The notes under the pieces: generated by a model
Database searches by the model: none
The model's input: only the letters and a program-made list of their open reading frames with translations
What the model was told of the DNA's origin: nothing
Assembly (NCBI GenBank): GCA_017433975.1
Contig: JAFRGD010000012.1
Coordinates: 62,001-126,000, forward strand
DNA from: Mogibacterium sp.
GTDB lineage: Bacteria; Bacillota; Clostridia; Peptostreptococcales; Anaerovoracaceae
Length of the DNA: 64,000 nt
Direction: 5' to 3'
Program-made: the position numbers and the translations under genes
Shown here: piece by piece, positions 1 to 64,000 of the stretch
How positions within the stretch are numbered: position 1 is the stretch's first letter
Layout of the letters: the number at the start of each line of letters is the position of its first letter

Positions 1-1317
1 CATCCGGCTGCCGGTCTCCACGAGGGCCGTCGCGAGAATCGTGATGCTCCCGCCCTCTTCGAGGTTCCGCGCTGCGCCGAAGAATTTCTTCGGCGGATGG
101 AGCGCTGCCGGGTCGAGACCGCCGGAAAGCGTCCGTCCGGACGAATCGACTGCCATGTTGTACGCCCGCGCGAGCCTCGTGATGCTGTCGAGGAGGATCA
201 TGACGTCCTTGCCCTCCTCCGCGAGGCGCTTCGCCCGCTGGAGGACCATCTCCGCGACCTTGACGTGGTGCTGGGCCTGCTCGTCAAAGGTGGAATAGAC
301 GACCTCCGCCCGGCTGAGGGACCGCTTCATATCGGTGACCTCCTCCGGCCGCTCGTCCACGAGCAGGACGATCATCTCAATCTCCGGGTATTTCTTCTCG
401 ACGCTCGCCGCGATCCGCTTGAGAAGCACGGTTTTGCCCGCCTTCGGCTGCGCGACGATGAGGCCGCGCTGGCCCTTGCCGATCGGGGCGACGAGGTCGA
501 TGATCCGGGTTGAAAGCTCGATTGGCGAGTTCTCGAGGACGATCCGCTCGTTCGGGAAAATCGGGGTCAGATCGTCAAAGCGCGGCCGCCGCCGCGCGGC
601 GTCCGGGGTTCCGCCGTTGACCGTCCGCACGTAGAGCAGCGCACCGAAGCGCTCGCCCACGCGCGGCCTGCGCGCGACGCCCTGGATCTTGTCGCCGGTC
701 CGGAGCCCGAACCGCCGGATCTGCGTATTGGATACGTAGACGTCCTTGTCCGACGTCAGGAAATTGTTGAATCGCAGGAAGCCGAAGCCGCCCTCCGCGA
801 TCTCGAGGATGCCTTCGACCTCCGGCCGGTCCTGCTCGCGGTCCGCGTCCGCGTCGCCGGCCGCTTCCTCGTAAGATTCGTCTCTCGCGGCCTGCGGCTC
901 GTCTTCGGCCGGCAGTTCGTTCGCCGGCGCTGCGGCGACAGCCGGGGCAGCCGGCTCTACGATTGCCGGCGCGGCCGTGGTCTTGGCCGTCGCGGCCGGT
1001 GATGGCGCAGCGGCTGCGGCCTCGAGTTCAGCTGGCGCAGGCGCTTCGACCGCCGGTACGACCGGTTCCGCGGCCGCCGGAACGACCGGTACCGCCGGGA
1101 CGGCCTTTTTGGTCGACTTCCGGACCCGTTTGACCGGTGCTGGCTTGTCAGTCGCCGCAGGTTTCTCAGCGGCCGGCGCAGCTTTCTCGATTGCTGCAGG
1201 CTTCTCGACCGCTGGTGCGGGTTCCGAAACCGCTGGCGCGACCGGCTCCGCAGCCTCCGGCACCGCCGGGACCGCCTGTTCCAAGGCCTCTGCGTCCACT
1301 TTCTTCTTTCTTGGCAT
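1..1317 (-). CDS. rho: Transcription termination factor Rho (3' end cut by window edge)
   Basis: Rho is a hexameric RNA-dependent ATPase helicase that ends transcription. The 439 residues present include the cold-shock RNA-binding domain from about residue 163 ([15 protein letters not shown]) and the ATPase core with Walker A (PKAGKTVL), Walker B ([14 protein letters not shown]) and the [16 protein letters not shown] region. The frame is still open at base 1, so the C-terminus is missing. The first ~160 residues are Ala/Pro/Glu/Val-rich and look disordered; the usual small N-terminal helical domain is not apparent. The start ATG at 1317 follows GAGAGGGAC. It is last in an operon, 60 bp after rsmA. 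Identity is certain; the role of the extension is unknown. Confidence 0.96.
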
Positions 1318-1377
1318 AAAAAAGTCCCTCTCTGTGTTTATATCTGCTCTGACCGGCGCTGCAACCTACCGCCGTCG

Positions 1378-2238
1378 TCACGCCTCTGTCAGTTCGTCTG
1401 CAAGTCGTGCAAAGTCTTGTAACGTCAGGCTTTCCGCCCGCCGGGACGGGTCGATGCCCGCCGCGGCCAGCGCCGCGGTGAGGTCCTCCCGCGTGTACAT
1501 CGGGAGCGCGGAAAGCGCGTTGAGCAGCGTCTTGCGGCGCTGCATGAAGCCTGTCTTAATGAGGCGGAACATCCGGTCCGGGTCCGCCGTTTCGACCGGC
1601 GGCGCGTCCCTCCGGTCCAGCCGCACCACCACCGAGTCCACCTTTGGCGCCGGGGTGAAGCACTCGCGGCCCACTTCGAGGATCGGTGTCACGGTGCAAT
1701 AATAGTGCACCGTATAAGTGATTGCGCCCGCATCCCGGCTGCCCGGCGCCGCCGCAAGCCGCTCGCCGACTTCCTTTTGCACCATCACTGTAACGCTCCC
1801 GGCGGGAACGTTCTCTTCCAGTAGTTTCATGAGGATGGGGGTCGTGATGTAGTACGGCAGATTGCCGACGATGCGCGCCTCGGACAGGCCGTAGGCGGCG
1901 AGCCGCTCGGGGATGAGCGTATTCAGGTCGGTTTGCAGGATGTCGCCCTGGACGATGTCGATGTTGTCCCGGTTGAAAAGCCGGACGCGGAGGATCGGGA
2001 GGAGCCGCTCGTCGAGTTCGATTGCGGTTACGTGGCCCGCGAGGTCGGAAAGCGCCTCCGTCAGCACCCCTTCGCCGGGACCGATCTCGATCACCAGCGT
2101 ATCGCGGTCCGCGCCGCTCGCCGCCGCGATGCCGCGGACGATCTCCGGGTCGGTCAGGAAGTTCTGCCCGAGCTTCTTTTGGTGGCGGAAGCCCGGCGCG
2201 GGAGCGTTATTTGTCTTCTTTTGTCGCTTGGATCCCAT
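1378..2238 (-). CDS. rsmA: 16S rRNA dimethyladenosine transferase RsmA/KsgA
   Basis: The enzyme dimethylates two adjacent adenosines near the 3' end of 16S rRNA using SAM, a late step of 30S assembly. The 286-residue protein has the family start (KKLGQNFLTDPEIV), the SAM-binding loop (VIEIGPGEGVLTEAL) and the catalytic NLPYYITTPI motif. Length is normal. The ATG at 2238 is the first possible start, because a stop lies in frame just upstream. It overlaps the end of rnmV by 32 bp, which implies translational coupling; a GAGGAG lies unusually far upstream of the ATG. The rnmV-rsmA pairing is conserved in Firmicutes. Confidence 0.96.
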   Translation of the reverse strand: MGSKRQKKTNNAPAPGFRHQKKLGQNFLTDPEIVRGIAAASGADRDTLVIEIGPGEGVLTEALSDLAGHVTAIELDERLLPILRVRLFNRDNIDIVQGDILQTDLNTLIPERLAAYGLSEARIVGNLPYYITTPILMKLLEENVPAGSVTVMVQKEVGERLAAAPGSRDAGAITYTVHYYCTVTPILEVGRECFTPAPKVDSVVVRLDRRDAPPVETADPDRMFRLIKTGFMQRRKTLLNALSALPMYTREDLTAALAAAGIDPSRRAESLTLQDFARLADELTEA

Positions 2239-2842
2239 TGACCGTGTTGATTAACTCCTCTTTTGTGATTCCAAAGCCCTGCAGCATCTTGAGAAAGGCT
2301 TTACCGTTCCCGTACGAGATGCCGAGCGCTGCTGCGGCCGCCCTGCGGCGGGTCGCCGCACCGGACGTCCCGATGAGCCCGAGCTGATCCAGCAGCTCCG
2401 CGGTGACGTCCGGGGACGCCGCGGCCTTCATCGTTGCCCTGGCCGCGGCCAGGGCGGCCGCCACGTCCTCCGGCGACGCGTTTTCGACGCCGATATCGCC
2501 GGCGCGCTCCGCACGGTCGCGCGCAATATACGCGTGCTTTGCATCCGGATACCGCTCCGCAATCCGCCGCCGGATCGCTTCGCCGGCGTGGTCCGGGTCG
2601 GTCAGGATGATGAGGCCTTTTTCGCGGTAGGCCTTGTCGATCAGCTGCCAGGTCTCGCCCGAAATGCCGAAGCCGTGCGTCGTGATGCAGACGGCCGAGA
2701 CCGCACGTTCCACGACAGCCGCGTCGTCGCGGCCTTCGACCACGATTGCCTCGTGCACCACTGGCTTTTTCAGGCTTTCCTCCGGCCGGCCCGGGTTTTC
2801 CGCCGGCCGGCCGTCATTTTCTTTGTAATTATTCCCCTTCAT
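2207..2842 (-). CDS. rnmV: Ribonuclease M5 (5S rRNA maturation)
   Basis: RNase M5 trims precursor 5S rRNA in low-GC Gram-positives and relatives. The 211-residue product has a TOPRIM domain near residues 30-120: the acidic EAIVVEGRDD motif, then GLIILTDPDHAGEAIRRRI, which carries the DxD-type metal site. ATG 2842 is chosen over an in-frame TTG two codons upstream. It overlaps the end of the ftsB-like gene by 14 bp. The first ~25 residues are a charged, Pro-rich extension before the catalytic domain. Followed directly by rsmA, as in Bacillus. Confidence 0.93.
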   Translation of the reverse strand: MKGNNYKENDGRPAENPGRPEESLKKPVVHEAIVVEGRDDAAVVERAVSAVCITTHGFGISGETWQLIDKAYREKGLIILTDPDHAGEAIRRRIAERYPDAKHAYIARDRAERAGDIGVENASPEDVAAALAAARATMKAAASPDVTAELLDQLGLIGTSGAATRRRAAAAALGISYGNGKAFLKMLQGFGITKEELINTVNGIQATKEDK

Positions 2843-3590
2843 CTTCAAATACGAAGAGAATCTCGTCCGGATTGACCAGACGGAGCTGCCGCCGGGCCTG
2901 TTCCTTGATGTATTCTTCGCTGTTCACGTGTTTCAGTTCGAGCTGCAGCCGGTCGCGGCGCTTGATGAGCTCTTCGTGCTCCTTCATGAGCCGCCGGTGC
3001 TCGATCTGAAGCGAGATCAGGTTCTTGAGCGAAGCGAGCAGCATCAGAACGATGACGGCCAGGATCACGACGATGATGTTCGGCCGCCGTTTCAGTTTGA
3101 GCGCGCGCCAAAGCCCCTTCCGCCGCCTGCGGCCCTTGCCCTTGGTTCCCGGCTCGTCCGCAGCGTCCGATTCGCCCTCGGTATCCGCTTCGTCGGACGC
3201 CTCCGCGCCTTTCGTCTCATCGGCTTCTGACGCCTCGCCTGCCTCTCCCGGCTCCCCGGCGTCGTCCGCAGCCTCTGCTCCGCGCTCCGCGGATGCACCG
3301 TCCGCCGGTTCCGCAGCCTCTGCACCGTCCGCCGCGACAGTCACTGCCGCCTCCGCCTGCGCCGCGGCCTCGGCTTCCGCCGCCGCGTGCGCAGCCGCCA
3401 GTGCGGCCAGCTCGTCCAAGGTGACCGGCGTGCCGGTGATCTCGGCCTCGGCCGGCGCGGTCTCTCCCGCTGCAGCTGCGTCCTTATCGAAGAGCCGCAT
3501 CATGTCGGCCGCGTACTCGGACTTCGGGTCGTCGACCTTTACCACGTTGTATTCTCTTGTGTTTCTGCTCGTCGTTTTACTCTTGCTCAT
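2829..3590 (-). CDS. DivIC/FtsB-like septum formation initiator with long acidic N-terminal region
   Basis: The last 84 residues match the septum formation initiator family: one membrane helix (about 171-193), a heptad coiled coil (about 194-222) and the short C-terminal segment ending near VNPDEILFVFEDEGE. Such proteins are bitopic members of the divisome. The first ~165 residues, predicted cytoplasmic, are Ala/Glu/Asp-rich followed by a basic KGKGRRRRKG patch. Usual family length is about 100-130 residues, so this extension is large. ATG 3590 follows AAGGA. It lies 23 bp after the M23 peptidase gene and overlaps rnmV. The family call is good; DivIC versus FtsL/FtsB cannot be decided. Confidence 0.85.
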   Translation of the reverse strand: MSKSKTTSRNTREYNVVKVDDPKSEYAADMMRLFDKDAAAAGETAPAEAEITGTPVTLDELAALAAAHAAAEAEAAAQAEAAVTVAADGAEAAEPADGASAERGAEAADDAGEPGEAGEASEADETKGAEASDEADTEGESDAADEPGTKGKGRRRRKGLWRALKLKRRPNIIVVILAVIVLMLLASLKNLISLQIEHRRLMKEHEELIKRRDRLQLELKHVNSEEYIKEQARRQLRLVNPDEILFVFEDEGE

Positions 3591-3613
3591 GAATCCTTAT
3601 ATGAAGTCACAAT

Positions 3614-5212
3614 TTAATAATCATCTTCGTCGCCATAGATCGGGAGGACCGAACTCGGGTCGATGGAGTCGCCACCGTACGGGTGGATCTCGAAGTGCAG
3701 ATGCGGACCCGTACTGAAGCCCGTGCTGCCGACGTAACCGATTTCCTGCCCCTGGTAGACCTCCTCGCCCTCGGACACGATGTATCCGCTGAGGTGCGCG
3801 TATCTGGTGTACGTGCCGTCATTGTGCTCGATCTCGATGCAGTTCCCGTACGTACCGTTCCACGAAGCGCGGATGACCACGCCGCCGTCAGACGCGTAAA
3901 TCAGTGTGCCGGTTGGACACGCCATGTCGACGCCCGCGTGCAGTCTGCCCCAGCGCTGGCCATATGGTGACGTGACGGTATAGGAATCGTGGAGCGGCAT
4001 CGCGAACTTGCCGGTCGGCGCGGTCTTCGGCCGGTCGCTTGTACCGTTCAGGACGATTTCCGTGACCGGCGCCTTGACGATTTCGCTCTTTGAAATGTCG
4101 CGCTGGACGATAGTCCCGTTCTCCTTGACGATCGTTCCGGTGACGCGGCGGAGTCCGTCTTCACCCTTTTGCTCGATTTCGGTCTGTCCGATGTACAGAT
4201 CCTCCGTATCCCGGGTCTCCCGGACGAAGTGCATGACCTCCGTCGTCGTACCGTTCTCCTCCATCCGGACGACGACCGGCTCGACTTCTTTGTTGATCGT
4301 GACGACCTCGCCCGCGGAAACCGACTCCGCAGGAACGGTGTGGCCGCCTTCGTAAATCTCCGTGACCGGGACGTCGTACGCCTCCGCGAGGGACTCCAGC
4401 GTTTCGTCCGCCTTGACGATGTGGCGGATGGTGAATTTACCGCCCTGTGTCAGCAGCTCGTGCGCCTGCCGGCGGCTCGCGAGGCTCGGCAGCAAAACGT
4501 CTACCTGCCCCGTCGTGACCGGCCGCTTGTAGCCGACTTCCACGACGTTCATGTTCGTGTCCGGCGTCCCGTACGTCGTCAAAACGTTGGTGATGAGCAG
4601 CTGGGCGACCGTTTCGTTCTCGACCAGGGCGACCATGTGCCCGTCGTAATAGATGGCCGTCGCACTGACCTCGATGTCTTTCATGTAAGTCAGCTTGTTC
4701 AGGACCTGGTCGGACGTGTCGAGGTCGTGGTTCGCGAGGGCGACCCGGCGGAACGTCACGTTATCGTTGGCCGTGAAGGCGAAGCTGACGTCGCTGTTGA
4801 CCGAAAGGCCTTCGCTCGCGACGTCGAGGAGGTCCACGACGGTGTCCTCCGAGCGGACGTAGCCGAGCACCCGGCCGTTATATGAGTATTCGTAGACTGT
4901 ATAGTGGTCAAACACGAGAAGCAGGCCGCAGATGACGACGATCAGGGCAAATACCGCCTTGAAGATCTCACCGCTGCTCGCCATGTACCGCTTGCGCGCA
5001 TTGTGATACTCGGTCACGAAGCTCCGCACGATCGTAATGATCGCGCGGTCAAACGCGTCCTGAATCATGTCATGCAAAAAGATCGGCGCGGCCGCGACGG
5101 TTTCGACGCCACGCCAAAACCGGCTCTGCTCCTTGCGTGGTTTCTTTTCTTTCTTTGGTTTTTCTTTTTTCGGCTCTTCTTTTACTTCTGCTGCTGTCTG
5201 TTCTTGTTCCAT
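3614..5212 (-). CDS. Membrane-anchored M23 peptidase with LysM and G5 domains
   Basis: A predicted cell-wall hydrolase of 532 residues. Order: Lys/Glu-rich cytoplasmic start, one membrane helix (about 84-102), a long extracellular stretch, LysM (about 258-308), G5 (about 308-390), and a C-terminal M23 zinc peptidase with HAGVD (about 425) and GPHLHFEIH (about 504). The metal ligands are intact, so activity is likely. ATG 5212 (MEQEQT) follows AGAGG and gives a sensible N-terminus; an upstream start at 5296 would add an unrelated leader. The start overlaps the preceding replication gene by 31 bp. Together with the downstream ftsB-like gene it adds an envelope/division element to a replication operon. 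Confidence 0.92.
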   Translation of the reverse strand: MEQEQTAAEVKEEPKKEKPKKEKKPRKEQSRFWRGVETVAAAPIFLHDMIQDAFDRAIITIVRSFVTEYHNARKRYMASSGEIFKAVFALIVVICGLLLVFDHYTVYEYSYNGRVLGYVRSEDTVVDLLDVASEGLSVNSDVSFAFTANDNVTFRRVALANHDLDTSDQVLNKLTYMKDIEVSATAIYYDGHMVALVENETVAQLLITNVLTTYGTPDTNMNVVEVGYKRPVTTGQVDVLLPSLASRRQAHELLTQGGKFTIRHIVKADETLESLAEAYDVPVTEIYEGGHTVPAESVSAGEVVTINKEVEPVVVRMEENGTTTEVMHFVRETRDTEDLYIGQTEIEQKGEDGLRRVTGTIVKENGTIVQRDISKSEIVKAPVTEIVLNGTSDRPKTAPTGKFAMPLHDSYTVTSPYGQRWGRLHAGVDMACPTGTLIYASDGGVVIRASWNGTYGNCIEIEHNDGTYTRYAHLSGYIVSEGEEVYQGQEIGYVGSTGFSTGPHLHFEIHPYGGDSIDPSSVLPIYGDEDDY

Positions 5213-6501
5213 GTATATGCCTCTTGGGCCCGCTCTTTGCGGCACGTGCAGTATCTGCCGTCGTCCGTCACGCCGGTATCCCGGCAGAGCTTGCATTTGT
5301 ACGGCGTCTCCAGATAGTCGCCCGGATAGCCGTTTTCGGCCAGAATGTCAATTTTTCGTTTGTTGAGGTCCTGCAGACGCGCCCGGCTCTCCTTGCGGCG
5401 GGCTTTAGCCCCTTCGCTGAAGTCCGTGAGGAGAAGTCCCTTGCGCAGGGATTCCTCGCGGGCAAGCAGGTCGCGCAGCTGCGGCACCGCGCGGGAGACT
5501 TCCTCCGTCCGACGCTGTTGCTCGGCGGCCGCCTGTTCCTGCAGATATCTATAGTAGCTGTCCAGCACCCGTACGCTGACCGGACCGCTCTCGCGCGGCT
5601 TCTCGCCGCTGCCGGTGCCGGTCCGGACGCCGCCCGCCTCGAGCCGCTTGTTCTCGAGGACCCGGTCCACATACCGGAGCGACGGATCGCGGAGCCCCGC
5701 GGTCCTCCGGCAGGCGTCCAGGATGTCTTTGAGCCCGAACTGCCACTCGTCTGTCCATTTGTCGATCATCGCGCGGTCGCCCGGCGTGCTCGCGCGCTTG
5801 AAGCCGAGCTCATCGAACACGCGGTAGTACAGCTCGCTCCGCTCGCTCTCCGCGTCGATCAGCCGCTTGACGTCCGCGATCGTCCGGCAGCCGTCCTTGG
5901 TCCAGCGCATCGCGACCGCAGTAATGTAGTCCACGCTCGTCTTTTCCCGCTCCGCGCAGTATTTGATCGCGTACGAATACACGTCCGGCGTCACCCCGTA
6001 GATGGTAAGCGCGTCCCGGATCTTGTCCGCCTCGGTCCGCGAAACGAGCCGGCCCGTCTTGGCCTCGTAGACGTCGAAGACGCCCTTGAGTTCGATGTTC
6101 CTGAGCTTGTCCGCGGCCGCCTGTTCCGGCGTCGCCGGCTCTGCGGCCGTCCCGTCCGCCTTGCGCACCGCCCCGCGCGACCCGTACAGCGCCTGAATCT
6201 GGCTAACGAAAACGATTTCGTAATCGTCGCTCCCCTCCTGGCGCTCCAAACGGACCGCTCCGCGGTCCTCCCAGTACTTCCAGGCCGCGTCCAGCTCGCC
6301 GACCGTCATCCGCAGCGTCCGCGCGATCGCCTCGCGGGAGATCGTCCGCTCCTGCTCCGCGTACATCAGGCCAAAAAGGTACACCTTAACGTACTCGCCC
6401 GGCGCGACCGGGAGGAGTTCGTTGATAAAGATGTTCTCCACGGCAGTCCGGAAGAGATACATTTCGTTCTTTCGTTCTACTTTGAGCTTAACGTCCGACA
6501 T
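5182..6501 (-). CDS. DnaD-domain replication protein with a C-terminal DnaC-like zinc region
   Basis: A 439-residue primosome-type protein. The N-terminal ~85 residues resemble the DnaD winged helix. The middle has two DnaB_2/DnaD-C-like segments (YITAVAMRWTKDG near 185, YVDRVLENKR near 270). The C-terminal ~110 residues, with KRKIDILAENGYPGDYLE and four Cys (403, 406, 418, 420 in CKLC...CTC), resemble the N-terminal helicase-binding/zinc domain of clostridial DnaC loaders. The AAA+ ATPase part is absent here and in the next gene. ATG 6501 follows AGAGGGG and overlaps dnaB by 14 bp. It likely helps load DnaB. The domain reading is by eye. Confidence 0.82.
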   Translation of the reverse strand: MSDVKLKVERKNEMYLFRTAVENIFINELLPVAPGEYVKVYLFGLMYAEQERTISREAIARTLRMTVGELDAAWKYWEDRGAVRLERQEGSDDYEIVFVSQIQALYGSRGAVRKADGTAAEPATPEQAAADKLRNIELKGVFDVYEAKTGRLVSRTEADKIRDALTIYGVTPDVYSYAIKYCAEREKTSVDYITAVAMRWTKDGCRTIADVKRLIDAESERSELYYRVFDELGFKRASTPGDRAMIDKWTDEWQFGLKDILDACRRTAGLRDPSLRYVDRVLENKRLEAGGVRTGTGSGEKPRESGPVSVRVLDSYYRYLQEQAAAEQQRRTEEVSRAVPQLRDLLAREESLRKGLLLTDFSEGAKARRKESRARLQDLNKRKIDILAENGYPGDYLETPYKCKLCRDTGVTDDGRYCTCRKERAQEAYTWNKNRQQQK

Positions 6502-7861
6502 CGATGCCCCTCTCGCTGTTGGCAAACGACGTGTACCGGCCGAGCCACGTCAGGAAGACGCTGCCCGTCGGCCCGTTTCTGTGCTTCGCGATGTTGACCT
6601 CGCAGATGCTGCTCGAACCGGCCTGCACGTCCGCCGGCATGTCGTCGTCCGGCGAATAGTCCTCCCGGATGAGGAACATGACGATGTCCGCGTCCTGCTC
6701 GATCGAGCCGGAGTCGCGGAGGTGCGAAAGCTGTGGCCGTTTGCCCTTGGCGTCCTCGGTCTTACGCGAGAGCTGGGAAAGCAGGACCACCGCGCAGTCG
6801 AGTTCCTTCGCGAGGATCTTGATGTTCCGCGTGATCGCGGAGAGCTCCTGCACGCGCATCTCGACCCCGTAACCCATGTGCATGAGCTGGAGGTAGTCGA
6901 TCACCACCAGGTCGAGGCCTTTTTCGGCCTTGAGCCGGCGGCATTTGTTCTTCATTTCGAGCATCGACATCTCGGAGGTGTCATCGATCGCGATTTTGAG
7001 TCCCTCAAAGCTGTCCTGCGCGTAGCTGATGCTGTCCCAGTCGTCCGCGCTGAGGGTGCCGTTCTTGAGGGAGTTCATGTCGACGCGCGCCGCCATGGAG
7101 AGCATGCGCTGCCCGAGCTGCTCCTTGGACATCTCCATGCTGAAGACCAGCACCGAGTGCCCCGCCCGCGCCGCGTTGGTCGCGACGTTGAGCGCGAAGG
7201 ACGTCTTGCCGACGCCCGGCCGCGCCGCGAGGATGATCATGTCGGTCCGCTGGAGGCCGCCGAGTAGCCGGTCCAGGTCGGTAAAGCCGGTCGTGATGCC
7301 CGGGAGCTTGCCGCCGTTCTTCTCGAGCTCGCGGATCTGCAGGATGTTCTCCTGGATGATGTCGTTGATGTCGATGTAGTTCCGGCGCTGGCTGTCCTGC
7401 GCGATCTCGAGGATGCGCTGCTCCGCGAAGTCCAGGATTTCCTCAGCCGAGCCCTTGCCGTCGTAGGCCTTGCTCTTGATGAGGTCCGCCTCGGCGATCA
7501 GCTGGCGGAGCTGGGACTTTGCGAGGACGATGTCCGCGTAGTATTTCGCGTTGGCCGGCACGATGGCGTCCGAAGACAGCCGGCCGAGATACGACATCCC
7601 GCCGACGAGGTCCTGGATCTTTTGCCGGGTGAGCTGGGAGTACGTCGTCGTCAGGTCGATGGCGACGTTCCGCCGGTACATGTTGACAAAAGTCTCGTAG
7701 ATGAGCTGGTGTTCCTTGAGGTAGAAGTCCTTTGGCGACAGCTTGTCGATGACGTCCGAAACCGCGTCCTGGCTCTGCATCATCGAGCCGAGGACGGCTT
7801 TTTCCGCCTCGATGTCCTGCGGCGTCTCAAGGTTGATATTTACGGTCCGTTCTTCGTCCAT
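6488..7861 (-). CDS. dnaB: Replicative DNA helicase DnaB
   Basis: The hexameric fork helicase, 457 residues, normal length. The N-terminal domain (EAEKAVLGSMMQSQDAVSDV) binds primase; the RecA-like domain has Walker A (AARPGVGKTSFALN), Walker B (LVVIDYLQLM) and the LSQLSRKTE/SGSIEQDADIV motifs. ATG 7861 follows a GGA-type site, 9 bp after rplI. The rplI-dnaB order is widely conserved in Firmicutes. The downstream DnaD-like gene overlaps it. Confidence 0.98.
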   Translation of the reverse strand: MDEERTVNINLETPQDIEAEKAVLGSMMQSQDAVSDVIDKLSPKDFYLKEHQLIYETFVNMYRRNVAIDLTTTYSQLTRQKIQDLVGGMSYLGRLSSDAIVPANAKYYADIVLAKSQLRQLIAEADLIKSKAYDGKGSAEEILDFAEQRILEIAQDSQRRNYIDINDIIQENILQIRELEKNGGKLPGITTGFTDLDRLLGGLQRTDMIILAARPGVGKTSFALNVATNAARAGHSVLVFSMEMSKEQLGQRMLSMAARVDMNSLKNGTLSADDWDSISYAQDSFEGLKIAIDDTSEMSMLEMKNKCRRLKAEKGLDLVVIDYLQLMHMGYGVEMRVQELSAITRNIKILAKELDCAVVLLSQLSRKTEDAKGKRPQLSHLRDSGSIEQDADIVMFLIREDYSPDDDMPADVQAGSSSICEVNIAKHRNGPTGSVFLTWLGRYTSFANSERGIDVGR

Positions 7862-7870
7862 GAATCTGTC

Positions 7871-8317
7871 CTATTCTTCGGTAACAATGACCCGGATGCT
7901 CGCCGGGACGTCACGGTACAGCTTGATCTGCACCCTGGTCTCGCCGATCTCCTTGATCGGCTTGTCGAGCAGGATCTTCTTTTTGTCGACTTCGAGGCCG
8001 GTCTGCTCCTTGATCGCGTTCGCGATGTCCATGGATGTGATCGACCCGAACAGCCTGCCGCCTTCGCCGGCCTTGGTCTTGACGACGACGCCCGCTTTCT
8101 TGAGGTGTTCCGCAATCTCCTCCGCCTTAGCGCGCTCTACGGCTTCTCGCTCCGCCCGCGCAGCCTTCTCGCGCTCGATCCGCTTGAGGTTCGCCGGCGT
8201 TGCCTCAATCGCGAGCCCCTGCGGGATCAGGCGGTTGCGCGCAAAGCCGTCGCTGACCTTAACGATTTCGCCGGCCTTGCCGGTTCCCTGTACGTCTTTC
8301 TGTAAAATTACCTGCAT
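7871..8317 (-). CDS. rplI: 50S ribosomal protein L9
   Basis: The 148-residue protein begins with the L9 signature ([16 protein letters not shown], then [16 protein letters not shown]). A long connecting helix rich in Glu/Ala/Lys joins it to the C-terminal domain ([16 protein letters not shown]). ATG 8317 follows GAGGT. It lies 65 bp after gdpP and 9 bp before dnaB. Confidence 0.98.
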
Positions 8318-8382
8318 TTGTCTTACCTCTCTATCTATAACCGATGGTGGCTGTCATTATTAATGGGTCTCGTCGGTCCGGG

Positions 8383-10164
8383 CTACTCGCCTGCCCCGCC
8401 GGTTCGGTCAAAGTATTCCCGGAGGACGATCTTGAGCTGTTCCATGAAGTCCGTCGGCGGGACGTCGACCTGCGCTCCCGCGGAGTTCAGATGGCCGCCG
8501 CCGTCGAAGTTTTCCATGATGACCTGGACGTTGACCTCTCCGAGGGACCGGGCACTGACGACTGTCGTATGGATGTCGTTCTGCCCCGCCACAAAGGCTG
8601 CCTTGACCCCCTTGACCATCAGAAGCGCGTCTGCGACCTGCGAATTGATGATCTGTGCGCTGGTCGAGTAGCCCCCTGTGATCGAGAGTGCGACCCCGCA
8701 GTCGAGATACTCTGCGTTTGCGATCGCCTCCGCCCGGGTCTGGAACGCGGTGACCTCCGTCTGGAAGAACCGCTTGACCTCCGTCGTATCCGCGCCTGCC
8801 CGGCGGAGCCACGCCGCCGCCTCAAAGGTCCGGACGCCGGTCTTGATCGAGAACTTGTTTGTGTCGACCAGCATCCCCGCGAGCATCGCCTCCGCCTCGA
8901 ACTTGGTGATGATGCGCTTTGGCGCGGAATATTGAAGGATCTCCGCCATGAGCTCACTCGCCGACGACGCGTAAGTCTCCACATAGGAGAGCGTCGCGCC
9001 TTCAAAAGAGTCCTCCGACAGCCGGTGGTGGTCGATCAGGACCATCTGCGCCGCTTTTTCGATGACTTCCGGGCATTCGACCAGCGACGGCCGGTTGGTG
9101 TCGACGACGATGGCAAGTGCACCCTTGCCGCACAGGCTGATTGCCCGCTCACTGTTAATGAAGCGGTACGTCTCGAGGTCCTTCGCCTGCCTGTAAATGT
9201 CGGTCAGCGCGTCGTTGTACTCCTCGATGACGATGTACGCGTCGCGGTCCAGGTACTCGCAGAGCCGGTAGGCCGCGAGCGATGCGCCGAAGCAGTCCAT
9301 GTCCGGCCAGTGATGGCCCATGATGAACACCCGGTCGCTCTCGAGGATGAGCTGCTTGAGCGCGTGCGCGATGATACGCGACTTGCCCTTGTTATTCTTT
9401 TCATAAGACATCAGCTTGCCGCCGTAGAAGGACGTATGGTCGCCGTCCTTGACCACGGCCTGGTCGCCGCCCCGGCCGAGCGCGAGTTCGTGCGCCGCCT
9501 CGGCGAGCTCCGTGATGTCCTTGAGCGACTTCGCCCCGCGCCCCATGCCGATGCTCAGGCTGACCGGGAAGTCGTTCTTGGTATCGATCGCCCGGACGTC
9601 GTCGAGAATCTGGAAGCGGCTCTCGATGATGCGGTCCGCGTCCCTGCGAAACACCGTCATCAGGTACGTGTCCTCGCCGGTGCTCTCGATGGACGCGTCG
9701 AACTGGTCCGCCCACCGCCGGATGCACCGGTCGACCTCCGTCGGCACGGCCTTGCGGCTGTCCACGTTGGAGCTGGAGATCAGTTCGTCGTAATTGTCGA
9801 TACTGATGTACAGGAGCGCGAGCTTGCCGCTCTCGTAGCTCTCTTTGAACGTCTCCCGCTGCGTGACGTTGAAGAAATACACGACGATGTCGCCGTCCTC
9901 CGACGCGTCGGTGTTGGTCTCGAGCACGAAATAGTTATCGTTGCGGGAGATCATGATCTCGCTGGTGTCGTCGTCGAAGAACGCGGCGCGTTTGACGCCG
10001 GTGAGGGCGAAGAAATTCGCGTCGACGATGTCTTTGTAGGCAAAGACATCCTTCATGAGCTCGTTCGCGAACCGGATCTTGCCTGCCTGGTCCACGACGC
10101 AGACCGGAATCGGCAGCGCCGCGAGCGCTTTGTAGTTGTCGGTTTCGATTTGTTGTTCCGTCAT
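8383..10164 (-). CDS. gdpP: GdpP-like cyclic-di-AMP phosphodiesterase lacking the membrane segment
   Basis: GdpP/YybT enzymes hydrolyse c-di-AMP. The 593 residues show PAS-like (about 15-100), degenerate GGDEF (about 115-235), DHH (MGHHWPDMDCFGA near 281, VDTNRP, DHHRLSEDS near 377) and DHHA1 ending in GGGHLNSAGAQ. The metal-binding motifs are intact. Family members usually start with two membrane helices; none is visible here. ATG 10164 has AAAGGA upstream; an ATG at 10191 adds nine residues without a ribosome site, and neither adds helices. It precedes rplI-dnaB, as in Bacillus. The enzyme class is clear; loss of membrane attachment is inferred. Confidence 0.9.
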   Translation of the reverse strand: MTEQQIETDNYKALAALPIPVCVVDQAGKIRFANELMKDVFAYKDIVDANFFALTGVKRAAFFDDDTSEIMISRNDNYFVLETNTDASEDGDIVVYFFNVTQRETFKESYESGKLALLYISIDNYDELISSSNVDSRKAVPTEVDRCIRRWADQFDASIESTGEDTYLMTVFRRDADRIIESRFQILDDVRAIDTKNDFPVSLSIGMGRGAKSLKDITELAEAAHELALGRGGDQAVVKDGDHTSFYGGKLMSYEKNNKGKSRIIAHALKQLILESDRVFIMGHHWPDMDCFGASLAAYRLCEYLDRDAYIVIEEYNDALTDIYRQAKDLETYRFINSERAISLCGKGALAIVVDTNRPSLVECPEVIEKAAQMVLIDHHRLSEDSFEGATLSYVETYASSASELMAEILQYSAPKRIITKFEAEAMLAGMLVDTNKFSIKTGVRTFEAAAWLRRAGADTTEVKRFFQTEVTAFQTRAEAIANAEYLDCGVALSITGGYSTSAQIINSQVADALLMVKGVKAAFVAGQNDIHTTVVSARSLGEVNVQVIMENFDGGGHLNSAGAQVDVPPTDFMEQLKIVLREYFDRTGGAGE

Positions 10165-10230
10165 GACTTGGTTTTCCTTTGTACCGAACATGTGTTCGTG
10201 TTACGGTGTCCCCCCTGCCGGACACTATCC

Positions 10231-11271
10231 CTATTCGATCGTCCGAAGCAGATCGATGATCCGGTTCAGTTCGTCCGTGCTATAGTATGAAATCTCCAGT
10301 CTTCCGTTCGTTCCGTCGCCGGAAATGACGACTTTTGTCCCCAAAATCCGCCGAAGCTCGTCTTCTGCCGTCAAAATCTCTTCCGATTTGGCCGGTCCTG
10401 TCTGTGTTCTGCGCTTGCGGGCCGTGGTCCCCTTCCCGCCTGCCGCAAGGCGCTCGGTCTCCCGCACCGACAGTCCGTCGCGGGCTACCCGCTCCGCCAG
10501 CGCGATCTGCTGGCGCTCGCCGGAAACGCCGGCGATGGTGCGGCCGTGTGCCGCCGAGAGGCTGCCGTCGACCAGCATCTGCTGGATCTCCGCCGGCAAC
10601 TGCAGTAAGCGCACGGCGTTCGCGATGTAAGCGCGGCTCTTTCCGACCGCGCGGGACGCTTCTTCCTGCGTCATGCCCATCTTTTTCATCATCGTTTGCA
10701 GGCCGGTGGCTTCCTCGATCGGGTCGAGGTCCTCGCGCTGCATGTTCTCGACGATGGCGATCATCGCGTTCTGGTCGTCGGTGAAGTCCCGCACGATGCA
10801 AGGCACCGTTCCGAGGCCAGCGACTCTGGACGCGCGCCCGCGGCGCTCGCCGGCGACGAGCTCGTACCCGGCGCCGCTCTTGCGGACAACCAGCGGCTGA
10901 ATGACGCCGTTCGACAGGATCGAGTCCGCGAGTTCGCGGAGTTTGTCCTCGTCAAAGTGCTTGCGCGGCTGATCCCGGTTCGGCTTGATGTCGTTGATGT
11001 CGATGTAGATGACGCGGTCTGCGGAATCGTCGGCGGTTTCCGCGGCGGTGACATTGGTATCCGCCGGTTTGTTACCTCTAACCGCCCTTTCGTACGCGTT
11101 TTCTTCCTTTTTATCTTCCACGATGACGTCCGGGACGTCCGGAACGTCAATTTTGACCGGTTCCGGGGCTCCGTTCGGGTCCTCCGCCGGGCTTTCCGGG
11201 CCGCGGATCGGCGCCGCGTCGGCAAATAACGCTTCCAAGCCTCGTCCGAGGCCGCCTTTTTTAAATGCCAT
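10231..11271 (-). CDS. parB: Chromosome partitioning protein ParB (Spo0J)
   Basis: ParB is the CTP-dependent clamp that loads at parS sites and recruits SMC. The 346-residue protein starts with the family box KKGGLGRGLEALF, carries a long acidic linker, then the CTP-binding region (IKPNRDQPRKHFDEDKL, VAGERRGRASRVAGL) and a helix-turn-helix (TQEEASRAVGKSRAYIANAVRLL). In the usual GERRxRA motif the variable position is Gly. ATG 11271 follows GGGAGG and overlaps parA by 11 bp. Three parS sites lie within 7 kb. Confidence 0.97.
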   Translation of the reverse strand: MAFKKGGLGRGLEALFADAAPIRGPESPAEDPNGAPEPVKIDVPDVPDVIVEDKKEENAYERAVRGNKPADTNVTAAETADDSADRVIYIDINDIKPNRDQPRKHFDEDKLRELADSILSNGVIQPLVVRKSGAGYELVAGERRGRASRVAGLGTVPCIVRDFTDDQNAMIAIVENMQREDLDPIEEATGLQTMMKKMGMTQEEASRAVGKSRAYIANAVRLLQLPAEIQQMLVDGSLSAAHGRTIAGVSGERQQIALAERVARDGLSVRETERLAAGGKGTTARKRRTQTGPAKSEEILTAEDELRRILGTKVVISGDGTNGRLEISYYSTDELNRIIDLLRTIE

Positions 11272-12043
11272 TCTCTCTTGCCTCCCTTTCGAGGAATTCA
11301 ACTGCAAAGTCCTGATAGGCCCTCGCGCCCTTGGATGACGGGTCGTATTTTACGACCGGCAACCCGTAGCTCGGCGCCTCGGCCAGGCGGACGTTCCGCG
11401 GGATCACCGTCCGGAACACCTTGTCGCCAAAATATCGCTTGACCTCCTGCACGACCTGAATCGCGAGGTTGGTCCTTCCATCAAACATGCTCAGGAGAAC
11501 GCCGGAGATCCCGATGCCCGGATTCATGCTCCGGCGCACCAGCTCGATCGTCTTCATCAGCTGGCTCACGCCCTCAAGCGCGTAGAATTCGCACTGAATC
11601 GGGATGAGTACGCTGTCCGCGGCGACCAGGGAGTTGATCGTGAGCAGGCCGAGCGACGGCGGACAGTCGATAAAGATGAAATCGTAGTCCGACAGGACCG
11701 CATCGACGGCCCGTTTGAGGCGCCGCTCGCGGCCGTCCTCGCTGACGAGCTCGATTTCCGCGCCTGCGAGGTCTACGCTCGCCGGCAGCAGGTCGAGGTT
11801 GGCCGTCTTTGTGTGGACGATGGCCTCCCGCACGTCGAAGTTCTCATTGATCAGAACGTCGTACAGTGTAGCGTCCAGGCTGCGCTTCGCCACGCCGATT
11901 CCGCTCGTCGTATTGCCCTGCGGGTCGATGTCGACGATCAAAACGTGCTTTCCTTGCAGCGCAAGGCACGCGCTGAGGTTAATGTTGGTCGTTGTCTTGC
12001 CGACGCCGCCCTTCTGATTGAAAATTGCAATAATTTTTCCCAT
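11261..12043 (-). CDS. parA: Chromosome partitioning ATPase ParA (Soj)
   Basis: A 260-residue P-loop ATPase with the deviant Walker A (QKGGVGKTTTNINL), the switch region (DIDPQGNTTSGIG) and Walker B (DFIFIDCPPSLG). Soj proteins bind DNA as ATP dimers, regulate DnaA and act with ParB in origin segregation. ATG 12043 follows AGGAGA. It is the first gene of the parA-parB-gdpP run; a TATAAT-like sequence lies about 80 bp upstream, near the terminator of the preceding lipoprotein gene. Confidence 0.97.
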   Translation of the reverse strand: MGKIIAIFNQKGGVGKTTTNINLSACLALQGKHVLIVDIDPQGNTTSGIGVAKRSLDATLYDVLINENFDVREAIVHTKTANLDLLPASVDLAGAEIELVSEDGRERRLKRAVDAVLSDYDFIFIDCPPSLGLLTINSLVAADSVLIPIQCEFYALEGVSQLMKTIELVRRSMNPGIGISGVLLSMFDGRTNLAIQVVQEVKRYFGDKVFRTVIPRNVRLAEAPSYGLPVVKYDPSSKGARAYQDFAVEFLEREARENGI

Positions 12044-12136
12044 ATGTCTCCTGTGTCATTCGTCTGTCGTTTGCGCCTGTTTTGCACGGAAAATCCGAAA
12101 TCAGCGCATAAAATGACTTGTATATTATATAACAAA

Positions 12137-12166
12137 AGGCCTCTTTTTTCCATCCAAAAGAGGCCT
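12137..12166 (-). terminator. Rho-independent terminator after the lipoprotein gene
   Basis: A perfect 11-bp stem (AGGCCTCTTTT paired with AAAAGAGGCCT) has an 8-nt loop. On the minus strand it is followed by TTTTGTT. It ends transcription coming from the lipoprotein gene at 12321-12980, before the parA promoter region. Confidence 0.8.
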
Positions 12167-12276
12167 CATTTCCTTAATCTTCACTCAGTTTTCAGTTTGT
12201 GTTCGATTATCTCGCCGCCGCCGCAACATATGGTGGCTTTTCTGTTCGCACCCCCTATTCCGGCTTTTTCGAAAAT

Positions 12277-12292
12277 TGTTTCACGTGAAACA
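12277..12292. other. parS: parS site 1 (perfect)
   Basis: TGTTTCACGTGAAACA is a perfect match to the 16-bp parS consensus recognised by ParB/Spo0J. It lies between parA and the lipoprotein gene, 234 bp upstream of parA. Confidence 0.97.
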
Positions 12293-12320
12293 TTTCGTCG
12301 CGGCGGATCGCGAAACCGCC

Positions 12321-12980
12321 CTATTTCACAACGACGCTCTTGCGGATCTTGTCAAAATCCGGGAAATAATCGTATTTCGCATTGGTCGTCATGATGATTG
12401 CGACAACGCAATAGCGCTTCGCATTCTCACTGTAGAATATATCGAGTTCGCCGCGTACGTCGAGCCCGCTTGTAGTGCCCTCGAAATAACAGCCGCCGGA
12501 CTTCGTGTTCTTTGTCACGCAGTTTTCCAGGGCCATCCCATTGACAAAGGATGTGAACATCGACGGGCGTAACTGTTCAAAAGAAAGGCCTGTCGCTGTA
12601 TAATCAGCAAACGCCACCTCAAGCATCACGACGCTGTCGCCCGTTTCTGCATAATATTTGTGTGTATCAGCGTCGCCTTCATCCGATCCATAGTATCTTG
12701 GAATGGAAACGGTAAAGCCGGCGTCTTCGACCAGCATGTTCGTGTCTGCGTGGAAGCCGGCCTTGTCCGGCGCGCCCGTGAACGGAACGGATGTGTCAAA
12801 AAGGTCTTCTCCAGACTCCGGAAGCGCTTCTTGCGCCTCGGTTTCTCCTTCATCCGCGACTTCTTCTACGATCTCTTCCGGCTCTTCGGTCGGTGCATCG
12901 TCCTTCGATTTCCCGCATGCCGCCAGTGCAAAAGTCATTGATGCGCTCAGAAGCAGCGCTAAAAGCTTTTTCATCCTCAT
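12321..12980 (-). CDS. Secreted lipoprotein of unknown function
   Basis: A 219-residue protein with a lipoprotein signal peptide (lipobox LAAC, Cys22), an acidic linker (EEPEEIVEEVADEGE) and a compact C-terminal domain of about 140 residues with no family I recognise. ATG 12980 follows AGGAGG. A sigma-A-like promoter sits at 13024-13052 and a terminator follows at 12137-12166, so it is a monocistronic unit between two parS sites. It is expected on the outer face of the membrane. Confidence 0.85.
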   Translation of the reverse strand: MRMKKLLALLLSASMTFALAACGKSKDDAPTEEPEEIVEEVADEGETEAQEALPESGEDLFDTSVPFTGAPDKAGFHADTNMLVEDAGFTVSIPRYYGSDEGDADTHKYYAETGDSVVMLEVAFADYTATGLSFEQLRPSMFTSFVNGMALENCVTKNTKSGGCYFEGTTSGLDVRGELDIFYSENAKRYCVVAIIMTTNAKYDYFPDFDKIRKSVVVK

Positions 12981-13023
12981 TTTTTCCTCCTAAAACGATT
13001 CGTTCTTCGAAATCCGTGCCTCT

Positions 13024-13052
13024 AGCGTACCATATTTCCGCGATTGCGTCAA
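13024..13052 (-). promoter_or_regulatory. Sigma-A-like promoter of the lipoprotein gene
   Basis: On the minus strand TTGACG, 17-bp spacer, TACGCT. It lies 44-72 bp upstream of ATG 12980. The second parS site is 20 bp further upstream. Confidence 0.6.
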
Positions 13053-13071
13053 CGCGGCGGCTGTCCGCGAA

Positions 13072-13087
13072 TGTTTCACGTGAAACA
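13072..13087. other. parS: parS site 2 (perfect)
   Basis: TGTTTCACGTGAAACA again matches parS at all 16 positions. It lies in the divergent gap between the lipoprotein gene and the YbaK gene, 795 bp from site 1. Confidence 0.97.
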
Positions 13088-13117
13088 TTGTGATGTGTAC
13101 GCGAGTCGGAGTTGTGG

Positions 13118-13123
13118 TATAAT
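13118..13123 (+). promoter_or_regulatory. Extended -10 promoter of the YbaK-family gene
   Basis: TGG-TATAAT is an extended -10 element 40 bp before ATG 13163. No good -35 is visible. It overlaps any translation start before 13123 and therefore supports the start at 13163. Confidence 0.55.
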
Positions 13124-13162
13124 GGACGTGGGATTCGTTCGGCAGCGAAAAGCGAGGGATTT

Positions 13163-13645
13163 ATGTACGACGCAGAGATACGGGCGCGGGCCTATCTGGA
13201 AAAACTGGGCCTTTCCGACCGGATCATCGACTTCAAGAATACGGATATCACGATCGAGAGCACCTACAAGGCGCTTGGAGAGGAAATCGAAGCGGACCGC
13301 ATCTGCAAAGGCCTTGCATTCAAAGGCCGCGGCGGCCGCGGGATTGTCGTGCTCGCGTCAGGGCTTTCCCGCGTTGACAACCGGAAATTCCAGAACGTGA
13401 TGGGGTTCCGTCCGTCCATGATCCCGGCGGACCGCGTGGAGGAAATCGTCGGGCACAAAGCCGGTACGATCAATCCGTTCTGCATCAACGAAACCGCGGA
13501 CCTTTACCTGGACACGTCCATCCTCAAGCACAAAGGAAAAACGGTCTTTCCGGGCATCGGCGGGGAGGACTCCGTGGTTGAACTCACCATCGACGAGCTG
13601 GAGCGGGTGACAAACCCGCGGTGCTGGATCGATGTGACAAAATAA
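13163..13645 (+). CDS. YbaK/EbsC-family protein, probable aminoacyl-tRNA deacylase
   Basis: YbaK/ProX proteins clear misacylated tRNAs, usually Cys- or Ala-tRNA(Pro). The 160-residue protein shows the family core: an early ITIESTYKALGEE, the ligand-binding region (VLASGLSRVDNRKF), GHKAGTINPFCI and the end (DTSILKHKGKTVFPGIGGED). ATG 13163 follows GAGGG; an ATG at 13112 is rejected because the promoter -10 covers it. It is transcribed towards the origin, against its neighbours. The substrate cannot be told from sequence. Confidence 0.85.
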   Translation: MYDAEIRARAYLEKLGLSDRIIDFKNTDITIESTYKALGEEIEADRICKGLAFKGRGGRGIVVLASGLSRVDNRKFQNVMGFRPSMIPADRVEEIVGHKAGTINPFCINETADLYLDTSILKHKGKTVFPGIGGEDSVVELTIDELERVTNPRCWIDVTK

Positions 13646-13706
13646 TCGCTTTTTCCGCACGAAAACGGTCAATTATTTCAAAGTATACATATCTAAGGAG
13701 GGACTT

Positions 13707-14105
13707 ATGAGCAAAATCAATGATTTTATCTCGGAAGCCGGCGTTTTCTTCCTGGCAACCGTTGACGGCGACCAGCCGAAGGTCCGGCCGCTCGGCGCGC
13801 ACATGGAGATGGACGGCAAAGTATTGTTTGGAGTAGGGGACTTCAAAGACGTTTATAAGCAGCTCTGCGCAAATCCAAAGGTCGAAATCGTCGCCTGCAA
13901 GCCGGACAGCCATTGGCTCCGGTACACCGGATCGGCGGTCTTCGAAGAAGACCCGAAATACGCGGAAGCATTCCTCGAGATGATGCCGATGCTCCGCGGG
14001 ATCTATAACGATCAGACGGGCCACAAAATGATGGTCTTCCATCTGGAAAATGCGACCGCATACGACATCAAAATGATGCCTCCTGGCGAGGATATTTCGG
14101 AATAA
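13707..14105 (+). CDS. Pyridoxamine 5'-phosphate oxidase-like flavoprotein
   Basis: A 132-residue split-barrel protein of the PNPOx-like family, probably binding FMN. The start (FISEAGVFFLATVDGDQPKVRPLG) and the FKDVYKQLCANPKVEIVACK segment are characteristic. The size fits the small single-domain members annotated as putative nitroreductase or heme/flavin reductases rather than true PdxH. ATG 13707 follows AAGGAGGG. It is 61 bp after the YbaK gene and probably co-transcribed; a strong terminator follows. Confidence 0.85.
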   Translation: MSKINDFISEAGVFFLATVDGDQPKVRPLGAHMEMDGKVLFGVGDFKDVYKQLCANPKVEIVACKPDSHWLRYTGSAVFEEDPKYAEAFLEMMPMLRGIYNDQTGHKMMVFHLENATAYDIKMMPPGEDISE

Positions 14106-14122
14106 TCGCGACAAACAAGAAT

Positions 14123-14153
14123 GGCCGCAGCGGGGACGCTGCGGCCGTTTTTT
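14123..14153 (+). terminator. Rho-independent terminator
   Basis: A perfect 10-bp stem (GGCCGCAGCG with CGCTGCGGCC) and GGGA loop, then G and six T. It ends the YbaK/PNPOx-like transcript before the convergent rsmG. Confidence 0.9.
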
Positions 14154-14212
14154 GTTGATTTTTCAAGGGTTTCGGACGTTTGACGAGTCTTTCGCCCGAT
14201 CAGTTTCTTCCT

Positions 14213-14869
14213 TTATTTCTTCCGGATTACGACCAGATTATGCTCGTCTGCGCCGGCACCGGCAATTTGCACGGTTTCGATCCGAGAGACCTCGGCACCG
14301 CACTTCCGGAGCGTCGTTCGCGCCGCATCGGCTTCCTGTTCCGCCTTGGCGCCTTTGTACGCGATCAGAAACCCGCCGCGCTTGACGAACGGCAGGCACC
14401 AACCGGCGAGAACCTTGAGGTCCGCGACCGCCCGCGACACGCAGAGGTCAAACTGCGCCGCGTATTCCGGGTCCTTTGCCAGTTCCTCCGCGCGCGCGTG
14501 GACCGTCTGCACGTTGGTAATCCCAAGTTGGCTCGTCAGGTCGTCGATGACGCGGAGTTTCTTTCGCGTCCCATCGACCAATACGAACGCTTTGTCCGGT
14601 GCGACGATTGCGAGCGGCACGCCGGGGAAACCGCCGCCGGTCCCGATGTCGATGACGCGCTCTGCCTGCCGGAACTCCGGCAGCGCCGCGCACGAAAGCG
14701 AGTCCAGAATGTGCTTGCTGAGGGCTTCCTCGCGGTCCCGGATTGCGGTCAGATTGATGTGCTCATTCCATTCGAGCACCCCGTCCAGGTACGCGACGAG
14801 CCGGTCCGCCGCAGCCGCTCCGTATTGATTTTTCAACGTTTCCAGGATTTGTTCAGTCATCTCTATCAT
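14213..14869 (-). CDS. rsmG: 16S rRNA (guanine-N7) methyltransferase RsmG (GidB)
   Basis: RsmG methylates G527 of 16S rRNA. The 218-residue protein has the family N-terminus ([27 protein letters not shown]) and the SAM site ([17 protein letters not shown]), followed by [17 protein letters not shown]. The ATG overlaps the mnmG stop codon by 4 bp (ATGA), which indicates coupling. A second ATG at 14860 is also possible. Confidence 0.96.
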
Positions 14870-16941
14870 GCCTTGCGGCGCTCTTTTTCGAGGTAAATGA
14901 GAAGTACGTTGATATCGGCAGGGGAGACGCCGGAAATGCGGCTCGCCTGGCCGACGGTCAGCGGACGAATCGCCGTGAGCTTCTGCCGCGCCTCCAGCCG
15001 GAGACCGCCGATCGAGTTGTAGTCGATGTCGTCCCGGAGTTTCTTCTCCTCGAGGCGCTTCATCTTATCGACCTGCTCGAGCTGCTTGCGGATGTATCCT
15101 TCGTATTTGATCTCGACCTCGACCACGAACCGCTCGGTCTTGGTGAGCGTCGGCCGCTCGCCACAGTCGATCGCTACGGTATCCACGTATGGGATTTCCG
15201 GCCGCCGGATCGCATCGTAAAGCGAGAGGTTTTCCGCGCTCGGCGCGCTCCCGTGCGCAACCAAAAAATCGTTCAACACGTTGATATCACTGGCTTTGGT
15301 GGCTTTGAGCCGCACGAGCTCCGCCTCGATCCGGTCTCTTTTTTCCACAAAGCGCCGGTACCGGTCCTCCGGCACGCTGCCGTATTCGTAGCCGATTTCG
15401 GTGAGCCGCCGGTCCGCGTTGTCCTGCCGGAGCAGCAGCCGGTACTCCGCCCGCGACGTCATGATCCGGTACGGTTCGTTCGTGCCCTTGGTCACCAGGT
15501 CGTCGATCAGCACCCCGATGTACGCCTGGTCGCGCCGCAGCACCAGCGGTTCCAGCCCGCGAATCCACCGCACCGCGTTGATCCCGGCCATCAGGCCCTG
15601 CGCCGCCGCTTCTTCGTACCCGGAGCTGCCGTTGAACTGCCCCGCGCAGAAGAACCCGGCGAGCAGTTTGCTCTCCAGCGACGCCTTGAGCGACAGCGGG
15701 TCCACGCAGTCGTACTCAATCGCGTACGCCGGCTTGAGGATCACCGACCGCTCAAGCCCCGGGATCGTATGGTAAAACGCGTCCTGCACCTCTTCCGGCA
15801 GGCTCGACGACATCCCCTGGATGTACATCTCCTCCGAATCGAGCCCCTCCGGCTCGACGAAGAGCTGGTGGCGCTCCCGGTCCGCAAACCGCGCGACCTT
15901 GTCCTCGATCGACGGGCAGTACCGCGGGCCGACGCCGACGATATTCCCCGAATACATCGCGGAGCGGGTGAGGTTGTCGCGGATGATCTTGTGCGTCCGC
16001 TCGTTGGTGTACGAAAGCCAGCACGAAATCTGTTCGCGGCCGAGGTCGCGCCCTTCGTTCAGGAACGAGAAGGGGACAATCTCGGTGTCGCCGGTCTGTT
16101 CCTTCATCTTATCGTAGTCGAGCGAGTCCCGGAGCATCCGCGCCGGCGTTCCGGTCTTGAAGCGCCGCATCGGAAAGCCCATCGCCCGCAGGCTTTTCGC
16201 GAGCTCGGTCGCCGGGAGCATCCGCGAAGGGCCGCTCTCCATGACGAAGTCGCCGATGAAGATCTTCCCGCCGAGGAAGGTCCCTGTCGAGATGACGACC
16301 GCTTTCGCACGGTAGCACGCGAAAGCGCATTCGTCCGCCTCTACTTCAGTAACCGCAACGCCTTCGGAGTTTTCTTCGGTTCCTGTTTTTCCTCTTTCAA
16401 CACGTCCTGTTTCGCCGCCTTTGGCCGCCTTTGTTACGACCCCGGCAATGCGATAGGAGCCGGCTGTCAGCGGGGTTTCCGCGGTATTCGAAACCGCTCC
16501 GCCCGCATCATCCACGCAGTCCTCCACAATCAGGTCGACCGCTTCCTCCACCTTGAGGGTGAGGCCCGGCGTCGTCTCGATCGTGTGGAGCATCTCGCGG
16601 TGGTACCACGCCTTGTCCGCCTGCGCGCGGAGCGAGTGCACCGCCGGCCCCTTGGACGTGTTCAGCATCTTGCTCTGGATGAACGTCTTGTCGATGTTGA
16701 CGCCCATCTCGCCGCCGAGCGCGTCGACTTCGCAGACGAGGTGGCCCTTGCCCGTGCCGCCGATTGACGGATTGCAAGGCATCATCGCGACCGAGTCGAT
16801 GTCCGTGCAGAGCATCAGCGTCCGCATGCCCATCCGCGCGCTGATCAGGCCGGCCTCGCAGCCGGCGTGCCCCGCGCCGATGACGATGACGTCATAGCTT
16901 TCCTTGATTTGATATTTCCCGTTACAGTCGTTGATGTTCAT
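14866..16941 (-). CDS. mnmG: tRNA uridine-5-carboxymethylaminomethyl modification enzyme MnmG (GidA) with a low-complexity insertion
   Basis: MnmG, with MnmE, forms (c)mnm5U34 in tRNA using FAD. The 691 residues include the FAD loop ([15 protein letters not shown]), [32 protein letters not shown] and the C-terminal domain with [17 protein letters not shown]. Family members are about 620-640 residues. The extra length lies at about residues 147-204, between IVEDC and YRAKAVVIS, as Gly/Thr/Glu-rich sequence around [16 protein letters not shown]. The catalytic core appears intact. The start ATG 16941 has no clear ribosome site. Confidence 0.96.
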
Positions 16942-17002
16942 GTTTTGTTAATTATCGTTGTGTCGCGGGCAAACCGCTGTCCGCTGCCGCCCGAACCCCG
17001 CC

Positions 17003-17031
17003 TTGACATCTTCCGGCGGGTGTGATACGTT
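17003..17031 (+). promoter_or_regulatory. Sigma-A-like promoter of the small transporter gene
   Basis: TTGACA, 17-bp spacer, TACGTT, lying 47 bp before ATG 17078. The -35 is perfect, the -10 weak. Confidence 0.5.
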
Positions 17032-17077
17032 GAATTCATTGCAAAAGCGCACGCTTTTGAACACAGGAGGTACAATT

Positions 17078-17503
17078 ATGCTAGCCTATGCCTGGCCGCT
17101 TCTGCTGGCCGTTATTTCTTCCGTATTATATCAGATCTGCGCCAAGTCCCTGCCGGAAGGCGTCAACCCGTTGGCAGCACTGACGTTGACGTATCTGGTA
17201 GCCGCCCTCACGGCGGGTGTTCTGTTCTTTCTCACCGCGCGCGGGACGAGCCTGATCGGGGAGTACGGCAAAACCAACTGGACCTCGGTCGTCATGGGAA
17301 TCGTCATAGTCGGCCTCGAGCTCGGCATGATTTACTGCTACAAAGCCGGCTGGGAAGCCAGTGTCCTGCTGGTCGTCGAGTGCGCGATCTGCGCAGGGTT
17401 CATGATCTTTGTCGGCCGCTACCTCTACGGTGAAGCCATCACCGCCAACAAACTCATCGGCCTCTTCATCTGCCTGGCTGGTCTTTACATTATCAATAAA
17501 TAA
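17078..17503 (+). CDS. Small EamA/DMT-family membrane protein (single-domain transporter)
   Basis: A 141-residue protein with five predicted membrane helices, the size of one EamA repeat. Such half-length proteins of the drug/metabolite transporter superfamily probably act as dimers. Typical features are VISSVLYQICAKSLP in helix 1 and the closing FVGRYLYGEAITANKLIGLFICLAGLYIINK-type helix. ATG 17078 follows AGGAGG; a longer frame from 16958 is rejected because it crosses the promoter. The substrate is unknown. It converges with rsmJ. Confidence 0.8.
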   Translation: MLAYAWPLLLAVISSVLYQICAKSLPEGVNPLAALTLTYLVAALTAGVLFFLTARGTSLIGEYGKTNWTSVVMGIVIVGLELGMIYCYKAGWEASVLLVVECAICAGFMIFVGRYLYGEAITANKLIGLFICLAGLYIINK

Positions 17504-17603
17504 GCCGGCGGGCAGGTCTGCCGTCTCGCAGATTCTTGCATTTGTTCTGTGGACGGGCAGGGGAGTGTGCGCAATAACAGGCGACCCAGCCGCGCTACTC
17601 AGC

Positions 17604-18347
17604 CTACAGCACGATGCAGTCGTACCGGATCAGCTTGCCTTTGATGGAATACCCCGGCGTAACGCCGCAGAGAAACGGTCCCTTGAGGGGCCGTTTTATA
17701 ATGATTTTACGCGGTCGAAGCGCCAAAGCCGCCTGAAGCAACGCCTCTTCATCCGCCGCCGAGACCTGTTGCTCCTTGATAAACTGCAGTTTTTTCTTTG
17801 AAAGCGCGCTTTTGCCGGCGTCCGGGAACATCGGGTCGAGGTAAATGACGTCGATCCGCATAGTGGAATCGTCCGCCGACGCCTTCGGCTCGTTACCGGC
17901 GTCACCGTCAGACGATGTTTCACGTGAAACTTGCGTGACCATGGCCTGCATCGCCGCGGTGCTGTCGCTTTCGACCAGGTGCATCCGCGCGATGACGTCC
18001 CGGAAACCGCTCTCCGCGCCGCCGAACTTCAATCTGCCGGCAGTTTCCGCAGCCTCCGCCGCGGCCGCGCACGAAAGCGCATCCCGCAGAACAGCTGCAA
18101 CCGCCGGGTTCCGTTCGTACATCGTGACGTCGTACCCCGCGGCCGCGAGCAAGAACGCGTCCTCGCCAAAGCCGGCCGTCGCGTCGATCGCGGTGAGCCG
18201 CACGTCCGTGGCCGTCACAACCTCCGCACCCTTTGCAGCGCGCTGCCGCTCCGGCTTCGCGGCCCGGATCAGGAGCTCGTTCTGCAGCCCGCTGCGGCGG
18301 ATCCGCGTCCACATGTTCAGAAAATCAGCCTCCGGCGCGTTTTTCAT
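17604..18347 (-). CDS. RsmJ-like SAM-dependent rRNA methyltransferase
   Basis: The 247-residue protein resembles RsmJ, which methylates G1516 of 16S rRNA in E. coli. It shows the SAM-binding IDATAGFGEDAFLLAAAGY, an acidic YERNP after motif II, the catalytic-region VIYLDPMFP, and a C-terminal KRPLKGPFL. Length matches E. coli RsmJ (250). A one-mismatch parS site lies inside the gene. A terminator-like hairpin for the convergent gene lies in its 3' coding region. The family call is good; the exact target base is inferred. Confidence 0.83.
   Translation of the reverse strand: MKNAPEADFLNMWTRIRRSGLQNELLIRAAKPERQRAAKGAEVVTATDVRLTAIDATAGFGEDAFLLAAAGYDVTMYERNPAVAAVLRDALSCAAAAEAAETAGRLKFGGAESGFRDVIARMHLVESDSTAAMQAMVTQVSRETSSDGDAGNEPKASADDSTMRIDVIYLDPMFPDAGKSALSKKKLQFIKEQQVSAADEEALLQAALALRPRKIIIKRPLKGPFLCGVTPGYSIKGKLIRYDCIVL
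17673..17700 (+). terminator. Possible terminator hairpin inside the 3' end of rsmJ
   Basis: On the plus strand a 10-bp stem (AAACGGTCCC with GGGGCCGTTT, one T-G pair) and TTGA loop, followed by TATAATGATTTT. It would end the convergent small-transporter transcript, while on the other strand it encodes the KRPLKGP region of RsmJ. Confidence 0.45.
17916..17931. other. parS: parS site 3 (15 of 16 bases) inside rsmJ
   Basis: TGTTTCACGTGAAACT differs from the parS consensus only at the last base. It is read in rsmJ as the residues VSRET. The spacing to sites 1 and 2 (about 5 kb) fits a ParB loading cluster near the origin. Confidence 0.85.
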
Positions 18348-18434
18348 CTATTTTTCCCGCGTTCCGTCGTTTCCTACGTTTATTTCTACACTAAATAACG
18401 GTTACAGCCGTTTGCCGATGTCGTTTTTATCGTA

Positions 18435-19001
18435 CTACAGCTGCTTGCTGACGTCGCTCCGCAGCCGGAACAGCGCGACCACAAGCGCGATCGCGACAAA
18501 GAGCGCCGCGATTGCGAGGAACAGAACGACCATGGCGAGTACTCCGACGGCTTTTGTGCTCTTGATTGCCAAAAGCAGCAGCGCTAGCCCGTTCATGACG
18601 AAGACGAGCGCCAGGTCCATGTACTTCAGCAGGTGCAGCGTGGCACCGCGCGGCGATTTGTAATCCTGCGCGACCTTCTCGAGCGCGCCGCACAGGAAGA
18701 AGGTGTAGAGCGTCGAAACGAACGGGACGATGGACTGCATGGTGGTGAGCGCCTTTCCCGGCATGACGAACTCCATCACGTAGATCGCACTGGTCATTAC
18801 GACCATGATCGGTGCGAGAATCTTGAGATAGCTCCGGTCGTTGACGTAATCTCCCAGCTTGTAATTCGCGAGGAGCAGCAGAATCCATCCAACGAACGCA
18901 GGCATTACGTTCACAGACCTGCCGTTAAAATTCAGGTTCAGATTCACCAGCGTCAGCAGAAAACCGACCGCTACAAACGTCAGTCCTTTCTTCAGTTCCA
19001 T
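18435..19001 (-). CDS. Six-helix membrane protein of unknown function
   Basis: A 188-residue protein with about six hydrophobic segments (near 5-24, 32-50, 61-80, 88-108, 122-147 and 151-180) and short polar loops. I recognise no family motif. ATG 19001 follows AGGAGG. It lies between rsmJ and mnmE with gaps on both sides. A 28-bp sequence found at one other place in the window lies 67 bp upstream (19069-19096). Confidence 0.75.
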   Translation of the reverse strand: MELKKGLTFVAVGFLLTLVNLNLNFNGRSVNVMPAFVGWILLLLANYKLGDYVNDRSYLKILAPIMVVMTSAIYVMEFVMPGKALTTMQSIVPFVSTLYTFFLCGALEKVAQDYKSPRGATLHLLKYMDLALVFVMNGLALLLLAIKSTKAVGVLAMVVLFLAIAALFVAIALVVALFRLRSDVSKQL

Positions 19002-19068
19002 TTTTTCCTCCTAATACACAATTTTGAACAATTTTGAAATATTTGTAACTGTACTCTTTAAAATTCGC

Positions 19069-19096
19069 AAATCGTTTATTTTGAAAAATGACAATT
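19069..19096 (-). repeat. Shared 28-bp intergenic motif, copy 1
   Basis: Read on the minus strand it starts AATTGT and ends CAAAATAAACGATTT, matching 35383-35410 at about 25 of 28 positions. It is downstream of mnmE and upstream of the membrane-protein gene. It could be a regulator site or an unusual promoter; no sigma-A -10 follows at the right distance. Confidence 0.5.
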
Positions 19097-19161
19097 TTGC
19101 GTATTTTTGCGTTTTCAACCCGGTTTTTACCGTTTTCCGGCCGTTTTCCGGCAAAACCAGC

Positions 19162-20607
19162 CTATTTCCCGAGGCAAAACCGCGAGAAGACCGCGTCGAG
19201 GATCTCTTCGCCGGCGCTCTCGCCGATGATCTCGCCGAGCTTCTCGTACGCCGCGCGCGTCTCGACCTCCGCGATTTCGAGGGGCTCACGGCGGTTCAAT
19301 AGGTCAATCGCCTCGAGCAGGGAAGCGTTCGCGCGGATCAGCGCCTGCCGGTGCCGCTCGTTGGTGACGGTGTTCCCGTGCTCCGCGAGCAGGTCGCCCC
19401 GCTCGAGCATGTTGAGGATCTGCTCGCGCACTGCGTCCGCGCCGCCCGGAATCAAAAGCGACGTGCTCACGATCCCGAGGTCTGCAGGCGGTTCTTCTGC
19501 CGACAGCCCGAGCGTCCGGCATACGTCTGCGGCCGTGACCTCAATGCCGAGGTCGCGCTTGTTCAGCACCGCGACGACGCGCTTGCTGCCGAACGGGTGC
19601 ATGCTGCTGCCCGCGAGGCCGTACCGGCCGCCGGACGTTTCGACGATGAGCCGTCCGACCTCCTGGTCTTCGTCCTCGAGCGGCTTCGACCCGTCGACGA
19701 CAAAGAGAATCATGTCCGCAATCTCGATCGCTTCGCGCGAGCGGGAGATGCCGATGGACTCGACCACGTCGTCGCTCTCGTGCATGCCGGCGGTATCGAC
19801 CAGGACGACCGGCATGCCGCCGATGGAGACGGCTTCTTCCACCGTGTCGCGCGTCGTGCCCGGCACCGCCGTGACGATGACGCGGTCCTGTCCGAGCAAT
19901 CCGTTCATCAGGGACGATTTGCCGACGTTCGGCTTGCCGACGATCGCAATTTTGAGGCCCTCCCGCGCGATTCTGCCGCGGTCGGCTGTCGAAAGCAGCC
20001 GGTCGACCTTCTGCTGCACGTCGTCCAGTACACCGGCGAACTTTTCCAGCGTGAATTCTTCGATGTCCTCGTCCGGAAAGTCGATGTTGACCGCCATCTC
20101 CGCGAGTACGTCGACCAGCGTCACACGCAGCGACTTGACCTCCCGGCTCAGCCGCCCGCCGAGCTGCCCGACGGCGATCCTCTCCGGGATCTCGCTCTTC
20201 GCGTTGATGAGGTCGATGACGGCCTCCGCCTGTGCGAGGTCGATTCGCCCGTTCAAAAAAGCGAGCTTGGTGAATTCGCCCGGCTCCGCGAGGCGCGCGC
20301 CGGCGGCCAGGACCTCCCGCAGGATCGACCGGATCGCGACGAGGCTCCCGTGCGCCTGAATCTCCAGGACGTCCTCCCGTGTATACGTGTGCGGCGCCTT
20401 CATGTAGATGAAGATCGCTTCGTCGATGACGTCGCCGGACTTCTGCGAGATCACGTTTCCGTAATATGCGTGCCGCGGCCGGACCGTCTCCGGACAGTCC
20501 TTCATCACGGTTCGCATGATGTCCAGCGATTGCGGTCCGCTGACCTTGACGATCCCGATCCCGCCGCTGCCGGCCGGGGTCGAAATCGCGGCAATCGTGT
20601 CTGCCAT
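19162..20607 (-). CDS. mnmE: tRNA modification GTPase MnmE (TrmE)
   Basis: MnmE is the GTPase partner of MnmG in wobble-uridine modification. The 481 residues have the folate-binding N-terminal domain (MADTIAAISTPAGSGGIGIV), the helical domain, the G domain (G1 GKPNVGKSSLMN, G2 GTTRDTVEE, G3 DTAGMH, G4 NKRD) and the C-terminal FCLGK whose Cys is catalytic. ATG 20607 follows GGAAGGAG. It is part of the conserved rpmH-rnpA-yidD-yidC-jag-mnmE run. Here mnmG is about 2 kb away, separated from it by inserted genes. Confidence 0.97.
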   Translation of the reverse strand: MADTIAAISTPAGSGGIGIVKVSGPQSLDIMRTVMKDCPETVRPRHAYYGNVISQKSGDVIDEAIFIYMKAPHTYTREDVLEIQAHGSLVAIRSILREVLAAGARLAEPGEFTKLAFLNGRIDLAQAEAVIDLINAKSEIPERIAVGQLGGRLSREVKSLRVTLVDVLAEMAVNIDFPDEDIEEFTLEKFAGVLDDVQQKVDRLLSTADRGRIAREGLKIAIVGKPNVGKSSLMNGLLGQDRVIVTAVPGTTRDTVEEAVSIGGMPVVLVDTAGMHESDDVVESIGISRSREAIEIADMILFVVDGSKPLEDEDQEVGRLIVETSGGRYGLAGSSMHPFGSKRVVAVLNKRDLGIEVTAADVCRTLGLSAEEPPADLGIVSTSLLIPGGADAVREQILNMLERGDLLAEHGNTVTNERHRQALIRANASLLEAIDLLNRREPLEIAEVETRAAYEKLGEIIGESAGEEILDAVFSRFCLGK

Positions 20608-20665
20608 CTTCGCTTCTCCTTCCTGACGATAAAAAGAGCCCATCGGACGATGGGCTCCGCGATTG

Positions 20666-21565
20666 CTATTTGCGTTCGATGATGACCTTGCGGTACGGGT
20701 CCTTGCCCTCGCTGCGGGTCGTGACCTTTGGGTGGTTCTGCAGCGTCGCGTGGATGACCTTTCTCTCGTAAGGGTTCATCGGCTCGAGCGTCACGCTCCG
20801 GCGGGTCCGCTCGACCTTGCCGGCGAGGCGGTTCGCCAGGTTGACCAGCGTGCGCTCTCTCTTGGCTCTGTAATTCTCAGCGTCGAGGATGACCCGGATA
20901 TACGTGTCGCTGTCCTTGTTCGCGACCAGTCCCGCGAGGTACTGCACCGCGTCGAGCGTCTGCCCGCGCTTTCCGATGATCGTTCCGGTGTCCTTGCCGG
21001 TGATTTCAACGTATACGACGTTTTCGCCGGTCTTGACCTTGAAGTCGAGGTTGATGCCCATCTCGTCCGCGATGCTTCTGAGGAAGGCCTCGACCGGATG
21101 GTTCTCCGCGTCCTGGAGGTCCGCGACGTCGAAGAGCAGGGTGCTCTCGATGCTCAGCGGGGCCTCATTGCGGCCGCGGCTGCCCTTGCCGCCGCTTTTC
21201 TTTTCTCTCTTACGCTCTTTGGCCTTAGCCTTTGCGCTTCTGCGGGCGTCTTCGAGCTCTTCCCGCTCGTACTTATCGTATTCCTCGCGAATCTCGTCCG
21301 GAACCTTGATGGCGCGGTTCTCCGGAAGACCTGCCAGGATTCTATCGATGTCGTCGAACGATCCTTTTTCCTTTGGCGTGTCGTTCATGACGCCGGCTTT
21401 TGGGGTAACTCTGACTTTGGCAAGCTTGGAACCGATTCCAAGAAAGCCGCTGCTCGACTCTTCGAGGACCTCAACGTCTACCTCGTCTCTCTTGAGGCGG
21501 AGGTCCCTCAGGGCTTCCTTGACGGCGGATTCGACGTCAACGCCCCATTTTTCAATTACTTTCAT
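20666..21565 (-). CDS. khpB: RNA-binding protein KhpB (Jag/EloR)
   Basis: The 299-residue protein has the Jag-N domain (VIEKWGVDVESAVKEALRDL), a charged linker, a KH domain with its loop (GTIIGKRGQTLDAVQYL) and an R3H domain (ERTRRSVTLEPMNPYERKVIH). With KhpA it binds RNA and influences cell elongation in related bacteria. ATG 21565 is used; a TTG just upstream is rejected. It begins 3 bp after the yidC stop codon, the standard yidC-jag arrangement. Confidence 0.95.
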   Translation of the reverse strand: MKVIEKWGVDVESAVKEALRDLRLKRDEVDVEVLEESSSGFLGIGSKLAKVRVTPKAGVMNDTPKEKGSFDDIDRILAGLPENRAIKVPDEIREEYDKYEREELEDARRSAKAKAKERKREKKSGGKGSRGRNEAPLSIESTLLFDVADLQDAENHPVEAFLRSIADEMGINLDFKVKTGENVVYVEITGKDTGTIIGKRGQTLDAVQYLAGLVANKDSDTYIRVILDAENYRAKRERTLVNLANRLAGKVERTRRSVTLEPMNPYERKVIHATLQNHPKVTTRSEGKDPYRKVIIERK

Positions 21566-21568
21566 CAA

Positions 21569-22315
21569 TTATGCGTTTCCTTTCATCCGTGCTCTTTTCT
21601 TCCTGCGCAGTTCTTTTTCTGCCTTTGCCCTCTCGTCGAGCAGATCCTGCTTGACCTTCATCTCAAGCCGCACGGAGTTCATGTGCAGGTTGAGAAGAAT
21701 CTGAATCGCCTGGCCAAACGCCCAGTAGATGGCAAGGCCTGCCGGATACGCGCGGGCGAGGACGAGAATGCTGACCGGGAAGAAATACTTCATCACCAGC
21801 GTCATCGACTGTCCCTGGCCCATGTCCTGTCCGGTCAGGTTTTGCGTCATGGAGAAGGAAAAATACGTCGCAAGGCCGGCCAGCACCGGGAGTACCCACG
21901 GGTCCGGCTGTGCGAGGTCTTTGATCCAAAGAAACGATTCATGCACCGCGAGAATCATCGTGTCGTTCGGCATGTATCTCATCGGATTGCGGAGCAGGGC
22001 GAATAAGCCCATGATGATCGGCATCTGGATGATCATCGGAAGGCAACCGCCCATCGGGTTAAAACCGCTCTCGCTGTAGAGCTTCTGAAGCTCCTGATTC
22101 TGTCTTTCTTTGTCGTTCGCGTATTTCTGCTGGATTTCCTGAATCTTCGGCTGCATGTTCTGCATTCCGGCCGTCGATTTGATCTGCTTGAGGTACAGCG
22201 GGTACAGGCAGACCTTAACGATGAGCGTCAGAAGGATCAGGGAAATTCCGTAATTTCCCACGATCTTGTAAATGAACATTAGCAGATATGCAAGGGGTTT
22301 TGCTATGATACCCAT
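21569..22315 (-). CDS. yidC: Membrane protein insertase YidC/Oxa1 (SpoIIIJ type)
   Basis: YidC inserts membrane proteins with or without SecYEG. The 248-residue protein is the short Gram-positive form with a first helix (YKIVGNYGISLILLTLIVKV), the cytoplasmic coiled hairpin (MQNMQPKIQEIQQKYAND), NPMGGCLPMIIQMPI and a basic C-terminal tail. No lipobox is present. ATG 22315 follows AAGGA. It lies between yidD and khpB. Confidence 0.96.
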   Translation of the reverse strand: MGIIAKPLAYLLMFIYKIVGNYGISLILLTLIVKVCLYPLYLKQIKSTAGMQNMQPKIQEIQQKYANDKERQNQELQKLYSESGFNPMGGCLPMIIQMPIIMGLFALLRNPMRYMPNDTMILAVHESFLWIKDLAQPDPWVLPVLAGLATYFSFSMTQNLTGQDMGQGQSMTLVMKYFFPVSILVLARAYPAGLAIYWAFGQAIQILLNLHMNSVRLEMKVKQDLLDERAKAEKELRRKKRARMKGNA

Positions 22316-22336
22316 CAATAAATCCTTTCCATGTTG

Positions 22337-22567
22337 CTATGGTACGGGGTCGTAGCCGCCGGGATTGCCCGGGTGGCACCGCAGGATCCGTTTGATTCCC
22401 AGCAGGGTGCCTTTGGCAGGACCGTATTTTTCGACCGCCTGAATGAAATAGGTGCTGCAGGTCGGTGTGAACCGGCAGGTCGGCGGGAGAAGCGGCGAGA
22501 TGAAAATCTGATATCCCCGTACGATTATGATCAATACTCTTTTAAAAAAACTGCTGACGTACTTCAT
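22337..22567 (-). CDS. yidD: Membrane protein insertion efficiency factor YidD
   Basis: A 76-residue protein with the family signature: an amphipathic start ([18 protein letters not shown]), [11 protein letters not shown] and [10 protein letters not shown]. It helps YidC-dependent insertion. ATG 22567 follows AGGGA. It lies 6 bp after rnpA. Confidence 0.95.
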
Positions 22568-22573
22568 TTGTCC

Positions 22574-22909
22574 CTAATTAAGAAGTGTAGCTCTGCTGAA
22601 CGCGTGGCGGAGCGACCGCTCGACATCCTGTTCCTTTGTCGCGTCGATGCCATTTCTTGCTACAAGAATGATGTCGTACCCTTGTGCGATGGACGGTTCC
22701 AGCGCACGGAAGGCTTCCTTCATGAGCCTGCGCGCGCGGTTCCGGCGGACGCTGTTTCCAACTTTTTTGCTCGCGATGAACGCTACGCGGTTTTCTCCGA
22801 GGCGGTTCCGGCGGTACAATACGACGACGTATTTGCTGCCCTGTGACTTTCCTTTGTTATATACGGTTACGAAATCTCTCTGATTCCGCAGGATGTTTTT
22901 CTTTAACAT
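22574..22909 (-). CDS. rnpA: Ribonuclease P protein component
   Basis: The protein subunit of RNase P, which matures tRNA 5' ends. The 111 residues show KSQGSKYVVVLYRRN, the basic signature KKVGNSVRRNRARRLMKEAFR and YDIILVAR. It is 36 bp after rpmH and 6 bp before yidD, as in most bacteria. Confidence 0.96.
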   Translation of the reverse strand: MLKKNILRNQRDFVTVYNKGKSQGSKYVVVLYRRNRLGENRVAFIASKKVGNSVRRNRARRLMKEAFRALEPSIAQGYDIILVARNGIDATKEQDVERSLRHAFSRATLLN

Positions 22910-22945
22910 CAGTTACCATCACTTCTTGAGGACCTGTGTGATAAA

Positions 22946-23080
22946 CTATGCGCTCAGTCTCTTTCTGCCTTTTGCTCTTCTGCTCTTGAGTACCTTGCGG
23001 CCGCCGACGCTGGCCATTCTCTTTCTGAAACCGTGTTCTTTGAGTCTCTGTCTCTTCTTTGGCTGATATGTCCTTTTCAT
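22946..23080 (-). CDS. rpmH: 50S ribosomal protein L34
   Basis: A 44-residue, strongly basic protein starting [20 protein letters not shown] and containing a [19 protein letters not shown] end, the universal L34 pattern. ATG 23080 follows AAGGAG. It is the first gene of the rpmH-rnpA-yidD-yidC-khpB-mnmE operon, with a consensus promoter at 23167-23195. The adjacent stretch to dnaA contains the left part of oriC. Confidence 0.98.
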
Positions 23081-23166
23081 GGTGATCTCCTTCCAGGTGA
23101 TATTATGATATAATGAAAATACTCTTGGTCCTCCCTTCTGAATTTCAAAGGGACAGACATCAAGAT

Positions 23167-23195
23167 ATTATACTTTTGACGGAATAAAAAGTCAA
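23167..23195 (-). promoter_or_regulatory. Promoter of the rpmH operon
   Basis: On the minus strand TTGACT, 17-bp spacer, perfect TATAAT. It is 87 bp upstream of the rpmH ATG and faces away from dnaA. Confidence 0.8.
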
Positions 23196-23239
23196 TGATT
23201 CCTTTGATTCTTCTCATCTTTTGGGTTTTGTATTCTCTA

Positions 23240-23472
23240 TGTACTTTTCAAAAAGTGAGATATTCACAATATATAGTGGTGACTGCCCCTTATTAACAAA
23301 GTTATCAACAATATGTGCAAAACTCGCTTTTTGCGGCCCAAAAAAATTCAATTTTTCAAGTGTTTACGCTTTTTTCGAATGTGCATAATTTCGTTGAAAA
23401 AACGTTAATATTTCAGCCTTTCAAAAAGTTGACATCTACAATATATTGATTTTTCCGCCCGCTTGACGGCGC
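23240..23472. other. oriC: oriC, left part: AT-rich DnaA-box region upstream of dnaA
   Basis: The gap between rpmH and dnaA (23081-23529) has no gene. It holds the two opposing promoters and an AT-rich tract with DnaA-box matches: TTATGCACA on the minus strand at 23380-23388 (full match to TTATNCACA), TTATCAACA at 23302-23310 (one mismatch), and weaker ones at 23260-23268 and 23290-23298. This corresponds in place to the incA/B part of the Bacillus origin. Box calls are by eye. Confidence 0.75.
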
Positions 23473-23501
23473 TTGTCAAACCCCTTCAAAACCTATAAAA
23501 T
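23473..23501 (+). promoter_or_regulatory. Promoter of dnaA
   Basis: TTGTCA, 17-bp spacer, TAAAAT, 28 bp before the GTG start of dnaA. The -35 coincides with an in-frame TTG that could be mistaken for an earlier dnaA start. Confidence 0.65.
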
Positions 23502-23529
23502 AGGTGCAAGTTTGAAGGAGTTACTGAAA

Positions 23530-24870
23530 GTGAATACGAAGAAAGTCTGGGACGAATTTCTCTCAATCATTAAGGCCAATACTACGGAAGTCAGTTATGA
23601 GACCTGGTTCACTCCTCTATACATCAACCATGTAGACGAGGATGTGAACATCATTTATCTTGCTTCAAAAGAGGAATACATTCTTCCTTTTTTGAAAGAC
23701 AGATACATGGGTCAGATTGAGGACGCATTTGAGAGCATTTTAAAAACAAAGTATAAAGTTGTCATTAAGGATGAAAAGGACTATCTGCCGGGCGGCAAGA
23801 CGCTGATCGAAGCGACCGGACGCAAGCCGGACGAGGCCAAGCTTTTCAATCCGCGGCTTAATTTTAACAATTTTGTCGTCGGCAACAGCAATAAATATGC
23901 GCATGCAGCTGCCCTTGCGGTTGCGGAGTCGCCTGCAGAAGCCTATAACCCTCTTTTTATTTACGGCGGATCCGGTCTCGGTAAGACGCACCTGATGCAG
24001 GCCATCGGTATTTATATCATTCAAAATAAACCGGGTACCAAGGTTCTCTATGTTTCGTCGGAGATGTTCATCAACGACATGGTCCGGGCGCTTTCCGAGA
24101 ACAAAATGCGTTCCTTCAAGAATAAATACCGCAAGGTTGACGTTCTTTTGATTGATGATATTCAATTTTTGGAGAATAAATACTCGATTCAGGAGGAATT
24201 TTTCCATACATTCAATGCGTTATATGAGAATGACAAACAGATCGTCATCAGCAGCGACAGACATCCGAACAATCTGGTCGAATTCGAAGACCGACTCCGC
24301 TCCAGATTTTCGTGGAATCTGATTGCGGACGTTCAGCCGGCGGACTTCGAGACGCGCGTCGCAATCCTCAAGAGAAAGGCGGAAAACGCAGGTATCGCAT
24401 GGGACAACGACATGCTCGACGTCTGCAGCCTGATTGCAGAACAGATTACGGACAACATCCGCGAGCTGGAAGGCGCTTTTAATAATGTAGTAGGTTTTTC
24501 AAACCTGCTCGATGAGCCGATCAATGTTCCGTTCGCGAAGCGCATCCTCAAAGACGTAATTAATGATAGTGACAAAGCTGTCGCACCGGAGCGGATCCGT
24601 ACCATCGTTGCGCGTCACTACAAAATCAAAGTCGCCGACATGGATTCGCAGAAGAGAAACGCCGAGATCGCGCTGCCGCGCCAGGTCGCGATGTTCCTCT
24701 GCCGTGAGAATACCGATCTTTCTCACCAAAAGATTGGAAAAATGTTCGGAAACCGCCACTATTCGACGGTCATTCATTCCTTCGAAAAAATCACGGAGAT
24801 GGAACGCAAGGACGAGGCCTTCCGTAAGGACCTCGCAGCGCTCCGGGAGAAAATCAAAGACAAAAAGTAG
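23530..24870 (+). CDS. dnaA: Chromosomal replication initiator DnaA
   Basis: DnaA binds the origin and melts it. The 446-residue protein has domain I (MNTKKVWDEFLSIIK), AAA+ domain III (FIYGGSGLGKTHLMQAIG, VLLIDDIQFL) and the DNA-binding signature (LSHQKIGKMFGNRHYSTVIH). GTG 23530 is chosen: it is preceded by GAAGGAG at good spacing and starts at the usual domain I boundary. In-frame TTGs at 23473 and 23512 lack this and the first overlaps the promoter. DnaA boxes flank the gene on both sides. Confidence 0.96.
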   Translation: MNTKKVWDEFLSIIKANTTEVSYETWFTPLYINHVDEDVNIIYLASKEEYILPFLKDRYMGQIEDAFESILKTKYKVVIKDEKDYLPGGKTLIEATGRKPDEAKLFNPRLNFNNFVVGNSNKYAHAAALAVAESPAEAYNPLFIYGGSGLGKTHLMQAIGIYIIQNKPGTKVLYVSSEMFINDMVRALSENKMRSFKNKYRKVDVLLIDDIQFLENKYSIQEEFFHTFNALYENDKQIVISSDRHPNNLVEFEDRLRSRFSWNLIADVQPADFETRVAILKRKAENAGIAWDNDMLDVCSLIAEQITDNIRELEGAFNNVVGFSNLLDEPINVPFAKRILKDVINDSDKAVAPERIRTIVARHYKIKVADMDSQKRNAEIALPRQVAMFLCRENTDLSHQKIGKMFGNRHYSTVIHSFEKITEMERKDEAFRKDLAALREKIKDKK

Positions 24871-25013
24871 TTGTTCACATTTCATCCACAGCCTTTTCCG
24901 ACGATTTATCAACAGAATACGACCTCTGCATCTGTTGATTTTTCCTCGGTTTGTGGATTATGAACATTATCAACACACCCTACTATTACTACTAAAAATA
25001 TATTTAAATAAAA
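24871..25013. other. oriC: oriC, right part: DnaA boxes, DnaA-trio and unwinding element between dnaA and dnaN
   Basis: DnaA-box-like sites are TCATCCACA (24882-24890), TTATCAACA (24906-24914), TAATCCACA on the minus strand (24952-24960) and TTATCAACA (24967-24975), each one mismatch from TTATCCACA, plus a weaker TTGTTCACA at 24871. The last box is followed by CACCC, then TACTATTACTACTA (24981-24994) and an A/T-only tract to 25013. This order (box, short C-rich stretch, trinucleotide run, AT-rich DNA) matches the basal unwinding system with DnaA-trios known from Bacillus subtilis. It is the probable site of strand opening. Confidence 0.85.
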
Positions 25014-25026
25014 AAAGGAGTTTGAG

Positions 25027-26133
25027 ATGAAAATCTTTTGTCAGAAGAGCGAATTGAACAAGGCCTTGAATAACGTTTCGCATTCGGTTCCGACGAGAAC
25101 GACGACGAGGATCCTGGAAGGAATCCTGGCCGAAGTTTTTGAGCGCGAGATGAAATTCACCGCGACTGACACAAACATTACGACGGAAGCGACGATTTCG
25201 GTCAGCGCTGACGGGACGGACTCCTTTGTGATTCCGGCCAGACTGTTCTCCGGCATGGTATCCAAGCTGCCGGAAGAAGAAGTCATGCTGGAATACGAAG
25301 CCGCAAAGACGAAATTAAAGGTCAAAAGCGGTAAATTCAAGGCGGAAATCATCTGCTTCCGGGCGGACGACTTCCCGAAGGTCCGGATCGCCGAGAGCGA
25401 TGACAAAATCTACATCAGCAAGGATACCGTCAAGAAGCTGATTCGCAAGACCGCGTTCTCCGCGAGCGAAGACGAACTGAATGGAGTTCTTACAGGCGTT
25501 CTCACGGAAATAGATGAAAAAAGCATCCGGATGGTCGCTGTCGACACGTTCCGCATGGCGGTTTATCAGGCAGAGGCGGCCGCCGGCAGAACCGCGCGCG
25601 TCATCATTCCGGCGAAACTGATCAATAAAGTATCCAAAATCATCAGCGACGACAATTCCGAGGACATGATGTCCGTCGACATCGTCGATAACAAGGTGAT
25701 TTTCCGCTTCGACAATAATAAAGTCACGGTCAATACGCTTTCCGGCAACTATATTGATTACAAGAGAATCATCAGGAAGGAAAGTGAAATTGAAGTCCGG
25801 ATCAAATGCGACGAGATCGTCCGCGCCATCGACCGCGCTTCCATCCTGACTTCGTCGCAGAATAATAAACTGATTCGGATCGAAATCAACGATCAGGAGC
25901 TGAAAATCAATTCACTGTCAGATGAAGGCAACATTCAGGAGAAGATCGACGTCATCAAAGAAGGAAATGACATCACGATCGGTTTCAACGCACGCTTCCT
26001 GATGGACGTCTTCAAAGTCATCGACGACGAAGAAATCATGCTTTACATGAAGGATAACGTGAGCCCGTGCATCATCAAATCGCTGAGCGGTGAAGATTAT
26101 CTGTATCTGATACTCCCGGTAAGAATCAATTAA
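25027..26133 (+). CDS. dnaN: DNA polymerase III beta sliding clamp
   Basis: A 368-residue clamp subunit of normal length. It begins MKIFCQKSELNKALNNVSHS and ends in the conserved DYLYLILPVRIN, with the ligand-pocket region near GFNARFLMDVFKVI. ATG 25027 follows AAGGAG. The next gene, recF, starts 3 bp after its stop. Confidence 0.97.
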   Translation: MKIFCQKSELNKALNNVSHSVPTRTTTRILEGILAEVFEREMKFTATDTNITTEATISVSADGTDSFVIPARLFSGMVSKLPEEEVMLEYEAAKTKLKVKSGKFKAEIICFRADDFPKVRIAESDDKIYISKDTVKKLIRKTAFSASEDELNGVLTGVLTEIDEKSIRMVAVDTFRMAVYQAEAAAGRTARVIIPAKLINKVSKIISDDNSEDMMSVDIVDNKVIFRFDNNKVTVNTLSGNYIDYKRIIRKESEIEVRIKCDEIVRAIDRASILTSSQNNKLIRIEINDQELKINSLSDEGNIQEKIDVIKEGNDITIGFNARFLMDVFKVIDDEEIMLYMKDNVSPCIIKSLSGEDYLYLILPVRIN

Positions 26134-26136
26134 TCG

Positions 26137-27219
26137 ATGAAAATCACCAAAATCAAACTGAATGACTTTCGCAATTATGAGACTCTGGAGCTGTCGTTTG
26201 ACAGCTCTAGAAATATTTTCATCGGAGAAAACGCCCAGGGAAAGACGAATCTGCTGGAAGCGGTCTATTTGTGCGCCTTTGCGCGGTCGTTCCGCACCAA
26301 TAACGCTGCGGAAATGGTCCGCTTTGGCTGCGAAAGAGCAAATGTGACGGCCTGGATTGAAAGCGAAGAAATCAATAAAGAACTCAGTGTGACGATCAAT
26401 CGCTCTGGCAAAAAGATGATTAAGAAGGACAAAAAAGTCCTCCGTCGGACGACGGATCTATTGAGCAATCTGGTCGTCGTCATTTTTTCGCCGGAAGACC
26501 TAAGGATTATTAAGGACAGCCCGGACAAGCGCCGGTATTTTATCGACCGGGAGATCAGCCAGCTCCGGCCACGGTATCACGAGTGCCTCCGCAACTATAA
26601 CGAGGCGCTCCGCCAGAAAAACGCGATTTTAAAGGAAAAAAAGGATAATATCGACGAATACATGCTCGATGTGTACGACGAGCAGCTCGCGAAGTACGGT
26701 GAGGAGATCATTTCGTACCGGAAAAAGTTCATCGAGGACCTTTCCGGCAAGGCAAACGAGATTCAGCAGGGGATTTCGGGCGGAAAAGAAGAGCTAGTGA
26801 TCCGGTATAAGATGTCGTCGGACAGTACGGATTTGGCGGATAACATCCGCGAGAGCCGCGACCGCGACATGTATTTCGGGTATTCATCAGTCGGGCCGCA
26901 CCGCGACGATCTCGACTTCTATATCAAAGGAAAGGATGCGAAAAAGTACGGTTCCCAAGGGCAGCAGCGTACCGTCGCGCTGGCATTGAAGCTCGCGGAA
27001 ATCTGGATTGCGCGGGAAGCGACCGGCGAAAGTCCTGTTTTATTGCTCGACGACGTGTTGTCGGAGCTCGACGAGGGACGGCAGAATTATCTGCTGCAGG
27101 AAATCGAAGATGTGCAGATTTTGATCACCACGACAGAGCTCAAAAATAAATTTTTAGAAAAATTTTCAAATACCAGTATTTTCAACGTTTCTGAGGGGTT
27201 CATCGAAAAAAAAGGCTAA
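26137..27219 (+). CDS. recF: DNA replication and repair protein RecF
   Basis: RecF is an SMC-like ATPase that loads RecA at gaps. The 360 residues include Walker A (FIGENAQGKTNLLEAVYL), the ABC signature-like KYGSQGQQRTVALALKLAE and Walker B (SPVLLLDDVLSELDEGRQNYLL). The start ATG is 3 bp after dnaN, so translation is coupled. No short S4-like gene (yaaA) is visible between dnaN and recF. Confidence 0.96.
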   Translation: MKITKIKLNDFRNYETLELSFDSSRNIFIGENAQGKTNLLEAVYLCAFARSFRTNNAAEMVRFGCERANVTAWIESEEINKELSVTINRSGKKMIKKDKKVLRRTTDLLSNLVVVIFSPEDLRIIKDSPDKRRYFIDREISQLRPRYHECLRNYNEALRQKNAILKEKKDNIDEYMLDVYDEQLAKYGEEIISYRKKFIEDLSGKANEIQQGISGGKEELVIRYKMSSDSTDLADNIRESRDRDMYFGYSSVGPHRDDLDFYIKGKDAKKYGSQGQQRTVALALKLAEIWIAREATGESPVLLLDDVLSELDEGRQNYLLQEIEDVQILITTTELKNKFLEKFSNTSIFNVSEGFIEKKG

Positions 27220-27271
27220 ATTTTGACGAATAAAGGGTGTTTTTGAAAAAAACTAGATATTGTGGCACCTA

Positions 27272-29313
<2,042 letters not shown>

Positions 29314-29318
29314 TGACA

Positions 29319-29474
29319 GTGAAGGCGGCTCCGTACACCTGTTTCAGTGTACGGCTCTCGCCTCGTTCCGGCGACGCAGCGGTTCTAAGCTCAGCCATCG
29401 CCAGCGGGCTCGGCTATCGCTAAGAACCGGCTGCCGGAAAGCCACTGAAAAAAGGCGCACACAACCGCCTTTAC
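29319..29474. repeat. Structured inverted-repeat element, copy 1 (gyrB-gyrA gap)
   Basis: Nested complementary arms can fold nearly the whole 156 bp: 29319-29328 with 29465-29474 (10 bp), 29342-29349 with 29443-29450 (TTTCAGTG/CACTGAAA), 29366-29372 with 29433-29439 (TTCCGGC/GCCGGAA) and 29381-29386 with 29423-29428 (GGTTCT/AGAACC). Two blocks, 29349-29393 and 29416-29439, match the reverse complement of the copy at 44261-44419 at 43 of 45 and 23 of 24 bases. I recognise no known family. Confidence 0.85.
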
Positions 29475-29513
29475 AGATCAATAGCCAGTTAAAGCAACAA
29501 ATAAGGAGCAGAA

Positions 29514-32042
29514 ATGGCAGACAACATTATAGATGAAAGCAAAATCATAGAGCACGAGCTGTACGACGAGATGAAAAACTCGTACATCGATTACGCGATG
29601 AGCGTCATCGTCGGCCGTGCGCTGCCGGACGTCCGCGACGGCCTCAAGCCGGTTCACCGCCGGATTCTCTACGGAATGAGCGAGCTCGGCACGACGCCGG
29701 ACAAGCCGCACAAGAAATCCGCGCGTATCGTCGGCGAGGTCATGGGTAAATATCACCCGCACGGCGACAGTTCCATCTACGACGCGATGGTCAAGATGGC
29801 GCAGGACTTCTCCACGCGCTACCCGCTCGTCGACGGGCACGGGAACTTCGGCTCGGTCGACGGCGACGGCGCCGCGGCGATGCGTTACACCGAGGCGAGG
29901 ATGTCCCCGTTCTCGCTGCAGATGGTCCGCGACCTCGAGAAGGACACCGTCGACTTCATGGACAACTTCGACGGCGAGGAAAAGGAACCGGTGGTTCTGC
30001 CGTCCCGCGTACCAAACCTTTTGATCAACGGATCGAACGGTATCGCGGTCGGCATGGCGACGTCCATCCCGCCGCACAACCTCGGCGAAGTCATCGACGC
30101 CTGCGTCACCATGATCGACAAGGACGACTGCACCGTCGAAGACCTCATCCAGTGCGTCAAGGCGCCGGACTTCCCGACCGGAGCGATCATCCTCGGCCGG
30201 GAGGGCGTCCACGAGGCGTACCGCACCGGCAACGGTAAGGTCAACGTCCGGTCAAAGTGCGAGATCGAGGAGTCGTCCAAAGGCCGGGTCCGGATCGTCG
30301 TAACGGAGATCCCTTTCCAGGTCAACAAAGCGCGGCTGATCGAATCCATCGCCGACCTGGTCAAGAATAAGAAGATCGACGGGATTGCGGCGATCCGCGA
30401 CGAGTCGAACCGCGAGGGCATGCGGATCGTCATCGAGCTCAAGAAGGACGGCAACCCGAACGTCATCCTGAACCGCTTATATAAACATACGCAACTCCAG
30501 ACGAGCATCAGCATGATCATGCTGGCGCTGGTGAACGGCGAGCCGAAGATCCTCAACCTGTATCAGATCCTCGACGAGTACCTCAAACACCAGAAGGAAG
30601 TCGTCACGCGGCGCACCCGCTACGACCTCGCCAAGGCAGAGGCCAGGGCGCACATTTTGGAGGGTCTCATCATCGCGCTGGACAACATCGACGAGGTCAT
30701 CCGCGTCATCCGGTCGAGCTACAACGACGCCAAGGAGAAATTAATGATCCGCTTCGGGTTGACCGAAGTCCAGGCGCAGGCGATCCTCGACATGCGGCTC
30801 GCGAGATTGCAGGGCCTCGAGCGCGAGAAAATCGAGAACGAGCTCGCCGAGCTTAAACGGCGCATCGCGTACTACAAGGAAATCCTCGCGGACGAGCGCA
30901 AACTGATGGGCGTCATCAAGAACGAGCTCCTCGAAATCAAGAACAAGTGGGGCGACAAGCGCCGGACCAAGATTTCTTCGGACGATGGAACGCTCGATGA
31001 AGAGGCTTTGATCGAGGAGGGCACGGTCGCCGTGACCATGACGCACCTCGGCTACATCAAGCGCGTACCGGAGGACACCTACAAGGCGCAGCGGCGTGGC
31101 GGCAAAGGCATCGTCGGCCTGACGACCCGCGACACGGACTTCGTCCGCGACCTCCTGATCACGTCGACGCACGACTACCTCATGTTCTTTACCGACATGG
31201 GCAAAGTCTACAAAATCAAGGCGTACGAGATTCCGGAGGCGTCCCGGACGGCCAAGGGCACGCCGGTCATCAACTTCCTCAACCTCGACCAGGGCGAGCG
31301 TGTCACAGCGGTCATCCCGGTCAAGGACTTCGACAGCGAGGACTACCTCGTCATGATCACCAAGCAGGGCACGATCAAAAAGACGTCCCTGTCCGAGTTC
31401 GGGACCAACCGCAAGACCGGCTTGATCGCGCTGACGCTCAAGGACGGCGACAAGTTGATTGCGGTCGCGCAGTCCAGCGGTGAGGAAAAGATCGTCGTCG
31501 TCACCAAGAAGGGTCAGGCCATCGCCTTCAACGAGAACGACGTCCGCGCGATGGGACGGAGCGCCGGCGGTGTCCGGGCAATCATGCTCGACAAGGACGA
31601 CGAGGTCGTCTCCATGGAGCTCGACAGCGACGGCTCGCGGACCATGCTTGTCATGACCGAGCAGGGCTACGGCAAGCGGACCCCGCTCTCCGAATACCGG
31701 CTGCAGTCCAGAGGCGGCAAGGGCGTCGCGACCTACGACAAGACCAAGTTCAACAAGACGGGCGTACTGGTCGGCGCGACGCTGGTGACCAAGGACGACG
31801 AGATCATGCTCATCAACTCCAACGGCGTCATCATCCGCATCCGGGCCAAGGAAGTCTCCCAGTCCGGCCGCTCGACGCAGGGTGTCAAGATCATGAAGGT
31901 CGAGAAGGGCGACAAGATCGTTTCGTTCGCCAAGGTCGCCGACGACGAGGCTACGGCAAAGAAGCCGACGTCCCGCAAGACCAAAAAGAAAGCGGACAGC
32001 CAGATGACGATCGCAGACGTCCCGGACGACGAAAACGAATAA
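29514..32042 (+). CDS. gyrA: DNA gyrase subunit A
   Basis: The breakage-reunion subunit, 842 residues. It has the quinolone-resistance region with [20 protein letters not shown] and the active-site Tyr in [15 protein letters not shown], and C-terminal beta-pinwheel repeats including the GyrA box (QRRGGKG). Ser at the usual resistance position (HGDSSIYD) is the sensitive-type residue. ATG 29514 follows AAGGAG. A terminator follows at 32051. Confidence 0.97.
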
Positions 32043-32050
32043 TCCGCAGG

Positions 32051-32078
32051 GCCGGCATCGATTCTGGTGCCGGCTTTT
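32051..32078 (+). terminator. Terminator after gyrA
   Basis: GCCGGCATC pairs with GGTGCCGGC (one T-G pair) around a short loop, followed by TTTT. Confidence 0.75.
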
Positions 32079-32141
32079 CCACAGGTGAAAGAGGTGAAAA
32101 AGGGACGGTTCCCGAGTTCATTTTTTTAAGGAGGTAGAGAC

Positions 32142-32723
32142 ATGTTAAAGGACCTGATCAAAGCGAACCGCAGCTGCCGCGGGTACGACCGCTCCCGCCG
32201 GGTCACCAAAAAGGAGTTGACCGAAATGGTGGACTGCGCGCGGCTTTCCGCCGCCGGCATCAATCTCCAGGTGCTGAAATACTACATCACGAACGACCGC
32301 GAGGAGGCGGCCAAGTTGAACGAGCTGACCAAGCTCGGCGCGATGCTGCCGGAGCTCAAGCTGCCGTTCAAGGGCGAAGAACCGCCGGCTTACATCCTGA
32401 TCTGCCAGGACCTCGACATCAGCGACAAAGAAGACCACTTCCTGATGGATGTCGGCATCGCGGCGCAGTCGATTACACTTGCCGCGACCGAAATGGGTCT
32501 CGCGGCCTGTATGATCGGGAACTATTCACAGGTCAAGGTCCACGAGGCGATGGGCCTCGCGCCGAACCTCCGCGTCAAGCTGATCATCGCCGTCGGTAAG
32601 TCCGCCGAGACCGCCAAGATCGTCCGCGTCCCGGCGAGCGGCTTGACCGCGTACTACCGGAACGACAAGGGCGAGCACTGCGTCCCGAAGCGCAGCCTCA
32701 AGGACGTACTGATCACGAAATAG
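32142..32723 (+). CDS. Nitroreductase-family flavoprotein
   Basis: A 193-residue FMN-dependent NAD(P)H oxidoreductase-like protein. It shows the N-terminal LIKANRSCRGYDRSRRV, in place of the usual R-S-x-R phosphate-binding segment, and the helix ITLAATEMGLAACMIGNYSQ. The central lid is partly replaced, so the substrate is open. ATG 32142 follows AAGGAGG. It stands alone between gyrA and the zinc-ribbon gene. Confidence 0.82.
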   Translation: MLKDLIKANRSCRGYDRSRRVTKKELTEMVDCARLSAAGINLQVLKYYITNDREEAAKLNELTKLGAMLPELKLPFKGEEPPAYILICQDLDISDKEDHFLMDVGIAAQSITLAATEMGLAACMIGNYSQVKVHEAMGLAPNLRVKLIIAVGKSAETAKIVRVPASGLTAYYRNDKGEHCVPKRSLKDVLITK

Positions 32724-32915
32724 CGCCCGCGGTGCGGCGCTTCCGCGTACCATACAACGCTCGTGGGACGGAGTGCCGCTCAAGGATATAACTGTGCGTT
32801 CTACGGCGGTTTAAAGAAAGCAGAATTCGCATCTGCTATATTGTAGACAGAAAGAAAGAGAAAAGAAGTCCAGACGGAACTGGACCTTACGGACAGAAAG
32901 AGAAAGAGGTGCGAG

Positions 32916-33566
32916 ATGTTTTGTTACAGATGCGGACATGAAATAGATGACGACAGCAGGTTTTGCCCGATGTGCGGTGCGCCGCTGGAAAGGGATCCGG
33001 GAAATAGCAGGCAGTCGCCGGACAGCTGGTATGAGGAGACGCGGCCGATTACAGGCAGTCGGCCCGTCGAACGCGGTTGGTCCGAAGCAGCCGGCCCGGT
33101 GAACACCGCCGCGAGTGCCGCTGGGAGCGCGGTCGGGGGCACTGCCGGAAGCCCCGCCGTCAGCGGTTCCAAGAAACGGTGGATTCCGATTGTGGCAATC
33201 CTGGCCGTACTGGTCGGCGGTTTCCTGATTTTCAATCTCCTGCGCGATCCAGTCATTGGAACATGGAAAGCCACAGAACGGCAGTATTACGGGGAAACAT
33301 ATGAAATCAATGAAGATTTCGGTATGAGCAGCTTAACGGTGTCGTTCAACAAAGACCACACATTTTCACTGGACGCTTATTACAGTGACTCGGACCCGTC
33401 CGTCTCGTATCGTGGTTCCTGGGAAAAAACCGCGAAGGGAGAGTACAGAGTCACCGTCTATGATGAGGGTGATGTGATTTACCTCGACGCGTCGCTTCAG
33501 GGCAAAACGCTCTCGATTGCAGAGGAAGACTACGAAGAAGAAATCATCATTTTCAAGAAGAAATGA
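32916..33566 (+). CDS. Zinc-ribbon membrane protein with a lipocalin-like extracellular domain
   Basis: A 216-residue bitopic protein. The N-terminus is a C4 zinc ribbon (Cys3, 6, 17, 20 in CYRC...CPMC), followed by a Ser/Gly/Ala linker, one membrane helix (about 90-109) and an outer domain beginning DPVIGTWKAT, which resembles small lipocalin-like domains common after such ribbons in Clostridia. The ribbon faces the cytoplasm if topology is standard. ATG 32916 lies 4 bases after an AGAGGTGCGAG sequence. The function is unknown. Confidence 0.78.
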   Translation: MFCYRCGHEIDDDSRFCPMCGAPLERDPGNSRQSPDSWYEETRPITGSRPVERGWSEAAGPVNTAASAAGSAVGGTAGSPAVSGSKKRWIPIVAILAVLVGGFLIFNLLRDPVIGTWKATERQYYGETYEINEDFGMSSLTVSFNKDHTFSLDAYYSDSDPSVSYRGSWEKTAKGEYRVTVYDEGDVIYLDASLQGKTLSIAEEDYEEEIIIFKKK

Positions 33567-33585
33567 TTTATGGAAGCGAAAATGA

Positions 33586-33614
33586 TTGATTTTATATCAC
33601 TGTGGTGATATGAT
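33586..33614 (+). promoter_or_regulatory. Promoter with an operator-like palindrome between -35 and -10
   Basis: TTGATT, 17-bp spacer, TATGAT. The inverted repeat ATATCAC-TGTG-GTGATAT (33594-33611) fills most of the spacer and overlaps the -10. Binding there would block RNA polymerase. The gene 22 bp downstream encodes an XRE helix-turn-helix, so autoregulation is likely. Confidence 0.65.
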
Positions 33615-33636
33615 TGCCCTGTAAAAGGGGTGAATC

Positions 33637-34884
33637 ATGGCCACGCAACTGGACTTATATCACGGGTCGCCGGAGGTGATCCTCCGGCTGCAATACGACC
33701 TCGGACGCAGACACAACGAGTTTGGTCCGGGGTTTTATTGTACCGAAAATGAGTCCATGGCGCGGGAATGGGCCTGCTCGTCGGTGGACGACGGCTTCGT
33801 CAACCATTACCAGCTGGACCTGGACGGGCTGCGGGTGCTGGATCTGAACAATGGAAAGGATTCGCTGCTGAACTGGTTGGCGGTCGCAGTCGCGCACCGG
33901 CTGCTTCTCGTCAAGACCCCGGCTGCGGCCCGCATGAAACGGTATCTGGTGGAGCAGTATTCGATCGATTTGGAGGCCTATGACGTTGTGATCGGATACC
34001 ACGCGGACGATGCCAGCTTTGGCTTTGTGGAGGCGTTCCTGGACGGAGACATCACAGAGGAGAAGTTGTCGCGCGCGATGGGGCTCGGGAAATCGCGGAG
34101 AAAGGCCGCAAAGTCGAACGAGCAGGTCGTTTTGAAGTCGCAGCGGGCGGTTGACCGGCTCCGCTTCATCGACTTCAATACCGCAGAGCGCGACAGGTAC
34201 TACCTGGCCCGGAAGGCGCGGAACGACGCGGTGGTGCACGCGACCCGCGAATTGTATCGCAGCAAGGCGATGGAGCGCGTTGGAGACGCGTTCGACTTCG
34301 CGGTCAATGAGCTCGGAATGTCAGGCGCGGACTTCGCGGGGCTTTTCGTGAACAGCCGGCTTTGTAGAAGGCTGGAAAACGCCGAACCGCGGTATCTGTT
34401 CGGAAAGAGCGGTGTCGAGTTCGCGCTGGAGGTCGTCGCGGAGACGACTGGCCGGGTTGTGGAGCGGACGCCGGCGGAGCGATATGACAGAAGCCCGGAG
34501 TACTGGTGCGGCGCGGCCGTCGCATACTATCAATGGCAGACGGGCATTTCTTACAAAGAGATCTTCCGGGTCGCGGAGTACGACGAGATCCGCCGGATGT
34601 ACGAGGTACTGCACGAGTCCGAAGTCAGCAGGTTCGCGGACGCGATGGAGCAGCGGCGGCGGTTGCGTCGGTGGGAGACGAACCTCAAGCGAATCCGCAG
34701 CGCCGCGAGACTTTCGCAGAGCGGCCTCGCGGAGGCGAGCGGCGTGTCGCTTCGGTCCATCCAGATGTACGAACAGCGGAACAAGGACATCAACAAAGCG
34801 CAGGCGGCGACGGTCCGGCAGCTGGCGCGGGCGCTCGGCTGCCAGATGGCGGACCTGCTGGAGCCGGAACCGGAGGACAGATAA
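33637..34884 (+). CDS. Three-domain fusion: DUF3990 (ADP-ribosyltransferase-like), DUF3791-like region and XRE DNA-binding domain
   Basis: A 415-residue protein. Residues 1-200 match DUF3990: LYHGS (His9), FGPGFYCT (Tyr34), and NEQVVLKS (Glu162) as candidates for the H-Y-E triad of the ADP-ribosyltransferase fold. Residues about 213-270 resemble DUF3791 (FAVNELGMSGADFAGLF). Residues about 287-340 (EYWCGAAVAYYQWQTG...VLHESE) and the XRE domain (345-408, LSQSGLAEASGVSLRSIQMYEQ) resemble separate regulators that often accompany DUF3990 genes. ATG 33637 follows AAAAGGGG. A toxin-antitoxin-like role is inferred; catalysis is unproven. Confidence 0.75.
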   Translation: MATQLDLYHGSPEVILRLQYDLGRRHNEFGPGFYCTENESMAREWACSSVDDGFVNHYQLDLDGLRVLDLNNGKDSLLNWLAVAVAHRLLLVKTPAAARMKRYLVEQYSIDLEAYDVVIGYHADDASFGFVEAFLDGDITEEKLSRAMGLGKSRRKAAKSNEQVVLKSQRAVDRLRFIDFNTAERDRYYLARKARNDAVVHATRELYRSKAMERVGDAFDFAVNELGMSGADFAGLFVNSRLCRRLENAEPRYLFGKSGVEFALEVVAETTGRVVERTPAERYDRSPEYWCGAAVAYYQWQTGISYKEIFRVAEYDEIRRMYEVLHESEVSRFADAMEQRRRLRRWETNLKRIRSAARLSQSGLAEASGVSLRSIQMYEQRNKDINKAQAATVRQLARALGCQMADLLEPEPEDR

Positions 34885-34911
34885 CAGGCCTTCGATAAAC
34901 GAATAGGAAAG

Positions 34912-34952
34912 AAAAGCCCAGGCATCAGCGGAAACCGATGGCTGGGCTTTTT
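34912..34952. terminator. Bidirectional terminator
   Basis: AAAGCCCAG pairs with CTGGGCTTT, then a G-G mismatch and CATC/GATG. It is flanked by T runs on both strands, between the DUF3990 fusion and the convergent small Cys-motif gene. Confidence 0.85.
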
Positions 34953-35014
34953 GTCTTTTTTCGAGCTTTTTTATCCCTTTTGTTGCGGGGCAGATTTCCT
35001 TTTGGACCGCAACC

Positions 35015-35359
35015 TTATTTCAGCAGCTCATCCCGCATGTTGTAGATCTCTTTGCCGAGCTGGCAGGCCGGGCACAGGCAGTGGGTCTCGCCGTTGGCCT
35101 TGGCCGCTTCGAACGAAGCGATCATGCCGTCCACTTTGTCGCTGAAGATCCCTCTGGCGGCGTCGGACTTGAAGAACCCGAGCGACTCATCGATCGAGTT
35201 GACGTTCTCGTCGAGGGAGCGGAGCAGCGCCTCGGCGGCCGGTTTTTCGTCTACCGTGCCGATGACGTCGAGATAATTGCTCGCTGCCAGCCTAAGCGCG
35301 TCGTTTGCCGTCGGAGCATCGATCAGCGCCTTGATTTTTTCAATAACTTGCTCTTTCAT
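35015..35359 (-). CDS. Small protein with a C-terminal CxCPxC motif, function unknown
   Basis: A 114-residue helical, acidic protein ending with CLCPACQLGKEIYNMRDELL (Cys94, 96, 99). It resembles short clostridial proteins sometimes labelled Hsp90 without good reason. The Cys cluster suggests metal or redox binding. ATG 35359 follows CAGGAGG. The 28-bp motif shared with 19069-19096 lies 24 bp upstream. Confidence 0.7.
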   Translation of the reverse strand: MKEQVIEKIKALIDAPTANDALRLAASNYLDVIGTVDEKPAAEALLRSLDENVNSIDESLGFFKSDAARGIFSDKVDGMIASFEAAKANGETHCLCPACQLGKEIYNMRDELLK

Positions 35360-35382
35360 AATCTGTACCTCCTGAAAATCAA

Positions 35383-35410
35383 AAATCGTTTATTTTGAAA
35401 ATATACAATT
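35383..35410 (-). repeat. Shared 28-bp intergenic motif, copy 2
   Basis: Minus-strand sequence begins AATTGT and ends CAAAATAAACGATTT, near-identical to 19069-19096. It is downstream of the CDF transporter and upstream of the small Cys-motif gene. Confidence 0.5.
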
Positions 35411-35417
35411 GACCGAT

Positions 35418-36305
35418 TTATGTTGTTTTTTGCGACTTCGCCGGGTTGACGTGAATCATGATGTGCTTGATTTCGTGGAACCGCTGCTCCACCTGCTCGT
35501 GAACGCGCTCCGCGATGTCGTGCCCCTCGATGACCGTCTTCTGCCCGTCCACCGCGATCTCCAGATCGATGTACACTTTGTTCCCGAAGCGGCGGCTCTG
35601 GACCGCGTCGATACCATCCACACCGTCGAGCCCTGTGATGAAGTCGCACAGGGTCTTTTCGTATTCCGGGCCGCAGGACTCGTCCATCATGTTTTGAATG
35701 GCGTCTTTGAGGATGTCGTAGGACACCTTAAGAATAAAGAAGCAAATGATGACGCTCGCCACGGAGTCCATCACGTGGAAGCCGAGCATCGATCCGCCGA
35801 TTCCGATCAGGGAGCCGATAGACGAGAGCGCATCGGACCGGTGGTGCCACGCGTCCGCCATGAAAGCGGGCGAGTTGAGGATTTTGGCGTAGTGCCGGGT
35901 GTACCAGTACATGCCTTCCTTGGTGGCGATGGAGACGACCGCTGCGACCAGCGCAATGACGCCCGGGGTGGCCAGCGTTTCGTAATGGCCGGAGAGGATG
36001 ACCGAGAGGCCGGCTTTGCCCACGCCGAGGCCGGTAATCAGCAGGATCAGCCCGAGAATGATCGACGCGACGCACTCCACGCGCTCGTGGCCGTACGGGT
36101 GCTGCTCGTCCGCGGGGCGCTTCGCCAGGACCGCGCCGAGGAAGGCGATCAGGGTCGCGAAGACGTCCGACAGCGAATGAACCGCGTCGGAAACCATGGC
36201 GCTGGACTTGCCGTAGATGCCGGCAAACAGTTTAAACGCCGTGAGAACGATATTTCCCGAGATGCCGACGGCGGTGATCCGCCGGATGATTGTCTTTTCT
36301 TCCAA
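35418..36305 (-). CDS. Cation diffusion facilitator (CDF) metal efflux transporter
   Basis: A 295-residue divalent-metal/proton antiporter with about six membrane helices and a cytoplasmic C-terminal domain. Metal-site motifs SDAVHSLSD (helix 2) and ADAWHHRSDALSS (helix 5) are present. The C-terminal domain has HDIAERVHEQVEQRF and IMIHVNP. The start is TTG 36305 after AAAGG; no better in-frame ATG precedes the first helix. It lies 14 bp after the GDPD gene and is likely co-transcribed. Zn, Fe or Mn specificity cannot be set by eye. Confidence 0.88.
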   Translation of the reverse strand: MEEKTIIRRITAVGISGNIVLTAFKLFAGIYGKSSAMVSDAVHSLSDVFATLIAFLGAVLAKRPADEQHPYGHERVECVASIILGLILLITGLGVGKAGLSVILSGHYETLATPGVIALVAAVVSIATKEGMYWYTRHYAKILNSPAFMADAWHHRSDALSSIGSLIGIGGSMLGFHVMDSVASVIICFFILKVSYDILKDAIQNMMDESCGPEYEKTLCDFITGLDGVDGIDAVQSRRFGNKVYIDLEIAVDGQKTVIEGHDIAERVHEQVEQRFHEIKHIMIHVNPAKSQKTT

Positions 36306-36319
36306 GTTGCGTTACCTTT

Positions 36320-37072
36320 CTAAACCCGCGCGCAGTAGCGCTCCGGGACGTTGGTGAAGAGGTCCGTGACGCCCTGCCGCTCGAGGGCTGCGATGTCGAG
36401 CGCGTCGAACGGGGTCTGGTCCGGGTAGAGGTACTCGGTCGGGGGCTCGCTCCAGACGCGGACCGGGACGGTGCCCGGGTTCAGCGCCTGCTGGTAGTCG
36501 GCCAGGCCCGGGTGGATGGCCGAAGCGCCTGTGAGGCGCGTCAGCAGGACGCAGGTCTTCATTTTGTCCGCGAGGAAGCCGACCTCCGCCTCCGGTGCGG
36601 CGCGGCGGACGAGGACAACCGACTTCGGGTGGAACGACGAAAAGACCACGTTGTCCATCAGGCCGAAGTCCCGCACCATGCGGACCGCCGCCGGCTCGAT
36701 GCCGGGGTACAGGAATTTGCCGGTTTTGAGTTCGATGTTGATCCGAAGCCCGCGCTCCCGGCAGAACGGCCGAAGCAGGGTGAGGACTTCCCGGAGCGTC
36801 GGGATTCTGACCTCCGGCGTGGCCGGGAACAGGCCGGTCTGGCTTTTGATGCGAAGCGACTGCAGGCCGGTGAGGGTGTACACCCGGACTTCGCCGGTGC
36901 CCTCCGTGGTGCGGTCGACCCACTCGTCGTGGATCACGACGAGTTCTTTGTCTTTGGTAAAGTGGACGTCGAACTCGACGCCTGTGATATCGTACTGGCA
37001 GGCTTCACGAAAGGCCTGCAGGGTGTTTTCAGGAAAGCGGTAACTGCAGCCGCGGTGTGCCCAGATGTTCAT
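36320..37072 (-). CDS. Glycerophosphodiester phosphodiesterase
   Basis: A 250-residue cytoplasmic GDPD that splits glycerophosphodiesters to glycerol-3-phosphate and an alcohol. It has the catalytic pair in WAHRGCSYRFPENTLQAF and VEFDVHFTKDKELVVIHDE. ATG 37072 follows AGGAGGG and overlaps the U32 gene stop by 4 bp. No signal peptide. Confidence 0.9.
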   Translation of the reverse strand: MNIWAHRGCSYRFPENTLQAFREACQYDITGVEFDVHFTKDKELVVIHDEWVDRTTEGTGEVRVYTLTGLQSLRIKSQTGLFPATPEVRIPTLREVLTLLRPFCRERGLRINIELKTGKFLYPGIEPAAVRMVRDFGLMDNVVFSSFHPKSVVLVRRAAPEAEVGFLADKMKTCVLLTRLTGASAIHPGLADYQQALNPGTVPVRVWSEPPTEYLYPDQTPFDALDIAALERQGVTDLFTNVPERYCARV

Positions 37073-39282
37073 TGGGTCCCTCCTGTCGAATCGGCCGCGA
37101 AGATGAGGGTCTTGTCGCAGCCGGCCGGGTTGACGACGCGGAGCCGGTGGCCGCGGCTACTTTCGAGTGTGCAGTCGTCGATGCGGTGCTCGAGGACCAT
37201 AACCGGCCAGTCGAAGCCCGGGCCGGGCTCGAGGGTCTCCGCGCTCGGCCGGAAGCCGGCCGCCCCGAGGAACTGCAGGGCTGCGGCGGTTTCGCGGTTA
37301 TACACGTTCAGGCTGCGGTCGGCGATGACCGGTGCTGCAGCTGGTGTCTCGGCCGAAGCGGTTGTTGCTACGGTAACCGGCGTGGTCGGCGAAGCAACCG
37401 AAGCCGCGCGGTACAACGCCCCGAGGTCGCGGACCATGACCGCGCCGCCCGGCAGGTCGGCCAGGGCATCGTAGCTCGGAAGCGGACCGCCGGCGGACGG
37501 GACAAGAGACGCATCTGCAGGCGGAACCTCCATAATCGGTTCGGCAGGCGCTTCCGCCGGGAGGTCGCGCCGGAAGACCGTCTCCTGTTCGAGCGTTTCG
37601 AGGCAGCGCCGGCGGAGATCGTTGACGTCCGAGATCCGGAGCCCTTCAAAATCATTTCCTTTTATAATAACGTTCCGGACCGCGAACGGGGTGCTGCCGG
37701 TCTTGCGGAGCTGCGCTTCGATGCGGTCTGCGGAGAGTATTGTGGTACTGCTATCACCGAGTTCCGCCGCGGACAGGAAGGTCTGTGCGCGGACTTTCCG
37801 GAGGCTCGCCCATTCCTGCTCGCCCGGGCGGGCGACGGTCTCCGCGTTGAGGGTGAATGTGTCGCCATAGCAGAACAGCTGCAGGTCGACGTCGCGCTTC
37901 CGGCTTGGCCGGCTGACCGTGCTGCAGGCCGCGTCGAGCTGCGCCTTGGACGACATGCGGAATACGATGTCGCCCGGCTTGACGTCGCTCTTGAGGTCGC
38001 CGATGCGGACTGTCTTTGGTGCCGGCGTTTGGACGCCTTTTGCAGCCTTGTCAGGGCGCCTGCCGGATTGCGGGAGCGGCCGGGCTGCGACCGGCTTCAG
38101 GTAGGAGATCATGCGGCTCTCGACGATGAGGTCGGTCTGCGCGTTCTGCCCGGTGCGGCGGATTTCGATCGCGTCGCCGATCATCAGCGGGAAACCGTCA
38201 GACGCGGCGCTGCCCCCGGAGTCTTTCGTCAAAGCGGGTGCGTCGAGGGCGACGTCGATGAGGGCGGAGCCTTTTTTTGCGAAGGAGACGGTTCCGATGC
38301 GGATTCCGTGGTTCTTCGGCAGGCCGCTGCACATCAGTTTCCTGCCCGGGTCCCCGTTCACGTAGCCCTCGGTGAAGCCGCCGCGGTTGAAGATCTGGGC
38401 GAGGGCGAAGCGGTCTGCGTCGCTGACGCGGTAATAGCCGTTTTGCAGGTATTCGTCGATGTATTTGCGGTAGATGGCCGTGACGGTCGCGACGTATTCG
38501 GCGGACTTCATGCGGCCTTCGATTTTGAAGGAAGCGGCCCCGGCCTCGATCAGGTCGCCGAGGCGGTCGATCATGCAGAGGTCCTTCGGGCTGAGGGCGT
38601 ACGCGTTATACGGGGCGGTGGAAGCCGGCGTCACGGTGTACAGAAGCCGGCACGGCTGGGCGCAGGCGCCGCGGTTCCCGCTCCGGCCGCCGTAGTAGCG
38701 GCTGAGCTGGCACTGGCCGGAGTAGCAGATGCAGAGGGCGCCGTGGACGAAGACTTCGAGGTCCGGCGCAGCGCCGCGGCCCGGGTCCTCGTCGAGGGCC
38801 GCGTGGATCGCGCGGAGCTTGTCGAGCGAGACCTCCCGGGCGAGGACGACCCGCTTGTAGCCGAGCGCCTGCGCCGCGCGGACGCCGTCCGCGTCGGAGA
38901 CGGTCGCCTGGGTCGACAGGTGGAGCGGAAAGTCCGGCAGCGCCTGATGAATGACGCGGCCGAGCCCGAGGTCCTGAATGATCAAGGCGTCCACGCCCAT
39001 CGCATAGAGTTTTTTCGCGTATTCCAACGCCTCCGGGAGCTCATCGTCCCGGAGCAGGGTGTTCATCGTCACGTAAATCCGGACGCCGCGGGCGTGCGCG
39101 TAGTCGAGGCTCCGCTGCATCGCGTCGTCGTCGAAGTTCGCCGCGTTCATGCGCGCGTTAAAGAGCGTGCCGCCGAGGTAGACCGCGTCTGCTCCGTTCT
39201 CGACCGCCGCGATGAGCTGTTCCTCGCCGCCGGCCGGCGCCAGGAGCTCAATATTTCGTATGGTTTTGCTTCTTTTGGCCAT
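37069..39282 (-). CDS. U32-family peptidase/hydroxylation protein (RlhA/TrhP-like) with DUF3656-like region
   Basis: A 737-residue protein with the U32 core (IELLAPAGGEEQLIAAVENGADAVYLGG) and its signature (VFVHGALCICYSGQCQLS, then YGGRSGNRGACAQPCR) containing the Cys cluster. The long C-terminal half fits the DUF3656 type. Members of this group include RlhA and TrhP, needed for hydroxylation of 23S rRNA or tRNA; protease activity is doubtful. The size favours the RlhA type. ATG 39282 (MAKRSKTIRN) follows AGGGA; an upstream in-frame start adds an unrelated leader. Ala/Thr-rich inserts occur near residues 610-660. Confidence 0.85.
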   Translation of the reverse strand: MAKRSKTIRNIELLAPAGGEEQLIAAVENGADAVYLGGTLFNARMNAANFDDDAMQRSLDYAHARGVRIYVTMNTLLRDDELPEALEYAKKLYAMGVDALIIQDLGLGRVIHQALPDFPLHLSTQATVSDADGVRAAQALGYKRVVLAREVSLDKLRAIHAALDEDPGRGAAPDLEVFVHGALCICYSGQCQLSRYYGGRSGNRGACAQPCRLLYTVTPASTAPYNAYALSPKDLCMIDRLGDLIEAGAASFKIEGRMKSAEYVATVTAIYRKYIDEYLQNGYYRVSDADRFALAQIFNRGGFTEGYVNGDPGRKLMCSGLPKNHGIRIGTVSFAKKGSALIDVALDAPALTKDSGGSAASDGFPLMIGDAIEIRRTGQNAQTDLIVESRMISYLKPVAARPLPQSGRRPDKAAKGVQTPAPKTVRIGDLKSDVKPGDIVFRMSSKAQLDAACSTVSRPSRKRDVDLQLFCYGDTFTLNAETVARPGEQEWASLRKVRAQTFLSAAELGDSSTTILSADRIEAQLRKTGSTPFAVRNVIIKGNDFEGLRISDVNDLRRRCLETLEQETVFRRDLPAEAPAEPIMEVPPADASLVPSAGGPLPSYDALADLPGGAVMVRDLGALYRAASVASPTTPVTVATTASAETPAAAPVIADRSLNVYNRETAAALQFLGAAGFRPSAETLEPGPGFDWPVMVLEHRIDDCTLESSRGHRLRVVNPAGCDKTLIFAADSTGGTQ

Positions 39283-39374
39283 ATCCCTGTCAATTCGTCC
39301 CGGTAAGTGAATTACTTCGCTATCCAAATTGTATCCCAAATGAACATATTGTCAATTTTATCTGCACAAAAGTG

Positions 39375-39440
39375 TTGACTTTATCCAAACGGTTAAATAT
39401 AATTAACCAGAGTTAGTTAAAGTGAACTTACTATAGTAAG
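39375..39440 (+). promoter_or_regulatory. feo promoter with metalloregulator-like palindromes
   Basis: TTGACT, 17-bp spacer, perfect TATAAT (39375-39403). GGTTAA-N6-TTAACC (39391-39408) covers the -10, and the perfect palindrome CTTACTATAGTAAG (39427-39440) follows it. The sites sit where an iron-responsive repressor (DtxR/MntR or Fur type) would act; which one is inference. Confidence 0.7.
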
Positions 39441-39465
39441 CACAAATTAACTCCGAGGGAAAAAG

Positions 39466-39807
39466 ATGTACGTTATTGATCGATTGAATGGAGGTGGAAT
39501 CATGAACAGCGCTGCCGCCGTCAACAGAATGTCTTTTGAGAGATTTGGCAAAATGGAAACGAGAACAACGGACACATCGTTCGATCCCGCAGACGAGAGA
39601 ACTCTGCTTCAGGTCGAACCGGGAACTTACATCATCAAGAGAATCGACACCGAGGATGAGGACATGAACGCGTTCCTGTTCCGGCTGGGCTGCTACAGCG
39701 GCGAGCCGATTACCGTTATTTCCAAAAAGAAAAAGGCCTGCATCGTCGTCATCAAGGACGGCCGGTACAGCCTGGACGCGCTCCTCGCAAGCGCGATCGT
39801 AGTTTAA
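39466..39807 (+). CDS. feoA: Ferrous iron transport protein FeoA
   Basis: A small SH3-like protein that assists FeoB. The FeoA core covers the last ~70 residues (LLQVEPGTYIIKRIDTEDED...FRLGCYSGEPITVISKKK). Two in-frame starts are possible: ATG 39466 after GAGGG (113 residues) and ATG 39502 after GGAGGTGG (101 residues). The second has the stronger site; the extra 12 residues are not FeoA-like. It is 27 bp upstream of feoB. Confidence 0.88.
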   Translation: MYVIDRLNGGGIMNSAAAVNRMSFERFGKMETRTTDTSFDPADERTLLQVEPGTYIIKRIDTEDEDMNAFLFRLGCYSGEPITVISKKKKACIVVIKDGRYSLDALLASAIVV

Positions 39808-39834
39808 TGCATTAGTTAAAAAGGAGAGGACAGC

Positions 39835-41850
39835 ATGAGAATCGCATTTGCCGGAAACCCGAACAGCGGCAAAACCACCATGTACAACGCCCTCACCGGC
39901 CGGAGCGAAAAGGTCGGTAACTGGGGCGGCGTCACCGTAGGCAGCAAAGAGTACCAACTGAAGAAAGAATTCGCCGGGGACAGGGAGGTCATCGCGGTCG
40001 ACCTGCCGGGCGCCTATTCGATGTCCCCGTTTACACCGGAGGAGGGCATCACGAGCGAATACGTCCGTACCGCCAGCCCGGACGCGATCGTCAACATCGT
40101 CGACGCGACGAACCTGAGCCGGTCGCTTTTCTTCACCACCCAGCTCCTCGAGCTCGGCATCCCGATGGTCGTCGCGCTGAACAAAAGCGACGTAAACGCA
40201 AAGGAAGGGACCGAAATCGACGTCGGGAAGCTCTCCGCCAAACTGAACTGCCCGGTCTTCAAGACCGTTTCGACCGAGGAGAAGAACAACGGGCTCAGCG
40301 AGATGATCGCGAAGGCGATCTCGCTCTGCGGAACGGAGCAGAAGGCCCCGTACCTGCAGGCCGACATCGACCTCCACGACAAGGCGGCCGTCGACGCGGA
40401 GGACCGCAAGCGGTACCAGTTCGTCAACGGAATCGTCGCCGAGGTGGAGACCCGCAAGGTCCTTTCGCAGGAGACCAACAAAGAAGACAAGATCGACGCG
40501 GTCCTGACCAACCCGATCGCGGGCATCCTGATCTTCGCGGGCGTGATGTGGTTCGTGTTCTGGGTGTCCCAGGCGTGGCTCGGGCCGCTCGTCGCGGACT
40601 GGCTCGTCGGATACATCGAAGCCTTCCAGGAATTCGTCGCAGGTCAGCTTGAGAACAGCCCGCCAATCCTGTCGGCGCTCCTCGCAGACGGTATCGTCGG
40701 CGGCGTCGGCGCGGTCGTCGGCTTCCTCCCGCTCGTCATGGTCATGTACTTCCTCATCGCACTGCTGGAGGACTGCGGCTACATGGCGAGAGTCAGCGCG
40801 GTCATGGACCCAATCTTCAAGAGAGTCGGCCTCTCCGGCAAGTCGGTCATCCCGGTCGTCATCGGTACGGGCTGCGGCATCCCGGCCATCATGGCCTGCC
40901 GCACGATCCGCGACGAAAGAGAGCGGAGAGCGACCACGATGCTCACAACGTTCATCCCTTGCGGCGCGAAGATCCCGGTCATCGCGCTCTTCGCGGGAGC
41001 GTTCTTCAACGGCGCGGGCTGGGTGAGCCTGACCGCTTACTTCTTCGGACTGGTACTGATCTTCCTCGGCGCGCTGCTGATCAAGGTCGTGACCGGATAT
41101 AAGTACAGAAAGTCCTTCTTCATCATGGAGCTGCCGAAGTACAAAGTTCCGAGCCTCAAGTTCGCGTTCCGGCAGATGATGGAGCGGGCGAAGGCCTACA
41201 TCGTCAAGGCTGCGACCATCATCCTCATCTGCAACACTGTCGTTCAGGTCATGCAGACGTTTGACTGGCACTTCCAGGTCGTCGAAGAAGGCGCGGAGAA
41301 CACGTCAATCCTCGCTTCCATCGCTTCGCCGTTCGCGATCCTGCTGATCCCGCTCGGCTTCGGCGTATGGCAGCTCGCGGCTGCGGCCATCACCGGCTTC
41401 ATCGCCAAGGAGAACGTCGTCGGAACGCTGGCGGTCGTTTACGGTCTGACCGCGTTCATCGACGTCGAAGAGCTCGAAATGACCGGCGGTGCGAACACCG
41501 TCGCGATGACCATGGGCCTGACGTCGGTCACCGCCCTCGCGTACCTGTTCTTCAACCTCTACACGCCGCCGTGCTTCGCGGCGATCGGCGCGATGAACTC
41601 CGAGATGCAGCACAAGGGCTGGCTTTGGAGCGCCATCGGCCTGCAGCTCTGCACCGGCTATACGGTAGCGTTCCTGATTTATCAGTTCGGAACCCTGTTC
41701 ACCGAAGGACACTTCGGTACGGCCTTCGTTCCGGGACTGATCGCGATCGCGGTCATGGTCGTCGTGATCATCCTCATCTCGCGCAAGATCCGGGCGAGCT
41801 TCGACGCGAAGTACCAGCTCCACAAGAACGCGCAGACGAACGTTGCGTAA
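39835..41850 (+). CDS. feoB: Ferrous iron transporter FeoB
   Basis: A GTP-dependent Fe(II) permease of 671 residues. The N-terminal G domain has G1 (GNPNSGKTTMYNAL), G3 (DLPGAYS) and G4 (NKSD). The membrane part has the two Gate-type regions (VIPVVIGTGCGIPAIMACRTI) and Cys in CGAKIPVIALFA. In the G2 region the usual NWPGVTVE reads NWGGVTVG. ATG 39835 follows AAGGAG. It is the middle gene of feoA-feoB-Cys-rich protein. Confidence 0.95.
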   Translation: MRIAFAGNPNSGKTTMYNALTGRSEKVGNWGGVTVGSKEYQLKKEFAGDREVIAVDLPGAYSMSPFTPEEGITSEYVRTASPDAIVNIVDATNLSRSLFFTTQLLELGIPMVVALNKSDVNAKEGTEIDVGKLSAKLNCPVFKTVSTEEKNNGLSEMIAKAISLCGTEQKAPYLQADIDLHDKAAVDAEDRKRYQFVNGIVAEVETRKVLSQETNKEDKIDAVLTNPIAGILIFAGVMWFVFWVSQAWLGPLVADWLVGYIEAFQEFVAGQLENSPPILSALLADGIVGGVGAVVGFLPLVMVMYFLIALLEDCGYMARVSAVMDPIFKRVGLSGKSVIPVVIGTGCGIPAIMACRTIRDERERRATTMLTTFIPCGAKIPVIALFAGAFFNGAGWVSLTAYFFGLVLIFLGALLIKVVTGYKYRKSFFIMELPKYKVPSLKFAFRQMMERAKAYIVKAATIILICNTVVQVMQTFDWHFQVVEEGAENTSILASIASPFAILLIPLGFGVWQLAAAAITGFIAKENVVGTLAVVYGLTAFIDVEELEMTGGANTVAMTMGLTSVTALAYLFFNLYTPPCFAAIGAMNSEMQHKGWLWSAIGLQLCTGYTVAFLIYQFGTLFTEGHFGTAFVPGLIAIAVMVVVIILISRKIRASFDAKYQLHKNAQTNVA

Positions 41851-41880
41851 CGTTGCAACATATATAAGGAGGTGTGCGCC

Positions 41881-42054
41881 ATGAATGCAGCAACGATCAT
41901 CGCAGTCATCGCGCTCGCATGCATCATATTCTTTGCGGCGCGATACATCATCAAGTCCAAACAACGCGGCGCGAAGTGCATCGGCTGCCCGTTCTCGGAC
42001 AGCGGGCAGTGCCCGTACCACGCCGCCGCGCAAAAGAAAAGCTGTTGCCATTAA
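41881..42054 (+). CDS. FeoB-associated Cys-rich membrane protein
   Basis: A 57-residue protein with one N-terminal membrane helix (NAATIIAVIALACIIFFAA) and a Cys-rich tail (CIGCPF, GQCPY, SCCH). This is the small FeoB partner common in Firmicutes in place of FeoC. ATG 41881 follows AAGGAGG. It ends the feo operon; a strong terminator follows. Confidence 0.88.
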   Translation: MNAATIIAVIALACIIFFAARYIIKSKQRGAKCIGCPFSDSGQCPYHAAAQKKSCCH

Positions 42055-42109
42055 GACAAGGTAAAGTTGTCATTTCTACTCATACAAGTATTCTTTCAGT
42101 GACTTGTCA

Positions 42110-42146
42110 CCACCCCCTGGGCCTCCCGGGGGTGGCGGCGTTTTTT
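42110..42146 (+). terminator. Terminator of the feo operon
   Basis: CCACCCCC pairs with GGGGGTGG with an inner TGGG/CTCC extension, then CGGCG and six T. Confidence 0.85.
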
Positions 42147-42178
42147 GCGCAATTTTGAACCGAAAAGATGCAATAAAT

Positions 42179-42231
42179 CGAATATCTGTTCGATTTTTTG
42201 TGTTTACATTAAAAATAGTTTGCGTTAAAAT
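42179..42231 (+). promoter_or_regulatory. LexA-like box and promoter of uvrB
   Basis: GAATATCTGTTC (42180-42191) differs by one base from the Gram-positive LexA/DinR pattern GAAC-N4-GTTC. Downstream are TTTACA, 17-bp spacer, TAAAAT (42203-42231). The -10 ends only 6 bp before the uvrB ATG at 42238, so the transcript would start at or next to the ATG. Confidence 0.6.
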
Positions 42232-42237
42232 AGACGC

Positions 42238-44214
42238 ATGGAATTCAAGGTACACGCAGATTTTGAACTGACGGGCGACCAGCCGCAGGCGGTCGACAAC
42301 ATCGTCAAGAGCCTCCGGGCGGGGCACGCACACCAGACGCTGATGGGCGTGACGGGCTCGGGCAAGACGTTTACGATGGCCAAGATCATCGAGCAGATGC
42401 AGCGGCCGACACTCGTCATTTCGCATAACAAGACGCTCGCGGCCCAGCTGCACGGCGAGTTCAAGGAGTTTTTCCCGGACAACGCCGTGGAGTATTTTGT
42501 GTCGTACTACGATTACTACCAGCCGGAGGCGTACGTGCCGTCGACGGACACGTACATCGAGAAGGACGCCGACATCAACGACGAGATTGACAAGCTCCGG
42601 CACTCCGCGACGTCCGCGCTTTATGAGCGGCGGGACGTCATCATCGTGGCGAGCGTATCCTGCATTTACGGCCTCGGCAGTCCGAATTCGTACCGCAACC
42701 AGCTCATTTCGCTTCGCGTGGGGATGGAGACCGAGCGGCGCGAGATCATCCGGCGGCTCGTCGACATCCAGTACGAGCGGAACGACATGGACTTCCACCG
42801 GGGCACGTTTCGCGTGCGCGGGGACAACCTCGATATCTACCCGGCGGGCGGCGAGAGCGCGGTCCGCGTGGAGATGTTCGGCGACGAGATCGAGTCGATC
42901 AAGGAGCTCGACCCGGTGACCGGCGAGATCACGGCGGTGCGCAACCACATCGCGATTTTCCCGGCGTCGCACTACATCACGGGGCGCGACGAGATGCAGA
43001 GGGCGGTCGCTTCCATCAAGAAAGAACTCGACGAGCGGGTGCAGTGGTTCCGGGACAACGGCAAGCTCCTGGAGGCGCAGCGGCTCGAGCAGCGGACCAA
43101 CAACGACATGGAGATGATGCTCGAGGTCGGCACCTGCAAAGGCATCGAGAACTATTCCAGGCACATCAACTTCCTCCAGCCGGGCGAACGGCCGTACACG
43201 CTGCTGGACTACTTCCCGAACGGGGACTTTCTTACCATCATAGATGAGTCGCACGCGATGCTGCCGCAGCTCCGCGCGATGTACCGCGGCGACCGCGCGC
43301 GCAAGACGTCGTTGGTGGACTACGGCTTCCGCCTGCCGTCGGCGCTCGACAACCGGCCACTGCAGTTCGAGGAGTTTGAGGACATCGTCGGGCAGACCGT
43401 ATACGTCAGCGCGACGCCGGCGGCCTTCGAGGTCGAGAGCTCGGGTGGAATCACCGCCGAACACTTGATCCGGCCGACGGGGCTGCTGGACCCGGAGATC
43501 GAAGTCCGGCCGACCAAGGGGCAGATCGACGACCTGATCGGCGAGATTTACAAGACCGCGGACCGGGGCGAGCGGGTGCTGGTCACGACGCTGACCAAGC
43601 GGATGGCGGAGGACCTTTCACGGTACCTCAAGGACATGGGCATCCGCGTGCGGTACCTGCACTCCGAGATCGACAACTTCGAGCGGCTCGAGATCATCCG
43701 CGACCTCCGCATGGGTAAGTTCGACGTGCTGGTCGGCATCAACCTCCTGCGGGAGGGCCTCGACCTGCCGGAGGTCTCGCTCATCGCGATTCTGGACGTG
43801 GACAAGGAAGGCTTCCTACGGACCGAGACGTCGCTCATGCAGACCGTCGGGCGCGCCGCGCGGAACGAGCACGGCCGCGTCATCATGTACGCGGACACGG
43901 TCTCCAAAGCGATGCGGTATACGATCGACGAGTCGGCCCGCCGCCGCAGGACCCAGGACGCGTACAACAAGGCGCACGGCATCACCCCGCGGACCATTGT
44001 CAAGCCGATCCGCTCCGTCATCGAGGCGACGAGCGAGTACACCGGCGAGCAGGACTTCAAGAATCCAAAGGCGATGACGGCCAAGGAACTTCAGGCCGCC
44101 ATCAAGAATCTGGACAAAGAGATGCGCGAGGCGGCCAAGCAACTCGACTTCGAACGCGCCGCCGCGCTCCGCGACCTGCTGTTCGAACTGAAGGGCAGCA
44201 CGCGCGCTAGGTAA
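42238..44214 (+). CDS. uvrB: Excinuclease ABC subunit B
   Basis: The damage-verification helicase of nucleotide excision repair, 658 residues. It has [15 protein letters not shown], Walker A ([13 protein letters not shown]), the beta-hairpin ([20 protein letters not shown]), DESH motif [11 protein letters not shown] and the C-terminal UvrC-binding helix pair ([22 protein letters not shown]). The ATG fits the family start, yet no ribosome site precedes it. The last codons and stop are duplicated downstream (44225-44250). Confidence 0.97.
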
Positions 44215-44250
44215 TCAAGAGTAGCTGAAGGGCAGCACGCGGGCTAAGTA
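44188..44250 (+). repeat. Imperfect 26-bp direct repeat of the uvrB 3' end
   Basis: 44188-44213 and 44225-44250 match at 24 of 26 bases with a 37-bp period. The first contains the last residues of UvrB and its stop; the second reads L-K-G-S-T-R-A-K-stop in another frame and is not translated. Confidence 0.75.
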
Positions 44251-44260
44251 GTAAAGGCAG

Positions 44261-44419
44261 TACCGGCCGGGGGAGTCTGGCGCTCTGCGGAGCGGCCTTC
44301 CGGCAGCCGGTACTTAGCGATTCGCGAGCGGCAGCGAAGCGTGAGCTTAGTACCGCTGCGTCGCCGGAACGAGGCGCGAGCCGTACGCTCCGCAGAGCGT
44401 CGGACAACCGCGGCCGGCA
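44261..44419. repeat. Structured inverted-repeat element, copy 2 (uvrB-uvrA gap)
   Basis: Opposite orientation to the copy at 29319-29474. Nested arms: 44261-44272 with 44408-44419, 44280-44293 with 44387-44400 (GCGCTCTGCGGAGC type), 44298-44304 with 44363-44369 (TTCCGGC/GCCGGAA) and 44309-44314 with 44349-44354 (GGTACT/AGTACC). Where the two copies differ in the stems, both arms change together, so pairing is kept. Confidence 0.85.
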
Positions 44420-44449
44420 CTAGCTTTAGTACATATCAAGGATAATGCA

Positions 44450-47314
44450 ATGAAGGACAACATCATCATCAAAGGCGCAAGGGAAAACAACCTGCAGGAC
44501 CTCGACGTGACGATCCCGCGCGACCAGCTGGTCGTGTTCACGGGACTGTCCGGGTCCGGCAAGTCTTCGCTTGCGTTTGACACCATATATGCAGAGGGGC
44601 AGAAGAAATATGTCGAGAGCCTGTCCGCTTACGCGCGGCAGTTCCTCGGCCTGATGAAAAAACCGGACGTGCAGTCGATCGAGGGCCTTTCGCCGGCCAT
44701 TTCGATCGATCAGAAAGCGACCAACAAGAACCCGCGGTCGACCGTCGGAACGGTCACGGAAATCTACGACTACCTCCGTCTGCTTTTTGCGCGCATCGGT
44801 ATCCCGCACTGCCCGATCTGCGGCAGGGAGATCACCAGCCAGTCCATCGACAGTATCGTCGAGCGGATCATCGACCACGGCGTCGGGACGCGGATCACGG
44901 TTCTCGCGCCGGTCATCCGCGGCCGCAAGGGCGAGCATAAGGCGATTTTCGACCGCATCCGCCGCGACGGCTACACGCGCGTGCGGGTCGACGGCGAGAT
45001 GCGCCGGCTCGACGAGGGCGAGATCACGCTGGCCAAGAATAATAAACATACCATTGAGATCGCCATCGACCGGATTGCGATCCGGGGCGACAACCGGAGC
45101 CGCATCGCCGAGAGCGTCGAGCTCGCGATCAAAGAAGGCGAGGGCATCTGCAACGTGCTTTACCAGATCGAGACGGAGGACGGCTTCCGGAATGAATTCG
45201 TCGAGACGTACAGTACCATGCTCGCATGCCCGGATCACGGCGTGAGCATCGAGGAGATGGAGCCGCGCATGTTCTCGTTCAACAGCCCGTACGGCGCGTG
45301 CGAGAACTGCACCGGCCTCGGCTTCACCATGCGGATTCCGGCCGAGAATCTCGTGGAGGACGAGAATAAGAGCATGATCGACGGTGCGCTCGGGCACGTC
45401 TTCGGCAGCATGGACGCGATGGGCTGGTACCGGCACATGCTCGAACAGCTCGCGGACGACCACGGCGTCGACCTCCGCACCCCGTACAAAGACCTCCCGG
45501 AGGACTTCCGCCAGGACATGCTCTACGGGACGGGCAGCCGCAAGCTCAAATATACGTATACCAGCCGTTCCGGCCGCGTTTCGCAGATGAATCACACGTT
45601 CGAGGGCATCATTCCGAGCCTCGAGCGGCGGTACGGCGAGACCAATTCGGACTATATCAAAGAAAAGATCACTTCGCTGATGGAGGCGGCCGAGTGTCCG
45701 GTCTGCAAAGGCCGTAAGCTCAAGGAAAAAGTCCTCGCGGTCACCGTCGGCGGCAAGAATATCATCCAGATCACCGACCTCTCGGTCAACCAGGCGATCG
45801 ACTTCTTCGAAAACCTGGCGCTGACGGAGCGGGAACGCGCAATCTCCAAGCTGATCACCAAAGAAATCATCGCCCGGCTCAAATTCCTCCGGACGGTCGG
45901 GCTCGGGTACCTCACCCTGTCCCGGTCGAGCGGATCGCTTTCGGGCGGCGAGTCCCAGCGGATCCGGCTCGCGACCCAGATCGGGTCGGGCCTGGTCGGC
46001 GTGCTTTACATCCTCGACGAGCCGAGCATCGGCCTGCACCAACGGGACAACGGCCGGCTGCTTTCCGCACTCCGCGACCTGACCGACATGGGCAACACGC
46101 TGATTGTCGTCGAGCACGACGAGGAAACCATGTACGCGGCGGACCACATCGTCGACATCGGCCCGGGCGCCGGCATCTACGGCGGTCGGCTGGTCTGCCA
46201 GGGCACGGTCGAGGACATCATGGCCTGCCCGGAGTCCGTCACGGGGCAGTTCCTGTCGGGCAAGCGGTCCATCCCGGTTCCGGCGACGCGCCGGCCGGGC
46301 AACAACCTGTCCCTCCGCGTCATCGGCGCGGCCGAGAACAATTTAAAGAACATCGACGTCGAGATCCCGGCGGGCAAGCTCGTCCTGGTCACCGGCGTGT
46401 CCGGGTCTGGCAAGAGCAGCCTGGTCAACGAGATCATTTACAAAGGGGTTTCGCGCGTCACCAACCGAGCCCAGCACCGCGCCGGCAAGCACAAGGAGAT
46501 CCTGGGCATCGAGAACTTCGACAAGGTCATCGACATCGACCAGTCCCCGATCGGCCGGACGCCGCGGTCCAACCCGGCGACCTATACCGGCATGTTCGAC
46601 CACATCCGGGACCTCTTCGCGGAGATGCCGGAGGCCAAGGCCCGTGGCTACACCAAGGGCCGGTTCAGCTTCAATGTCAAGGGCGGGCGCTGCGAAGCCT
46701 GCAGCGGCGACGGAATCACCAAGGTCGAGATGCACTTCCTGCCGGACGTTTACGTGCCGTGCGAAGTCTGCGGCGGCGCGCGGTACAACCGCGAGACCCT
46801 CGAGGTTAAATTCAAAGGCAAGAATATCAGCGACGTCCTCAACATGAGCGTCGCCGAGGCGCTGCCGTTCTTTGAGAACCACCCGGCCATCCGCCGATAT
46901 CTGCGGACGCTTGACGACGTCGGCCTCGGTTACATCAAACTCGGCCAGCCGTCGACCCAGCTCTCGGGCGGCGAAGCGCAGCGCATCAAGCTCGCGACCG
47001 AACTCTCCAAGCGGAGCACCGGCCGCACCCTGTACATATTGGACGAGCCGACGACGGGCCTGCACTTCGCGGACGTCGAGAAGCTTCTCTACGTGCTCGA
47101 CCGCCTGGTCGACGACGGGAACACGGTCCTCGTCATCGAGCACAACCTGGATGTCATCAAACGGGCCGACCATATCATCGACCTCGGCCCGGAGGGCGGC
47201 GACGAGGGCGGCCGGGTTGTCGCGACCGGCACGCCGGAGGAGGTCGCCCGCTGCGAAGCGTCCTACACGGGGCAATATCTGCGGAAGGTGCTGGGGAAGG
47301 GAGCCGGACGATGA
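44450..47314 (+). CDS. uvrA: Excinuclease ABC subunit A
   Basis: The damage-sensing ABC ATPase, 954 residues. It has two ATPase halves ([20 protein letters not shown] and [15 protein letters not shown]), signature motifs ([30 protein letters not shown]) and zinc modules ([25 protein letters not shown]...CEVCGG). ATG 44450 follows AAGGA. It is likely co-transcribed with uvrB across the repeat element. The stop overlaps the asparaginase start. Confidence 0.97.
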
Positions 47315-48411
47315 GCAGGATCTGCATTCTTTATACCGGCGGGACGATCGGGATGGTCCGGACAGACAACGGCTACGCGCCAAAGGCGGGCTATCTGGAG
47401 GAAGAAATGGGGCATCTTCGGGACCTGCACCGGCCGGAGATGCCGGAGTGGGACCTCTTTGAATTCGACCCGCTGCTGGACTCGTCCAACATCGCGTACC
47501 CGGAGTGGAACCAGATGGCGCGGGCCATCGAGGCGAACTACGACAAGTATGACGGTTTTGTGGTCCTGCACGGGACCGATACGATGTCCTACAGCGCGTC
47601 GGCGCTGTCGTTCATGCTGGACGGGCTGGCGAAGCCGGTCGTCTTTACCGGCGCCCAAATCCCGCTCTGCGAACCGCGGAGCGACGGGAAGGACAACCTC
47701 ATTACGGCCCTCCTAATCGCGAGCCAGGGTATCGCGAACGAAGTGTCGTTGTACTTTGGCAATCGACTGCTGCGCGGGAACCGCTCGACCAAACAGAGCG
47801 CGGACGGGCTGATCGCGTTCGCTTCCCCGGACTATCCGGACCTCGCGCGGGCCGGTATCCACATCGATTACCGCGTCCGGAGCCTGAACGCCAACGCGAC
47901 GAGCACCGTGGACCTGGCCGCTTTGCGGAAGGCCGCGGGGTTCGGGACGGCTGGCGGGGCAGACGCCGAAGGATCGGAGCCGGAGACCCCGGCGAACGGC
48001 CTGACCGTGACCGAAATCAAAAAGTCCCGGATCGGCGTGATCAAACTCTTTCCGGGAATTCAATTCGATCTGTTTGAACCGATCATGACCGACCGGCTGG
48101 ACGGCCTCGTGCTTGAGACTTTCGGCGCCGGGAACATTCCGGGATACGACGCGTCGCTTCTGCCGCTCATCACGCGGGCCATCGAGAACGGGACCATCGT
48201 CGTGGTCTGCACGCAGTGCCCGCAGGGGACCGTCACGCTGGGGACCTACGAGACCGGCTCTGCACTCCTCAGGGCTGGCGCCGTCAGCGGCTACAACATG
48301 ACGACCGAGGCCACTGTTACCAAACTGGCGTACCTCTACAGCCTCGGCCTGCCGCGCGCGGAGATTCGCCGGCTGATGGAGCAGAACCTCCGCGGGGAAC
48401 TCACGCGATAA
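47311..48411 (+). CDS. L-asparaginase (type I, cytoplasmic)
   Basis: A 366-residue asparaginase with the catalytic Thr12 in [10 protein letters not shown] and the second motif [18 protein letters not shown]; no signal peptide. It hydrolyses Asn to Asp and ammonia. A short Gly/Ala/Glu-rich linker ([18 protein letters not shown]) is inserted near residue 210. The ATG overlaps the uvrA stop by 4 bp, which ties it to the uvr transcript. A bidirectional terminator follows. Confidence 0.92.
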
Positions 48412-48440
48412 ACCATATAATAAGACAAAAGTACAAGAAC

Positions 48441-48481
48441 AAAAGAAGAGGCAGCGCGCCGTACGACCGCTGCTTCTTTTT
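48441..48481. terminator. Bidirectional terminator
   Basis: AAAAGAAG and GCAGCG pair with CGCTGC and TTCTTTT with a 2-nt bulge. Each strand ends with a T-rich run. It separates the asparaginase from the convergent amidohydrolase. Confidence 0.75.
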
Positions 48482-48553
48482 AATGTGTGTGGTTCGCATG
48501 GTTTGCGCCGGATCCGAGGGCGGCGCCTCGTGGACTACTGTAGCCTGGTTGCC

Positions 48554-50179
48554 CTATTTCCGGCGGAGTTTGCTCCCGAGAACCGCGAGCACGACGCCCG
48601 GGAGGGAGCGCTTCGGCGTCGGGGTGAAGGCCGCCCGGTCGTAGACGAGCGACCCGCTTCGGTAGGTCCGGAGGACTTGAATGTCGGAGAGGCCCTCGAC
48701 GGATTCTGCGGCCACTTCGTACGGGTCGCGGTCGAGGACGATGAAGTCCGCGTCCATGCCGACGGCGAGGCGGCCCTTGCGGTCTTCGAGGAAGCCGAGC
48801 TTTGCGGCGTTCACGGTGTTCATCTCGAGGCACTCTTGGAGGGTGATCCGCTCAGATTCGACCGGGTGCGTCATGCAGATGCGCGCCCCGTGCAGGACGT
48901 CCATCGGGGTGACGGTGTAGTCCGTGCCGCCGCCGACCAGGATGCCGGCGTCGAGCACCGACCGGTACGGGCTGCAGCGCCGGACGCGGTCGCCGATGAA
49001 GCCTTCATACCCGGAGAAGTCCATCCGCTCGCAGACTTCGATCAGGAGCGGCTGCATGCCGAGGGCGACGCCGAGCTCGGCCGCCTTGGCGATGGCCTCC
49101 GGCGTCGGCTCCTCAAAGTGCTCGATCCGGAGCCGGTGGTCGTCCCGCGGGCAGTCCTTCAGCACGCGCTCGTACACGCGGAGCACCTGGTCGATCGCGG
49201 CGTCGCCGATCGCGTGGAACGAGACCTGGACGCCTTCGCGGTGCGCCGCCATCGTGAAGTCGTACATTTCTTCATCAGTATAGTTCAGGATCCCGCAGGT
49301 GTCCGGCCGGTCGGTGTACGGCTCGGCCATGGCCGCGGAGTGCCCGTCAAAGGCTCCGTCCGCAAAGGCGCAGAGGCAGGCGCGGCGGAGCCGCGGGCTT
49401 TTATTTTTCACGATCTTTTGGACGGCGGCGAGGTCCTTGCAGCCGTCGCTGTACCACATCGGGACGAACTCGGCCTTGAGAATGCCGCGGACGAGGTCCG
49501 TCAGCAGGAGCACGTCCGGGACGTCTTTTCCGAAGACCGTCGTCACGCCGTGGGCGACCGCGTAGTCGTCCACGCGGATGATCCCGTCCACGATGTTCGC
49601 GACGCCGAGCTTCGCGAGGATGTCCCCGAGCATGTTCACGCAGGCCGGGTCTTCGATGATGCCCGTGAGCTCACCGTTCGCGTCGGTGCCGACACCTTCT
49701 TTGGCCGGGTCGACCTTGAGGAGGTCCAGCGCCTTGGAGTTCAGCGCGATCGGGTGGAGGTCGTTGTGGCAGATGAGGATCGGCCGCTGGTCGGAGATTG
49801 CGTCGAGCTCCCGGCGCGTCGGGAAGCGCTTCTCCTCGATCAGCTTGTCCTGGAAGAATGCGGCGAGGATCCAGCCCTTTCCTTCGCCCGCCGCGGCGTG
49901 CTCCCGGATCAGGCGCAGCACGTCCGCGATGCTGGCCGCTCCCGAGAGGTCCGCGCTGGTCATGAAAATCCCGGACGGGATGACGTGCACGTGCGTGTCG
50001 ATGAAGCCCGGCAGCACCGTGTTCCCGCCGAAGTCCAGGACTTCTTTCGCGTCAAAACCGTACGCCTCGTCGCGGCTGCCCGCGAAGGCGACCTTGCCGC
50101 CCCGGATCCCGATGGCCTCGACGTGCGGCTTGGCGCTGTCCATGGTGTATATGTTCCCGAAAATCAGTGTGTCTTTCAT
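48554..50179 (-). CDS. Amidohydrolase family 3 (YtcJ-like) metal-dependent hydrolase
   Basis: A 541-residue protein of the amidohydrolase superfamily. It shows the metal-binding PGFIDTHVHVIPSG, the later VSFHAIGDAAIDQVL and IEHFEEPTPEA, GGGTDYTVTP and the C-terminal GMDADFIVLDRDPYEV. YtcJ-like enzymes act on varied amides; the substrate is not known. ATG 50179 follows GGGAGA. It lies 69 bp after a GPH-type transporter gene, which probably imports its substrate. Confidence 0.85.
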   Translation of the reverse strand: MKDTLIFGNIYTMDSAKPHVEAIGIRGGKVAFAGSRDEAYGFDAKEVLDFGGNTVLPGFIDTHVHVIPSGIFMTSADLSGAASIADVLRLIREHAAAGEGKGWILAAFFQDKLIEEKRFPTRRELDAISDQRPILICHNDLHPIALNSKALDLLKVDPAKEGVGTDANGELTGIIEDPACVNMLGDILAKLGVANIVDGIIRVDDYAVAHGVTTVFGKDVPDVLLLTDLVRGILKAEFVPMWYSDGCKDLAAVQKIVKNKSPRLRRACLCAFADGAFDGHSAAMAEPYTDRPDTCGILNYTDEEMYDFTMAAHREGVQVSFHAIGDAAIDQVLRVYERVLKDCPRDDHRLRIEHFEEPTPEAIAKAAELGVALGMQPLLIEVCERMDFSGYEGFIGDRVRRCSPYRSVLDAGILVGGGTDYTVTPMDVLHGARICMTHPVESERITLQECLEMNTVNAAKLGFLEDRKGRLAVGMDADFIVLDRDPYEVAAESVEGLSDIQVLRTYRSGSLVYDRAAFTPTPKRSLPGVVLAVLGSKLRRK

Positions 50180-50248
50180 GAGAAGTCTCCCGGCGGGTCC
50201 GGCCCCGCCATTCTATAGAAATCGGTTCGAAAAGCTGCGCGCGGGCGT

Positions 50249-51703
50249 CTACAGGCCCTTCAGCACCGCCGGGTCGAACGGTTCGCCCTGCTCGCGCAGT
50301 TCGTTCGCGCGCGTCAGTTCCCGGAAACGTTCGCGGGTCAGCGGGTAGATGACCGCAAAGAGAACCGCCGGCACGAGGAACAGGGTTGGCGAAAGGCCGT
50401 ACAGCCAGCGGATGCCGGCGACCGCCGCGGCGCTCTGCACTTCGGAGCTCTCGACAAAGCCCACGATCTGCAGCCCGACGCCGACGACCAGCGATCCGGC
50501 CGCGTTGCCAAACTTCATGAAGAGGCCGATGAGCGAGGTGTAGAGGCCGTCCGGCCGCTCCCCGCTCCGCAGCTGCTCGACGATGGCGGTGTCGTACGAC
50601 ATCGCGTAGACCATGGTCCAGTACCCCGCGTTACCGATTGCGAACAGGATGACGTGGACGATGATCGTGCCCCACGAGATCGGCAGCAGGATAATGAGCA
50701 CGTAAGAGACCGCGTAGATTGCGAGCCCCGCGATCATGACCGGCCGCTTGCCGAGTTTTTTTGCGACGACCCCGACCACACCGGCGCAGGCGATGACGAG
50801 CACCCCCTGTAGCGCGTAGACGATGGAAGTCTCGCCCTCGTTGAAGCCGTAGGTGAAGGTGAGCAGGTACACCGCGAGCCCGGAGGCGAGGGTGACCGTC
50901 ACGTTGACGAAGAAGGTGATCCAGATCAGCTGGCGGAGCGACTTGTTGCGGAAGGCCTTACGGGCGTTCCGGAAGAATAAGCCTTTTTCGGCCGCGTCGG
51001 AGCCGTCCGACGTTACGGCGGCAGCGTTGCCCGGCAGCTTCTCCTGGAGGTTCGGGTTCGCAGGCTCTTTGCCGCGGAGCAGCCAGCAGCTGACTTCGTA
51101 GACGACCATCGTCAGGACGCCGTAGATCACGCCGGACATGGCCCAGCCCGCGTTGGACGAGCCGGTGATGTTGGTGAACGCTTCGACCAGCAGGAGCGGC
51201 GTACCGACCGCGATGAGCGTGCCGATGCCCATCAGGGCGACCGCGAAAGACCGGAGCCGCGTGCGCTCGTCGAAGTCCTCCGAGAGCTCGGACCCGAGCG
51301 AGATGTGCGGGATGACGCAGATCGTGAGCGCCAGCCAATAGAACATGTTGACGACGATGTAGTAGGCGATTTTGAGCCCGCCCGGCAGGTTCACGTTGAC
51401 GAACAGGAGCGAGATCGAGACCCCGAAGAGGATCGCGCCGCTCATGATGAACGGCCGGCGCCGCCCGCGCGGGTTGCGCGTCCGGTCGGACCAGTTGCCG
51501 ATAATCGGGTCGGTGATGGCGTCCCACAGGACGGCGAGCGCCGAGATGACGCCCGCGACGGCCGGCTTGATGCCCGCCTGTGTCGTCAGGAAGAAGGAGA
51601 AGAAGGAAAAGAACACGTTATATCCGATTCCTTCGCCGACCGCGCCGACGCCGTAGCTGAGCAGCGTGCCGAGGCTGAGTTTCTTAGGTTGCGATGAGTC
51701 CAT
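50249..51703 (-). CDS. GPH-family cation symporter (MFS)
   Basis: A 484-residue, 12-helix transporter. Signatures of the glycoside-pentoside-hexuronide:cation group are SYGVGAVGEGIGYNVFFSFF, LWDAITDPIIGNWSDRTRNPRGRRRPFI and the mid-protein RTRLRSFAVALMGIGTL. The central loop carries a Pro/Ala-rich stretch. ATG 51703 has a weak ribosome site. A promoter with two palindromic operator-like sites precedes it. With the amidohydrolase it forms a catabolic operon; the substrate (sugar or amide conjugate) is unknown. Confidence 0.88.
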   Translation of the reverse strand: MDSSQPKKLSLGTLLSYGVGAVGEGIGYNVFFSFFSFFLTTQAGIKPAVAGVISALAVLWDAITDPIIGNWSDRTRNPRGRRRPFIMSGAILFGVSISLLFVNVNLPGGLKIAYYIVVNMFYWLALTICVIPHISLGSELSEDFDERTRLRSFAVALMGIGTLIAVGTPLLLVEAFTNITGSSNAGWAMSGVIYGVLTMVVYEVSCWLLRGKEPANPNLQEKLPGNAAAVTSDGSDAAEKGLFFRNARKAFRNKSLRQLIWITFFVNVTVTLASGLAVYLLTFTYGFNEGETSIVYALQGVLVIACAGVVGVVAKKLGKRPVMIAGLAIYAVSYVLIILLPISWGTIIVHVILFAIGNAGYWTMVYAMSYDTAIVEQLRSGERPDGLYTSLIGLFMKFGNAAGSLVVGVGLQIVGFVESSEVQSAAAVAGIRWLYGLSPTLFLVPAVLFAVIYPLTRERFRELTRANELREQGEPFDPAVLKGL

Positions 51704-51747
51704 GAGTCATTCTTTCTGTAATGCATGCGGCCTGCGCGAACGCGTGC

Positions 51748-51824
51748 GGTTTGCGCAAACCAGGGGCTATGTGATGCATCCATTTTACTTTACTACGGTA
51801 GCGTTGTAAAGCGGCAAACGTTGC
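51748..51824 (-). promoter_or_regulatory. Promoter and LacI-type operator-like sites of the transporter operon
   Basis: On the minus strand TTTACA, 17-bp spacer, TAAAAT (51782-51810). Downstream lies the perfect palindrome GGTTTGCGCAAACC (51748-51761), and just upstream of the -35 GCAAACGTTGC (51814-51824). Both resemble LacI/GalR-family operators. No such regulator gene is in the window. Confidence 0.6.
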
Positions 51825-51872
51825 GGCTGTGATGTGTGTTTCAATGCATATGGAATCGATGTCAGTTTCACT

Positions 51873-52081
51873 TTTGTATCGGATGCAGCGCGTGTGGTTG
51901 GTAATGATACAAATAACATAACGGGTTGGTCGTATATGAAAGGGCTGTTTGTATCCACATTCAATGAAAAACCATGAATTGATACAAAAGAATCGAAAGC
52001 GCACGTCAAAAGTGTTTCCAAAGCGGTTCGTAACGGCAGAAAGTTGTATCGCTTTATTGAGCAGCGTTGATTACGATACAA
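51873..52081. repeat. Three TTTGTATC/GATACAAA inverted pairs in an AT-rich gap
   Basis: The 606-bp gap 51704-52309 has no convincing gene. Within it are TTTGTATC-N25-GATACAAA at 51873-51913 and again at 51948-51988 (same 41-bp span, different inner sequence), and TTGTATC-N24-GATACAA at 52044-52081. A terminator-like hairpin follows at 52115. It could be a set of regulator sites or hairpins in a small RNA. Confidence 0.6.
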
Positions 52082-52114
52082 ATACGAAAACAGCCGACTT
52101 GTCGGGAAAAGCGC

Positions 52115-52150
52115 CCGGAGCCACATCATGTAGTGGTTTCCGGTCTTTTT
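52115..52150 (+). terminator. Terminator-like hairpin inside the gap
   Basis: CCGGA and CCAC pair with GTGG and TCCGG around a short loop, followed by TCTTTTTTG. No annotated plus-strand gene lies upstream, so a non-coding transcript is possible. Confidence 0.6.
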
Positions 52151-52309
52151 TGTTGGCTGAACCAAAAAAGTTCCGGTTTTTTTGTGCTACGGTTGACGGA
52201 TAAACAAAAGATAAAATTTGCACTTTGGTATACTTATCATATATATCCTGGAGGAGTCCGCGCGCCTGAACGCGTTGCAACGCAAGGGGTTCGCGCAGCG
52301 GAGCAGACA

Positions 52310-53878
52310 ATGATGAAGAAACAGACACTTCCGTCATCCTGGTATACGCCGGCCGTTTCGCTCGACGAACACGGTAACGTGAATACGTCGTGGCTCGACC
52401 GCGACATGGCCGAGCGGTACGAAGCCGGGCAGGGCATCCTGGTCCCGGTGGCGTCCACGGACGGACGGATTCTCTCGGAAAAGCGCCAAAAGGCGATTTT
52501 GAAACATTATTTGACGGTAAAGTCGCACGAGCGGTTCGACCTGATGGTCGGCGTGCTCCGGCGCGACCCGGAGGAGACGGTCACCCAGATCCTGCGCTGG
52601 TGCGAGCTGTTCCAGCGGCTGACGGGCAAGCGGCGGACCAGAGAGGCTCTGCGGCGGATCGGCGTGCGCGCGTTCGCGGTGTGCTCGCCGCGCAACGTGA
52701 CCAACCCGGTCGTGCAGCGCGAGACGTTCCTCGAAGCCCTCGACCTCGGCCTGCCGACGGTGATCTACCAGGTGCCGCACCTCTCCGGCGCGACCGTCGA
52801 CCAGGACCTCATCCGCGAGCTGGTCAACAAATATGACAACCTGCTGCTGGTCCTGACGGATGAAGAGGCCGGCGCAATGGAACGGGCCGAGGCGCCTGTT
52901 GAGGCTGAGACCGACAAAGCCGTGACCGAAGCGGCCGCAGAGGCCGAAACACCGGTCGCCACCGAAGCCGTGAGCGACGAAGCGACGGAAGACCTTGCCG
53001 TCGAGGCGTCCGCTGTCGCCGCAACCACCGACGAGGCGACGGAACCGCTTGACGAAACGCCGGCCCTCACCGCCGACGACTTCGAACCGGCCACGTCAGA
53101 AAAACTGGAAGCCCCGGAAACCGCGGAAACTTCCGACAAGTCGGACGCCCCGGAAACCGCAGAACCGTCCGACAAGTCGGAAGCCCCGGAGCGCCCGGCA
53201 AAGCCGGAAAAGCCAGCCAAACGGGAACTCACGCAGGAGGAGAAGAACAAGCGCCTTCGCCGCGTGATCGCCGCGGAGCTCGTCGCCGCCGTCCTGATGA
53301 CGTTCCTTCTGTTTGACACGGTACAGGTGCAGGCCGCGGAAAAGCGCAGCGATGCGATCGCCGTCGCGTCCGCCACAAAGTTCATGTCAAACGCTTCGCC
53401 GGTCGTCGCCCAGGGCAAAACCGTCGTCAATCAGGAAGCGTCCGACGCGGTCATCCACGCACGGATCGAACGGCTGCGGGAGACGGCCCGCAACCTCGAA
53501 TACATCGAAGAAGAACGCGACTACGACATCGAAGAGTCCGAGACGTACAAACTGGTCCAGGGCGCTTACGAGTGGGACGGCCCGGTAATCAATCCGATGA
53601 TCGGCACAGTCACCGGCCCGAACGGCCGCGAGACGTACTACAACCTCAACATGGGAGGCGTGGTCGCAATCATGCGCCGCATGGGCAATACCGACACGTA
53701 CTGGGTCCGCAGCGACGGCTGCAAGATGCTGGGCAACTACGTCATGGTGGCAGCCGACCTCAACGTCCACCCGCGCGGCTCCATCGTCCGGTCGAGCCGC
53801 GGCCTCGCGATCGTCTGCGACACGGGCACGTTCGCCAGAACCAACCCGCAGCAGCTCGACATCGCGGTGTCCTGGTAG
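52310..53878 (+). CDS. Bitopic membrane protein: DapA/aldolase-like N-terminus, acidic linker, membrane helix, 3D-like C-terminal domain
   Basis: A 522-residue protein. Residues about 30-185 read like part of a DHDPS/NAL aldolase: LVPVASTDGRILSEKRQKAI, GVRAFAVCSPRNVTNPVVQ and IYQVPHLSGATVDQDLI (compare YNVP). The Schiff-base Lys strand appears replaced (LLLVLTDEEA). Then come an Ala/Glu/Thr/Pro-rich linker (about 185-315), a helix (about 317-340) and a C-terminal 3D-like double-psi barrel (KMLGNYVMVAAD...VCDTGTF...LDIAVSW). ATG 52310 follows GGAGCAGACA; TTGCAC with TATATA (52218-52245) may be its promoter. The 3D domain suggests a cell-wall role outside. Confidence 0.65.
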   Translation: MMKKQTLPSSWYTPAVSLDEHGNVNTSWLDRDMAERYEAGQGILVPVASTDGRILSEKRQKAILKHYLTVKSHERFDLMVGVLRRDPEETVTQILRWCELFQRLTGKRRTREALRRIGVRAFAVCSPRNVTNPVVQRETFLEALDLGLPTVIYQVPHLSGATVDQDLIRELVNKYDNLLLVLTDEEAGAMERAEAPVEAETDKAVTEAAAEAETPVATEAVSDEATEDLAVEASAVAATTDEATEPLDETPALTADDFEPATSEKLEAPETAETSDKSDAPETAEPSDKSEAPERPAKPEKPAKRELTQEEKNKRLRRVIAAELVAAVLMTFLLFDTVQVQAAEKRSDAIAVASATKFMSNASPVVAQGKTVVNQEASDAVIHARIERLRETARNLEYIEEERDYDIEESETYKLVQGAYEWDGPVINPMIGTVTGPNGRETYYNLNMGGVVAIMRRMGNTDTYWVRSDGCKMLGNYVMVAADLNVHPRGSIVRSSRGLAIVCDTGTFARTNPQQLDIAVSW

Positions 53879-53922
53879 GGTTTCCTACCTTCCCGGTGCC
53901 CGTCAAACCAATGATGCCAATC

Positions 53923-53953
53923 AAACCGTCCCTGACGCGGGGACGGTTTTCTT
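53923..53953 (+). terminator. Terminator
   Basis: AAACCGTCCC pairs perfectly with GGGACGGTTT (7-nt loop), then TCTT. It ends the preceding membrane-protein gene. Confidence 0.8.
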
Positions 53954-54011
53954 ATCCTGAAAACACATCATGAACCGTTTTCGTGACATTTTTGACTTTT
54001 TTTCGTTTTCC

Positions 54012-54043
54012 TCAAACCGAACTCTTTTGAAATGGCACTAATA
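54012..54043 (+). promoter_or_regulatory. ECF-type promoter-like motif, copy 1 (sigma fusion gene)
   Basis: TCAAACC (54012-54018), 17-bp spacer, CACTAATA (54036-54043). The same elements with the same spacer occur upstream of the next gene at 57594-57625. The block from AATGGCACTAATA to AAGG is shared almost base for base. It is unlike the sigma-A promoters elsewhere in the window. Confidence 0.7.
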
Positions 54044-54162
54044 GACAAAAGGCAAGCAGTCCGAACGCAATTGACAGGCAACGCAGACGAAACATATAAT
54101 GTGTTATGTAAAAACCGTCATTAATCCATTCAGACGCATGTTCATCGGGAAGGTAAAGCTAA

Positions 54163-57100
54163 ATGAGCCAAATGACAGAAATGAACAAAGAATATCTGAC
54201 GAAACAGGTCATCGCATATCAGAACGGCGATGAGGCCGCCTTCGGGCAGATTTATTCGCTAATCAGTGACAAGCTTTTCAGACATGCGATGGTCATGATG
54301 AAAAACCGCTCTGAGGCGGAAGATCTGCTGCAGGATACCATGATCCAGATCGTGAAGTCGATTGGAACCCTCAGAGACCCGGCAGCTTTTACGACGTGGA
54401 GCGTTCAAATCATGCGCAATGTTTACATGCATCAGCTGCGCAAAACCAAGGCCGTGCTGGCACGGGACGAGGAAGATCTGGAAATCATTGAGAACATAAC
54501 AGACGAAGACTGGTCCTACCGTCCTGACACTGTGGTAGACGTCGCTGGAATCGGGGACATCGTCAAGGAAGAGCTGGAGCGGTTGCCGGAAGCGCAGCGC
54601 ACAGCGATGGTCGCTTTCTATTACGACGGTCTTTCGGTTCGCGAGATTGCGGAGATGATGGGCGCTTCGGAGAATACGACCAAGTCGAGGCTTTTTGCGG
54701 GCAGAAAAGCGATGAAGCACGGCATCGAGAAGTACGAACAGCGGACTGGCGTCAGACTGCACGAGTTCGCGCCGGCTTCGATTCTCATCGGCGCGCTGCG
54801 GCAGATCTTTGCAGGCGCAGAGTACACGTTGGGCGCAGCATTGCAGCGGATCTTCCAGCAGGTGGTGGAGGCGACCGGTCTTTCCTTGGCAAAGCTGCCT
54901 GTTCCTAAAACCACGGCGCCGCAGTCGACCCCACAGCCTGGCACGCGGCCGGCGCCGCAGACCGGCACGCAGTCGACGCCACAACAGGCGCCACAAACTG
55001 GTACACAGCCGACGCCGCAGCAGGCTCCACAGTCAGCACCGCAACAGGCGCCACAGACCAGTTCGCAACCGACGCCGCAACAGCCACCGCAGCCTGCGCC
55101 ACAGCAGGCGCCACAGTCCGCGCCGCAGACTGGTACACAGTCGACGCCACAGCAGGTGCCGCAGACCGGCACACAGCCGGCGCCACAACAGGCGCCACAG
55201 TCTGCACCGCAACAGGCGCCGCAGCCTGCGCCGCAGCAGGCCCCACAGTCTGCGCCGCGGCCGACGTCGCAATCTGCCCCGCGGCCGACGCTGCAGCAAG
55301 CACCGCAGCCGACTCCACAACAAGCCCCGCGGCCGACGTTGCAGCCGTCACCGGCACAAACACCAACGTACTCCGCGTCACAGCCGTCACTGGCACAAAC
55401 ACCAACGTACTCCGCGCCGCAGCCGTCACCGGTACAAACTCCAGTGCAGCCGGCGCCGACTCCCGCTCCGGGCAATCCGTCCATGCCGCGCGGCGTTGAT
55501 TCCGCATCTCACGCAGGGGGAATAGAGGATCAGGCGGCAGACAAAGCGGCGGAGGAGGCTCGGCGGCTTGAGAGGCAAAAGGCACGCAAAGCGCAGAATG
55601 ACGACCTTGCGGAGCTCAATCAAAACCGCGCGAAAAACGAGCGGAGGAAAAAGAATATAAGAGAAGAGATGCGGGCCAGCCGTTTCAGGCTGGTCGGCAG
55701 GGCTGCGCTGATCCGCAAGCTGATTGCGGGCCTCCTCGCAGTGGGCTTGCTTGGCGGCGCCGGCGCAGCTGTATTGAAACACTTTGCCGGAGGAGCAAGC
55801 GCTGAACGGATGATCAGCGATTACAGTAAGGCGTACCTGTCAGTGCTCTACATGTATGAGAAAGACATCCGCGATTACGATTGGCAATACTATTTTGATG
55901 TCGAATATCATTATGGCTTTACTGATACGCCTGTGTCGCAGACCGAGGGGGCGCCGGACTTCACAGCGCGGCCTTGTGCTCTGAAGGACATCGATCAGGA
56001 CGGGGTTCCGGAACTGTTCATAATGACTTCTGTGATTGACAGCAGAACCGATTCCGTCGTTGTTCTCGACGCAGACCTGCACATCTTTACATATAAGGAC
56101 GGGAAACTCCGTGAACTGAAGTACGAAATGGACTATCCGGGCGAGCACCCCGCTGAGTATTATGAAGAGTGGTTCGGATATTATGGTATAAACCATAATG
56201 GGCGAATGGTCCATTTCACCACAGGGGTCGATCCTTCTTCGACATATGTGATCTTTACCGGAAAGACCGCAGGGACGCTCTATATCCTGACTACGAATAC
56301 GGGTTCCGAGGAATATGAGATCCGTATGCGGAAGTATTCCATGGAAAGCGACGCCGGCAGCAGCGGACTTTCGATCTTGTCGGAAACGTTTGTCACAGAC
56401 GCGCTGGCGGGAATCTTTACTTCCGATGATCCGGCCGCTGAGATGAACGCCGCGATTGAAGACATGGACGACATGGTTTTGTACGGAGGACAAGAGGGTT
56501 TCTTCTCCTATGGTTCCGGTCAGTACCTGCCGGACGCCAAAACAAACGGCTGGCACAGCGTCGATGACTATGGCAGCGTTTCAATTGCGCCGGAGAAATT
56601 CCAGGGCTGTCTCTCCATGACTTATGATGAGATTGTTGCCTATCTGCTGGGACAGGTCATCGAAGAGGACGATGACAGCAATGGAAGCACTTCCGATGAT
56701 CCGGGAGCATTCGTTCAGATAAAGCGGGACGGGACCCTGGAGCAGGCGGGCAATACGCTGTTCCGATATGACTACGATACCGGCAGGCTGAACTATGGCA
56801 GAATCGGCAGCAAGCTGAACGAATCATTCGACGGGGATGCCGTCGCGGGAATCGGCAGCATTTATTCAGATGGAAACAGCATAGTGTATCTCGCGTATTC
56901 GAACCGTGACGAGTGGTTGGGCGCTCCTACCTATCTTAAGAAATATGATCTCGCAAGCGGAACAGAAGAGCTTTTGTACGAGTTTGAGGGCGTCCCGGAT
57001 CCGAACGTTTCACACTATATAGGAGCAGTGTACGATGGTGTAGCGTATATCGGCTTTACGGACAAGGACAGGCTCTGGGCCTTCAATCTGGAAAGCGGAG

Positions 57101-57510
57101 AGCTTACTGCCTTGAATGAGCACGGATATATGCAGGAGCGGTCCGGTAAGTATGTACTGGTAATGGGCCACAGCACCCTGAACCCGCAGGAATTCATGCC
57201 GGCGGACATATACGAACTCACCGGAGATGGCATGAAGCATGTCGCCAGCCTTGGCAGCAGCGTTTCCGTCGCGACCGATGTCATAGACGGGAAGTTCTAT
57301 TACACCGTTTACTCGGATAACCAGCAGACAGCAGAGGTGCACAGGCGCAATCCGGACGGCTCGGGTGACGAGCAGATTGCGCATTTCCACCTCGACAACG
57401 GGAATAACATCCTGGTGGAAAAATTCACTTCAACGTATTGCATCGTGTGGTTCGGAAGCCTTAAATACAAATACATATATGAAACAGGGGAAGGGATTCC
57501 TCTGAACTGA
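54163..57510 (+). CDS. Membrane-tethered ECF sigma factor with Pro/Gln linker and large extracellular domain
   Basis: A 1115-residue fusion. Residues about 20-90 are sigma-2 ([17 protein letters not shown]), about 130-185 sigma-4 ([27 protein letters not shown]). Residues about 247-440 are Pro/Gln/Ala/Thr repeats of the type [13 protein letters not shown] charged helical stretch precedes a membrane helix (about 519-541). The outer part starts with [12 protein letters not shown] (about 609), an FG-GAP/EF-like motif, and ends in propeller-like repeats ([18 protein letters not shown]). ATG 54163 follows GGAAGG. No separate anti-sigma gene is adjacent. Release by proteolysis or signalling through the helix is inferred. 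Confidence 0.85.
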
Positions 57511-57593
57511 AAGCGCTCCTCCCCAATCCCTGTGTGTGAAGCAGTGAAAACTGTCGATCATGCAGGGATTTTTTGGAAATTTTTTAAAATTCA

Positions 57594-57625
57594 TCAAACC
57601 TCGCGGAATCAAAATGGCACTAATA
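57594..57625 (+). promoter_or_regulatory. ECF-type promoter-like motif, copy 2 (lipoprotein gene)
   Basis: TCAAACC (57594-57600), 17-bp spacer, CACTAATA (57618-57625), 41 bp before the ATG at 57667. Identical core elements and spacing to 54012-54043, with unrelated spacer halves next to the -35. Confidence 0.7.
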
Positions 57626-57666
57626 TACAGAAGGTTAAAACATAGGTTTATTTTGGGGAGGAAATT

Positions 57667-58683
57667 ATGGAACAGAAAGTCAAAATGAACAGACTTTGGA
57701 AGATCGTTACTATCCTGTTGCTTGGCATGCTTCTCGTTTCCTGCGGGAGCCCGTCCCCGAGCGATCAGGTAATGAAAGACATCGAGGACTTTAAAAAAAT
57801 CAGTTTCGATGACCTGTTGAGTGAAATGGGCAACGGGGAAGGCGAAGCGCTCTTTCGCGGAATTGTCAGCAATGACAGATATGCAAAGGCGATCTTCGAC
57901 AAGGTCATGGACTTTGACTATGAGATCAACAGCGAAACGATTTCGGAGGACGGAAACTACGCTGAAGTGACGGTCACGATTAAGACGTACCCGTTCGGTG
58001 AAACGAATGCGAAATCAATGGCGGAAATCGCGGTCCAGGCGTTCTTCGGTGGAATCGATTTTGAGGAGGCGGTCGTCGATAATTTTCTGAACCTCAGGGA
58101 AAAGTCTTTCTCCAGGACGGTCGTGATCCACTGCACAAAGACAAACCGCGGCTGGCAGACCGACCTCCGGAGCAACGAAGATTTCGTCGACGGCATCCTG
58201 GGAGGCTCGATTACCGGCGTCAAGGTTCTCGAGGACTTTGTGGAAGATGCGGCGGATGACGTATGGGGTTCCGATGATTACAGCGACGCAGACGCTTCGG
58301 CCGACGCAGACACGGCCGGCGTCCCGGACGGCAACGGGGCGCTGACGCTCGAAGATTACCTGGTGGCAAACCCTGAAGTCGTTTGGAAACTCGAAGAGAC
58401 GCTTTTCGGCGAGGAGTACTATGGAGAAGTCGCGATTGACGGAAACAAAATCATCCTGTTGGTAGACTTTTCTGCCATGTACGGCTCCGATGACGAACTG
58501 GACGATGAAACACTTCCGATGGTTCAGGAGGTGGTTGACGCGGCCTTTGACGATTCCGAGATGGAGATCGGTGAGCAGCTCGGAGCGATCGAGGCGGCGA
58601 CCGGCTTCAGCGGCGTTTCGATGGATGTTATGATCATTCAAGGAGAAACCTTGATCTATGAACGGAGCTTCAGCGCATTCTAA
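57667..58683 (+). CDS. Lipoprotein with a C-terminal DUF4854-like domain
   Basis: A 338-residue lipoprotein (lipobox LVSC, Cys26). The middle domain (about 35-190) is of no family I know; an Asp/Ala-rich linker follows; the last ~110 residues (LEDYLVANPEVVWKLEE...ATGFSGVSMDVMIIQGETLIYERSF) resemble DUF4854 of Firmicutes lipoproteins. ATG 57667 follows GGGGAGG. It carries the same promoter motif as the sigma fusion upstream, so it is a likely target and possible sensor partner. Confidence 0.8.
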   Translation: MEQKVKMNRLWKIVTILLLGMLLVSCGSPSPSDQVMKDIEDFKKISFDDLLSEMGNGEGEALFRGIVSNDRYAKAIFDKVMDFDYEINSETISEDGNYAEVTVTIKTYPFGETNAKSMAEIAVQAFFGGIDFEEAVVDNFLNLREKSFSRTVVIHCTKTNRGWQTDLRSNEDFVDGILGGSITGVKVLEDFVEDAADDVWGSDDYSDADASADADTAGVPDGNGALTLEDYLVANPEVVWKLEETLFGEEYYGEVAIDGNKIILLVDFSAMYGSDDELDDETLPMVQEVVDAAFDDSEMEIGEQLGAIEAATGFSGVSMDVMIIQGETLIYERSFSAF

Positions 58684-58750
58684 GGAGGAATGATTCGTTC
58701 CGGTATTTCGGTTGCACTATCGAAATGGGTTTTATTTGGATTGATTGCGG

Positions 58751-58779
58751 TTGACAAACGGATTTGCGTGCGCTATAAT
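58751..58779 (+). promoter_or_regulatory. Consensus sigma-A promoter of the XRE-Uma2 gene
   Basis: TTGACA, 17-bp spacer, TATAAT: all twelve consensus bases. It lies 49 bp before ATG 58829 and excludes an in-frame start at 58745. Confidence 0.9.
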
Positions 58780-58828
58780 GAGCCTGACATACAAACGTTC
58801 CGGAGCGGACGTATGGGAGGGCAATGAT

Positions 58829-59731
58829 ATGAAGGTTTCTCAGCTCAAGGCACGAAAGGTCGAACTCGGTTACACGAACGAGATGGTCGCGGAGCTTTCG
58901 GGCGTGCCGCTCGGCACGGTTCAAAAGATCTTCGGCGGCAGTACATCGGCGCCGAGATATGATACGCTCAAGAAGATCGAGCGCGTTCTCTTTCCGGACA
59001 GCCCGGAGGAGCGGGCGGCGGTCAGCTATGAGGATATCTTGCGCAGCAGTTCGGTTCAGGAGCCTGTCGTCGTTCGAGAGAGCTCCAATCTGGCTTATTA
59101 CGGATACAATAACACCGCGTACGCCGGCAAGCGGCAGGGGGACTACACTGTGGACGACTGGTATCAGCTGCCTGACGGGGTTCGGATGGAGCTGATCGAC
59201 GGCCGGCTGTACGACCTCGCGCCGCCGTCCACCGTGCATCAATATTTGATCGGCCAGGTTTTCAGGACGGTAGATAATAAATTGGTAGATGCCGGCAACG
59301 ACCACTGTCTGCCGCTGATGTCTCCGGTCGGGGTCCAGCTCAACAAGGACAAAAAGAACATGCTTGAGCCCGACATGATCATCGTGTGTGACAAGGAGAA
59401 ATTTGAAAAACGCAAGGGTGTCGTGTACGGTGCGCCGGATTTTGTGATGGAGGTCCTCTCCCCGTCCACCGGCGGCTATGACAGGATCCTCAAGTTTAAC
59501 AAGTATTGGAATGGCGGCGTCCGGGAGTACTGGATCGTTGACCCGCGGGAGGAGCTGATTTACGTATATCAATTCGAGAGGGGCCTCCCGCCCGTGACGT
59601 ACACCTTTGAGGACGCGGTTCCGATCGGGCTTTCCGGCGGAGAAATCGTAGTTGATTTCAAACCGATCGCCAGAAGGATGCGGTCGTTCTTCGGCGACAC
59701 CGCGCCGGCAGGACGGGAAGATGCATTTTGA
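58829..59731 (+). CDS. XRE helix-turn-helix fused to a Uma2-family (DUF820) nuclease-like domain
   Basis: A 300-residue protein. Residues 1-60 form a helix-turn-helix (LKARKVELGYTNEMVAELSGVPLGTVQKIF). Residues about 105-285 match Uma2, a PD-(D/E)xK fold: RMELIDGRLYDLAPPS, EPDMIIVCD, DFVMEVLSPST and REYWIVDPREELIYVY, with acidic residues and a late Lys in place. Uma2 proteins are putative endonucleases of unknown target, abundant in cyanobacteria and some Firmicutes. ATG 58829 follows GGGAGGG. The very strong promoter suggests high expression or tight repression. Confidence 0.85.
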   Translation: MKVSQLKARKVELGYTNEMVAELSGVPLGTVQKIFGGSTSAPRYDTLKKIERVLFPDSPEERAAVSYEDILRSSSVQEPVVVRESSNLAYYGYNNTAYAGKRQGDYTVDDWYQLPDGVRMELIDGRLYDLAPPSTVHQYLIGQVFRTVDNKLVDAGNDHCLPLMSPVGVQLNKDKKNMLEPDMIIVCDKEKFEKRKGVVYGAPDFVMEVLSPSTGGYDRILKFNKYWNGGVREYWIVDPREELIYVYQFERGLPPVTYTFEDAVPIGLSGGEIVVDFKPIARRMRSFFGDTAPAGREDAF

Positions 59732-59762
59732 GGCGGGCAATGGGCATTCCGCGGCACCCGAG

Positions 59763-59791
59763 TTGAAGTTGTTTCAGGGCTGAACTATAAT
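59763..59791 (+). promoter_or_regulatory. Sigma-A promoter of the second lipoprotein gene
   Basis: TTGAAG, 17-bp spacer, TATAAT, 33 bp before ATG 59825. Confidence 0.75.
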
Positions 59792-59824
59792 GTGGACAGA
59801 ACACAACGAAGGAGAAGTCATACC

Positions 59825-60694
59825 ATGAAACAACTTTACAAAAAGATTCTTTCCGTCCTCATGATTCTCGTCATGACGACCGCGCTGGCGGCCTGCGGCT
59901 CTTCCAGCGGCGGCTCCACCGGCCCGACACAGGAGCAGATCGACGAAGCCCTGCGGCTGTATGCCTGCCAGGTCCTGTCCACGGTACGAAACAATCCAAG
60001 CGCAGACAGCGTTTCGGCTGTAGAGCAGGACGACAACGTCGCGCTGTGCGACTTGAACAACGATGGGCTCCCGGATCTGGCTATTTTTGAATACGACCGG
60101 AACGGGTACGGCAGGAAAACCCTTCATTTTTACACCGTCAAGGACGGCAAACTGGTTCGGAGCAATTACGACTTCGTCACGCCGGGAACCGTCGACGACG
60201 GGGCGTTCCTTTACAGCTGCGTTTCCTGGGGCCCGAAGTACGCGTTTTTCATCGATGCAGAGGGACGGCCTTGCCTCGAAGCGGCGCAGGGCGGCGCCAC
60301 CAGCGGCGAATACTGGATGACCGCGTATCAATTTGGTGACGAGCTGCAGGAAACGGAGGGCAGAAAGGACTGGCAGGTCCGGGTTTCCGACGATGTGAGT
60401 TCCGATGTTAAATTTAGCAAGTGGAATATTGAAGGCGCCGGCATCTTTATCGATCGTGAAGTAGTGGAAGAGAATTTTCAGGCCGTCGTGGACGACTACG
60501 ACGCGGAGTTGCAGGGCGCACAAAAGGTTATCTTCTATAGCTACATGGATAGTACGCACTTCAGCGAAGAGCTCCTGGCCGAGGCAGACGATAACAGTAT
60601 GTCGTATGACGAATTTCTGGACTACGTGACGGAGCAAACCGGCACATCCTACGACGAGCTGGTCGATATGTCTTATGAGGATTTCATGGAATAA
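59825..60694 (+). CDS. Lipoprotein with an FG-GAP/EF-like motif
   Basis: A 289-residue lipoprotein (lipobox LAAC, Cys24). After a Gly/Ser stretch it has ALCDLNNDGLPDLAIFEYD followed by HFYTVKDGKLV, the same order as [12 protein letters not shown]...[11 protein letters not shown] in the outer part of the sigma fusion, so the two are probably related. The C-terminal ~60 residues are acidic. ATG 59825 follows AAGGAG. It is 10 bp upstream of a nitroreductase gene. Function unknown. Confidence 0.8.
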   Translation: MKQLYKKILSVLMILVMTTALAACGSSSGGSTGPTQEQIDEALRLYACQVLSTVRNNPSADSVSAVEQDDNVALCDLNNDGLPDLAIFEYDRNGYGRKTLHFYTVKDGKLVRSNYDFVTPGTVDDGAFLYSCVSWGPKYAFFIDAEGRPCLEAAQGGATSGEYWMTAYQFGDELQETEGRKDWQVRVSDDVSSDVKFSKWNIEGAGIFIDREVVEENFQAVVDDYDAELQGAQKVIFYSYMDSTHFSEELLAEADDNSMSYDEFLDYVTEQTGTSYDELVDMSYEDFME

Positions 60695-60704
60695 GGAGGG
60701 TAAC

Positions 60705-61220
60705 ATGGACTTTTTGGAACTCGCAAAAGCAAGATATTCCGTGCGCAAGTTCACGGACCGGCCGGTGGAGCAGGAGAAACTGGATAAAATCATCGAGGCG
60801 GGCAGGGTTGCGCCGACGGCCAAAAACCTGCAGCCGCAGCGCGTTTACATCATGAAGAGCGAAGACGCGATGGCAAAGATGAATAGCCTCACACCGTGCA
60901 TCTACGGCGCGCCGATGGCGCTGCTCTTTTGCTACAACGAAGAGGAAGCTTGGCATAATCCGCAGACGGCCGGCTACAATTCGGGCGAGATGGACGCGAC
61001 GATCGTCGCGACGCACATGATCCTCGAAGCTTGGGAGCAGGGCATCGCGTCCTGCTGGGTCGGGGTCTTCGACCACGATCAGGCGGCCGAGGTCTTCGCG
61101 TTGCCGGCGGAGATCAAGCCGGTTGCAATCATGCCGCTCGGCTACGCGGCCGAGGACGCCGTACCGGCGCCGCGGCACACCGAATACCGTCCGGTTGGCG
61201 ACCTGTTCATCGAACTGTAA
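60705..61220 (+). CDS. Nitroreductase-family flavoprotein
   Basis: A 171-residue FMN enzyme with AKARYSVRKFTDRPVEQEKLD (phosphate-binding R-S-x-R type), RVAPTAKNLQPQR and the C-terminal IMPLGYAAEDAVPAPRH. It is a short form of the family with a reduced lid. ATG 60705 follows AAGGAGGG. It shares a transcript with the lipoprotein gene. The electron acceptor is unknown. Confidence 0.9.
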   Translation: MDFLELAKARYSVRKFTDRPVEQEKLDKIIEAGRVAPTAKNLQPQRVYIMKSEDAMAKMNSLTPCIYGAPMALLFCYNEEEAWHNPQTAGYNSGEMDATIVATHMILEAWEQGIASCWVGVFDHDQAAEVFALPAEIKPVAIMPLGYAAEDAVPAPRHTEYRPVGDLFIEL

Positions 61221-61321
61221 CGGCTTGCAACTGGTCACGATGTAGCGGTTGTCTGCGACACGGACGTTCGGTTGCCGCAATCAGTGTTTTGTTGTGACTG
61301 ATTGTGAGGTCATTAATAAAC

Positions 61322-61367
61322 AAATCCCCACAAAAGCGATCCGACGGGTCGTTTTGTGGGGATTTTG
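61322..61367. terminator. Bidirectional terminator
   Basis: AAATCCCCACAAAA pairs with TTTTGTGGGGATTT (14 bp) plus an inner CGA/TCG, with T runs on both strands. It separates the nitroreductase from the convergent antiporter gene. Confidence 0.9.
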
Positions 61368-61387
61368 GTTGTATATTGCAGTCAGTG

Positions 61388-62731
61388 TTACCGGCGGAAT
61401 GACCTTACAAGATGCCACAGCGGCAGCAGATAGAGATAGCAGGCGAGCAGGATGGAAGAGGTCGGGGCGCCGATGGAAGAGAGCGGGACGGCGCCGGCGA
61501 TGGACCACGGAATCAGCGGGGAGATGACGATGGCGGAGTCTTCGAGGGCGAGCGCAAGGTCGCTCGTGCCGGCGGATGTTGTGTCATCCGTTGTAAAGCC
61601 TGGCAGATCGCCGCAGAGCTGGTGCGTGAGCATGACCGCGAGCGTCTGGTTACAGGCGATCATCGACGCCCCGATCGACGTGACGAGGAGCGCCGCAAAC
61701 GACGTCGAATGCGCCGCGAGCGTTCCGACGGATCCTTTTGCGCGGTCCAGGAGACCGGTTTTTTCAAAAAGTCCCGAGTACGATGCGGAGAGGCACACGA
61801 TTCCGGCGACCTTGAGCATCGAAATGATGCCGCCGCCGTTGATCATCGCCGCAACCTCTGCATCCGCCGCGCGGTAGCCGGTGAACAGGATGGAGATCAG
61901 CTGTGCCAGCGGGACCTTTTGCAGCGCCAGGCAGATCGGCACCGCCGACAGAATGCTCGCCGACATCGCGAGCTGCACCCGCACGCGGCAGAGCGAAAGG
62001 ACGAGGATTACAATGGCAGGAATCAACGCCAGCCAATGGATCCGGAACTCCCGCCCGAACAGCGCGTAGAGGTCGACCGCTTCGCCTGCCGCGGAACCTT
62101 CGCCGTACAAGGAGCCGCCGCCAAACCGGACAACGCCGACCGCCGCGTAAATCGCGCAGGACAGCAGAAACGGCAGAAGCGCCGACCGGAGCATGCGCCG
62201 GATGTTATCGAAAATGTCGGTTTTTGTCAGTTCGGAGACCAGAAGCGCGCTGGTCGAGACCGGGGAGCAGCGATCCCCGAAGAAAATGCCCGAGAGTACC
62301 GCGCCGCCGACCAGCCGCATGTCGACGCCCATGGCCGCGCCCATCGTCGCACAGATGACGCCCATGGTCGCAGCCGTTCCAAACGCGGTCCCTGTGAGCA
62401 TCGATACGCCGCAGTTCAGTAGGAAAGCCATCAGCAGGAACACCGACGGCCGGATGAAGCCGGAAACGTAGCACACGATGGACGGAATCGTTCCGGCAGC
62501 GCGCCAGAGCCCGGTCAGCATGCCGATGAGCATGAAGGTTATCAGTAGCTTTCGCACCTTGACGACGTCGTCAAAGGCAATCGGGACGAGTTCACCCCAC
62601 GAAAAGCCCTTCCGCCGGCCGTACAGCAGGAAGAGCAGCAGCCCGAACGCCAGGGCGTACAGGATCGGAATATTCAAAAGGATGCACAAAAGCAGTGCGG
62701 CGCAGAACGCGCCGAGCGTCAGCCAGTCCAC
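61388..62731 (-). CDS. NhaC-type Na+/H+ antiporter
   Basis: A 447-residue, polytopic membrane protein of the NhaC group. Features include LLNCGVSMLTGTAFGTAATMGVI, the conserved GIFFGDRCSPVSTSALLVSEL and GGGIISMLKVAGIVCLSASYSGLFEKTG. It may also exchange organic acids (MleN-type); sequence alone does not decide. The start is GTG 62731 after CGGAGG, because the first helix begins right there. Confidence 0.88.
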   Translation of the reverse strand: MDWLTLGAFCAALLLCILLNIPILYALAFGLLLFLLYGRRKGFSWGELVPIAFDDVVKVRKLLITFMLIGMLTGLWRAAGTIPSIVCYVSGFIRPSVFLLMAFLLNCGVSMLTGTAFGTAATMGVICATMGAAMGVDMRLVGGAVLSGIFFGDRCSPVSTSALLVSELTKTDIFDNIRRMLRSALLPFLLSCAIYAAVGVVRFGGGSLYGEGSAAGEAVDLYALFGREFRIHWLALIPAIVILVLSLCRVRVQLAMSASILSAVPICLALQKVPLAQLISILFTGYRAADAEVAAMINGGGIISMLKVAGIVCLSASYSGLFEKTGLLDRAKGSVGTLAAHSTSFAALLVTSIGASMIACNQTLAVMLTHQLCGDLPGFTTDDTTSAGTSDLALALEDSAIVISPLIPWSIAGAVPLSSIGAPTSSILLACYLYLLPLWHLVRSFRR

Positions 62732-62867
62732 AAAAGCCTCCGAAAATGCGTGCCGGAACGCGTGGTCGCGGCGGCGGATTTTGCCTCTTCATTGTACCAT
62801 AAATAATGGTGTTATCGTTCTGTCAGTGCCTTTTTTCGACATTTAAATCCCTTTATTTTTCAAAGTG

Positions 62868-62975
62868 TTGACGCCGCAGCGGCGGATGCGGTATAGTGCG
62901 GTTCCAGGCATCGAGCGGCCGCCGATGAGACCCGGAAAACGACGGACCGGTCGGGAGCAGAGGACCCCCGACCGG
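62868..62975 (+). promoter_or_regulatory. Promoter and leader hairpin of the DUF5688-like gene
   Basis: TTGACG, 18-bp spacer, TATAGT (62868-62897). In the leader CCGGTCGGG pairs with CCCGACCGG (62947-62975) without a T run. The long leader (about 110 nt) and hairpin may be regulatory. Confidence 0.5.
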
Positions 62976-63014
62976 CTGGGTTGAAGTGTCTTTTTGAAAC
63001 GCAAGGAGGGAGCA

Positions 63015-63947
63015 ATGACAAAAGAAGAATTTCGCGACGCCGCGATCACGATGCTGCAGGACATGATTCCTGCGTCAATGAAGGTCACGGTGCGCCCGCA
63101 GGAGATCACCAAGGCGAACGACCAGAAGTTGTATGGAATCTGTTTCCAGCGCGAGGGGTCGCTGTCCGCGCCGACCTATTATGTAGATGACTTTTTTGAC
63201 CTGTATCTGCAGGGGACGCCGATGCAGGAGCTGATGGAGCGCCTGTACAAGACGTATCGGGCGGGGCCGGCGGTGTCGCCGGTGCTCGCGGACGCGGAGC
63301 TGCCGCCGTATAACAAGGTAAAGAAGCAGTTCACGCTCCGGCTGCTCGAGAAGGCCCGGAACGAACTGTTCCTGGAGAATGTCCCGTACCGCGAGGTGGG
63401 GAACGGGCTCGTGCTGGTCTGCGACATTTCGTTTTTTTCGGAGGAGGACGGGATCTACAAGACGACGATCAACCAGGATATCGTCGACAAAGAAGGTTAC
63501 GACGTCGACCGCATGTTCCGGGACGCACTCCGGAACGCCCCGCGAATCGATCCGCCGCGCATGATGGGGAACGACCTCGAGCCGGAGGACGACGTGGCGG
63601 AGGGCGTTTATAAAATGTTGTGCCTGACGACGCGGAGCGGCTCGTTCGGGGCGGCGGCATTGTTCTACCCGGGGATGCTCCGGGAACTTGAGCATATCGT
63701 GGAAGAGAGCTACTTCGTCCTGCCGGTCTCACTGCACGAGCTTCTGATCCTGCCGCAGTCGGCGGTGGAGGACCCGGAGTTCCTGATCAGCCTCGCGCCG
63801 AGCGCAAACGCCCGGATCCACCCGTCCGAGGTTCTGACGGACCGGATCCTTTATTATGACCGGATCGCCGGGGAGCTCCTGACGCTGACGCACGCGCTCG
63901 CCGCCGCGCTCCGGAACGGTCCGGTAATCGACGAACTGGTCAGCTGA
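63015..63947 (+). CDS. DUF5688-like protein
   Basis: A 310-residue soluble protein matching in outline the DUF5688 proteins of Lachnospiraceae and relatives: YGICFQREGSLSAPTYYVDDFFDLY early, NVPYREVGNGLVLVCDI in the middle, and SYFVLPVSLHELLILP near the end. No catalytic motif is evident. ATG 63015 follows AAGGAGGG. Downstream 63948-64000 holds nothing recognisable. Confidence 0.7.
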   Translation: MTKEEFRDAAITMLQDMIPASMKVTVRPQEITKANDQKLYGICFQREGSLSAPTYYVDDFFDLYLQGTPMQELMERLYKTYRAGPAVSPVLADAELPPYNKVKKQFTLRLLEKARNELFLENVPYREVGNGLVLVCDISFFSEEDGIYKTTINQDIVDKEGYDVDRMFRDALRNAPRIDPPRMMGNDLEPEDDVAEGVYKMLCLTTRSGSFGAAALFYPGMLRELEHIVEESYFVLPVSLHELLILPQSAVEDPEFLISLAPSANARIHPSEVLTDRILYYDRIAGELLTLTHALAAALRNGPVIDELVS

Positions 63948-64000
63948 CAGAAAAGAATCTACAAAGCATCACAAAAAAGATTGCTGCTTTCGTAAAATTA

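Follow-up and report, generated by a model that had tools for sequence, protein, structure and literature searches.

One gene in the window, the 64,000-nucleotide stretch of Mogibacterium DNA analysed here, encodes a sigma factor, a membrane helix and a large outer domain as a single chain. We consider it probable that the product is a one-chain transmembrane receptor with an ECF sigma output, most likely freed by cleavage, that activates its own gene and the adjacent surface-protein gene. The architecture, its conservation, the sharing of its ectodomain with other proteins and the conserved sites tied to the gene are directly established; together the shared ectodomain and the sites suggest a receptor-sigma that probably activates itself and adjacent surface-protein genes, with sensing, inhibition, cleavage and site reading as inferred steps. 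If this is true, a surface signal in gut Clostridia reaches the sigma factor by way of a single protein, which could both sense outside and switch genes on, in a class of bacteria across which similar fusions are widespread.

The sigma part was identified by several models. Sigma70_r2 (residues 36-96) scored 43.3 bits against a Pfam cut-off of 24, Sigma70_r4_2 (residues 134-184) scored 53.9 bits against 25.7, and the NCBIfam sigma70-ECF superfamily model scored 81.2 bits against 42.9; the closest solved structure is SigW (5wuq, E 1.8e-16). With sigma-2 ending at residue 96, sigma-4 starting at 134 and a short linker between them, the layout is that of an ECF (group 4) sigma factor, and the Pfam scan of the protein returned no sigma-1.1, sigma-3 or further sigma-region family. 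Residues 514-538 form the sole strong hydrophobic segment of the protein. Nine K/R residues flank it on the N-terminal side and two on the C-terminal side, so the sigma is predicted to be cytoplasmic and the C terminus outside. The approximately 570 residues beyond the helix, predicted to be outer, end in a predicted beta-propeller. The 1115-residue frame thus bears out an earlier note on this DNA, which had proposed that sensor, tether and sigma factor are one chain. The note's Pro/Gln linker of about 190 residues holds for the repeat itself (residues 250-440 contain 53 P and 49 Q, with zero D/E and zero Cys), but the full linker from the post-sigma-4 box to the helix is about 270 residues long.

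Table 1 Features of the receptor-sigma locus in the window, and orthologs of the receptor-sigma.
Feature	Position	Strand	Basis
ECF-like promoter site 1, TCAAACC-N13-ATGGCACTAATAGACAAAA, upstream of sigma gene	54012..54050	+	Ortholog conservation; reading by this sigma putative
Sigma-A-like housekeeping promoter, 12/12 match to TTGACA-18-TATAAT	54071..54100	+	Consensus match only
Receptor-sigma gene, 1115 aa	54163..57510	+	Single ATG-started ORF; four full-length orthologs
Sigma-2 domain, aa 36-96	54268..54450	+	Pfam PF04542
Sigma-4 domain, aa 134-184	54562..54714	+	Pfam PF08281
Post-sigma-4 box, aa ~186-245, candidate built-in regulator	54718..54897	+	Ortholog conservation
Flexible linker, aa 246-513, P/Q repeat then K/R-rich stretch	54898..55701	+	Composition
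Single membrane helix, aa 514-538, N-in	55702..55776	+	Hydrophobicity; positive-inside rule
Ectodomain part 1, aa 546-850, DIDxDGxPELFxM module	55798..56712	+	Common to lipoproteins and Ser/Thr kinases
Ectodomain part 2, aa 855-1115, predicted beta-propeller	56725..57507	+	AlphaFold, Foldseek
ECF-like promoter site 2, TCAAACC-N13-ATGGCACTAATATACAGAA	57594..57632	+	Ortholog conservation
338-aa lipoprotein, lipobox LVSC, probable target gene	57667..58683	+	No Pfam family
Ortholog L146, uncultured Lachnospiraceae, 1184 aa			Alignment-based scan of named genomes
Ortholog L147, in G130 (RUG10605)			
Ortholog L148, in G072 (Eubacterium sp. RGIG546, dairy cattle duodenum)			
Ortholog L149, Lachnospiraceae UBA3863, 932 aa			Alignment-based scan of named genomes

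A repetitive linker in a draft genome could reflect a frameshift, misassembly or chimeric gene model, and the earlier note had named two genes joined in this way as a finding that would overturn it. A single-protein query against genome contigs gave no matches; a scan of named genomes with an alignment brought in L146 and L149 besides the orthologs of family genomes G072 and G130, whose frames of 997 and 1061 codons, respectively, have both ends conserved. The four orthologs, from MAGs of other Clostridia genera, are 932-1184 aa long, 36-47% identical and alike in domain order. All four (L146-L149), in assemblies other than that of the window, carry sigma, linker, helix and ectodomain in a single frame, dozens of paralogs share this one-frame architecture, and GC3 is uniform along the window gene (0.57-0.73). 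We therefore rejected the artefact reading, which is already refuted as far as the architecture goes and retains a negligible probability.

Identity of the orthologs to the window protein is 39-51% in the ectodomain and 38-65% in the sigma part, and both sigma domains are kept with invariant residues. This conservation, the sigma scores far above their cut-offs and the promoter-like sites that accompany the gene make it very improbable that the sigma fold has been reused for a non-transcriptional role or that the fusion is decaying, a reading with nothing direct in its favour beyond the existence of a membrane relative with sigma-4 alone (L084, below). The linker behaves differently. Its length (92-307 aa) and composition (P/Q, E/P or T/A/G) vary among the orthologs, which marks it as a spacer and not a conserved repeat; we accordingly rejected the long Pro/Gln linker as the functional core, and the importance that the earlier note gave to the Pro/Gln repeat as such is not supported.

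The post-sigma-4 box of about 60 aa is kept across the orthologs, whereas the linker after it varies. Short ordinary ECFs terminate 9-27 aa past sigma-4 and fused ECFs run on; many TM-fused ECFs, and not the short ones, carry a motif related to the box, [RK]L[HY]xxAPxP. The box is unlike the known anti-sigma domains in Pfam and is a candidate for the part that holds the sigma off; the AlphaFold model of the sigma part has a mean pLDDT of 56, too weak to judge docking of the box on the sigma. Pfam recognised no anti-sigma domain in the protein, and no anti-sigma family was found among the neighbouring proteins scanned with Pfam and NCBIfam, in agreement with the earlier note, which had seen no such gene next door. 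The residues ahead of 545 include no Cys and hence no zinc-binding anti-sigma motif; with no Pfam zinc finger either, a fused zinc anti-sigma was rejected. If our reading is true, the protein offers an anti-sigma-free case for how a fused extension keeps a sigma factor off.

The ectodomain of the window protein matches no Pfam family. Its first half (ALKDIDxDGxPELFxM...) is found again on lipoproteins (L078, L080, L081, L085, L086, L088 and L089), on two transmembrane Ser/Thr kinases from related genomes (L079:1980-3956 and L083:835-3351, both on the minus strand) and on a 538-aa protein (L084:1451-3064, minus strand) in which a sigma-4-like domain alone is followed by a K/R/E-rich stretch, a TM helix and the outer module. 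The last may be a membrane-bound transcription regulator that arose from a sigma factor. Being common to lipoproteins, two membrane kinases and a sigma-4-only membrane protein, the module behaves as an interchangeable sensor. The second half is modelled by AlphaFold with pLDDT of about 70-93 (pTM 0.73 for the whole model), and Foldseek matches it to propellers at E of about 1e-6 with TM-scores below 0.4, so that beta-propeller is assigned as a fold class only. Other members of the TM-fused clade described below bear WG repeats or DUF5640/lipocalin-like ectodomains, with sub-cut-off matches to DUF5050 and FG-GAP, over a constant sigma and TM helix. Such swapping, and the occurrence of an outer domain on both sigma and kinase outputs, is a receptor-like pattern. 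Near the sigma gene, a lipoprotein gene (window:59792-60694) encodes an FG-GAP-like motif, DLNNDGLPDL, of a kind resembling the receptor outer module.

An element, AAATGGCACTAATAnACAnAAGG, lies once before the sigma gene and once before the next gene, and a whole-genome search with a core version, allowing up to two mismatches, returned only these two exact matches. Ortholog comparison lengthened it to TCRAACC-N13-WYGGCACTAATATACAGAA. Each of the five orthologs, the window protein included, has this bipartite site ahead of the sigma gene (as a degenerate copy in L148); four of the five also have it ahead of the next gene, L146 lacking the second site. Exact copies occur in 3 of 350 family genomes, just those encoding an ortholog; the motif was built from these three genomes, so the independent parts of the result are the 347 remaining genomes, which lack exact copies, and the held-out L146 and L149. 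In the held-out PWM test L146 scored 33.2 bits and L149 26.6 and 38.3 bits, where the best shuffles gave 14.6-18.1 bits and none of 2000 each reached these scores; 12 of 2000 scored as well as the upstream copy in L148. All scores above 22 among the 2.15 million positions scanned belong to these sites. One exact copy alone, the second in G072, lies away from the sigma gene (L139:1500-1560, on G072:C250); it precedes a gene for a secreted protein of 436+ aa, a candidate distant regulon member.

ECF promoters usually have an AAC-type -35 element, and CRAAC, separated from GGCAC by 16 nt, agrees with this form. The conservation of CRAAC with ECF-like spacing upstream of the sigma gene marks a candidate autoregulated promoter. 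The sites might instead be operators or promoters of another regulator, with the fused sigma reading other promoters; binding of the sigma to the sites is putative, and the conserved stretch extends beyond a minimal -10 element (TATACAGAA). We regard this as improbable, given the bipartite ECF-like form, the confinement of exact copies to genomes with an ortholog, their position flanking only this gene (L139 excepted) and the lack of any sigma-54 in the search that follows. A sigma-54 reading of TGGCAC was rejected: the spacing is off the sigma-54 consensus, and no Sigma54_DBD was detected in the three ortholog genomes (77-83% complete). The sigma-A-like promoter falls between site 1 and the ATG and, to judge by its consensus match, would supply basal sigma. 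A second 12/12 sigma-A-like promoter (window:58751-58779) lies near the listed TTG start of an HTH-Uma2 gene; translation probably begins instead at the ATG farther downstream (MKVSQLKARK).

The next-gene products differ among the orthologs. In the window and L148 they are lipoproteins with marginal similarity only (E about 0.02), and in L147 and L149 they are homologous membrane proteins (E 5e-69). The latter pair (L147:7597-8439 and L149:8871-9692) are multi-TM proteins, 41% identical, whose genes immediately follow the sigma gene with the site in front of them; they belong to no Pfam family. When duplicated sites near the paralogs were sought generically, nothing emerged beyond a probable terminator repeat (L121) and chance words.

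In the mechanism that we propose, the ectodomain, comprising the DIDxDG module and the propeller, would sense something at the cell surface, while the membrane helix and the post-sigma-4 box would keep the sigma inactive or off its promoters. Upon signal, the chain would most likely be cut at or near the membrane by regulated intramembrane proteolysis. The N-terminal sigma so released would bring RNA polymerase to TCRAACC-N13-WYGGCACTAATA promoters, raising expression of its own gene and of the adjacent surface-protein gene. The conserved promoter sequence would then be a ready readout of the signal. A site-2-protease-family (M50) gene is present, as it is in 14 of 14 controls; M50 proteases are near universal, which makes this weak evidence for release.

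CadC and ToxR are membrane-bound one-component regulators that act while anchored. By analogy the sigma might never be cut, being freed from inhibition while still anchored and recruiting RNA polymerase at the membrane; the unstructured ortholog linkers of 92-307 aa would provide reach, and no dedicated protease gene was recognised next door. We judge this unlikely, if the most serious of the alternatives. In other clade members the stretch separating sigma-4 from the helix is just ~26-124 aa, so long reach is no clade-wide need, and IutY of Pseudomonas putida, the studied TM-fused ECF, is freed proteolytically by Prc/RseP and activated by truncation (PMC8999054). For SCO4117 (ECF52) of Streptomyces, proteolytic release and positive autoregulation have been proposed (PMC5826349). 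By analogy with these two proteins, release by intramembrane proteolysis is likelier than tethered action and we rank it first; the protein would, if our reading is true, also bear on whether a sigma factor can work while anchored.

The earlier note had suggested a search for sigma-2/sigma-4 plus TM architectures in Clostridia; run here, it found such fusions to be widespread. Among the 110 top sigma matches in the 350 family genomes (E<=1e-15), 69 lie in frames of at least 330 aa, numbering up to seven per genome, and long sigma fusions are present in further families of a class sample. In a tree of 114 sigma domains built by a quick method, all 56 TM-fused sigmas examined, the window protein's among them, sit within one group of 60 (SH-aLRT 92, not starred) that spans several families of the class. 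The TM-fused label changes 4 times on this tree versus 38 in shuffles; given the quick method and the long branches, origins are narrowed only to 'one or few'. The architecture is therefore not the exception that the earlier note had made of it, being one branch of a large Clostridia clade, with TM-fused ECFs known elsewhere too. Somewhat tentatively, we suggest a broad and essentially unstudied Clostridia class of transmembrane receptor-sigmas, arising from one ancestral ECF-helix fusion followed by ectodomain swapping (some ectodomains being common to receptor Ser/Thr kinases), with inhibition by the post-sigma-4 box replacing an anti-sigma and with tiny autoregulated regulons of adjacent surface proteins. 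The route from surface signal to sigma would then be repeated up to seven times per genome with exchangeable sensors.

TM-fused ECFs are already known from Actinobacteria and Pseudomonas, and the window clade is a variant with precedent in ECF52/48/53, IutY and possibly ECF262. Like ECF52 (SCO4117), ECF48 and ECF53, the window protein joins an ECF sigma to a TM helix C-terminal to it and a large outer part. ECF52, reported from Actinobacteria only (PMC5826349), has a zinc-finger (ZAS-like) domain, and its Pro-rich region lies outside, between the TM region and a carbohydrate-binding module; the clostridial protein has no zinc finger, its Pro-rich part is cytoplasmic and precedes the helix, and its ectodomain holds neither that module nor another Pfam family. 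IutY (ECF243) likewise unites sigma and membrane regulator in one chain, but its anti-sigma belongs to a siderophore cell-surface signalling system; the window protein, from a host lineage of Gram-positive type, has no recognisable anti-sigma. ECF262 (type SFB89493.1, Ruminococcus albus) is a clostridial group for which a regulatory extension is listed, its mechanism unstudied (PMC8999054 Table 2); likened by group description only, it may contain the clostridial TM-fused clade. Also by description, ECF57 and planctomycete ECFs with WD40 extensions share a C-terminal propeller-type extension, but belong to a different phylum, have WD40 repeats and are proposed to act through protein interaction. 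SigV/RsiV (released by intramembrane proteolysis), SigW and other sigma factors paired with a membrane anti-sigma, and SigI/RsgI couple surface sensing to an alternative sigma as two separate proteins, in contrast to the single chain here. The literature searched, with the main ECF classification (Casas-Pastor 2021) outside it, held no description of the clostridial receptor-sigma clade; the bipartite ECF-like site that accompanies the gene in five orthologs is new in this analysis.

Further fused ECFs were noted. The window genome has a second TM-fused ECF (G000:C5:15748-16731; L005, L054) of 536-542 aa with a DINGDGTDEL-type outer domain, and plasmid searches gave ordinary sigma matches only. 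A subfamily of short TM-fused ECFs (L037-L049 and L132-L138; 343-465 aa) includes several with a CxCGHxNP-type outer domain, and ECF matches, mostly fused, number about seven apiece in four genomes (G020, G192, G199 and G372).
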